Shown here: in pieces, positions 1 to 34,069 of the stretch
Layout: the number at the start of each line of letters is the position of its first letter
Numbering within the stretch: position 1 is the stretch's first letter
Origin: a virus
IMG/VR virus record: IMGVR_UViG_3300030107_000865
Coordinates: 2,204 to 36,272 of that record
DNA length: 34,069 bases
Strand: one strand, 5' to 3'
Notes under the pieces: generated by a model
Seen by the model: the letters and a program-made list of their open reading frames with translations, nothing else
What the model was told of the DNA's origin: nothing
Database searches by the model: none
Position numbers and translations under genes: made by a program

Positions 1-7
1 GGACAAC

Positions 8-50
8 CCTCAGGCTATACTTTGGAGTACGTAACTCCATAGCCTGAAGG
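8..50. terminator. nested stem-loop, likely bidirectional terminator
   Basis: Outer arms at 8-18 and 39-50 pair over about 11 bp with one bulged A. An inner stem pairs 24-28 with 34-38 around loop ACGTA. On the plus strand it is followed by a T-rich stretch (51-60). It lies just after the stop of the leftward SSB gene. In a circular or permuted genome the rightward tail genes would arrive from the other side, so a terminator for converging transcripts fits. That role is inferred. Confidence 0.5.
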
Positions 51-68
51 TTTCTTGGTTTAGGAACT

Positions 69-584
69 TTAGAATGGAACTTCCTCTTCACCTTGTACCA
101 CCTTTAACTTCTTAGGTGGTGGCATGTCTACTACCTCGTCATCATCTTTCGATGGTGGAGTAACATGTTCCAACACCTTCACCCTATCCAACCGTGTACC
201 AACGATTGACTTACGGCTTGTGTCATACACAGACAGTGTAACCATTACTGTAGAGCCGTTACCTATGAGACCGTCTACGTCCATGTCCCATCTAGTTCCG
301 TCCTCTTTAACAACAACAGGTGAACCACTGTCCCAATCTCTACCAGTGTTAAACTTACGTATAAATCTAACTCTAGTACCTCGACCTTCGCTGTCTGGTG
401 AACCCTTCTTCATAGACTTGGAAGCAGTTAGTTTAGCCATGTTCTCGTTATCAAGAATCATGTCGATAGTGCAAGCACCATCAAACTCTTCGTAAGCTCC
501 CTCGAAACCCTTCATGTCTCGATTATCTTCAAAGACTTTTGCCCATTCAGCAATGCCTGTTAAAACAACTTTTCGTGTAGCCAT
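69..584 (-). CDS. single-stranded DNA-binding protein
   Basis: 171 aa. The body is hydrophilic and beta-rich, and the C-terminal third turns acidic, ending in EEEVPF. An acidic tail closed by proline-phenylalanine is the hallmark of bacterial SSB and resembles the acidic tail of T7 gp2.5, where it docks polymerase and helicase. The gene is the last of the leftward replication block, directly after DNA polymerase, as expected for a T7-like replisome component that coats the displaced strand. AGGAG lies 8 bases before the ATG, and a TTGCAA/TATAAT promoter sits in the gap upstream, so it can be expressed separately and strongly. The fold is inferred from context and tail, not from a strong body match. 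Confidence 0.78.
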   Translation of the reverse strand: MATRKVVLTGIAEWAKVFEDNRDMKGFEGAYEEFDGACTIDMILDNENMAKLTASKSMKKGSPDSEGRGTRVRFIRKFNTGRDWDSGSPVVVKEDGTRWDMDVDGLIGNGSTVMVTLSVYDTSRKSIVGTRLDRVKVLEHVTPPSKDDDEVVDMPPPKKLKVVQGEEEVPF

Positions 585-610
585 TTATTTTCTCCTAATT
601 AATTTAAACT

Positions 611-638
611 ATTATATCATATAAAATTTATATTGCAA
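611..638 (-). promoter_or_regulatory. sigma70-like promoter for the SSB gene
   Basis: Read leftward: TTGCAA (638-633), 16-base spacer, perfect TATAAT (616-611). It sits between the polymerase stop and the SSB start. The same TTGCAA-N16-TATAAT layout recurs at 8824-8851. Confidence 0.6.
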
Positions 639-641
639 CCC

Positions 642-2504
642 CTAATGTACATCGGCATATGTTTTTCCATATTGAACGTCAATACCTAAGTCTACATTTA
701 GTTTAAGTTGCTCGTTTAACTTATTGATTGCCCAAGTTAAAACACCTGTGTGTTCATTCTGTTCTCCTTCTTTTATTACGTTTATACTTTCATCGTGGAA
801 CTGACCAACGATGTTTGGTCTCTTCATTCTGTAGTATGCTACCCACTTGTCAAAGCAGTATGAACCTGTACTCTGATTGATGGTAGAGAATGCGTCCTTC
901 TCATACCTTAGTGAGTGCCAAAACTTACTGACAGGGTTCTGTATCCACATGTCATCCTTAATCTTTCTAATCTTCTGCTCAGAGGAAAACTTCCTGACTG
1001 ACCAGTTTCGTTCCCAATAGGCATCCAATAATTTCTGAGCTTCCTTAACCTTCATGCCTGTTTCTCGTGCAAGTTTTGCAGCTCCTACTCCGTAGGTGGC
1101 AGAGTAATTCACAACCTTAAAGTTTTTCCTTAGGTGTTTCAAGTCAACCTCACCACTGTGGTGTTTCTCAATATCCCTCTGTGTAATAACCTTGGCATGT
1201 TTTGCAAGGTCAAGGTGTGGGTCAAAGCCTTTACGTGACATCTCCTCTACATACTTAGGGTCATAGGGTTTCATATAGTGTCTCTTTGTTGTGTCCTCTA
1301 GTGAGGTCATGTCTGCACCACAGAGTAGGAATCCTTCAGGTGCTGTGAGACAACTACGTATCTCCTTCCCCCAAGGTTTCTCTACAGAGGGAAGATTGAC
1401 GAGAGGTTTCCTATGCTTGAAACGTAGGGTATTCGTAAGCCCATCTATCTCTGCTCGTAAGTACCCACTACGTTCACACTCAACGAAACCATTGAGTATT
1501 CCTAGTCGGTGTTGTAGTACAGTGAGTCCATCTAATACTTCTACAGCAGGGTGTTCCTTGGACAGTAACTTAACTGACTCTGTAAGTTCACCATTAACTC
1601 TCACCTGCTCTACCTTCTTCTCTTCGCCTGTCTCCTTGTTCTTGTTGAACTTATGTGTGCAAGGCTTCCAACCTAGAGAGTACAGCCAATCCTTTACTTG
1701 GTCAGTGGAGTTAGGGTTAGCATCTTCAACACCCCTGACTACAGTAACCTCACCGTCATAGGTGTCTGGAAGTCCATGCTCCTGTAGTAAGTCAAACCAC
1801 CTAGTTCCATGAGAGGACAGTGTACCATCCTTCTTGTAACAAACTTTAGGTTTACTCTGTACTCTGTACAGCTTACGCATGGGCATAACCTCAGTAAGTT
1901 CAGTAACTTTCTTGTCTTGTAGCTCTGTAAGTTCAGCCACACATTTCTTTGCAAGGTCAACGTCTACCCTCCAACCTGACTGTTCAGCCTGTCTAGCACA
2001 GTCCATCTTAAACTCAAGGTACATGAAGAACTTATCTAATTCTTTCTTATCTTTATACAGAACCATGAATCTATCCAGTAGATTATTCCACAGTGCATAT
2101 GTAATCTGAACATCTGTCTCACAACGGTGAGAGTAATCATCTCTTGAAAGGTTTTCCCAATCATCTATCTTCGGTTTCTCTATCCCAAAGTCAGGGAAGA
2201 AACTGTCTAGTCCATGCTTGTTTCGTGTAGGGTTTAATACCCAAGACATAGGCAGGGTATCGTATAGTCTCGCATCTATCTTAATATCAAGTATCTTCTC
2301 TAGCAACGGTATGTCGTACCGTATTATGTTATGACCTAGTAAGTGGGTCTCTCTGTTTAACAAGTCTCGCATATCATCATAGTCGTACAGTGTCACAATA
2401 GAATCACTGTATGGTATGTCAGCCTGTGTATCTACGAAAGACAAACAGTGTATCTTTGTTGCATCATCAAGAAGTCCATTTGATTCCACATCAAATATTA
2501 TCAT
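642..2504 (-). CDS. DNA polymerase, family A, with 3'-5' exonuclease (T7 gp5-like)
   Basis: 620 aa replicative polymerase, somewhat shorter than T7 gp5 (about 704 aa). The N-terminal exonuclease shows DVESNGLL (D5, E7), HNIIRYD (D64) and CETD (D131). The polymerase half shows motif A GADMTSLE (D398), the O-helix motif B with R459, K463, Y467, Y471-G472, and motif C QFHDE (H570, D571, E572). All catalytic acids are present. The 762-equivalent residue is Tyr467, as in T7, which in this family is associated with fast polymerisation and ddNTP acceptance. The ATG overlaps the primase-helicase stop as ATGA (2501-2504), so the two are translationally coupled. In Exo III the usual tyrosine four residues before D131 is Arg127. 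Confidence 0.96.
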   Translation of the reverse strand: MIIFDVESNGLLDDATKIHCLSFVDTQADIPYSDSIVTLYDYDDMRDLLNRETHLLGHNIIRYDIPLLEKILDIKIDARLYDTLPMSWVLNPTRNKHGLDSFFPDFGIEKPKIDDWENLSRDDYSHRCETDVQITYALWNNLLDRFMVLYKDKKELDKFFMYLEFKMDCARQAEQSGWRVDVDLAKKCVAELTELQDKKVTELTEVMPMRKLYRVQSKPKVCYKKDGTLSSHGTRWFDLLQEHGLPDTYDGEVTVVRGVEDANPNSTDQVKDWLYSLGWKPCTHKFNKNKETGEEKKVEQVRVNGELTESVKLLSKEHPAVEVLDGLTVLQHRLGILNGFVECERSGYLRAEIDGLTNTLRFKHRKPLVNLPSVEKPWGKEIRSCLTAPEGFLLCGADMTSLEDTTKRHYMKPYDPKYVEEMSRKGFDPHLDLAKHAKVITQRDIEKHHSGEVDLKHLRKNFKVVNYSATYGVGAAKLARETGMKVKEAQKLLDAYWERNWSVRKFSSEQKIRKIKDDMWIQNPVSKFWHSLRYEKDAFSTINQSTGSYCFDKWVAYYRMKRPNIVGQFHDESINVIKEGEQNEHTGVLTWAINKLNEQLKLNVDLGIDVQYGKTYADVH

Positions 2505-4099
2505 GCTGCATTGCTCTCCTTCTCTCTTGTATCCTCTGTGAGGAGTGTTGTCTCAGGGTCATAGTATACACTCCCTGCTCTGCCAAGTCTAGCAAAAGGT
2601 CTGTTCTTATCAACAATAAAGTCAGTAGTGTTCTGAACTGTGACATCTTCGTTCTCTACATCCCTCTCTATCTTGATACAGATGATAGCTTCTTCTTCCA
2701 GAGATGACGCATACTTGGTACGTCCATCATCATTAACCTGTGATATAAATACAACACCTATGTTCAACTCTTTTGAAAGCTGTGCCATCCTTGCACCAAG
2801 AGATGTAAGCACAGAGGTAGCACCATCAACTCCTGTCTGACTTAGATAGGCTAGTCTCTGTACGTGGTCAACAAAGATATACTCTGCACCGTAGACGGTG
2901 GAAGCAAGTCGTGTGTACTCCAGTAGTTTAAGAGGGTCATCATGTGAACGCATCTCGAATACTATAGTGCGTTCTCCCTGTGTTGCTTCAAGTGCAGCCT
3001 TAACTACATCATCTTCTGACACGTTGTTCTCTTGTGCATCATCCTTTGTCCTGACGTTCACACCAAGGTGGTAGGTAGCCATAGCACGATAGGTTGTGCT
3101 ACGCATCTCTTCCATGTGGAGTAGAGCAATACGTGTGTCAGGATTTCTTAGTAACCCTGTCTCAAAGTATCGTATCACCTCAGTCTTACCTGTACCCCTT
3201 GGTGCTTTAAGGAACGTCAAGCCACCCTTGACTATACCCCTAATCTTATCATCAAGACCTGCGTGTCCTGTTGGGGTATAGGAGTAGGGATTCTCTGTTC
3301 GTATTGCCTGAGCTACTTCCTCATCTGAACAGAAGAAGTTGTCAGGTGAATACCTCTGTGGCTTGAGAGCAGTCCACTTCAACTCTTCTCCGTCACCTGC
3401 CATGAGAAACTCATTAGCATCTTTGTACTTGGACATAGGTACATAGTATAACTTAGCAGGGAAAGATTCGTATAACCTCTCTGCACTCCTACGTCCTGCA
3501 TCATCTAACTCACCTGCGTATATAATCTCCTTGAAGGAGTCGAGGTACTTGTAGTTCTGCTTGATAAACTTCTCACCAATAGAAGCAGAGGGGAGTGATT
3601 TGACAAAGAACTTCTGACCTAGTATCTGGTAGAGACTTGCCGCATCAAACTCCCCTTCGGTCACATAGAGTTTATTAGAGGAGTTAGAATTAAACTCAGG
3701 ACCAAACAAATGATTCATGCCCACACCCTTGTCCTTTATCCAAGTCTTAGACTTATCATCAAAGGCTCTGTACTTGACAGTGTGTGGGTACTTGTAGGCA
3801 TACCGTACAGGATTACCGTCTGCATCTGTCTGTATCTGTATACCGTACAGCTTACAAACCTCAGGGTCTATCCCTCTGATGTCATCATAGGTGACACCCT
3901 TAACTTCTTTCATCATAACATTCTCTCTCCTCTTTAATGGATAACTTTGCTTTGCCCAATCAAACACAGGTAGTTTGTGCTTGTTCGGATAAGACTCACC
4001 ACAACTGTGACAGAAACCATAGCCGTCATCATTCCAGTTGAATGCGTCTGAAGAACCACAGTCCTCAAAGGGACAGGCTTGGTGTGGATTATCTACCAT
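2501..4099 (-). CDS. bifunctional DNA primase-helicase (T7 gp4-like)
   Basis: 532 aa. It starts with a zinc-binding primase domain (C9, C14, C30, C33), followed by a TOPRIM domain (VTEGEFD around E148-D152; GELDDAG around 196-202). The hexameric helicase domain has Walker A APRGTGKT (299-306), Walker B YIFVD (D411), and a FISQVN H-loop (Q454). KNRPFAR near R500 could supply the arginine finger. It would unwind the fork and lay down primers for the adjacent polymerase. The full zinc finger means the primase should be active, unlike the short T7 gp4B form. GGAG lies before the ATG, and the stop overlaps the polymerase start by 4 bases. Confidence 0.95.
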   Translation of the reverse strand: MVDNPHQACPFEDCGSSDAFNWNDDGYGFCHSCGESYPNKHKLPVFDWAKQSYPLKRRENVMMKEVKGVTYDDIRGIDPEVCKLYGIQIQTDADGNPVRYAYKYPHTVKYRAFDDKSKTWIKDKGVGMNHLFGPEFNSNSSNKLYVTEGEFDAASLYQILGQKFFVKSLPSASIGEKFIKQNYKYLDSFKEIIYAGELDDAGRRSAERLYESFPAKLYYVPMSKYKDANEFLMAGDGEELKWTALKPQRYSPDNFFCSDEEVAQAIRTENPYSYTPTGHAGLDDKIRGIVKGGLTFLKAPRGTGKTEVIRYFETGLLRNPDTRIALLHMEEMRSTTYRAMATYHLGVNVRTKDDAQENNVSEDDVVKAALEATQGERTIVFEMRSHDDPLKLLEYTRLASTVYGAEYIFVDHVQRLAYLSQTGVDGATSVLTSLGARMAQLSKELNIGVVFISQVNDDGRTKYASSLEEEAIICIKIERDVENEDVTVQNTTDFIVDKNRPFARLGRAGSVYYDPETTLLTEDTREKESNAA

Positions 4100-4119
4100 C
4101 TACTTCTCCTCTATTATTT

Positions 4120-4494
4120 TCACGTTGACCAACTCTGTAAGATATTATCAATCTTTTTAGAAAATTTATTCATAACTATTTGCACATTTACATCCTCTAA
4201 AGAAGAACTTAGAGGATTATTAGTAACTAACTCTTTAGCAGTGGTTGCTGCAAATGTCCCATCAATTAGACATTCAATAGCTTCTAAATCAAAAAGACAG
4301 GTATTCACACCAAACCAAGGTTGATTTCTAAAAGTTTCCACAATTTCTCTACGAAGAGAACGAGCTTCCTTTCTAAACAAATCAGCGTCAGTTATATTTA
4401 AAACCTTAGGTTTAATTTGAGGTACATAAAAGTTGTCAATCTCTGACACAATCCCAAAAGGACCTGCGTTGTAATGTATGTATTGTTTAGTCAT
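4120..4494 (-). CDS. hypothetical protein, early region
   Basis: 124 aa with no family recognised. It has no signal peptide or membrane segment. The middle part (about residues 38-60) is charged and rich in Arg and Glu, probably helical, and the C-terminal end is polar. AGGAG lies 7 bases before the ATG. It is the first gene after the promoter at 4525-4553 and is followed 20 bases on by primase-helicase, so it is probably co-transcribed with the replisome genes. A replication accessory role would be guesswork. Confidence 0.75.
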   Translation of the reverse strand: MTKQYIHYNAGPFGIVSEIDNFYVPQIKPKVLNITDADLFRKEARSLRREIVETFRNQPWFGVNTCLFDLEAIECLIDGTFAATTAKELVTNNPLSSSLEDVNVQIVMNKFSKKIDNILQSWST

Positions 4495-4507
4495 TTTGAA
4501 CTCCTAT

Positions 4508-4525
4508 AAAAGTTGAAGAACTTTT
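4508..4525. other. perfect AT-rich stem-loop at the start of the replication operon transcript
   Basis: AAAAGTT-GAAG-AACTTTT forms a 7-bp stem with a 4-base loop. It lies directly downstream (leftward) of the -10 box at 4525-4530, so it would be at the very 5' end of the mRNA. It may stabilise the transcript or, read on the plus strand where Ts follow, act as a weak terminator. Confidence 0.4.
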
Positions 4526-4553
4526 TTATATCATTACGCTGCATACGTGTCAA
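4525..4553 (-). promoter_or_regulatory. sigma70-like promoter for the primase-polymerase operon
   Basis: Read leftward: TTGACA (4553-4548), 17-base spacer, TATAAA (4530-4525). It lies in the gap between the cell-wall hydrolase stop and the 124-aa gene. Confidence 0.65.
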
Positions 4554-4555
4554 CA

Positions 4556-4987
4556 TTATTTTTCCCATCTATAAAATATATGTCTGTCTATTCTCGTTGT
4601 CCTTGTCTTTGTCTTCGCCCATGCAGGTCTCACATAGGTAGCATGGTAGTGAGTAGCTCCCTCTGTAAAATCTAAAGTTATTGTACCATACAACACCATC
4701 TTTGCATAGCGTTTTGCATTGTGCCACTCATCACTTTCTAAACTAGGTGTGTCTTTTTTACCATCACAGTACCAACTAAACTGGCACTTGTGTAAGACAG
4801 GTTTGTTTGTCCCTTTCAAAGTGACTGCCTGTTTCACAACTCCACATACTGTGTTGGGAAACCTGTCATCTCCTACTCTGTTAGCTACTACCTGTCCTAC
4901 AGCAATCTGTCCAAGCATAGATTGAAACTTTGCTTCATGGTATATGTTCAAAGCCATACACATTAGTGCTGTCTCAACTATAGCCAT
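4556..4987 (-). CDS. cell wall hydrolase, SleB/Hydrolase_2 family (endolysin-like)
   Basis: 143 aa from the ATG at 4987; a TTG at 4999 in the same frame would add 4 residues. The order of motifs matches the SleB family of peptidoglycan hydrolases: NIYHEAK with probable catalytic Glu18, the GQIAVGQVVANRV helix, CQFSWYCDG, and a C-terminal ATHYHA...P.WA block ending in HIFYRW. The enzyme should cut the glycan strand of the host wall. It follows a 29-aa membrane peptide on the same strand, away from the late lysis genes. No secretion signal is obvious. Neither start has a good ribosome site, so coupling to upstream translation is likely. Confidence 0.85.
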   Translation of the reverse strand: MAIVETALMCMALNIYHEAKFQSMLGQIAVGQVVANRVGDDRFPNTVCGVVKQAVTLKGTNKPVLHKCQFSWYCDGKKDTPSLESDEWHNAKRYAKMVLYGTITLDFTEGATHYHATYVRPAWAKTKTRTTRIDRHIFYRWEK

Positions 4988-5063
4988 TGGTTCGCCCAAT
5001 CAACTACTAGTATCACCATAATCATAATCATTATGAAGTATATAGTGTTATCATTTACATTCA

Positions 5064-5153
5064 TTACATCACCTGAATCATACAAGCATTGAGAATAAGT
5101 GTGCCACCTATTATCATAGCTATCATTAACAATATACTTTGTCCTTCATTCAT
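5064..5153 (-). CDS. 29-aa single-pass membrane peptide, possible holin-like
   Basis: 29 aa. After MNEGQS there is one uninterrupted hydrophobic stretch (about residues 7-27) rich in Ile, Leu and Met. GGAG sits at the very end of the integrase gene, 8 bases before this ATG. The peptide lies between integrase and the SleB-like hydrolase in the same transcript. Size, single helix and position beside a lysin would suit a pinholin-like or regulatory membrane peptide; the function is inference. Confidence 0.5.
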   Translation of the reverse strand: MNEGQSILLMIAMIIGGTLILNACMIQVM

Positions 5154-5154
5154 A

Positions 5155-6240
5155 CTACTTTCTCCTCATTTCTAGTGCAGATTTTGCTGTGTTAAAGTTA
5201 TGTTTGTTGTAAGGGTTAAGGCTCTGCACATTCCTATGTCCTGTCACAGACATGATTGCTAGTTGGTCAACACCGCTGCGTATTAATTCAGTGATGGCTG
5301 TCTTCCTCAGGTCTCCAATCTGTAACTCACTAGGAAGCTCACACAGAGCCTTTACCTCATTCGCAAGGGTTGATACCTGAGAATGCTCAATGGGACTGTA
5401 TGCACCGTCTGAGGGTCTCTGATGAGGTATTACATATTCCTGAAACCCCCAGTCTTCTTTTTGCTGCAACAAAAGTTTCTCTATCTTGGTATCAAGAGGG
5501 AGTTGGACAGTTGCACCACGTTTAGTCTGCTTGATAGTCACCATACCACTGTCAAAGTTAACCGACTCCCAATTAAGTAAGCGAATATCTACTGGTCTCT
5601 GTCCCCACTCGTAACACATGAGTGCAAGTAAGCCAATGTTCCTATACTTGAATTGAGAGAAGGCAGTCTCAATGAATAACTCCACCTGTTCTCGTGTCCA
5701 TACGACAGAACGAGGTTCGTGTGACCTCTTCTTAACTCTGGACATTGGGTTAACGTCTATCATACCCAACGATATGCAGTAGTTTAGTATCACTGAGAAC
5801 ATTCTGGACAGTTGGTTGGCATTGTCCACACTCCCATTGCGTACCCAAGTCTCGTATAGCTCTGTGCAGTGAGTAGGGGTGAGGTATTTTAAGGTTATGT
5901 CCCCTAACTCCCTGCCAAACATCTTTGTACTACATATTTTGTTGAAGCCGTAGGTGTACGTCTTCTGTGTGTGCAAAGACAACGAGTTAAACTGTCCTGT
6001 GTTGTAGTAGTAGGCAAGTATCTGTCTCAGGTTACTGTTGATATCAATATTACCTGCCAGTATCTTACCCCTTCTAAAGTCTTCGACAATCTTAACGAGC
6101 TTGGGTATCTCGTAACGTGCTGCCCTACCATCTTTGAATGTTTTGTTCTTAACGACACCAGAAAGTCTTGCGTCCTTCGGTGGAAGGAAACGATAGACAG
6201 TAGAACCGTCTTTAAGTTTTGCTTTTATTGTGTACTTCAT
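5155..6240 (-). CDS. int: tyrosine recombinase/integrase
   Basis: 361 aa. An N-terminal arm/core-binding part runs to about residue 175, followed by the catalytic domain. The residues are R215 (GQRPVDIR), K240 (KQTKRG), R312 in GDLRKTAITE, H335 (VTGHRN) and the nucleophile Y344 (NPYNKHN). The usual His of the HxxR box is Asp (D310 aligned to LRxT); I have seen DLRRTAxTE-type boxes in marine podovirus integrases. It should integrate and excise the phage DNA. The start overlaps the DUF3310 gene by 29 bases. No tRNA-like attachment core was found nearby. Confidence 0.95.
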   Translation of the reverse strand: MKYTIKAKLKDGSTVYRFLPPKDARLSGVVKNKTFKDGRAARYEIPKLVKIVEDFRRGKILAGNIDINSNLRQILAYYYNTGQFNSLSLHTQKTYTYGFNKICSTKMFGRELGDITLKYLTPTHCTELYETWVRNGSVDNANQLSRMFSVILNYCISLGMIDVNPMSRVKKRSHEPRSVVWTREQVELFIETAFSQFKYRNIGLLALMCYEWGQRPVDIRLLNWESVNFDSGMVTIKQTKRGATVQLPLDTKIEKLLLQQKEDWGFQEYVIPHQRPSDGAYSPIEHSQVSTLANEVKALCELPSELQIGDLRKTAITELIRSGVDQLAIMSVTGHRNVQSLNPYNKHNFNTAKSALEMRRK

Positions 6241-6565
6241 CTTCTTCCTTTAATTTTTCAATCATCTTGTTTATGTACCACCTAGCTTTCTCTAGGTCTT
6301 GGATAGGCTTACCTTTGTAGTGCCATCTCCAAAGATATTTGAACGAAGCAAGCCAACAATACGACACAAATGCAGACACTACAGCACCATGAACCATAGA
6401 CTTCATAGCATCTATACATTCGATACCACCCTTTGTGTAGTGTGAAGGGCTGTTCACCATGTCTTCCATCTGTTCACTCTCCATCTGACATTCAAAACAA
6501 ACACCATCATCATCAACTAAGTTGCCACAGTGTTTACAATAGTCTTTATCTAATTCACTCTTCAT
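6212..6565 (-). CDS. DUF3310 protein with N-terminal zinc ribbon
   Basis: 117 aa from the ATG at 6565, chosen because AGAGG lies 5-6 bases before it; a GTG two codons upstream is the alternative. Residues 10-26 hold two CxxC pairs (C10, C13, C23, C26), a zinc ribbon. The rest matches DUF3310: NSPSHYTKGGIECIDAM, then KYLWRWHYKGKP, then DLEKARWYINKMI. DUF3310 occurs in T7-like phages and, as I recall, is related to the T7 gp1.7 nucleotide kinase. A nucleotide metabolism role is therefore possible but unproven. It is the first gene after the promoter at 6636-6663 and overlaps integrase. Confidence 0.85.
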   Translation of the reverse strand: MKSELDKDYCKHCGNLVDDDGVCFECQMESEQMEDMVNSPSHYTKGGIECIDAMKSMVHGAVVSAFVSYCWLASFKYLWRWHYKGKPIQDLEKARWYINKMIEKLKEEDEVHNKSKT

Positions 6566-6573
6566 CTTCACCT

Positions 6574-6619
6574 CTTAAATAATTAACTTAAAGTAGAAGG
6601 AGTTAAGGTTAACTTTAAG
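6574..6619 (-). repeat. copy A of a 46-bp promoter-proximal repeat (operator module)
   Basis: Read leftward it matches 13821-13867 at 40 of 46 positions with a single-base gap, starting with the identical 17-mer CTTAAAGTTAACCTTAA (6619-6603). On the plus strand, ACTTAAAGT (6586-6594) and ACTTTAAGT (6612-6620) form a 9-bp inverted repeat with a 17-base spacer. It lies between the TATAAT box at 6636 and the DUF3310 start, where a bound protein would affect DUF3310-integrase expression. Confidence 0.75.
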
Positions 6620-6635
6620 TATTACATAAAGTAAT

Positions 6636-6663
6636 ATTATACAGTAGTAATTTATTACGTCAA
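6636..6663 (-). promoter_or_regulatory. sigma70-like promoter for the DUF3310-integrase operon
   Basis: Read leftward: TTGACG (6663-6658), 16-base spacer, TATAAT (6641-6636). The -35 box overlaps the stop of the nuclease-like gene. Spacing and downstream sequence match the rightward promoter at 13780-13807. Confidence 0.65.
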
Positions 6664-7119
6664 CCCCTCTTCTTCACATTTATTTTCCTGTGATACTTCT
6701 GCAACACCCTTGTAAGCCTTGATGACATCACTCGAAAACAATTTCTTAATGTTTACAAGGTACATCTTGGAAGCATTGTGGTCTCCACCACTCACCGTCT
6801 TAACGAAATCAAGTGAGTCAACTATTTTTCTGAGTGTCTCAGTTTTAAATACAAGTGTTGCATAAATGTCACCATTGATACACAGATTGTGAAACCAGAA
6901 GTCTGATTCGGTGGCATTAATACCTGATGGTTTACCCCATGACTCATACTCTACGGCTATATTTCCAGTACGCTGCCACATACCCTTCTCTGACTTCACC
7001 TCTATCTTCTTACCTTTAAACATATCAATGACTTCATCTTCCATACCTAAACCAAAGTTCAAGTCTCCTGCAAAGTCAATGTCATACTTCTTTCTGTCTT
7101 CCTTAGTGGGTCTTGTCAT
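6655..7119 (-). CDS. PD-(D/E)XK-like nuclease, conserved phage protein
   Basis: 154 aa from the ATG at 7119, preceded by AGAGGAGA; an upstream in-frame start at 7173 lies inside the previous gene and is unlikely. After an acidic helix (E27-E29) comes IEVKSE (E40, K42), then TGNIAVEYE (about 52-59) and GKPSGINATESDFW. ExK followed by TGN..VE and a SGI-T-(A/S)-D-W block is a recurring phage arrangement that fits the PD-(D/E)XK fold. It could process recombination intermediates, like T7 endonuclease I, or degrade DNA. The family call rests on motif order only. Confidence 0.6.
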   Translation of the reverse strand: MTRPTKEDRKKYDIDFAGDLNFGLGMEDEVIDMFKGKKIEVKSEKGMWQRTGNIAVEYESWGKPSGINATESDFWFHNLCINGDIYATLVFKTETLRKIVDSLDFVKTVSGGDHNASKMYLVNIKKLFSSDVIKAYKGVAEVSQENKCEEEGLT

Positions 7120-7360
7120 TACACTTCTCCTCTGGTAAATCTTCTTTGAGTTGATAGTCTGCGTACCAACCACCCTCTAAACCCTTTGGTTGTTGGAACT
7201 CTAATATATTTGATAGCCGATACATAAGAGACTCTAACTCACAAACGTGTTCATAGTAGATAGGTATCTTCTCTGATGTATTACAGTTAAACTCCCTCAG
7301 TATGTTAACATATTTGAGTAGCTCTAGTCTGTCTTTTGGGTCTATACTAATTGTTTTCAT
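7103..7360 (-). CDS. hypothetical protein, early region
   Basis: 85 aa, family not recognised. Mostly helical and charged, with three cysteines in the middle region and a QLKEDLPEEK tail. AGGTG lies about 7 bases before the ATG. The stop overlaps the start of the nuclease-like gene by 17 bases, which places it in the same translationally linked run. Confidence 0.65.
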   Translation of the reverse strand: MKTISIDPKDRLELLKYVNILREFNCNTSEKIPIYYEHVCELESLMYRLSNILEFQQPKGLEGGWYADYQLKEDLPEEKCNDKTH

Positions 7361-7362
7361 TA

Positions 7363-7536
7363 CTACACCTCTTCAATATTAAATTCTATGTGTCCACCCT
7401 CGGTGGCTAAATGATTCTCAAACCAAGCCTTTGCACTTTCTACATCTGTGTCCATTACTTCCATTGTAACAGTAGCTGTAAACGTAAAGCCTTGCTCTTC
7501 TTCTTCATACTCATGCTTATCTTTTTTTATATTCAT
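7363..7536 (-). CDS. small acidic hypothetical protein
   Basis: 57 aa. The N-terminus is lysine-rich, then EYEEEEQ, then a short beta-like segment (GFTFTATVTMEV), and a tail rich in acidic residues. The ATG overlaps the previous stop as ATGA (7533-7536), with GGAGAAAG just upstream. Its stop lies 2 bases from the next ATG. The packing and ribosome site argue that it is real; the function is unknown. Confidence 0.6.
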   Translation of the reverse strand: MNIKKDKHEYEEEEQGFTFTATVTMEVMDTDVESAKAWFENHLATEGGHIEFNIEEV

Positions 7537-7814
7537 ATCTTTCTCCTTCTATCGGTCATCTGCATTATATGTTTCATAATGTACAGTTGACCATCAAGAT
7601 TAGATTGTTCTCTTGATGAAAAGCCACCATGATATATACGATTTATTATTTTAGTTCTTTCACGACACATCTTTTTAAGTCTGTTAATAACTAATTTATT
7701 CTTGTCCATTTTAGCGTATAAAAAATCAGATAACTCTATTAATTCATGCACATATCTTTTTAATGTATCTTTATCCTCTTCTAAAGTGTACTTATCATAT
7801 TCTAATTTATTCAT
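7533..7814 (-). CDS. hypothetical coiled-coil-like protein
   Basis: 93 aa, highly charged (Lys, Arg, Glu, Asp), and likely helical through residues 1-60 with heptad-like leucines. It has a basic RRRKI C-terminus. GGAG sits before the ATG. It overlaps the next gene by 4 bases. No family recognised. Confidence 0.65.
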   Translation of the reverse strand: MNKLEYDKYTLEEDKDTLKRYVHELIELSDFLYAKMDKNKLVINRLKKMCRERTKIINRIYHGGFSSREQSNLDGQLYIMKHIMQMTDRRRKI

Positions 7815-7817
7815 GTA

Positions 7818-8021
7818 TCACTCCATTTTAAAATCTGGTTCATCATAGCCATACTCTACAACTACTCCTGTGTTCCACTTCTTTAGTTCTTCTTCTGCCT
7901 GTTCCTTAGTGTCAAAGGTTTTGATTGGACTATCATTAGTCCACATAGAACCACAACCCTCTCTGACATACTCTAATCCATCTGTCTCAAAGGGTTCAAA
8001 CATTACTGCATATAGTATCAT
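7818..8021 (-). CDS. hypothetical protein
   Basis: 67 aa. KTFDTKEQAEEELKKW followed by a beta strand resembles small phage proteins that carry a single alpha-beta unit. It has a ribosome site GGAG upstream and packs tightly between neighbours (one base from DUF3846). Function unknown. Confidence 0.6.
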   Translation of the reverse strand: MILYAVMFEPFETDGLEYVREGCGSMWTNDSPIKTFDTKEQAEEELKKWNTGVVVEYGYDEPDFKME

Positions 8022-8022
8022 A

Positions 8023-8346
8023 TCACCATCTCCAAATTATTCTACTTTTGATATAGTCTACTGTGGATTCAGGAGCTATAGTATCTCCCTCATCATTACA
8101 CCCTAGCACTAGTCCCTTGTTGACTAGCTTTATGTGTGGTTGGTCATCACAGTAATCAAACTTCCAGTATGCTTGTTCCTTTGCAAACAATCCTTCATCA
8201 TCAACATAGATACCATCATTACTCACAGATGTTCTAACTACATCAAACGTCTTACAGTCTATCAGTTTGTATATGTCTTGGTAGTCACCAGAGTATTCCA
8301 CTTCGGTGACTTCCTTCTTCTCTGGATTTATTAGTATTGCTTTCAT
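8023..8346 (-). CDS. DUF3846 protein
   Basis: 107 aa. The N-terminus resembles DUF3846: KAILINPEKKEVTEVEY, then DIYKLIDCKTFDVV, then GIYVDDEGLFAKEQAYW. The family's signature is the (I/V)D followed by a DDEGL box. It is common in phage and plasmid accessory regions, and its function is not known. Its ATG overlaps the previous stop as ATGA, and AGGAGAT precedes it. Confidence 0.75.
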   Translation of the reverse strand: MKAILINPEKKEVTEVEYSGDYQDIYKLIDCKTFDVVRTSVSNDGIYVDDEGLFAKEQAYWKFDYCDDQPHIKLVNKGLVLGCNDEGDTIAPESTVDYIKSRIIWRW

Positions 8347-8783
8347 ACTTCATCTCCTATGTGTATTGCATTGTCTTTGCTAAAGTATTTCTTTGCTACT
8401 TCGGTGGTGATTATGTACTCCTTATCTGTTCCCACTTGCTTGATTAGGTACGGCTTACTTCTTGCCTTACGTCTAAAGCCAGAGAGTTTAAATGTCTTAC
8501 CATCTAGCTCTGATACTTTCTCTAAGTCTAGGTTGTGCATATTGCTATACAACTCTAGGTCTTTCTCACTCTGAGACTTCGAACCCTTAACCTTTAGGTT
8601 TAATTTAAAGGTTACTTCATCATCATTGAATGAAGCATTACCAACAGTTACAATAAAGTTACTGAACCTATTGTCTGTTGTGTCCTCATCATTAAGCAAG
8701 TCATCTAGCTCTGCCCTTAATTCTTTAACCCAATTTCTAGTTAGTACGTTCTTAAAGTTTAATGGTTTATCTGATAGTGTCAT
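8343..8783 (-). CDS. hypothetical protein, early region
   Basis: 146 aa, family not recognised. Residues 1-45 are helical and acidic, the middle (about 43-70) reads as beta strands (NFIVTVGNASF, EVTFKLNLKV), and a basic patch GFRRKARSKPYL near residue 105 could bind nucleic acid. AGAGGAGA stands before the ATG. It is the first full-size gene after the promoter at 8824-8851. Confidence 0.7.
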   Translation of the reverse strand: MTLSDKPLNFKNVLTRNWVKELRAELDDLLNDEDTTDNRFSNFIVTVGNASFNDDEVTFKLNLKVKGSKSQSEKDLELYSNMHNLDLEKVSELDGKTFKLSGFRRKARSKPYLIKQVGTDKEYIITTEVAKKYFSKDNAIHIGDEV

Positions 8784-8795
8784 ATTATTTCTCCT

Positions 8796-8876
8796 CTAAA
8801 ATAAATATTTAAATGTTACGTCTATTATATAGCAAACTGTTACAATTGCAAGGAAGTATATGGTTTGCTTAGTCAT
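8796..8876 (-). CDS. 26-aa single-pass membrane peptide
   Basis: 26 aa. MTKQ is followed by a hydrophobic stretch (TIYFLAIVTVCYIID) and a short tail. GAAGGGGGA lies 6 bases before the ATG, and the start overlaps the end of the methyltransferase gene by 8 bases, so translation is well supported. The next promoter is embedded inside this reading frame. Function unknown. Confidence 0.5.
   Translation of the reverse strand: MTKQTIYFLAIVTVCYIIDVTFKYLF
8824..8851 (-). promoter_or_regulatory. sigma70-like leftward promoter
   Basis: Read leftward: TTGCAA (8851-8846), 16-base spacer, perfect TATAAT (8829-8824). It would start transcripts just before the 146-aa gene and its downstream cluster. Box sequences and spacing equal those of the SSB promoter at 611-638. 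Confidence 0.55.
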
Positions 8877-10029
8877 TTACTTCCCCCTTCAAAATGTCAG
8901 CAACTGTGTCTACACAAAAGCCATTACCTAACATCTTGTATCTCTGTGAGTTACTAACTTTCTTACGTTGGTATACTTCATGTAACACAGAGTCATAGTC
9001 TTTATCTCCTACGAATACCCCATACTCAGTATACTTATCTGGAATAGTTTGTAACCTCTCACATTCTAATGGTGTTAATGCTCTCCAATACATTTCCTCA
9101 TGGTCAACCACCACATTATCTTTCTGTACTGTGGAGAGTGTGTTTGTCTTGCCGTCTACTCTCACCTCTATCCTTGGTTTAGGCTTGATGTTGGGGTTGT
9201 AGTCATCTCTCTTGTTTGTCTTAGGATTAATCTTTCGATTGATAATCTGACCACATTCTACCTTAGGCATTCTCCACCCACCTTGCATAGTCGTGAGAGT
9301 AGGACTCTTGCCTTGCCTACTGTATACTCTTCTGATTATATCGTAACCCTTTAGGTCAGCTTCTCCTACTTGCCTACACGCATTCTTATCGAATACTATC
9401 TGTCTCCTAGACTTCTCGTAATACATCTTCATGCTACCACCCTTGAAGTAGTTGGCATCAATACAGTATGACTTATCTCTGTCCACCATACCACCATCTT
9501 CTAGTATATCTTGGAGAACAATACCTTTATCTTTTGACCTCGTAAACTTGATGTTTGTCCAATATAATCTCTTGCGATTCTGTGCCGAATCATTAGAGCT
9601 ATTCAATTCATAACACTCTATGTCTGGAAATATCTCCTTGAATATCTTGGTGAAGTAATCTCGCCACTCACTAGGCATTGACGCAACATTCTCTATCAAT
9701 ACTTTGTCAATGGCGAGACCTCGCAAGGCATCTAGTAAAACCTTAGACATATCTCGTGGGTCATCTTGGAACTGTCGTAATCCTGCCACACTATAGCTTT
9801 GGCATGGAAAACCTGCCACGAATAGGTCAATCTTTTTTCCCTTCAGTACTTCCCAATTTCGTGCGTCACCATGACGAATAATGTTAGGATAGTTGTACCG
9901 ACTCACAGCACTAGAGTATGGGTCTACTTCAAAGGCATGGTATTCTCTTGGTGTAATGCCTAACTTTTCACGTAAGGCAATCATAGTACCAGATAACCCA
10001 TCAAACATACTTACTGCTATATCATACAT
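8869..10029 (-). CDS. DNA (cytosine-5) methyltransferase
   Basis: 386 aa with the C5-methylase motifs in order: SAM-binding SMFDGLSGT (I), GFPCQSYS with nucleophile C76 (IV), ENV at 113-115 (VI), QNRKRLYW with R152 and R154 (VIII), a target-recognition region at about 165-310, ALTPLECERLQTIPD (IX) and RYKMLGNGF (X). The motif I variant (FDGLSGT rather than FAGIGG) is frequent in phage enzymes. It methylates cytosines in phage or host DNA, most likely to evade restriction. No partner endonuclease of a standard system is adjacent. GGAGAGG precedes the ATG. Confidence 0.93.
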   Translation of the reverse strand: MYDIAVSMFDGLSGTMIALREKLGITPREYHAFEVDPYSSAVSRYNYPNIIRHGDARNWEVLKGKKIDLFVAGFPCQSYSVAGLRQFQDDPRDMSKVLLDALRGLAIDKVLIENVASMPSEWRDYFTKIFKEIFPDIECYELNSSNDSAQNRKRLYWTNIKFTRSKDKGIVLQDILEDGGMVDRDKSYCIDANYFKGGSMKMYYEKSRRQIVFDKNACRQVGEADLKGYDIIRRVYSRQGKSPTLTTMQGGWRMPKVECGQIINRKINPKTNKRDDYNPNIKPKPRIEVRVDGKTNTLSTVQKDNVVVDHEEMYWRALTPLECERLQTIPDKYTEYGVFVGDKDYDSVLHEVYQRKKVSNSQRYKMLGNGFCVDTVADILKGEVND

Positions 10030-10216
10030 CTTTCCTCTCCTTGAAACCTATTATAAATCTATCGTTATCTTTATCTTCTAAGTCTGGGTAGAATATATGA
10101 CAGAAATCTAGAAGTAAATCTTTATCTTCTCCATCACTAAAAAACTTTCTAAAATCTATCTCTATATTAAGGTTGTCTAACTTCATAATCTTCTCTATTA
10201 ATTCTCTAGCTTTCAT
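10022..10216 (-). CDS. small conserved-type phage protein
   Basis: 64 aa from the ATG at 10216, preceded by GGAG 6 bases upstream; an ATG 4 codons earlier lacks a good site. It starts MKARELIEKIMKLDNLNIEIDF, similar in style to small phage proteins with an ELI..L...D.E.E.. opening, and then becomes acidic. It overlaps the methyltransferase start by 8 bases. Confidence 0.55.
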   Translation of the reverse strand: MKARELIEKIMKLDNLNIEIDFRKFFSDGEDKDLLLDFCHIFYPDLEDKDNDRFIIGFKERKDV

Positions 10217-10412
10217 TGTGTACTCCATAAATATTATCTAATTCAGTTATAAAATATACTAAGTCCTCTACTAAATCTCCAAGCGTGTCCTCGTTATCTG
10301 TGCCACCATGCACACGTTTAATATTGCAAAGTCCATTAGCTTTTATTGTTTTATCAATGTCAATGATATTAAAAAATGCATTGCTAACATCATTTGGTAA
10401 TGGTTTATTCAT
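10206..10412 (-). CDS. hypothetical protein
   Basis: 68 aa, acidic, family not recognised. GGGAG lies before the ATG. The start overlaps the previous stop as ATGA, and the stop overlaps the next gene by 11 bases, so it is part of a packed chain of small early genes. Confidence 0.55.
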   Translation of the reverse strand: MNKPLPNDVSNAFFNIIDIDKTIKANGLCNIKRVHGGTDNEDTLGDLVEDLVYFITELDNIYGVHNES

Positions 10413-10582
10413 AACCCTAACTCCCTTAATAGTTCTGGTGTAATTATACTCTTTTTATTCAGATTGTCTACACATTCTTGTGCTTCTTCCCTTGAATAAA
10501 AATATGAATAGGACGTTTCACCATTAGTTACTTGGTACTCCACAACGTCCTCACTTATTCGCACTTCTCTAATTTTATACAT
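10409..10582 (-). CDS. small hypothetical protein
   Basis: 57 aa. MYKIREVRISEDVVEYQVTN then SYFYSREEAQECVDNLN reads as two or three beta strands and a helix, a common small phage fold. AAGGAG stands 6 bases before the ATG. It overlaps the following gene by 4 bases. Confidence 0.55.
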   Translation of the reverse strand: MYKIREVRISEDVVEYQVTNGETSYSYFYSREEAQECVDNLNKKSIITPELLRELGL

Positions 10583-10584
10583 GT

Positions 10585-10719
10585 CTACTCCTTTGCATCT
10601 ATTGAATCTTCTAATACTTGTTTAATCTCTAATAAAATATCTAAGGGAAACTCATCTCTGATGAGATACTTTACCTCATGTATTTTGTTTTCTTTTACAA
10701 TTATTTTATCTTCATTCAT
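10585..10719 (-). CDS. small hypothetical protein
   Basis: 44 aa, charged, family unknown. It overlaps the previous gene by 8 bases and ends 2 bases before the next ATG, with AAGGAG at its own end serving that next gene. Supported by packing rather than by similarity. Confidence 0.45.
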   Translation of the reverse strand: MNEDKIIVKENKIHEVKYLIRDEFPLDILLEIKQVLEDSIDAKE

Positions 10720-10840
10720 AATATTTTTCCCTAATTTCCTCTACAAATTCAATAGATTTTTCAATCATATCTTTATATTCACTTTGTAAAACTTCTTGTA
10801 ATGTAGAGTGTATAAACTCTAGTTTTTCTAATTCACTCAT
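10712..10840 (-). CDS. small helical hypothetical protein
   Basis: 42 aa, almost entirely helix-forming, with alternating Glu/Lys and Leu/Ile, which suggests a short coiled coil. GGAG lies 8 bases before the ATG. No family recognised. Confidence 0.5.
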   Translation of the reverse strand: MSELEKLEFIHSTLQEVLQSEYKDMIEKSIEFVEEIREKYYE

Positions 10841-10852
10841 AACCTTACTCCT

Positions 10853-11479
10853 CTATTTAATGTTATGTATTCTTCGCCATGCTACCCATGTTATCGCTTG
10901 TATCTGATAGGGTAGGTAGCTTGTCCCCTCCGATTCGTTTATCTCTTTTGTGGCATTTATATACGCTTGAGAGATAATCCTATACTGTTTGTTGGTTACA
11001 TTACTACTGTTACTACTCAGAGCAAACTTCTCTCCTATGTAGATAGCTTTGGCGTGTCCATCTATACATACTGTAGTCTTATTAGTCTCATAGTTGTATA
11101 TGCAATCAAAAAATGCTTTTACTTTATTGCCATTTAGTATGGTACGAATATCATTCTCTAAATCAGAGCTACCACTTTTTAGTATACCCAATATCTTTAT
11201 AGCTTTCTCCCTATTAGCATTGTATGTACACACTTTCACTTCATCTAATGGTATATCAGACTTGTATGCCATACATATATTCTCAGTATCTATTATGTTT
11301 CTCTCCCATTTATTATTAGGAGAGAGTGCAGATAATACTCCCACAACTATTGCACTATGCATTTGTGTTTTCTTAGCTATAGCACCACAACTTTTATTAG
11401 CTACCTTATACCATATCTCCCCATGCTTTTTCTCGTATGCTTTGGAGAGATAGTATACTCCTTTTATATTCTCAATCAT
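10853..11479 (-). CDS. conserved phage protein, DUF7178-like (helix-hairpin-helix glycosylase-like?)
   Basis: 208 aa. Blocks that recur in a widespread phage family are present: VGVLSALSPNNKWERNI (about 46-62), TYNANREKAIKIL (about 84-97), KVKAFFDCIYN, VCIDGHAKAIYIG (about 136-149), and QIQAITWVAWRR at the C-terminus. I associate this pattern with DUF7178. The all-helical pattern and the conserved DGHA loop recall HhH-type base-excision enzymes, but this link is a guess. It overlaps the upstream gene by 8 bases. Confidence 0.6.
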   Translation of the reverse strand: MIENIKGVYYLSKAYEKKHGEIWYKVANKSCGAIAKKTQMHSAIVVGVLSALSPNNKWERNIIDTENICMAYKSDIPLDEVKVCTYNANREKAIKILGILKSGSSDLENDIRTILNGNKVKAFFDCIYNYETNKTTVCIDGHAKAIYIGEKFALSSNSSNVTNKQYRIISQAYINATKEINESEGTSYLPYQIQAITWVAWRRIHNIK

Positions 11480-11708
11480 TTTCTTCTATCTCCATTCCCT
11501 CTATTGCTAGTTTTATAGATAGCCTATTGTAGTCTGCTCCATCTGGAGTTTTTAATCCTCTATAGGCTCTCTTATATATGTTTATGGCTTTCTTTAATCC
11601 TACAGTCTGTACACAATTTTCTATCTGTTTACATACATCATAGTCATTACTTAGCCACAATGCGACATTCCACGCATTCCAACTTCTATGCCCATTATAT
11701 TCTTTCAT
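11472..11708 (-). CDS. small conserved phage protein (WNVALW family, DUF7249-like)
   Basis: 78 aa. The opening YNGHRSWNAWNVALWLSND matches the (N/S)xxTWNVALW signature of a very common small phage protein family of unknown function. The downstream TPDGADYNRLSIKLAIEG fits the same family. AGGAG lies 7 bases before the ATG. Confidence 0.65.
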   Translation of the reverse strand: MKEYNGHRSWNAWNVALWLSNDYDVCKQIENCVQTVGLKKAINIYKRAYRGLKTPDGADYNRLSIKLAIEGMEIEEND

Positions 11709-11732
11709 GGTTTACTCCTATTTTTAATGACA

Positions 11733-12011
11733 TCATTTCCCTATTCTTCTATTAAAATCATTAACAGCACTTGTTAAGTCTAAATCATAATTGCCATTTG
11801 AATACGATATATTATTATGTCTAAAGAAACCTTGTCTAGAACTTTTGGGGTGGCAATCCTTTTCAGAATAAAAGATAGTGAAATATGCTTTATCTGAAAA
11901 TGTTGGACTATCAAATTTTCCTAGAATAAAGCCTAACCCTTCTTGTTCAAGGGGTGTTTTACCTCTTTCAATAATTATTGCAGTTTTACCACCAATACAT
12001 AATTTATCCAT
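11733..12011 (-). CDS. hypothetical protein
   Basis: 92 aa, family unknown. The first half is beta-rich (KTAIIIERG; GLGFILGKF), and the second half has aromatic residues and ends in basic RRIGK. AAGGAG stands before the ATG. Confidence 0.6.
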   Translation of the reverse strand: MDKLCIGGKTAIIIERGKTPLEQEGLGFILGKFDSPTFSDKAYFTIFYSEKDCHPKSSRQGFFRHNNISYSNGNYDLDLTSAVNDFNRRIGK

Positions 12012-12028
12012 AATTTTCTCCTTTTCTA

Positions 12029-12382
12029 CTAATAGTCCCCATCTTCTCTAGGGTTTAATTGTTCATGGAGTATTCCCATCTCTATCTGCTTTTGTTCATA
12101 CTCCTCTCTAACTTGTGGATTTTCGTCTAAAGTTTCTTTCCACAACTTATCTCTCCATGTCTGCAGGTATCTATCCTCTTTATAATCTTCATGGTCAACT
12201 TGTAAGTCACAAGCTTTCCTAAACATATCGGAATTATACCTATCGTTATCCTTTTTAAATAGGTCATTGAAAGTATCAAAGACCCATTCTTGTTGTACCC
12301 CATAGCTATCTCTAGCCCAACAAAACTCATTAGCTATAATTTTAGCTACATCTTGATAATGCCGTCTACTATATTTACTCAT
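12029..12382 (-). CDS. small conserved phage protein
   Basis: 117 aa. MSKYSRRHYQDVAKIIANEF followed by FNDLFKKDNDRYNSDMFRKACDL matches a small phage family in which a D-NPRF-x3-F-L-x-A-C segment is typical; no function is known. The second half is acidic and helical. AGGAG lies 7 bases before the ATG. One arm of a 24-bp inverted repeat (12402-12425) lies just upstream. Confidence 0.6.
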   Translation of the reverse strand: MSKYSRRHYQDVAKIIANEFCWARDSYGVQQEWVFDTFNDLFKKDNDRYNSDMFRKACDLQVDHEDYKEDRYLQTWRDKLWKETLDENPQVREEYEQKQIEMGILHEQLNPREDGDY

Positions 12383-12401
12383 GCCATTACTCCTTTTTTC
12401 C

Positions 12402-12425
12402 AGTTCATACTATAGGTAGCACCTC
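12402..12425 (-). repeat. left arm of a 24-bp inverted repeat flanking the 74-aa gene
   Basis: Read leftward it is GAGGTGCTACCTATAGTATG followed by AACT, matching 12693-12716 on the plus strand at 21 of 24 positions. All three differences are purine transitions. Similarity trails on for about 15 bases (ACT-GG-AAAA-AGG). TTGACA lies upstream at 12440 but 21 bases from TATAGT, too far for a normal promoter. Confidence 0.7.
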
Positions 12426-12444
12426 TAAAGATTGATGTCAATAA

Positions 12445-12669
12445 CTACTTAGCGTAGCCTTTTTGTCCGAATACTTTTTTCTTGCTATACTGTGCAATAT
12501 AGCCACTAAGCCAAGGTCGAACCTTGCCATTTTTCGTATAGAAATACTCATTACTTTTGTCACTATGATAAGGCAATATCATATTTTCTATGATATTTTT
12601 TGCGATATCTCTTGATACCATCTTTTGTGATTTTCTATAACCTTTGATGTTGAATATATTGTTTTTCAT
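12445..12669 (-). CDS. small basic hypothetical protein, first leftward gene
   Basis: 74 aa, lysine-rich, family not recognised. It has GKVRPWLSGYIAQYSKKK near the end. It is the promoter-proximal gene of the leftward arm, where phages often place anti-host or regulatory proteins. GAGGT stands 7 bases before the ATG, and a complementary ACCTC lies 11 bases upstream of that in the leader, which could mask the ribosome site. The gene is flanked by the arms of a 24-bp inverted repeat. Confidence 0.6.
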   Translation of the reverse strand: MKNNIFNIKGYRKSQKMVSRDIAKNIIENMILPYHSDKSNEYFYTKNGKVRPWLSGYIAQYSKKKVFGQKGYAK

Positions 12670-12692
12670 AATTAATACCTCGCATAAATAAT

Positions 12693-12716
12693 GAGGTACT
12701 ACCTATGGTATAAACT
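12693..12716 (+). repeat. right arm of the 24-bp inverted repeat
   Basis: GAGGTACTACCTATGGTATA then AACT, matching the reverse complement of 12402-12425 at 21 of 24 positions. It includes the odd palindrome GGTACTACC and a TATAAA at 12709-12714 that could act as a -10 box. Confidence 0.7.
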
Positions 12717-12728
12717 ACTGGCAAAATA

Positions 12729-12780
12729 AGGGTAGTCCTATGCTTACACATAAACGAGTTGGCTCGTCTTAGACTACCCT
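12729..12780. other. three-way-junction RNA-like element in the leftward leader
   Basis: A 9-bp closing stem (12729-12737 with 12772-12780) encloses two smaller hairpins: TATG/CATA (39-42 with 49-52) and ACGAG-TTGG-CTCGT (54-58 with 63-67). It lies between the probable leftward promoter at 13041 and the first gene at 12669, so it would be in the 5' leader. It matches no ribozyme or riboswitch core that I know. Confidence 0.5.
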
Positions 12781-12820
12781 ACATTTGCAAGGTATTTTTA
12801 TTGCCGTGGTGCATTGCGTC

Positions 12821-12910
12821 TCAGCCGTACTGCTCCCACCATCTAAAGAGAAATAAGATTAGCCCTCTCAATCTCAAACCGACCTTAGCAAGTGGCATTT
12901 TATTTGTCAT
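12821..12910 (-). CDS. candidate 29-aa basic leader peptide
   Basis: Frame of 29 codons within the leftward leader. It encodes a lysine/arginine-rich start, a GLILFLF hydrophobic patch and RWWEQYG at the end. No good ribosome site precedes the ATG, and a GTG 9 codons earlier is no better. The surrounding sequence forms stem-loops, so this may simply be structured RNA. Confidence 0.2.
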   Translation of the reverse strand: MTNKMPLAKVGLRLRGLILFLFRWWEQYG

Positions 12911-12930
12911 GCTCTTACGTATCCCTACAG

Positions 12931-12992
12931 CCAACACTCCATTCAAAGTGTATTGGTGACTTCCCACGCACTCTGCGAATTACTAAAATTCG
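12931..12992. other. two stem-loops in the leftward leader
   Basis: 12931-12938 pairs with 12947-12956 (8 bp, two-base bulge). CGAATT at 12976-12981 pairs with AATTCG at 12987-12992 around a 5-base loop. Together with 12729-12780 they make a GC-richer, structured stretch of about 260 bases that carries no convincing gene. Confidence 0.4.
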
Positions 12993-13040
12993 GTCTATGT
13001 AAAACTCATAAAATCGTAACTAAATCCTTTCAACAAATTA

Positions 13041-13070
13041 ATCGTAATATTTTTTTCGTCATTTCGTCAA
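13041..13070 (-). promoter_or_regulatory. probable leftward early promoter
   Basis: Read leftward: TTGACG (13070-13065), 18-base spacer, TACGAT (13046-13041). It is the best match upstream of the first leftward gene. Two TTTCGTC motifs lie inside it. Confidence 0.45.
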
Positions 13071-13186
13071 GTCTTTTTTTCGTCTATGTAACTTACACTA
13101 TACTAAGTTGCAATCTCGTGTCTAGACCTAAAGCATTTAAGAAGTATTTATTAGCAATAAATTTAAACTGTTACTTTAGTTTCGTC
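13054..13186. repeat. four TTTCGTC motifs around the leftward promoter
   Basis: TTTCGTC occurs at 13054-13060, 13062-13068, 13078-13084 and 13180-13186, all in one orientation. Three cluster on the -35/spacer region of the leftward promoter, which fits operator half-sites. Confidence 0.45.
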
Positions 13187-13363
13187 TAGCGATTGACTTG
13201 TTTTGTTTCTCGCTACAATTTTCATTCTGCACATTCTGAAACAAAGTACAAGCTTTTTTTTGCATGATTGTTCACTTTTTCGCTAAGTCGTTGTTTTTAC
13301 TGCATTTTATACCTAAAATAATTATTCAATAATGTATTATTCTATAAAAAACATAATAAAAAC
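13187..13363. other. AT-rich stretch without a recognisable gene
   Basis: Long T and A runs, with CACATTCTGAA near 13228 repeated at about 13740. No supported reading frame on either strand and no clear structure. It could be the melting part of a replication origin, but nothing here proves that. Confidence 0.3.
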
Positions 13364-13570
13364 AATGCGTTAGCATTAAATGTTGCAAAAAAGCACCACC
13401 AACACGCAACATGCGTGATAAAAATACAACTAGTGGCATGTGCCACCGGGGGCTGCGTAGATATTATATATGCTCTTTGCCAGAGAGGGGTATTTTAGGC
13501 TGTTAACCACTGTATACAGCAGCCCATATTTTGTGCAGCAGCTGCAATTCTGCCTAAATATTAGGCATTT
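13364..13570. other. cluster of palindromes in the divergent control region
   Basis: AATGC-GTTA-GCATT (13364-13377), CACGCA-ACA-TGCGTG (about 13403-13417), GTGGCATGTGCCAC (about 13433-13446), GGGCTGC (13450-13456) pairing with GCAGCCC (13519-13525), CTGTATACAG (13510-13519), and TGCCTAA-ATA-TTAGGCA (13551-13567). No gene fits. Dense GC-rich dyads in an AT-rich gap suggest an origin, a set of operators or a structured RNA. Confidence 0.5.
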
Positions 13571-13668
13571 GCATAGTTTATACGCAAAGTTCTGTTAATT
13601 TTCTACTCTGGAGGAGATGGAGACCGGGGTTGCAACGAAAGTATTGCCTAAATCTTAAACATTTTGTG

Positions 13669-13697
13669 TTGACACTGCTTAAACTTTATGCTACTAT
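13669..13697 (+). promoter_or_regulatory. rightward sigma70 promoter 1
   Basis: TTGACA (13669-13674), 17-base spacer, TACTAT (13692-13697). A TGCCTAAAT half-site at about 13645 lies just upstream and repeats one arm of the dyad at 13551. Confidence 0.65.
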
Positions 13698-13779
13698 TAA
13701 CGAATCAGTAGCCTGATGGATAATGTTAAGCATTTATGTCACATTCTGAATTTATTTCCTTATAAAATGAAGTTTTCTA

Positions 13780-13807
13780 TTGACATACATTATGTATACA
13801 TTATAAT
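13780..13807 (+). promoter_or_regulatory. rightward sigma70 promoter 2 with spacer palindrome
   Basis: TTGACA (13780-13785), 16-base spacer, TATAAT (13802-13807); both boxes are perfect. The palindrome ATGTATACAT (13792-13801) fills the spacer up to the -10 box, an ideal place for a repressor. Its TGTATACA core also occurs at 13511-13518. Confidence 0.75.
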
Positions 13808-13810
13808 ATA

Positions 13811-13888
13811 CTTAAAGTATCTTAAAGTTAACCTTAATCTCCTACTCCTTTAGTTTAATTATTAATGTTACTTTAAGAATACTTTAAG
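13811..13888 (+). repeat. CTTAAAG/CTTTAAG array, including copy B of the 46-bp repeat
   Basis: CTTAAAG at 13811 and 13821 (10 bases apart) and the inverted CTTTAAG at 13871 and 13882 (11 bases apart) are arranged symmetrically downstream of promoter 2. Positions 13821-13867 match 6574-6619 (other strand) at 40 of 46 positions. The spacing of about one helical turn suggests cooperative binding by one protein. Confidence 0.7.
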
Positions 13889-13932
13889 TATACTAGTAAC
13901 GAAGAATTAAATTAGAGGGGAAGGAGTATTTT

Positions 13933-14238
13933 CTGTCGTTTGTTCTTGACAAAGAACTCGAAGAAAGTATAACTAGTGCCATGCCAAAGACACAAACGTA
14001 TATTAGCGATAATGTCTTGCAAGAATTTTATAATGCTTTAGCTGACGGTGATGAATCAAGACTAAGAAGGTGTCATATACCACGTTCTGATGTTTTCTAT
14101 GTCCGAGAAAAGATACACCAAGACACCGGGGTGCGATACACACTAGACCACGTAGAGAGAGCAATGTATCTGGAAGGAATGCTTGAAGCAAAAGATGTAT
14201 ATAAGCCGCACTTAAAAAGAAAAAACTATGGCACATGA
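13933..14238 (+). CDS. hypothetical protein, first rightward gene, probable CTG start
   Basis: About 101 aa if begun at CTG 13933, which lies 6 bases after a strong AGGGGAAGGAG site; the first ATG (13981, 85 aa) has no ribosome site. The frame is open between CTG and ATG and reads naturally (LDKELEESITSA). The family is not recognised; the protein is mostly helical, with a segment FYVREKIHQDTG that could be part of a DNA-binding fold. Being first behind two strong promoters, it may be regulatory. The stop overlaps the next gene by 11 bases. Confidence 0.6.
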   Translation: MSFVLDKELEESITSAMPKTQTYISDNVLQEFYNALADGDESRLRRCHIPRSDVFYVREKIHQDTGVRYTLDHVERAMYLEGMLEAKDVYKPHLKRKNYGT

Positions 14239-14521
14239 AAAAAGAAGAGCAGCACTCCTAAAGAAACACAACCTAAAGGGAGTCAACAAGCCTAAGAGGA
14301 CACCAGACCACAAAACTAAGTCCCACATGGTTCTTGCACAACAAGGTCACGAGCTAAAGTTAATACGTTTTGGACAGCAGGGGGTTAAAGGAGCAGGTAA
14401 AAATCCGAAGACTGCTAGAGATAAAGCACGAAAAAAATCATATTATGCACGACATGATGCACAAGATTCAAAGCCAAGTAAAATGTCAGCACGATATTGG
14501 TCACATAAAGTAAAATGGTAG
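14228..14521 (+). CDS. small basic conserved phage protein (DUF6321-like)
   Basis: 97 aa, very basic. RFGQQGVKGAGKNPKTARDKARKKSYYARHD followed by KMSARYWSHKVKW matches a small family common in marine phages and large DNA viruses, where the KKSxxARH...KMSAxYWxxKVKW core is constant; I recall the label DUF6321. Function unknown. The charge suggests binding to DNA or packaging with it. Confidence 0.65.
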   Translation: MAHEKRRAALLKKHNLKGVNKPKRTPDHKTKSHMVLAQQGHELKLIRFGQQGVKGAGKNPKTARDKARKKSYYARHDAQDSKPSKMSARYWSHKVKW

Positions 14522-14530
14522 GAGAACATT

Positions 14531-14644
14531 ATGGCTGAGAAAAAATTTAAAGACGCAGCAGGAAAAGGAGGTCAGAAAGAACTAACTATGGCTGAGAAAA
14601 AATTTAAAGATACAAAAGGAAAGGGGGGTAAGAAAGAATTAAAG
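14531..14644 (+). repeat. 57-bp tandem direct repeat, two copies
   Basis: 14531-14587 and 14588-14644 are in-frame copies that differ at a minority of positions. This is the DNA basis of the duplicated 19-residue N-terminus. Confidence 0.8.
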
Positions 14645-15064
14645 TTTCAAGACCTTCCTTTTATTGAAAGAATGGTAGTAAGAGTTTTAGACCATTTTCA
14701 AGGATATGATACTTATGACCCTAAAGGTAATTTAAAAAAAATTCCTAAACATCTTTTAACTATTACTGATAAACAAAGAGAAGAGTGGAATAAGATTGAC
14801 CCAAGTAGTCTTAGAGATTTTGATAGAAACCCTATAAAATATTTAATGAACTCTGAGTTGTTTCAGCAGAAACATAACAAAGGTGGGTTAATAAAGAAGA
14901 AGAAGAAAATGAACGTAGGTGGTCTTACTTCTTCTGCTATGCAGAATGGCTTGAGCAGAAAAATTAATCCCTCTACTGGACTAACCATGAACAAGGGCGG
15001 CATGACGGACTACCGTAAGTCAGGGATGTTCTACGGTGGTGGAATGGCGAGAAGAGGTAAGTAG
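14531..15064 (+). CDS. hypothetical Lys/Gly-rich protein with duplicated N-terminus
   Basis: 177 aa. Residues 1-19 (MAEKKFKDAAGKGGQKELT) are repeated almost exactly as residues 20-38, so there are two possible ATG starts (14531 and 14588). The first has GGAG at the right distance. A central globular part (about 40-110) carries LPFIERMVVRVLDHFQGYD. The C-terminus is low in complexity with NKGGL, NVGGL, NKGGM and YGGGM motifs that recur in other late proteins here. Probably a minor virion protein; function unknown. Confidence 0.65.
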   Translation: MAEKKFKDAAGKGGQKELTMAEKKFKDTKGKGGKKELKFQDLPFIERMVVRVLDHFQGYDTYDPKGNLKKIPKHLLTITDKQREEWNKIDPSSLRDFDRNPIKYLMNSELFQQKHNKGGLIKKKKKMNVGGLTSSAMQNGLSRKINPSTGLTMNKGGMTDYRKSGMFYGGGMARRGK

Positions 15065-15414
15065 TGGCAAATGTCCTCAGCACCTCACGGCTGAAGAATG
15101 TAAAGACAGACTTAACGACTACTAACGCTACCACAGTTTATACCTGTCCTGCTCTCACCGTATCTGTAATACAGTCTATGATAGTATCAGAAGACAGTAA
15201 TAATGCTGATACAATAACAGTTACAATAACAAACGGCAGCGATGTGTTTAGTGTGTATAAGGATAAGGCTGTTGGTGCTAAGGGGACAGTGGAGCTATTT
15301 ACCAGAGACTTAATACTAACCTCTAGTGACATTATCAAAGTAACGGCAGGTACAGCAAATAGACTACACGTTATTACATCTATTGTGGAAATACCGAAGA
15401 CAACAGCTGCATAG
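15064..15414 (+). CDS. probable virion structural protein
   Basis: 116 aa from a GTG that overlaps the previous stop by one base, with GAGG upstream. Threonine, serine and valine-rich, with alternating beta strands throughout (TVSVIQSMIVSE, ADTITVTITNGSDVFSVYKD, TVELFTRDLILTSSDIIKVT). This is the look of small head, neck or tail beta-sandwich proteins. No family match that I can name. Confidence 0.6.
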   Translation: MANVLSTSRLKNVKTDLTTTNATTVYTCPALTVSVIQSMIVSEDSNNADTITVTITNGSDVFSVYKDKAVGAKGTVELFTRDLILTSSDIIKVTAGTANRLHVITSIVEIPKTTAA

Positions 15415-15453
15415 TAGTTATGCAAAAAATAAAGTGGTAATTTTTTCTAATTA

Positions 15454-15462
15454 TGGTATAAT
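15454..15462 (+). promoter_or_regulatory. extended -10 promoter for the DUF1127 gene
   Basis: TGGTATAAT is a perfect extended -10 element (TGn plus TATAAT). The -35 region (about 15434-15439) is poor, as allowed for this class. A small stem-loop TGCATA/TATGCA (15408-15424) lies just upstream over the previous stop. Confidence 0.5.
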
Positions 15463-15490
15463 TGACTTGCAATAAACAAGGAGATATGCT

Positions 15491-15667
15491 ATGATTAGAT
15501 TTGTAAGTAGGCTAGTAAAACGAGTACGAGAAAACCAGAAGAAACGTCAGGCTTGTAAAGACTTAAATAAGTTTACTGACAGAGAACTTTGGGATATAGG
15601 TCTAACTAGGGGTGATATATACAATAGAGTATACAATTTAGATAAGATGAGGAAGTCTGGATGGTAG
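15491..15667 (+). CDS. DUF1127 domain protein
   Basis: 58 aa. A basic helix (VSRLVKRVRENQKKRQA) is followed by LNKFTDRELWDIGLTRGDIYNRVYNLD, which is the DUF1127 signature (L-x-D-R-x-L-x-D-I-G-L-T-R-x-D-I). DUF1127 proteins are small bacterial proteins, abundant in Alphaproteobacteria, reported to affect nutrient stress responses and RNA turnover. AAGGAG lies 7 bases before the ATG, and the gene seems to have its own promoter, so it looks like a moron inserted in the late operon. The stop overlaps the next gene by 7 bases. Confidence 0.85.
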   Translation: MIRFVSRLVKRVRENQKKRQACKDLNKFTDRELWDIGLTRGDIYNRVYNLDKMRKSGW

Positions 15668-15828
15668 TAAACGCAGCTAAAAATTACACAAAACCTAAAA
15701 TGAGAAAGAACCTAGTGGCAAAGATAAAGGCAGGAAGCAAAGGGGGTAAGCCCGGTCAGTGGTCTGCACGTAAGGCACAGATGGTTGCTAAACAATATAA
15801 GGCGAAGGGTGGGGGTTACACCTCCTAG
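15661..15828 (+). CDS. small basic conserved phage protein (KPGQWSARKAQ family)
   Basis: 55 aa. NYTKPKMRKNLVAKIKAGSKGG followed by KPGQWSARKAQMVAKQYKAKGGGY is nearly identical to a short family widespread in phages and large algal viruses, function unknown. I recall it as one half of DUF5872-type proteins, whose other half resembles the gene at 16689. GAGGAAG precedes the ATG. Strong positive charge suggests nucleic acid contact. Confidence 0.7.
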   Translation: MVVNAAKNYTKPKMRKNLVAKIKAGSKGGKPGQWSARKAQMVAKQYKAKGGGYTS

Positions 15829-16550
15829 TGCCGTATTTACAGAGTAACATACCCTACTTTAAAGCGTGGGTAAGAAGAGAGTATACGTGTAACTTTGAAC
15901 AGTACCACGGTGAGTTTTTACACGCAATGGTAATAGCCGTAACGAGTATGCCAAACCGAAGTTTAAGTTTTCAGGTTATTTTTACTGGCTGTGAGTCAGA
16001 TGATACTGATGAACCGAATGTACACGGTGGAGCAATGTGGGCGAGAATGCCCATCACAGGATTGGTTGGTGACACACCTTACGAGCAATGGCCGCAAGAG
16101 TTACCACCATACGTAGCACAGCCTTGGGACTGTATGTCGCATGACCACTCAGTCTACGTTTTGAATAGAGCAACTCCTGCTCCTTGGATAGCCAAGATAG
16201 ATGGAGAGTTCTATCCTGCTAAATACTACTTCACTGTAGACTATACAAACAGTGAGATAGCTGATGACCCGGCACAACACAAACAGAGTCATGTGCTAGA
16301 GTTAATGGAAGCAGGAGAGTATACTGGTAACATAGTAGCGTTACCAAACAACAGAGTACGAGTAACACACCCTGCATGGTTTGAGACAGGGGAAGGACCA
16401 CCAGACTTTAAACCAAGTCAACAGGTTTTTCATTCAAAACAAGATACTGAGTATGTATGGGACACTCAGCGAGTATTTAACAACTTATATAACGAGGAGA
16501 AGAAGAATGGCTGCAAAAAAGAAAATGCCAATGATAAAAAAGAACGGTAA
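15828..16550 (+). CDS. conserved marine phage protein of unknown function
   Basis: 240 aa from a GTG that overlaps the previous stop (TAGTG). MPYLQSNIPYFKAWVRREY then GGAMWARMPI, QPWDCMSHDHSVYVL, YYFTVDY, HKQSHVLELMEAGEYTGNIVALPNNRV and HPAWF are blocks I recognise from cyanophage and pelagiphage genomes, where the protein is conserved but unassigned. It is globular and rich in Trp, His and Pro, without membrane segments. Its last 44 bases overlap the next gene in another frame. Confidence 0.75.
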   Translation: MPYLQSNIPYFKAWVRREYTCNFEQYHGEFLHAMVIAVTSMPNRSLSFQVIFTGCESDDTDEPNVHGGAMWARMPITGLVGDTPYEQWPQELPPYVAQPWDCMSHDHSVYVLNRATPAPWIAKIDGEFYPAKYYFTVDYTNSEIADDPAQHKQSHVLELMEAGEYTGNIVALPNNRVRVTHPAWFETGEGPPDFKPSQQVFHSKQDTEYVWDTQRVFNNLYNEEKKNGCKKENANDKKER

Positions 16551-16689
16551 GAAGATTCCTGCTTTTGCTGCAGACGGTAAAGGTAAGATGGCTAAGGGTG
16601 GCATGATGAAGAAAAAAGGCTACGCTAAGGGTGGAATGAAGAAGAAGGGTTATGCTAAAGGCGGCATGATGAAAAAGAAGAAGAAGTAA
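16507..16689 (+). CDS. small Lys/Gly/Met repeat protein
   Basis: 60 aa. MAAKKKMPMIKKNGKKIPAF is followed by three KGGM units, two of them inside KKKGYAKGGM decamers, and a poly-lysine end. GAGGAG lies 7 bases before the ATG. Such KGYAKGGM repeat proteins occur in other marine phage contigs. Extreme basicity suggests DNA condensation or a virion internal role, but this is inference. Confidence 0.65.
   Translation: MAAKKKMPMIKKNGKKIPAFAADGKGKMAKGGMMKKKGYAKGGMKKKGYAKGGMMKKKKK
16591..16680 (+). repeat. in-frame tandem repeats coding for KKKGYAKGGM
   Basis: Units of about 30-36 bases built on GGCATGATGAAGAAAAAAGG are repeated with small length differences, the kind of sequence that expands and contracts by slippage. 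Confidence 0.65.
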
Positions 16690-16937
16690 TGGCACTTGCA
16701 AAAAGCCAACGTAGTCTTAAATCTTGGGGAAAACAAAAATGGAGAACCAAAAGTGGTAAACCCAGTGGTAAAACTGGAGAACGCTACCTCCCATCAGCTG
16801 CCATTAAAGCACTTTCTCCCCAAGAGTACGCAGCAACAACTAGAGCTAAAAGAAAAGGCACGAAGGCAGGAAAGCAATTTGTTAAGCAACCTAAAGGCAT
16901 CGCTAAGAAAACCAGAAGTTATCGAAAGGTTACATAA
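16689..16937 (+). CDS. small basic conserved phage protein (DUF5872-like)
   Basis: 82 aa, very basic. SQRSLKSWGKQKWRTKSGKPSGKTGERYLP followed by ALSPQEYAATTRAKRKGTKAGKQF matches a small family found in marine phages and, as I recall, fused to the KPGQWSARKAQ block in other viruses and algae (DUF5872). Function unknown. It starts on the base where the previous gene ends. A second open frame (about 16696-16956) overlaps the whole gene. Confidence 0.7.
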   Translation: MALAKSQRSLKSWGKQKWRTKSGKPSGKTGERYLPSAAIKALSPQEYAATTRAKRKGTKAGKQFVKQPKGIAKKTRSYRKVT

Positions 16938-16952
16938 CGTGGGGTACTTTGA

Positions 16953-17231
16953 ATGATTGTAGAGACTTGGTTTATAGTAGCCGTGATGTTAGGAGTCCAC
17001 TCAGATGGGACACAAGATGTGTACATATTTGAAAAACCGAAAGAACACGGTCACTTCCACAGTTCAGTGGAGTGTAGAGAATTTGTACGAGATAACCCTA
17101 TTCCTATTATAAAGGCACTAGCAAACCAATATGGTAGAAGACCTATTCAAAAAGTTTTATGCGTTCCTGAAGAGAATGTTCTTAAATTCGTGGAAGAACA
17201 AGACATAAGTAACTTGGATGCCAGAATATAG
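16953..17231 (+). CDS. small protein with N-terminal hydrophobic segment
   Basis: 92 aa. Residues 5-15 are hydrophobic (TWFIVAVMLGV), followed by DGTQDVYIFEKP and a helical domain with two cysteines. It may be membrane-anchored or secreted. Similar proteins with a DGTQDVY(I/L)FEKP block occur in marine phages; function unknown. The ATG overlaps the end of an alternative frame as ATGA. It overlaps the next gene by 14 bases. Confidence 0.65.
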   Translation: MIVETWFIVAVMLGVHSDGTQDVYIFEKPKEHGHFHSSVECREFVRDNPIPIIKALANQYGRRPIQKVLCVPEENVLKFVEEQDISNLDARI

Positions 17232-17397
17232 GCATGGTCCTTACAGCATTGCAGGAGCAAAGTTAGTAACTTGCGAAGTATGTGGGCATCAACACAGGAG
17301 TACACATTGTATATTCTGTGAAAAAACTGGAGACAATGGCGATTGGATAGAAAAAGTTATAGAAGAAAAGAAGAAGAAGAAAGATGATAACGGCTGA
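17218..17397 (+). CDS. zinc-ribbon miniprotein
   Basis: 59 aa. Two CxxC knuckles (C19, C22, C31, C34) with HQHRST between them look like the ribosomal L32-type zinc ribbon, followed by an acidic helix and a lysine-rich end. Function unknown; such ribbons bind nucleic acid or proteins. It overlaps both neighbours by 14 bases. Confidence 0.6.
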   Translation: MPEYRHGPYSIAGAKLVTCEVCGHQHRSTHCIFCEKTGDNGDWIEKVIEEKKKKKDDNG

Positions 17398-17626
17398 GAA
17401 GTTAGATTCATGGAGACTAGTTCCGAGAGCATTAATACTATCGTATATGGTTGTATTTTACCAAACGTGTAACTGGTTTATGAATTTACCAGACCCTAAT
17501 AATGCACAGGCAGGATTTGTTTCTGTTGTTGTGGGAGCAGGAGCAGCATGGTTTGGATTGTATGTTAACGGAAACCGAGCAAGTGTTCAAGTTTCATCTA
17601 AAACTGAAAATAGGGAGAGCAGATGA
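17384..17626 (+). CDS. two-helix membrane protein, holin-like
   Basis: 80 aa. Membrane helices at about 12-32 (LVPRALILSYMVVFYQTCNWF) and 43-61 (AGFVSVVVGAGAAWFGLYV), with a polar Ser-rich tail. Size and topology fit a class II holin or antiholin. It lies in the lysis region, three genes before the three-helix holin. The MITAEKLDxWRxxPR start and LPDP loop are shared with marine phage proteins. Confidence 0.65.
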   Translation: MITAEKLDSWRLVPRALILSYMVVFYQTCNWFMNLPDPNNAQAGFVSVVVGAGAAWFGLYVNGNRASVQVSSKTENRESR

Positions 17627-17709
17627 TTACTAAAATTAGAAAATATTTTAAAAGATTATGGTGTGCATTGTTAAACAAAAAATGCCATGACGAGTGTGAC
17701 TGCGTATAA
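17623..17709 (+). CDS. 28-aa Cys-rich peptide
   Basis: 28 aa: basic N-terminal helix (MITKIRKYFKRLWCALL) and a CHDECDC tail. GGGAG lies before the ATG, and the start overlaps the previous stop as ATGA. Small basic peptides with a Cys-rich tail are a recurring marine phage type; the cysteines could bind metal. Function unknown. Confidence 0.5.
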   Translation: MITKIRKYFKRLWCALLNKKCHDECDCV

Positions 17710-17863
17710 GACATACCCTTGTCCTATATGTGATAAACCAGTTCCAATATATAACGTACTTACTATCAAAAAAGAGTGGAAAGAGATGAAGGGTATTTGT
17801 GAACCCTGCTACAAAAAACAAATGGATAGGAAGTATAATACTAAAGAAAAGGATAAGAAATGA
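17687..17863 (+). CDS. second zinc-ribbon miniprotein
   Basis: 58 aa. CPIC (C12, C15) and CEPC (C38, C41) form a four-cysteine zinc site, followed by a lysine-rich helix. It overlaps the 28-aa peptide by 23 bases and the holin start by 4 bases (ATGA). Function unknown. Confidence 0.6.
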   Translation: MTSVTAYKTYPCPICDKPVPIYNVLTIKKEWKEMKGICEPCYKKQMDRKYNTKEKDKK

Positions 17864-18219
17864 TAGGAACAATACTTAGTTCGGTATCTAATTTGGCATC
17901 CTCTTACCTTGATGGTAAGGTTGCAGTTCAAAAGGCTGAAGCAACCATTCGCATGAAAGAAGCCACAGGTGAGATTGATTGGGACTTAGCTGCTATGAGG
18001 GCATCACAGTCCTCGTGGAAAGATGAATGGCTGACTTTACTTTTCAGCATTCCTCTAGTACTGAGCTTCTGTGGTGAATGGGGTAGGGCGATAGTGGCAG
18101 ATGGATTTACAGCACTCGCAGGAATGCCGCAGTGGTATCAGATTGCGTTGGGTGCTATTGTGTCTGCAAGCTTTGCCACACGGTCTGCAAGTAAGTTTTT
18201 TGGCAAAAGAAAGAAATGA
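17860..18219 (+). CDS. holin, GTA-type three-helix family
   Basis: 119 aa. An N-terminal amphipathic region is followed by QSSWKDEWLTLLFSIPLVLSF (first membrane helix about 57-72), a GFTALAGMPQWYQ loop, and the helix about 92-107, ending in a basic tail. The SSWKDEW...P.WY pattern matches the GTA_holin_3TM family of alphaproteobacterial phages and gene transfer agents. It should make the membrane lesion that releases the M15 endolysin encoded shortly downstream. It overlaps the genes on both sides by 4 bases. Confidence 0.85.
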   Translation: MIGTILSSVSNLASSYLDGKVAVQKAEATIRMKEATGEIDWDLAAMRASQSSWKDEWLTLLFSIPLVLSFCGEWGRAIVADGFTALAGMPQWYQIALGAIVSASFATRSASKFFGKRKK

Positions 18220-18290
18220 ACAGGCAAGCTCTACTTACCCACTGCTTTATGTTCGTGTTTGGTTGCCTAGTGGTATATATAATATTATGA
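18216..18290 (+). CDS. 24-aa membrane peptide
   Basis: 24 aa: MNRQALLTHC followed by a hydrophobic stretch (FMFVFGCLVVYIIL) with two cysteines. It overlaps the holin stop and the next gene by 4 bases each (ATGA). It could be a minimal lysis accessory or spanin-like peptide; the evidence is position only, and its ribosome site is weak. Confidence 0.4.
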   Translation: MNRQALLTHCFMFVFGCLVVYIIL

Positions 18291-18559
18291 CAACAATAAC
18301 AGCAACGCACTCGTATAACAACACTAATTCGTATAATACGACCAATACGACAATAAACAACTTGACAATAACCCCTGATAAGAGTTATAATAGCCACAGA
18401 GTTGTAACACAGAAGTATCAACTTGATTTACAGCAAAGGTTTCAAGATGCAATGAGAGCCTTGTTGTATATGTTGTTAATGCAAACATTATTTAAGAATC
18501 AAATGTTTGATATGTTAGGTGCTGTAAAGTACCATAGGTCAATAGATTGGAGAGCATAA
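18287..18559 (+). CDS. Asn/Thr-rich small protein in the lysis cassette
   Basis: 90 aa from the ATG at 18287. The first half is strikingly rich in Asn and Thr (many NT pairs), and the second half is helical (QRFQDAMRALLYMLLMQTLF), which might lie on a membrane. It sits between holin and endolysin, where spanins or lysis inhibitors are often found, but has no lipobox. The start depends on coupling, since no good ribosome site is seen. Confidence 0.5.
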   Translation: MTTITATHSYNNTNSYNTTNTTINNLTITPDKSYNSHRVVTQKYQLDLQQRFQDAMRALLYMLLMQTLFKNQMFDMLGAVKYHRSIDWRA

Positions 18560-18561
18560 AC

Positions 18562-19029
18562 ATGCCATTTCACTTATCAAAGAAAAGTTATAGAAAGTTA
18601 GAGGGGGTAAATCCTCAGTTAGTAGAAACTGTAGAGAAAGCCATAAAGCTGTCTAAAGTGGACTTCGGAGTTATTTATGGAGTTCGTACACTTGCAGAAC
18701 AACAAAAGCTTTATGACGCAGGACGGTCACAAACAATGCGCAGCAAACATCTTTTACAGGATGACGATACATCACATGCTGTGGACTTAATGGCATACGA
18801 TGGCAAAAAACCATGTTGGGAATTAAACCTGTATGATGACATTGCTGATGCAATGAAGACTGCTGCTAAAGAAACTGGAGCTAGAATAAGGTGGGGAGCG
18901 GCATGGAATATAGATAATATAGCTGAATGGGATAGACCAATGGAAGATGCTATGAACCACTATATAGACGTAAGACGTAATCAGGGCAGAAGACCATTTA
19001 TTGATGGTCCACATTTTGAGTTAAACTAA
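18562..19029 (+). CDS. endolysin, M15 peptidase (L-Ala-D-Glu peptidase type)
   Basis: 155 aa from the ATG at 18562 (GGAG 9 bases upstream; an upstream TTG is unlikely). FGVIYGVRTLAEQQKLYDAG, then SKH (H63) and SHAVDL (D75), then IRWGAAW and DGPHFEL (H151) are the zinc-binding pattern of VanY/M15_4-type phage endolysins such as T5 Lys. It cuts the peptide part of peptidoglycan. Four extra residues (QDDD) lie between H63 and D75 compared with the simplest SxHxxGxAxD form. The gene abuts the small terminase. Confidence 0.92.
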   Translation: MPFHLSKKSYRKLEGVNPQLVETVEKAIKLSKVDFGVIYGVRTLAEQQKLYDAGRSQTMRSKHLLQDDDTSHAVDLMAYDGKKPCWELNLYDDIADAMKTAAKETGARIRWGAAWNIDNIAEWDRPMEDAMNHYIDVRRNQGRRPFIDGPHFELN

Positions 19030-19391
19030 TGGCACTGACAGAAAAACAACAGAAGTTTTTAGATGTACTCTTTGAAGAAGCACGAGGTAATCCTGTAGAA
19101 GCAAAGAAGCTTGCAGGGTATAGTGAGAATGTTGCAACGTCTTCTATTACAAACTCTTTAAAAGAACAAATAGCTGACTTAACTAAACAGTTTATTTCTT
19201 CTTCAGCCACTAAGGCTGCTTATTCTATGTATGAAGTAATGCACAGTCCTACAGATTTAGGCAATAAAGAGAAGATGATAGCAGCTAAAGACGTACTAGA
19301 CCGTAGTGGATTTACTAAAACAGATAAGGTGGAGGTAACGGCAGCTAGTCCTCTGTTTATCCTACCACCGAAGAACGATGAGAACGACTAA
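19029..19391 (+). CDS. terS: terminase small subunit
   Basis: 120 aa. LTEKQQKFLDVLFEEARGNPVEAKKLAGY is the typical helix-turn-helix opening of phage small terminases. The middle is helical (oligomerisation), and the tail PLFILPPKNDEND is acidic. It recognises phage DNA and recruits the large subunit encoded two genes downstream. It overlaps the preceding stop by one base and the next gene by 14. Confidence 0.85.
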   Translation: MALTEKQQKFLDVLFEEARGNPVEAKKLAGYSENVATSSITNSLKEQIADLTKQFISSSATKAAYSMYEVMHSPTDLGNKEKMIAAKDVLDRSGFTKTDKVEVTAASPLFILPPKNDEND

Positions 19392-19794
19392 AGACTGGAA
19401 ACTTCCTGCACCTGAGGAAACAGAAGATGGGTTTGATTGGCAACCTGTTGTGCGAGTAGGACGAACTGTACCTTTTGGTTATGAGCAAGACCCAAATGAT
19501 AAAGATGTTCTCCTACCTATAGTAGAAGAGTTAAATTTATTAGAGAAGGCTAAAAAGTATTTAAAACAGTACAGCTACAGGGATGTATCGAATTGGTTAA
19601 GTGAGCAGTCTGGACGTTCTATATCACATGTAGGTTTAATGAAGAGAGTAAAACTTGAACAAAAGCGTAAGAGAGAAGCTTCAAACCAACGCTATCTTGC
19701 CCAAAGGTACAAAGAAGCCCTTGAGAAAGCAGAAAAAATCGAAGCCAATAGATACGGTGGAAGAACCCAAGGTATACGCACAAGCGAAGCCTGA
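19378..19794 (+). CDS. hypothetical protein between the terminase subunits
   Basis: 138 aa. Residues about 62-85 (YSYRDVSNWLSEQSGRSISHVGL) resemble a helix-turn-helix of the resolvase/recombinase type, followed by a long charged helix (KRVKLEQKRKREASNQRYLAQRYKEALEKAEK). A protein of this kind often precedes TerL in marine phages. A role in packaging or DNA recognition is inferred. It overlaps TerL by up to 140 bases depending on the TerL start. Confidence 0.65.
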   Translation: MRTTKDWKLPAPEETEDGFDWQPVVRVGRTVPFGYEQDPNDKDVLLPIVEELNLLEKAKKYLKQYSYRDVSNWLSEQSGRSISHVGLMKRVKLEQKRKREASNQRYLAQRYKEALEKAEKIEANRYGGRTQGIRTSEA

Positions 19795-21211
19795 ACCAGT
19801 AGAAGTCGAAGAAGCACAGAAAGTTATCTTTCAACCAAATAAAGGACCACAGACGGAGTTTCTTTCCTCTACAGAACGTGAAGTATTATATGGTGGTTCA
19901 GCAGGTGGGGGTAAATCTTACGCAATGTTAGCCGACCCTGTGCGTTACTTTAATAATCCTCACTTTAGAGGACTGCTAATAAGACGTACAACAGAAGAAC
20001 TAAGAGAACTTATTTCTGTTTCTAAACAACTCTATCCACAAGCAATACCTAATATACGTTTTATGGAAAGAGACAAGACTTGGGTAGCACCGTCAGGAGC
20101 AACACTCTGGATGTCCTACCTAGACAGAGATGATGATGTTACACGGTATCAGGGACAGGCTTTTAGTTGGATAGGATTTGATGAACTTACACAGTGGGGA
20201 AGTCCTTATCCATTTGACTACATGAGGTCAAGACTACGTACAGCAAAGGGGAGTGGGTTAGACTTATACCAGAGAGCTACATCGAACCCCGGAGGTGCAG
20301 GACATAGTTGGGTAAAGAAGATGTTTATTGACCCTGCTCCACATAATACGTCCTTTTGGGCAACGGACTTAGAGACAGGTCAGGTTCTTAAAATGCCTAA
20401 AGGTCACAGTCAAGAGGGTAAACCTTTATTTAAAAGACGCTTTATCCCTGCTACACTATTTGATAACCCTTACTTGGCTGAAGATGGTATGTACGAAGCA
20501 AACCTTTTGTCTCTACCTGAGTACCAACGTAAGCAATTATTAGAGGGTAATTGGGATGTTAATGAGGGAGCAGCATTTCCAGAGTGGAATAGACAGATAC
20601 ATGTTGTTGAACCCTATAATATACCTAATAGTTGGACTAAGTTTAGGGCATGTGACTATGGATATGGAAGTTACACAGGGGTAGTGTGGATTGCAGTAAC
20701 ACCTGCAGAGCAACTTGTTGTTTATAGAGAGTTATATGCGTCAAAAGTACTAGCTACTGATTTGGCTGACATGGTACTTGAAGCTGAAGCAGAGGATGGT
20801 AAAATAAGGTATGGTGTTTTAGATAGTTCACTGTGGCATAAACGAGGAGACACAGGACCTTCACTAGCCGAACAAATGATAATCAAAGGTTGTCGATGGA
20901 GACCGTCTGATAGAAGTAAAGGAAGTAGAATTGCAGGAAAAAACGAAATACACAGACGATTGCAAGTCGATGAATTTACTGAAGAGCCACGTATTGTGTT
21001 CTTTAATACTTGCACAAATATTATATCACAACTTCCTTCTATCCCTCTTGACAAAAACAACTCGGAAGATGTAGATACAAAAGCAGAAGACCACCTATAT
21101 GACGCTTTGCGTTATGGTGTTATGACACGACCACGAAGTAGTTTATTTGACTACAATCCAGATATGCAGCGAACTGGTTTTCAAATGGCTGACTCAACTT
21201 TTGGATACTGA
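19655..21211 (+). CDS. terL: terminase large subunit
   Basis: 518 aa from TTG 19655; a later TTG (19721) or GTG (19757) would shorten a charged, non-conserved N-terminus and is quite possible. ATPase: Walker A GGSAGGGKS (about 80-88), Walker B WIGFDE (D176, E177), coupling motif ATSNPGG (about 209-214). Nuclease: RACDYGYG (D334), GVLDSS (D390) and DHLYDALRYG (D479, D483). It is the motor and nuclease that packages DNA through the portal encoded next. Confidence 0.95.
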   Translation: MNKSVREKLQTNAILPKGTKKPLRKQKKSKPIDTVEEPKVYAQAKPEPVEVEEAQKVIFQPNKGPQTEFLSSTEREVLYGGSAGGGKSYAMLADPVRYFNNPHFRGLLIRRTTEELRELISVSKQLYPQAIPNIRFMERDKTWVAPSGATLWMSYLDRDDDVTRYQGQAFSWIGFDELTQWGSPYPFDYMRSRLRTAKGSGLDLYQRATSNPGGAGHSWVKKMFIDPAPHNTSFWATDLETGQVLKMPKGHSQEGKPLFKRRFIPATLFDNPYLAEDGMYEANLLSLPEYQRKQLLEGNWDVNEGAAFPEWNRQIHVVEPYNIPNSWTKFRACDYGYGSYTGVVWIAVTPAEQLVVYRELYASKVLATDLADMVLEAEAEDGKIRYGVLDSSLWHKRGDTGPSLAEQMIIKGCRWRPSDRSKGSRIAGKNEIHRRLQVDEFTEEPRIVFFNTCTNIISQLPSIPLDKNNSEDVDTKAEDHLYDALRYGVMTRPRSSLFDYNPDMQRTGFQMADSTFGY

Positions 21212-21219
21212 GGTAAAAT

Positions 21220-23331
21220 ATGGAAGAAGATGAAATACTAGCAGACTCTGAACAATCAGCTGCAATAGATGATATAAAAGAAAATTCTTTAACAGATGAA
21301 CCTGTAGGAGAAATTGTTAGTTTTGTAAAAGGAAAATTTGAAAAGGCTGAAACAAATAGAAGAGGGGATGAAGAAAGGTGGATACAGGCTTACAGAAACT
21401 ATCGTGGTTTGTATAGCCCTGATGTACAGTTTACTTCTACGGAAAAATCTAAAGTATTTGTTAAAGTAACCAAGACTAAAGTTTTAGCTGCATACGGACA
21501 ACTTGTTGAAGTATTGTTTGGTGGTAATAAATTTCCACTAAGCATTGACCCTACAATACTTCCTGATGGTGTAGAAGATACAGTTAGTTTAGAAACTAAT
21601 TCACAGATAAAAGAAGCTAAAGAACAAACAGGAAGCACTCCTGATAAACTTCCTGAACTATTAGCAGGTGAAACTTTACCAGAGTTTAATGAAAGAGTAG
21701 GACCTTTATCAGAAAATCTAAACCCTGTAGAAGATAAAATAGAGTTTAAAAATACAGGAAGTCCTACATCTGTAAACTTTCACCCTGCAATGATTGCAGC
21801 GAAGAAGATGGAGAAGAAAATACACGACCAACTAGAAGAGTCGAATGCTAAGAAACAACTACGAGCCGCAGCCTTTGAAGCGGCTCTTTTTGGTACAGGC
21901 ATAATGAAAGGACCTTTTGCTGTAGACAAAGAGTATCCCAATTGGGATGATGAAGGTAACTACTCTCCTTTATTTAAAACAGTCCCCCAAACTTCTAATG
22001 TGTCTATCTGGAATTTTTATCCAGACCCTGATGCAAGTAATATGGAAGAAGCAGAATATGTTGTAGAAAGACATAAGATGTCTCGTTCTCAACTTCGTGC
22101 ATTAAAGAAAAGACCATTTTTTAGAAGTAATGCTATTGATAAATCTCTTAATGAGGGAGAGATGTATAATAAGGAATGGTGGGAACATGTAATGGAAGAC
22201 AACAATCACGAGGATAAAGCCGAAAGATTTGAAATTTTAGAGTTTTGGGGATTTGTTGATAGAGAAATAATAGAACAACATGATGTTGATATTCCAGAAG
22301 AGTTAGGAGATGTAGAACAAGTTAGTGTAAATATTTGGGTATGTAATAATAATGTACTTAGACTTGTTATGAATCCATTTACTCCTGCCTATTTACCGTA
22401 CTATGCTACCCCCTATGAAATGAATCCATACAGTATATTTGGTGTAGGTATTGCAGAAAACATGGACGATACACAAACACTAATGAATGGTTTTATGCGT
22501 ATGTCTGTGGATAATGCCGCACTATCAGGTAATCTTATTATAGAAGTAGATGAAACTAACTTAGTCCCCGGACAGGACTTGAGTGTATACCCCGGAAAAA
22601 TATTTAGAAGACAGGGCGGCGCTCCCGGTCAGGGTATCTTTGGTACAAAGTTTCCTAATGTGTCGAATGAAAACATGCAGATGTTTGATAAAGCACGAGT
22701 ATTAGCAGATGAGAGTACAGGGTTTCCTTCGTTTGCTCACGGACAGACTGGTGTAACAGGAGTAGGACGTACTGCTTCTGGCATTAGTATGTTGATGAGT
22801 GCCGCTAATAACTCTATAAGAAGTGTTATAAAAAATGTTGATGACTATTTACTAGGACCTTTAGGTAAAGCATTCTTTAGTTTTAATATGCAGTTTGACT
22901 TTGACCCAGAAATAAAGGGAGACCTAGAAGTAAAGGCACAGGGTACAGAAAGTCTTATGGCTAATGAGGTACGTAGCCAGAGACTAATGCAGTTTATGCA
23001 AACAGTATCTAATCCTGCTCTTGCTCCGTTTGCACGAATGGATTACATAGTTAGAGAGATAGCAAAGTCTATGGACTTAGACCCTGACAAAGTGGCTAAC
23101 TCTATGGGTCAGGCTGCAGTACAGGCTGAGATACTTAAAAAGTTTCAAGAGCAAAATCCACCTCCCCCTCCCCCACCCAATGAAGGTAGACCACCACAAG
23201 AGACAGAAGAAGTTCCTGCAGGTGGTCAAGTACAAGACACGCAAGGGTCAGGTGGAGCTACTATAGGTACAGGCTCAGTGCCAACACCTGATGAGCCGGG
23301 ATTTACTGGTAATCAGGGTACAATACAATGA
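21220..23331 (+). CDS. portal protein (P22-like)
   Basis: 703 aa, close in size to P22 gp1 (725 aa). KVFVKVTKTKVLAAYGQLVEVLFGGNKFP, the AFEAALFGTGIMKGP segment, NPYSIFGVGIAENMDDTQTLMNGFMRM and GRTASGISMLMSAANNSIRSVIKNVD are typical of this portal class. The C-terminus has seven consecutive prolines (residues 647-653) followed by a Gly/Glu/Gln-rich tail. It forms the dodecameric DNA gate. GAGGT stands before the ATG, and the stop overlaps the next start by 4 bases. Confidence 0.93.
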   Translation: MEEDEILADSEQSAAIDDIKENSLTDEPVGEIVSFVKGKFEKAETNRRGDEERWIQAYRNYRGLYSPDVQFTSTEKSKVFVKVTKTKVLAAYGQLVEVLFGGNKFPLSIDPTILPDGVEDTVSLETNSQIKEAKEQTGSTPDKLPELLAGETLPEFNERVGPLSENLNPVEDKIEFKNTGSPTSVNFHPAMIAAKKMEKKIHDQLEESNAKKQLRAAAFEAALFGTGIMKGPFAVDKEYPNWDDEGNYSPLFKTVPQTSNVSIWNFYPDPDASNMEEAEYVVERHKMSRSQLRALKKRPFFRSNAIDKSLNEGEMYNKEWWEHVMEDNNHEDKAERFEILEFWGFVDREIIEQHDVDIPEELGDVEQVSVNIWVCNNNVLRLVMNPFTPAYLPYYATPYEMNPYSIFGVGIAENMDDTQTLMNGFMRMSVDNAALSGNLIIEVDETNLVPGQDLSVYPGKIFRRQGGAPGQGIFGTKFPNVSNENMQMFDKARVLADESTGFPSFAHGQTGVTGVGRTASGISMLMSAANNSIRSVIKNVDDYLLGPLGKAFFSFNMQFDFDPEIKGDLEVKAQGTESLMANEVRSQRLMQFMQTVSNPALAPFARMDYIVREIAKSMDLDPDKVANSMGQAAVQAEILKKFQEQNPPPPPPPNEGRPPQETEEVPAGGQVQDTQGSGGATIGTGSVPTPDEPGFTGNQGTIQ

Positions 23332-23522
23332 ACCTAAAAAAATTAGTAAATGATAAAGTTTTGTGGGATAATTTTTTAGAATATCTTGATAATGTTATTG
23401 CAAAGAATCATACAGCACTAGAACAGTCGGACAATCATGTTGTTATCCATAGACTGCAGGGTGCAATAGGTGCGTTACGTAGGTTAAAATATCTTAGAGA
23501 AGAAATGAATGGAAACCAATAA
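23328..23522 (+). CDS. small helical protein after portal
   Basis: 64 aa, fully helical. It ends VVIHRLQGAIGALRRLKYLREEMNG, a block seen in small proteins that follow the portal gene in marine podoviruses. Function unknown. The ATG overlaps the portal stop (ATGA), and the end overlaps the giant gene by 14 bases. Confidence 0.65.
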   Translation: MNLKKLVNDKVLWDNFLEYLDNVIAKNHTALEQSDNHVVIHRLQGAIGALRRLKYLREEMNGNQ

Positions 23523-26500
23523 AGAAAAAAAACTTGATAATTTTGTATCAGAAGTACCAACTTCTAAATTAGATTTGGAAAGTTTAGGAGTTTCACTAGA
23601 TGAATTTGGTCAACCGTATGACGAAGACTTTCAAACTTCAGCAGTTTTTCAACCTTCTGAATTAGATGTTAAAAAAGGTTTACCCTCTGAACAATTCTAT
23701 AATTTAAAGTATCAGTATGATGTTGTTAAAGATAAAAATAATTATAATTATAATCTTAAAAAAGCAAATAGTTTTTTTGAAAATGAAAAAAATTTTTTAC
23801 GTTTAGAAACTGCAAATACAAAAAAGAATTTTTTAATAAAAGGTGGTTTAAGTGAGAATGATGCAAAAATAGCAGCTCATCAATATATTTTTACTGTTGA
23901 TTTTGCTCCTCATATTGCCGAAGCAATAGCTGTAGAAGATTTTAGAATAGCTAAAAAAGAAAAAGATAGGCTATCTATGTATCTTACTGGTGGAGCTTTA
24001 GGCTTATATTTAGCGACTAATCCTATTGTCCAAAGATTTGGTATTAATTTAGTAGGGGGTACTGTTAAAGGAATAACAAGAAATATTGATAATTTTGTAA
24101 AGTCTTATCAACGATATAAAATTGAAAAGGGAGGTGTTCCCACAGATAAAAATATATACATGTATGGACAAAAGATAGGAGAAGTAGATAATGGTATTGA
24201 AGATAAATTATTTGAAAAATTTAACGTAAATGAAGTTGTAAAACAAAATTTAAGTTTTATAAATAATCGTGTACCATTTCGTTATGAAGAAATGGGACTT
24301 GGAGGAATAAATACACTGAGTCAAACTATAAAAGGTTTACAAAATTACCCTAATTATGAATTACTAAGCACTCAGAAAATTATACCTCCTAGTTTATTAA
24401 AAAAACATTTAGAAAATTTACCTATAGATAATACGGCTATTTTAAATTCTGCAGGTTCTGAAAGAATATTTACAAATGATTTATTTTTTGAACTTTGGGA
24501 TAAAAAAATATTTAATGACATTGAAGGAAATGCAATAAGTAATAACCTATCAGACTCAGAATTATTACTTGCTATAGACGATAAACTAAAAGAGTATGGC
24601 AATGCCATTCTAAATGCTAAAGATGTTGGAGATGGTAATTGGAGATTTGAATTTAATAATAGAATAATACAAATTAGTGATAATTCAGTACCTGTTTATC
24701 CTAATGATGCTACATATAATAAACTTTCTGTTCCAGAAAAATTTTTAAAAAACGAAAATGATAAAATTTTTAATTTTATAAATAGACGACTACAAGAAAC
24801 TGATAAGACTACTACATCAACAAATATTGAAGTAGATGTTTTTGGAGGAGTATCTCCTCGTTCAGGCGATACAGGTAATTTTAGAATAAAAATGTCGAAC
24901 TTAGATAATATGAGTTCAACTGAACTAGCTGCGATTGATAATAAAGATTTTATAGTATTTCCCCCCAGACTCGATTATGACTATAATGAAATTCCTTATG
25001 ACGGTATGCAAACACAACTTAGTACTGGTTTAGTTCTTAAAGGTGGTAACGTAGAAGATGTTAAATCAGGTGTTATTGTTTTACGTTCTCCTGTTGATGA
25101 AGGCTCTAATATTCATATGTCAGATGGAAGAAAAACAGGAGCATTTAAGAATGAGACGTTTCTACAAGATGCTTTTGTTAGTTTAAAAAAAGTTTTAGAA
25201 GATAATCCTAATGTATTTGTAAAAGAACCTACCGTTAGAAATCTTTTATTTGCAACAGATAGAACTGCTAAAGAAGTAAGAGACCTTGGTGAAAATCTAA
25301 ATAAATTATTTTTAGAAAATCAAGTAGTTCAGATTATAAGTAACCCAAATAAAAAAAATTTACCAGAACATAAATTTTTAAAAAAATTAATTTCTATGGA
25401 GATGGAAGATAGTTTTGAATTTCAATTAGCTCAAGAACTTATAGAAAATAGTTTACGCAATTTTCCTACAAAAGATGTTTATAAAATAGCTATACCTACT
25501 AAGAAATTAAATTTTCCTTCTAATTTTAACAAGTTAACTGATGCAGAGCAACAACAATTTATTAACTCTAATCTTGAGTACATGACCTATGAGATGACAA
25601 GAGATGATGTTTCTAAGATATTTTTTTCTAATTATAATAAATTTGTAGACCCTAAAGATTCTTCCAATATAAAAGAATTTATAAGTAAAGATGATTTTAA
25701 TTCTTTTTATTCTGTTTATAATGTTTATGGAGACCAAACAAGAAAAGTAGGACCTAAGTTTGTTTCTGAAATTGATACTCATTTTGATTCTACCTCTATT
25801 GCACACACAAGATTTTTTATAAATGGAGATGAGGTAGTTATAGATGAAATACAATTTGATTTACTTAGAGGGCAGTTTAATAATTTTTATGAAGAGGGTT
25901 TAAATAGTTTACAGTTTACTCGTGCAGATGGTTCTATTGGATATCGTAATAATTTAAATGAAGAAATGTCAAAAAAAGCCGCAGAAAAATATGCTAATGA
26001 GTTTGCATCTGAAAAAATACTAAAGAGTACAGCTTTACCATTTAAAAATTCTTCTGATTTAATTCAACAAATTATGACTCCTTTAATTTTAAATGCTAAG
26101 AAAAATAATGCAAATTTTATTACACTTCCTAATATAGAAAACTTAGCTAATGTTAGAATATCAACAAAAGGTCAATCCATGACAACTTCTGATACTTCTA
26201 AAGGTTTAATAAATTTAACAGCATTAAAAGGAAAGATTTTAGATGACTTAAAAAAACAATTTCCAAATCAAAAAATTGAGTTTGAAAACAGTTTTCTTTT
26301 AGACAATCAATCTTTTAAAGATAAGTTGGAAATATTAAGAAGTAATAACTTTTATCGTGAAATTTTAAAAGGGGGTAATGTACCTGTTAATAAATTTGAT
26401 ATAGATGAACTAGAAATTTATGAAAGTTTTACTTATACTGGTATGCCTAGACATATGAAAGAACTTTACACTAAAGAGTTTGATAAGGGAATGGAAGAAT

Positions 26501-27129
26501 TAATTTTAAAAAGTAATGGCAAAATAAAATTAGATAAAAGTATTGTAGAATATACACACATACCTGCTAATTATATGAATCTTGCTCAATTAGATGAATT
26601 AGAAAGAGTTTTTAGTATTCACAAAAAAATAAAAACTTGGAAAGGAATAAATAATGCTCTTGATGGTAGAACTCCAGATAAAGTAGGGTTAAAAGAATTT
26701 GCTGACTATAATGCTATAAAAAATTATCCAGAAGACCCTGTAGTTTTAAAAAAGTTTGCCAACATGATTAAGTCTAAATTAGGTTTTAATGATACAAGTT
26801 TAACAGGTGGTTTGAGCTATGAGGATTCCGTTGTTAATTTAGAATTATTTTTAGACAAGGTTGGTATAGACAAGAAGTCATTTAAATATACTAATTCTAA
26901 TGATATAGATAAAATTGTTAATAATATACCTGATGAAAAATTTTTAGAGTTTTATAAGGTAACTGATGCAGAGTTAACAAACTTTGAAAATGTAATGAAG
27001 AATGGTATCACAGAAAAATACGAATCAAAAACAATAGATATAAGAAATATACTAGACGGTAGAAGACCAGAACAATTAAATAATACAAGAGTACTTACAA
27101 TGGCAGAAGGAGGATTAGTCAATGCTTGA
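23509..27129 (+). CDS. giant virion-associated protein with polyvalent-protein-like EIQxD domain
   Basis: 1206 aa. One possible membrane helix lies at about 155-175. The most informative part is 765-985: IAHTRFFINGDEVVIDEIQFD (D779-D784), then ALPFKN (842-847) and a helix ending ANFITLPN, then GMPRHMKELYTKEFDKG (about 978-994). This order matches the EEIQSDWHQ / PF(K/R) / MxxFYDKxLP domain in large polyvalent proteins that phages and conjugative elements inject with DNA. The C-terminus carries MAEGGLVNA. It sits between portal and scaffold, where ejection proteins are common. The gene is much more AT-rich than its neighbours. Confidence 0.6.
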   Translation: METNKEKKLDNFVSEVPTSKLDLESLGVSLDEFGQPYDEDFQTSAVFQPSELDVKKGLPSEQFYNLKYQYDVVKDKNNYNYNLKKANSFFENEKNFLRLETANTKKNFLIKGGLSENDAKIAAHQYIFTVDFAPHIAEAIAVEDFRIAKKEKDRLSMYLTGGALGLYLATNPIVQRFGINLVGGTVKGITRNIDNFVKSYQRYKIEKGGVPTDKNIYMYGQKIGEVDNGIEDKLFEKFNVNEVVKQNLSFINNRVPFRYEEMGLGGINTLSQTIKGLQNYPNYELLSTQKIIPPSLLKKHLENLPIDNTAILNSAGSERIFTNDLFFELWDKKIFNDIEGNAISNNLSDSELLLAIDDKLKEYGNAILNAKDVGDGNWRFEFNNRIIQISDNSVPVYPNDATYNKLSVPEKFLKNENDKIFNFINRRLQETDKTTTSTNIEVDVFGGVSPRSGDTGNFRIKMSNLDNMSSTELAAIDNKDFIVFPPRLDYDYNEIPYDGMQTQLSTGLVLKGGNVEDVKSGVIVLRSPVDEGSNIHMSDGRKTGAFKNETFLQDAFVSLKKVLEDNPNVFVKEPTVRNLLFATDRTAKEVRDLGENLNKLFLENQVVQIISNPNKKNLPEHKFLKKLISMEMEDSFEFQLAQELIENSLRNFPTKDVYKIAIPTKKLNFPSNFNKLTDAEQQQFINSNLEYMTYEMTRDDVSKIFFSNYNKFVDPKDSSNIKEFISKDDFNSFYSVYNVYGDQTRKVGPKFVSEIDTHFDSTSIAHTRFFINGDEVVIDEIQFDLLRGQFNNFYEEGLNSLQFTRADGSIGYRNNLNEEMSKKAAEKYANEFASEKILKSTALPFKNSSDLIQQIMTPLILNAKKNNANFITLPNIENLANVRISTKGQSMTTSDTSKGLINLTALKGKILDDLKKQFPNQKIEFENSFLLDNQSFKDKLEILRSNNFYREILKGGNVPVNKFDIDELEIYESFTYTGMPRHMKELYTKEFDKGMEELILKSNGKIKLDKSIVEYTHIPANYMNLAQLDELERVFSIHKKIKTWKGINNALDGRTPDKVGLKEFADYNAIKNYPEDPVVLKKFANMIKSKLGFNDTSLTGGLSYEDSVVNLELFLDKVGIDKKSFKYTNSNDIDKIVNNIPDEKFLEFYKVTDAELTNFENVMKNGITEKYESKTIDIRNILDGRRPEQLNNTRVLTMAEGGLVNA

Positions 27130-28696
27130 GGAACAGATGGAACTATTTGGAGAACAAGGGGGGTTAAAAGATGATGGAATGAATCAAGACCCTGTAAGTG
27201 GTAATGAAGTACCTTCTGGCTCAATGGCTAAGGAAGTAAGAGATGATATACCTGCACAGTTAAGTGATGGAGAATATGTAGTTCCTGCTGATGTTGTTAG
27301 ATTTTTTGGGGTAAAGTTTTTTGAAGACTTACGTATGCAAGCAAAACAAGGTCTTGCAGATATGGAACAGGATGGACGAATAGGAGGAGAACCTATTGCT
27401 AGGGTAGCTAGACTAGAAGTACAGGGAGGTGCAGAAGAACTAGACCCTGAAGATGAAAAGAAGATAAGAGAAATGATGCAGGTTAATAGGGGTGGTGTAA
27501 TACATGCAGCTGAAGGTATACTTACAGAGTCTGATATACAGGCTGATGCTGTGGCTAAATCTGCTAATCCACTTGGAGACTATGGATTTGTTGGAGGTAG
27601 TTTAGGTTTTCCATCACGAGCCGTACCAACACAGAAAACATTTTATCATCCAGATGGTAGGACTTATGTTGTGCGTTACAATGCTGATGGTTCTTTAGTT
27701 AATCCTAATGATGCAATGTACACAGAGTCACCGTGGTCAGAAACTCCTCCTAACGTACAAGAAGTAACGACAGGCACAGGAGGTGGTGGATTTGATGATA
27801 GGGAAGAGTCTTCTAATAGAGAAAGAAAGTCTTCTGTATCACAGACTACTCAAGCATTTACTGATATGGAAAAAGCAAGAGTTGATGCAAATAAAGCTGT
27901 AGAAAATTCTTATAAACGCTTAATGAAAAATAATAAAAATTTAAAGTTAAGTGAAAATGAGTATAGAAATTTACCACTGTCTGCAAAGATTGGGTTGATT
28001 CCTGCAGAACTTGGTCTTAATGTAAAAGATGCAGATATTAATAAGATAATAGCTAATGCTAATAATCCCTCAGGATTAAGTAAATTAATATCAGCTTTAG
28101 GTGGTGGAGTAGTTGGTGCAGTAGCCAATGCAGCTAAACAAATATTTAAAGGTATTGGAAAAAAGTTAGACTTTGAAAGTGCTAACCGAACAGTTCAACA
28201 AGTAATAGATTCTGACTCAGATGGTCTAATGAATAGAGTGGACAGATTCTTGTTGGGTATCAGAAAAGATAATAAAATACAAACTCCACGAGGTCCTGTT
28301 GATATTAACTCTTCAGAGGGTAAAGCAGCAATAGGAAGAATAGAAGAGAACAGAAAAAGAGTTAGAGATAATGCTCTAAAAACTCATTTAAAAGAAGTTG
28401 AGAATTTACAAGTTGACCTTACAAGAGCAGAAGAGTCAGCAGGTCAAGGTGATTTAGATACTGTAGCACAGAATGAAGCCTTTGACCAACAGATGCGAGA
28501 AGCTGAAGCTATAGCAAGAGGACCATCCAGAAGTAGTGGTGGAGGAGGAAATGTAATGGGAGGTGGTTATACTGCTCCAAGTAACATACCAAATTTTCCT
28601 GATTTCTATGTAGGTGGATTAGCATCTAAACCCAAGGCTAAAGCAAAACGAAAAAAGAATACTAAAGGATTAGGCACTAAACCTAAGGCTACTTGA
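27122..28696 (+). CDS. conserved internal virion protein (marine phage type)
   Basis: 524 aa. Residues about 13-72 (GGLKDDGMNQDPVSGNEVP, then DDIPAQLSDGEYVVPADVVRFFGVKFFEDLR) form a block I know from many marine phage contigs, usually in a large structural protein. RGGVIHAAEG and VGGSLG follow. The middle is helical with a small Gly/Ala-rich hydrophobic patch (ALGGGVVGAVANAA), and the C-terminus is basic (KPKAKAKRKKNTKG). It may be ejected with DNA or act as a tail or internal core protein. It overlaps the giant gene by 8 bases. Confidence 0.65.
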   Translation: MLEEQMELFGEQGGLKDDGMNQDPVSGNEVPSGSMAKEVRDDIPAQLSDGEYVVPADVVRFFGVKFFEDLRMQAKQGLADMEQDGRIGGEPIARVARLEVQGGAEELDPEDEKKIREMMQVNRGGVIHAAEGILTESDIQADAVAKSANPLGDYGFVGGSLGFPSRAVPTQKTFYHPDGRTYVVRYNADGSLVNPNDAMYTESPWSETPPNVQEVTTGTGGGGFDDREESSNRERKSSVSQTTQAFTDMEKARVDANKAVENSYKRLMKNNKNLKLSENEYRNLPLSAKIGLIPAELGLNVKDADINKIIANANNPSGLSKLISALGGGVVGAVANAAKQIFKGIGKKLDFESANRTVQQVIDSDSDGLMNRVDRFLLGIRKDNKIQTPRGPVDINSSEGKAAIGRIEENRKRVRDNALKTHLKEVENLQVDLTRAEESAGQGDLDTVAQNEAFDQQMREAEAIARGPSRSSGGGGNVMGGGYTAPSNIPNFPDFYVGGLASKPKAKAKRKKNTKGLGTKPKAT

Positions 28697-28708
28697 CAAT
28701 TATGTCAA
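28693..28708. other. inverted repeat between the internal protein and scaffold genes
   Basis: TTGACA-ATTA-TGTCAA, 6-bp arms over the stop of the preceding gene. It could be an operator or a weak processing hairpin. Nothing else fills this 33-base gap. Confidence 0.35.
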
Positions 28709-28729
28709 CCCCAATAACAGGAGAAAAAT

Positions 28730-29632
28730 ATGCCAGAATTAGAAACAGTAGAACCACAGAAGACTGCAGGATTTGTAAGTCGGTCTCGTTCAAAGTACAA
28801 GGACAAGATTGCTAAGGACGAGCAGGAACTCAAAGAACTCCTTGCCCAGAGGGAAGGAGAAGGGGTTCAAGAGAACTCTGAGGAGAGCCAAGATGTATCT
28901 CCTCCTGAAGAAGAAAAGGAAGCAGAGATATCTGATGAGACTCTCAGCAAGGAGGAAAAATCTTTCAAGACGAGATATGGGGATGTTCGAAGACATCTTG
29001 CGACTAAGGAGAAAGAGTATAACGCTAGAATAAAAGAGTTAGAGGATAAACTATCTGATACTAAAAAGCTTGTACCACCTAAGTCTGATGAGGATATTGC
29101 GTCTTGGGCAGAGAAATATCCTGATGTTGCAGGTATTGTAGAAACAATAGCCGAGAAAAAAGCTAAACAAATGTTTGATAAGGCTAATATTCAGATAGAG
29201 GAACTTAGCAAAGCTCGGCAGGAAACAACTCGTAGGACAGCCGAAAACGAAATTAAAGAGGTACACAAGGACTTTGACAATTTGCGTGACTCCGATGATT
29301 TTCATGAGTGGGTAGAAGAGCAACCTAAGTGGGTACAAAATGCTCTCTATGAGAATACAGATGATGCCAAGTCTGTTATTCGTGTTATTGATTTATACAA
29401 AATAGATAAAGGTTTAACAGCAGGTGACAAAAAGAATAAGAGAAAAGCTGCGGCCTCTCTTGTAAACAAAACATCTAAGACGGAAGTAGATGCTGAGGAA
29501 TTAGCAGATACTATAAAGGAATCTGATGTAGAGAAAATGAGTAATGCCGATTATGCTCGGAATGCTGAAAAAATAAACACAGCAATCCGTTCTGGTAAAT
29601 TTATTTACGATGTATCAGGAAATAGAAGATAA
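28730..29632 (+). CDS. scaffolding protein
   Basis: 300 aa, highly charged and mostly helical, with a long Glu-rich stretch (about 45-75), EKSFKTRYGDVRRHLATKEKEYNARIKELEDKL coiled coil (about 76-108) and PPKSDEDIASWAEKYPDVAGIVETIAEKKAKQM. This layout, directly before the major capsid gene, is typical of podovirus scaffolds, which guide procapsid assembly and then leave. AGGAG precedes the ATG. Confidence 0.85.
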   Translation: MPELETVEPQKTAGFVSRSRSKYKDKIAKDEQELKELLAQREGEGVQENSEESQDVSPPEEEKEAEISDETLSKEEKSFKTRYGDVRRHLATKEKEYNARIKELEDKLSDTKKLVPPKSDEDIASWAEKYPDVAGIVETIAEKKAKQMFDKANIQIEELSKARQETTRRTAENEIKEVHKDFDNLRDSDDFHEWVEEQPKWVQNALYENTDDAKSVIRVIDLYKIDKGLTAGDKKNKRKAAASLVNKTSKTEVDAEELADTIKESDVEKMSNADYARNAEKINTAIRSGKFIYDVSGNRR

Positions 29633-29636
29633 AGTG

Positions 29637-29664
29637 TTGACAAACAATATTTTATTAATATAAC
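29637..29664 (+). promoter_or_regulatory. sigma70-like promoter for the major capsid gene
   Basis: TTGACA (29637-29642), 16-base spacer, TATAAC (29659-29664), placed 5 bases after the scaffold stop. It would begin transcripts near 29671 with a leader of about 200 bases. Confidence 0.65.
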
Positions 29665-29674
29665 TATGACCAAG

Positions 29675-29790
29675 ACATAAAGCCTCTTTTTGACTACCTT
29701 TATGTTTTAGTAAACCATAAAGTTTAAACGAGTACAGACTACTTATATAATTATAGACCCATAGGTTACAAAGTTAGCTACAGAGTAACC
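29675..29790 (+). promoter_or_regulatory. capsid mRNA leader with mutually exclusive hairpins
   Basis: ACATAAAG (29675-29682) can pair with CTTTATGT (29698-29705), but the same CTTTATG can instead pair with CATAAAG at 29716-29722. Further on, GGTTAC (29764-29769) pairs with GTAACC (29785-29790). The leader ends with a perfect AGGAGG before the capsid ATG. This arrangement fits attenuation or mRNA stabilisation. Confidence 0.45.
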
Positions 29791-29867
29791 ATATGCACTC
29801 TAGAACGTATAACCTCTTCCTACGGTGTTTAGCTTTTCATTAAGCCAAATTTATAGGAGGATTTACT

Positions 29868-30938
29868 ATGGCTTTTCAAACAACGTCAGGTTATGGCAAT
29901 TTACCTAACGGTAATTTTTCGCCAATAATCTACTCGAAACAGGTACAGCTTGCGTTTCGAAAATCGACTGTTGTGGGCGATATTACTAATTCTGACTACT
30001 TTGGGGAAATTGCTAACCAAGGTGATACAGTTCGAATTATTAAAGAGCCTGAAATTTCAGTCAAAGAGTACGCAAGAGGTACACAGGTAACTGCACAGGA
30101 TTTGGATGACGAGGACTTCCAACTTGTCGTTGATAAAGCAAACTACTATGCTTTTAAAATGGACGATATTGAGGAAGCTCACAGTCATGTGAATTTTATG
30201 CAACTCGCAACTGACCGAGCTGCTTATAGACTTGCTGACCAGTATGACCAAGAAGTTCTTGGTTATCTAGCAGGATACAAGCAGTCTGCATTAAGTTCTG
30301 CAGCAGGTGCTGTTAATGACCAAGTTAACGGCTCTAAAGCAGTAAGCACTGCAGGGTCTGACGAACTTCTTACTTCTATGAAGTTGAGAAAGGACTCTTT
30401 TGCGAGTATCACAACTTCGTCTGCAGGAGACCACTCAATTCCTGTTGCAAACCTAGCTCCGGGTGCAACTGCTGTTTCTACAGCTGCTGTTACTCCAATG
30501 GTAATCATCAACAGAATGGCTAGACTGTTGAATCAACAACAAGTTGACTCACAGGATAGATGGTTGGTTGTTGACCCAGTATTCATGGAGTTACTCGGTG
30601 ATGAAAACTCTAAGTTGGTAAACGCTGACTTCAACGCAGCTGAACTTAAAAATGGTCTTGCCCTAACTAACTTGGCAGGTTTTAGACTATACGTGTCTAG
30701 CAACCTACCTTCTGTAGGAACAGGTCCTGGAACATCAGGAAGTGCAAACCAAAATAGTAACTATGGTGCTATTGTTGCAGGTCATGGTTCTGCTGTTGCG
30801 ACTGCTGAACAACTTAGCAAAACTGAAACTTACCGTGACCCTGACAGCTTTGCTGACATTGTTCGTGGTATGCACCTATATGGCAGAAAGATACTTCGAC
30901 CAGAAGCTATCGTGACTGCTAAATATAACGCAGCGTAA
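29868..30938 (+). CDS. major capsid protein
   Basis: 356 aa. GDTVRIIKEPEISVKEYARGTQVTAQDLDDEDFQLVVDKANYYAFKMDDIEEAHSH is the characteristic N-arm/E-loop region of a P22-like/HK97-fold coat family. It is followed by helix NFMQLATDRAAYRLADQYDQEVL and a C-terminal domain with DRWLVVDPVFMELL and FADIVRGMHLYGRKI. It builds the icosahedral shell. It has its own promoter and a perfect AGGAGG ribosome site, as expected for the most abundant virion protein. Confidence 0.92.
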   Translation: MAFQTTSGYGNLPNGNFSPIIYSKQVQLAFRKSTVVGDITNSDYFGEIANQGDTVRIIKEPEISVKEYARGTQVTAQDLDDEDFQLVVDKANYYAFKMDDIEEAHSHVNFMQLATDRAAYRLADQYDQEVLGYLAGYKQSALSSAAGAVNDQVNGSKAVSTAGSDELLTSMKLRKDSFASITTSSAGDHSIPVANLAPGATAVSTAAVTPMVIINRMARLLNQQQVDSQDRWLVVDPVFMELLGDENSKLVNADFNAAELKNGLALTNLAGFRLYVSSNLPSVGTGPGTSGSANQNSNYGAIVAGHGSAVATAEQLSKTETYRDPDSFADIVRGMHLYGRKILRPEAIVTAKYNAA

Positions 30939-30952
30939 GGGAGGGTACTAAC

Positions 30953-31483
30953 ATGGCAACTTTTGACTTAACAGCAAGTTCAACCACTGGCGTTGGTGCA
31001 AGCTCTATTGCAACCCTACCTTCAAATGTAGGCACACATATGGTGCGAACAATCCAAGAGTATCTCGACATTGATGCTCTAATAGCAGCAGGTAACACTA
31101 TTGCTAATGGAGATGTTTTCCAAATGCTTGAAATACCTGCAGGAACATTAGTTCTAAACGCAGGTGCTGAAGTAATGAAAGCCTTTACTTCAAGCTGTAC
31201 TTTGGACATGGACTTTGGAGGTGGTGATGACATCATTGATGGTGCTGACATCACATCTGCAGGGTATTGTGCCGCAGGTTCTAATGGACAAACCAACACA
31301 GTTGTAGGTTCAGCTGCTTCAACGTACACTCAATTTATCGGTACTGCTGATACTATTGATTGCACAATTGCAGGAGCTGCTGCAGCTACAGGTAGGTTAA
31401 GAGTCTACGCAACTGTCATTGACTGCAATGACCACGGTGCTGTAGACAAAGCTACTGAAGTCGATAGAGACTTATTAGCTTAA
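30953..31483 (+). CDS. probable capsid decoration protein
   Basis: 176 aa, Ala/Gly/Thr-rich and beta-rich with four to five cysteines. It starts ATFDLTASSTTGVGASSIATLPSNVGTHMVRTI and follows the capsid gene by 14 bases with GGGAGGG upstream. Position, size and composition fit a head decoration or minor head protein; a direct family match is not claimed. A strong hairpin follows the gene. Confidence 0.6.
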   Translation: MATFDLTASSTTGVGASSIATLPSNVGTHMVRTIQEYLDIDALIAAGNTIANGDVFQMLEIPAGTLVLNAGAEVMKAFTSSCTLDMDFGGGDDIIDGADITSAGYCAAGSNGQTNTVVGSAASTYTQFIGTADTIDCTIAGAAAATGRLRVYATVIDCNDHGAVDKATEVDRDLLA

Positions 31484-31491
31484 ATTTTTAT

Positions 31492-31529
31492 TTAGAGGGC
31501 AGGTGTAACAGGATTGACTTGCCCTCTAA
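31492..31529 (+). terminator. 13-bp stem-loop after the capsid genes
   Basis: 31492-31504 pairs with 31517-31529 over 13 bp, with one G-T wobble and a 12-base loop. The following sequence is AT-rich but lacks a clean T-run, so it may be a partial terminator or an RNA 3'-end stabiliser that keeps the capsid mRNA abundant relative to tail genes. Confidence 0.6.
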
Positions 31530-31550
31530 TTACATTAACAGGAGTATTTA

Positions 31551-32282
31551 GTGGCAACAACCTACATTACATTAGTAAATGACCTCTTACGTAGGTTAAA
31601 TGAAGTTACACTAGCTACCTCAGGTGACGGTTTCTCTACTGCAAAGAATGTTCAAGCAATAGCAAAAGACGCTATTAACAATTCAATAAGAGAAATACTC
31701 CAAGACGGTCATCAATTTCCCTTTTTAAAAACCACAACTACACAAACATTAACAGCAGGTACAGGCACGTATGACTTACCTACTGATATGGCTAGTGTTG
31801 ATTGGGATACATTTTATTTACAAGCTTTGTCAAGTGCAGGTAATACTGCTCGTTCTCTTCCTACTATACCATTTGAAGAGTATGTTAGAGTACATAAAGC
31901 AATAGAAGAAAACTCAGGAACAGGAGCAAGAACATCTCCTGATTTAGTATATCAAACATCAGAAGAAAAATTTGGTGTAACACCTTTACCTGACGCAGCT
32001 TATGTAATAGAATATGTTTACTATAAATTTCCTGACGATTTATCGGCATATGATGACACAATGATTATACCAGATAGATTTAAATATATAATAATAGATG
32101 GTGCTATGGTGTACATGATGAGATTTAGGTCTAATGAACAGTCTGCACAAATACATCAGGCTAAATTTAACGAAGGTATAAAGTCTATGCGTAGACTATT
32201 ACTAGATGACCCACTGTTTGTTCGGTCATCAATGATAAACAGACCAAAGTTTACATCACAGATGTTAAGACTGAGTGGCTAA
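31551..32282 (+). CDS. head-tail connector / tail tube A-like protein
   Basis: 243 aa from a GTG with AGGAG 7 bases upstream. The helical opening TTYITLVNDLLRRLNEV then IREILQDGHQFPFL, a beta segment TYDLPTDMASVDWDTFYLQ, and a C-terminal helix pair (FKYIIIDGAMVYMMRFRSNEQSAQIHQAKFNEGIKSMRR) match the adaptor proteins that attach the tail to the portal in podoviruses (T7 gp11/P22 gp4-like position). The start MATTYITLVNDLLRRLNEV is common in marine phages. Confidence 0.75.
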   Translation: MATTYITLVNDLLRRLNEVTLATSGDGFSTAKNVQAIAKDAINNSIREILQDGHQFPFLKTTTTQTLTAGTGTYDLPTDMASVDWDTFYLQALSSAGNTARSLPTIPFEEYVRVHKAIEENSGTGARTSPDLVYQTSEEKFGVTPLPDAAYVIEYVYYKFPDDLSAYDDTMIIPDRFKYIIIDGAMVYMMRFRSNEQSAQIHQAKFNEGIKSMRRLLLDDPLFVRSSMINRPKFTSQMLRLSG

Positions 32283-34069
32283 ATGGTTGATTCAGTCTCC
32301 ACGTTTAGAGCCGTTTGCAGGGGTGGTTTAAATACAGGTGCAGACGTTTTATCTCTTGGTGAAGAGAGTCCCGGTTCAGCAATACAATTACTGAACTATG
32401 AGCCTAACCTAGAGGGTGGTTATAGAAGACTAAGTGGTTTTGCTAATAATTTTGGTACAGTTACAGGTACAGGGTCAGTCTTAGGTATAGCAGTAGCTAA
32501 CGGTGTTAATCAGGGAGTGCTTGCTTGTCGAACACCATCATCAGGCAACAACTATTTACACCACTGGAATTTCTACTACACAGTGGCTGTAACATCAGGA
32601 CATGGGACAAACTTTACTGTAGGAGAAACAGTAACAGCCGTAGTAAGTTCTAGTGATAGTACAGCAACAGGAGTCTCAGGAACAGTTAAAGCTAGGGCAT
32701 CAGCATCTTTAACAATAGACTTTGGTAGAATACCTACTTCAGTATTTGCAACAAATAACGTAATAACTGGTGGAACATCTGAAGCAGAAACAACAGTAAC
32801 ATCTACTCCTACTGTTATAGGTTGGACAGCCGTGACTACAAGTGGTTCACCAACAATGACAGGTGTAAGTAAAGTTAGATTTACAGAGATAAACTTTGGT
32901 ACACCTAAAGTAGTATTAACAGATGGTATAAATCCTGCAGCTACATACGATGGGTCAACTTACACGCAGATAACAGACTCGAATGCACCAACAGACCCTA
33001 AGATAGCAGCAGAGTTTCAGAACCATTTGTTTTTATCAGGAGACCCTGCACAGCCAAGTAACTTGTTTTTCTCTGCACCTACAGCCGAAACAGATTTTAG
33101 TCCTGCTAATGGTGGTGGAGTAATAAATGTAGGCTTTGCAATAGTAGCTATTAAGAAGTTTCGTAACGTATTATTTATATTTGGTAAGAATAATATTAAG
33201 AGACTCGTAGGAGACAACTCAGCTAACTTTGTTTTAGAGTCAGTTACTTCAAATTTAGGTTGCCTTTCTACTGATAGTGTGATAGAACTAGGGGGAGATT
33301 TATTATTCCTTGCACCTGACGGTATAAGACCTATTGGTGGTACAGCAAAGATTGGTGACGTTAATCTTGAAACATTATCTAAAAACATACAGTCTACTGT
33401 AAGAAACGTAATAGCAGCAGAAGATTTAGACGCACTATCATCAGTAATAATTAGAAGTAAATCACAGTTTAGATATTTGTTTTCTACTTCTTCTTCGCAA
33501 GGAATACTAGGAGCATTAAGGGAATATCAGGGTAATATAGGATTTGAGTTTGCACAAACCTTTGGGATAGAGTGTACATGTGCAGACAGTGGGTACATAG
33601 AACAAGAAGAGTTTGTATTACACGGTGCATCAAGTGGTAAAATTTTTCAACAGGAGTCAGGTAACGCTTTTGATACAAGTAATATCCTAAGTATATTTAA
33701 AACCCCATTTGTTTATATGGGTAATCCTGAACAAAGAAAAACATTTTATAGCACATCAACATATATGAGTGCAGAGGGAAATTTTTCAGTAGCTTTGTCT
33801 GTAACTTATGACTACGATAACACAGACATAGCAACACCTGACAACTTAACTCTATCAACAACAAGTCCCGGAGCATTCTTTGATAGAGGTACAAACGTAG
33901 CTGTATTTGACACAACAGATATATTTGATGGAAACCCATCACCAGTTGAATCAGTTACATTTTCAGGCTCAGGTAAAGCAATAGCCTTGACTTTTGTGAC
34001 GGATGATACGAATGAGTCACACAGTATTCAAGGATTTACAATAACACACGGACTAGGAGATGTAAGGTA
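32283..34069 (+). CDS. tail protein (P22 gp10/T7 gp12-like position), truncated by window edge
   Basis: At least 595 codons from the ATG at 32283 (one base after the previous stop), with no stop before the window ends. FRAVCRGGLNTGADVLSLGEESPGSAIQLLNYEPNLEGGYRRLSGF is the typical start of a tail nozzle/stabilisation protein that reads as a beta-propeller. Later blocks include FQNHLFLSGDPAQPSNLFFSAP, FRNVLFIFGKNNIKRL and LLFLAPDGIRPIGG. It probably closes the tail tube. The C-terminus lies outside the window. Confidence 0.75.
   Translation, partial: MVDSVSTFRAVCRGGLNTGADVLSLGEESPGSAIQLLNYEPNLEGGYRRLSGFANNFGTVTGTGSVLGIAVANGVNQGVLACRTPSSGNNYLHHWNFYYTVAVTSGHGTNFTVGETVTAVVSSSDSTATGVSGTVKARASASLTIDFGRIPTSVFATNNVITGGTSEAETTVTSTPTVIGWTAVTTSGSPTMTGVSKVRFTEINFGTPKVVLTDGINPAATYDGSTYTQITDSNAPTDPKIAAEFQNHLFLSGDPAQPSNLFFSAPTAETDFSPANGGGVINVGFAIVAIKKFRNVLFIFGKNNIKRLVGDNSANFVLESVTSNLGCLSTDSVIELGGDLLFLAPDGIRPIGGTAKIGDVNLETLSKNIQSTVRNVIAAEDLDALSSVIIRSKSQFRYLFSTSSSQGILGALREYQGNIGFEFAQTFGIECTCADSGYIEQEEFVLHGASSGKIFQQESGNAFDTSNILSIFKTPFVYMGNPEQRKTFYSTSTYMSAEGNFSVALSVTYDYDNTDIATPDNLTLSTTSPGAFFDRGTNVAVFDTTDIFDGNPSPVESVTFSGSGKAIALTFVTDDTNESHSIQGFTITHGLGDVR

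Follow-up and report, generated by a model that had tools for sequence, protein, structure and literature searches.

Comparison with Described Systems

Polyvalent proteins, known from phages and conjugative elements, are thought to be injected (Iyer et al., 2017, PMC5512222). They are very large, are encoded beside virion genes and, as a set, mix wall hydrolases, zincin-like motifs and LPD-type domains. The protein examined here (hereafter the target) is encoded at positions 23509-27129 of a 34,069-nucleotide stretch of DNA, the window, which comprises most of a 36,272-base IMG/VR record. Like polyvalent proteins, it contains a characteristic domain, recognised through a chain of EEIQSD-type profiles, and is encoded among virion genes, between the portal gene and a scaffold-position gene in all loci read. 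It differs from them in having one recognisable domain only, and the place that it occupies (the slot) differs in that a variable part, the cargo, is clipped at a fixed joint before or beside a single conserved core protein specific to this head module and is exchanged between close relatives. Proteins with the canonical EEIQSDWHQ domain share with the target a common order of blocks (H-x-R, E-x-Q-x-D, proline/helix/strand, then [FI]Y..K), but the target reads DEIQFD and has no demonstrable upstream FYS domain. LPD23 (PF18838), which is present in other cargos of the slot, is a different domain and is absent from the target.

The T7 proteins gp14, gp15 and gp16 and the N4 virion RNA polymerase are large inner-virion proteins whose entry into the cell accompanies or precedes that of the DNA. 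The analogy proposed with the target is one of role only, as no sequence match to these proteins was found in PDB, Pfam or PHROGs.

Phages of the HMO-2011 type have been described as dominant and widespread in the ocean (PMC9038755), and their head module is also found with other replication genes (PMC8528129). Two papers on these phages stress conservation of the module, one of them remarking on 'very few insertions and deletions' within it; the slot is not mentioned in the searched text of the genome papers, and protein delivery by these phages is not discussed in the searchable portion of the literature.

The target is best explained, with a probability of about 0.6, as a standalone protein of polyvalent type that is packaged in the head as the cargo of a swappable slot, leaves with the DNA and acts in the host. 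The core, adjoining the cargo or C-terminal to it when fused, would most likely place it in the head near the portal, from where it would exit with the DNA and reach its site of action, the host envelope or cytoplasm, its divergent EEIQSD domain probably acting on a host factor. Counted against this explanation are the single recognisable domain, the existence of loci lacking cargo and the absence of a significant fold match.

Genomic Setting and Evolutionary Rates

The portal and coat proteins of the window are 62-72% and 70-73% identical, respectively, to those of HMO-2011, CRP-9 and CRP-13. On these identities the window was assigned to the HMO-2011-type podophage head module, whose gene order it shares. 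The genes concerned are as follows.

21220-23331, + strand: portal protein, 703 aa, SU10/HMO-2011 type (Pfam SU10_portal, 5.6e-27; phrog_332, 6e-82)
23328-23522, + strand: conserved 64-aa ORF ahead of the slot, most loci having a relative in that position
23509-27129, + strand: target, standalone cargo protein, 1206 aa, intact from ATG to TGA
27122-28696, + strand: slot core protein, 524 aa, conserved at every locus carrying this head module
28730-29632, + strand: scaffold-position gene, 300 aa (phrog_13678, function unknown, 3.7e-46), conserved between slot and coat
29868-30938, + strand: major capsid protein (phrog_267, 7.8e-62)

The start of the target is overlapped by the 64-aa ORF (14 bases) and its end by the core ORF (8 bases), and the end-to-start overlaps from the portal gene through to the core ORF indicate that the set is probably translated in a coupled manner. 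The position between the portal and scaffold-position genes, with overlapping frames, argues for a packaged cargo. A first-pass annotation had placed the target between portal and scaffold as a single lone gene; the ORF directly downstream is the core, beyond which lies the gene whose product would, by its position, be the scaffold, and the target is half of a cargo-plus-core pair rather than a lone gene. The 64-aa ORF is conserved in most loci (160 profile hits).

The reading frame itself is genuine: it is intact, its homologs extend down to approximately 22% identity, and its family comprises some 14 distinct sequences from viral contigs. The dN/dS of the target against its nearest distinct relative is 0.46 (0.36 for residues 1-560 and 0.66 for residues 740-1206), indicating a maintained gene, compared with 0.20 for the core, 0.07 for the portal and 0.09 for the coat (versus the L003 copy). 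The target is thus far less constrained than its neighbours, as expected for a host-facing protein, and this difference from portal and coat is a further argument for the packaged cargo. The possible membrane helix of the earlier annotation was not substantiated: at about residues 155-175, mean Kyte-Doolittle hydropathy reaches 0.96 over 19 residues against a usual cut-off of about 1.6, and relatives peak at 1.0-1.5.

Architecture of the Slot and the Cargo-Core Joint

The slot consists of a conserved core (DPVSGNEVP..EVRDDIPAQLSEGEYVVPADVVR; N-terminus of the window core ORF, MLEEQMELFGEQGGLKDDGMNQDPVSGNEVPSGSMAKEVRDDIPAQLSDGEYVVPADVVRFFG) behind a hypervariable cargo of 0 to approximately 1600 aa. 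Across the group the core sits between the portal and scaffold-position genes, and in most members it carries the cargo as a large variable N-terminal extension, the target and its own family being separate ORFs. Extensions are found in CRP-13 gp55 (1208 aa, core motif near residue 510), CRP-9 gp54 (1395 aa, core motif near residue 877) and CRP-3 gp36 (1292 aa), while HMO-2011 gp49 starts directly with the core. As cultured CRP-3, CRP-9 and CRP-13 have cargo and HMO-2011 has none, packaging and ejection are directly testable.

A tblastn search of a 50,697-record phage collection with the core returned 14 records, namely CRP-series Roseobacter phages, HMO-2011 (two records) and one metagenomic phage. 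When metagenomic contigs were picked on the core motif and nothing else, no such portal was found within 9 kb in 27 of them, so the core may be distributed more widely than the group. Core homologs were also seen in four genomes assembled from metagenomes and labelled 'bacterial' or 'archaeal' (L305, L306, L307 and L308), on contigs that are most likely misbinned phage sequence or prophages. Past residue ~130 the core protein itself varies between loci in both length and sequence. Stacked cargos, in which a standalone target-family protein precedes a core ORF that bears another N-terminal extension unrelated to it, were observed at L218 (7221-12860) and L023 (3150-9484).

The prevalence of fusion bears on the alternative that the cargo is a late non-virion protein, made and active in the infected cell (for example against superinfection or in lysis) and sharing no more than an operon with the head genes. 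Such a role would agree with the occurrence of cargo as a separate ORF, but most cargos are fused to the core, and the core lies within the head module wherever the neighbourhood is readable around this portal type, making the alternative improbable.

The joint between cargo and core is marked by the following elements in the window.

27100-27126, + strand: C-terminal MAEGGLVNA of the target, the cargo-core joint, a motif common to family ends and fused joints
27107-27113, + strand: AAGGAGG, Shine-Dalgarno-like, 8 nt before the core ATG and inside the E-G-G codons of the cargo

Where the two are fused, F[AN][EKQ]GG closes the extension and is separated by a few residues from M..QM, after which comes the core; cargo ORFs of the target family terminate in [ML]A[EKQ]GG[LF].., with the start of the core ORF at the joint Met. 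AAGGAGG precedes the internal Met at 30 of 69 fused joints, against 8 of the 917 remaining Gly-Gly sites of these proteins, these counts coming from related sequences and hence not being independent, which suggests that fused genes could also make free core. The idea that the E/K/Q-Gly-Gly joint is a universal Shine-Dalgarno sequence was borne out in part, most other joints reading AAGGTGG or similar. It is tentatively proposed, with the odds against it, that the core is a loading dock, an addressing module with which an abundant group of marine phages packages and ejects interchangeable, otherwise unrelated cargos whether fused or separate, with free core also being produced from fused genes through an internal start encoded by the E/K/Q-Gly-Gly joint.

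Cargo Exchange and Cargo Contents

Total cargo length at 76 distinct loci ranged from 0 to 1621 aa, the cargo being fused to the core at 51, split at 11, present in both forms at 9 and absent at 5 (core only). Cargo similarity was undetectable in 265 of 466 pairs with portals 80-90% identical and in 24 of 79 pairs with portals more than 90% identical, the core being recognised in every pair. Cargos are therefore exchanged around a fixed core, which again argues for a packaged cargo. In a separate sample of 111 loci selected by the core motif (five loci cut at the 5' end having been left aside from the first count), 72 had cargo and 39 the core only; with approximately one third of core loci lacking it, cargo is dispensable for the group.

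LPD23 was matched in 11 of 56 scanned cargo sequences, which also gave matches to NlpC/P60, CHAP, Hydrolase_2, LysM, methyltransferase and putative metallopeptidase families; among PHROG matches, endolysins and a tail lysozyme family were the commonest. HExxH was present in 24 of the 71 loci that bear cargo, and one cargo (L074) contains LPD23, NlpC/P60 and SprT-like domains in a single chain. This mixture of LPD23, hydrolases, LysM and HExxH resembles the polyvalent repertoire described in PMC5512222 and supports the same explanation of the target. The target itself has neither a recognisable wall hydrolase nor HExxH, and shows one recognisable domain where sister cargos may carry several in one chain. 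PADLOC returned one weak match among the 56 cargos and none for the target. The slot thus offers a source of candidate injected effectors that can be picked by position instead of similarity. Genes annotated with methyltransferase domains were also seen elsewhere beside the same head genes, at different places in CRP-13 (L085, 13872-14567) and CRP-9 (L088, 16865-17398).

The frequency of peptidoglycan hydrolases among sister cargos, the portal-adjacent place and the single conserved core would suit a mechanical function, in which cargo and core would both belong to the inner virion and form or open a route across the cell envelope, as the T7 internal core proteins do, their domains serving wall breaching or assembly and not host takeover. 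Complete turnover of cargo while portal and coat stay alike, and loci with the core only, would be odd for an essential channel, and the target combines low constraint with the lack of a recognisable hydrolase, so that this alternative is regarded as doubtful. A cargo that is packaged and acts in the host remains the preferred explanation.

Homology of the C-Terminal Region to the EEIQSDWHQ Domain

The regions of the target considered below are as follows.

24301-25098, + strand: residues 265-530, the most conserved N-terminal part of the family, with many invariant columns
25771-27126, + strand: residues ~755-1206, divergent EEIQSD-type domain (profile-profile comparison with controls) and C-terminal tail
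25804-25860, + strand: H766-x-R768 ... E780-I-Q782-F-D784 motif, invariant in the target family
26038-26157, + strand: P844-R883 block (LPFK ... LILNAKKNNANFITLPNIENLANVR), aligned to a slot EELQSD block
26446-26520, + strand: residues 980-1004 block (PRHMKELYTKEFDKGMEELILKSNG), family-conserved and in register with the slot EELQSD profile

No significant match came from searching the phage collection, PDB, Pfam and PHROGs with the target as a single sequence; a profile search of PDB with the target gave no match, and no Pfam family was hit at E values up to 1. Residues 265-530 match nothing in Pfam, PHROG or PDB, and the statement of the first-pass annotation that residues 1 to ~750 lack known relatives likewise holds against the families of all three. 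The motifs that it had listed were confirmed in position and order (DEIQFD at 779-784, LPFK at 843-846 and MPRHMKELY at 979-987), as was the divergent relationship to the EEIQSDWHQ domain, which the profile comparisons and controls described here bear out by way of intermediates.

The target family keeps H-x-R...E[IL]Q.D, the proline block and an [IF]Y...FD block, with H766, R768, E780, Q782 and D784 invariant and P844, I871, P874 and R883 invariant or nearly so. An EELQSD version of the domain with the same invariant residues is present in ten slot cargos, to whose PPI ... LIAKA..GVDKIVIPP...IA.AR the P844-R883 block aligns, and the residues 980-1004 block was matched by eye to GGEGMKGFYDKILP of the canonical family. 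The iterated target profile reached the slot EELQSD proteins with E values as low as about 1e-43. The EELQSD profile, after iteration, recovered all 120 contigs with the canonical domain. In profile-profile comparisons the target domain matched slot EELQSD at 98.8% (E 8e-17) and canonical EEIQSDWHQ at 92% (7e-7), and slot EELQSD matched canonical EEIQSDWHQ at 97.5% (5e-12), while reversed or column-shuffled control profiles gave at most 0.2%. The best local alignments covered the later blocks for target versus slot and the motif block for slot versus canonical, so that homology across the whole domain rests on the profile chain. Judged by these sequence comparisons, the target domain is homologous to the EEIQSDWHQ domain through intermediates, and this homology, with its controls, is a further argument for a packaged cargo.

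Convergence on a short motif, which would make the target an unrelated structural protein, has in its favour the lack of a Pfam match and the weakness of the window sequence taken by itself, which an HMM built from slot EELQSD sequences only detected at E 1.2e-4. The same HMM matched distant members of the family at 1e-7 to 1e-18, and these values, together with the gap between the profile-profile scores and their controls and the agreement in predicted strand/helix order, render convergence highly improbable. All 110 of 110 non-canonical domain hits fell within the portal-scaffold slot, a tight association that also supports packaging but is biased as a frequency, the query profiles having come from slot proteins.

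The link to polyvalent proteins made in the earlier annotation therefore stands as regards an EEIQSD-type domain, but the target matches no named LPD model in Pfam; LPD23 (PF18838) as the identity of its domain was ruled out, the Pfam model being unmatched. An FYS domain in the N-terminal region of the target was not accepted (hhalign 4-25%), whereas sister slot cargos do have one (hhalign 97.8%).

Structure Prediction and the Canonical Domain

A model of target residues 240-1040 was of middling confidence (pLDDT 65), and one of the canonical EEIQSD domain was good (pLDDT 88). The canonical model comprises paired strands bearing AH.R and EEIQ, a coiled-coil insert, a helix, a strand, further helices and a final strand pair. 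The strand/helix order around the motifs agrees between the two models; fold searches with the target model gave no significant match.

With the canonical model, Foldseek found no PDB match at E 0.001. The top 50 PDB matches included 19 GNAT-fold chains, as classified by us from the named entries, the best being SpNatD (E 0.035) and TM-scores for the GNAT-fold matches being 0.2-0.3. This predicted resemblance is treated as a lead only, under which the EEIQSD domain might perhaps be an enzyme with an acetyltransferase-like fold; a Q..G.G-like loop, as used for acetyl-CoA binding, was looked for in the target and none was seen.

The canonical domain is widespread, occurring in 120 viral contigs (L093-L212) in proteins that reach 4046 aa as read. 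It is unnamed in Pfam, three examples having no Pfam domain model over it, and gains here a predicted structure and a genomic setting. Large proteins with the canonical domain contained ART-PolyVal in 3 of 44 cases and LPD39 in 2 of 44, and the domain is also included in phrog_7348 (2564 aa), which is labelled as an endolysin.
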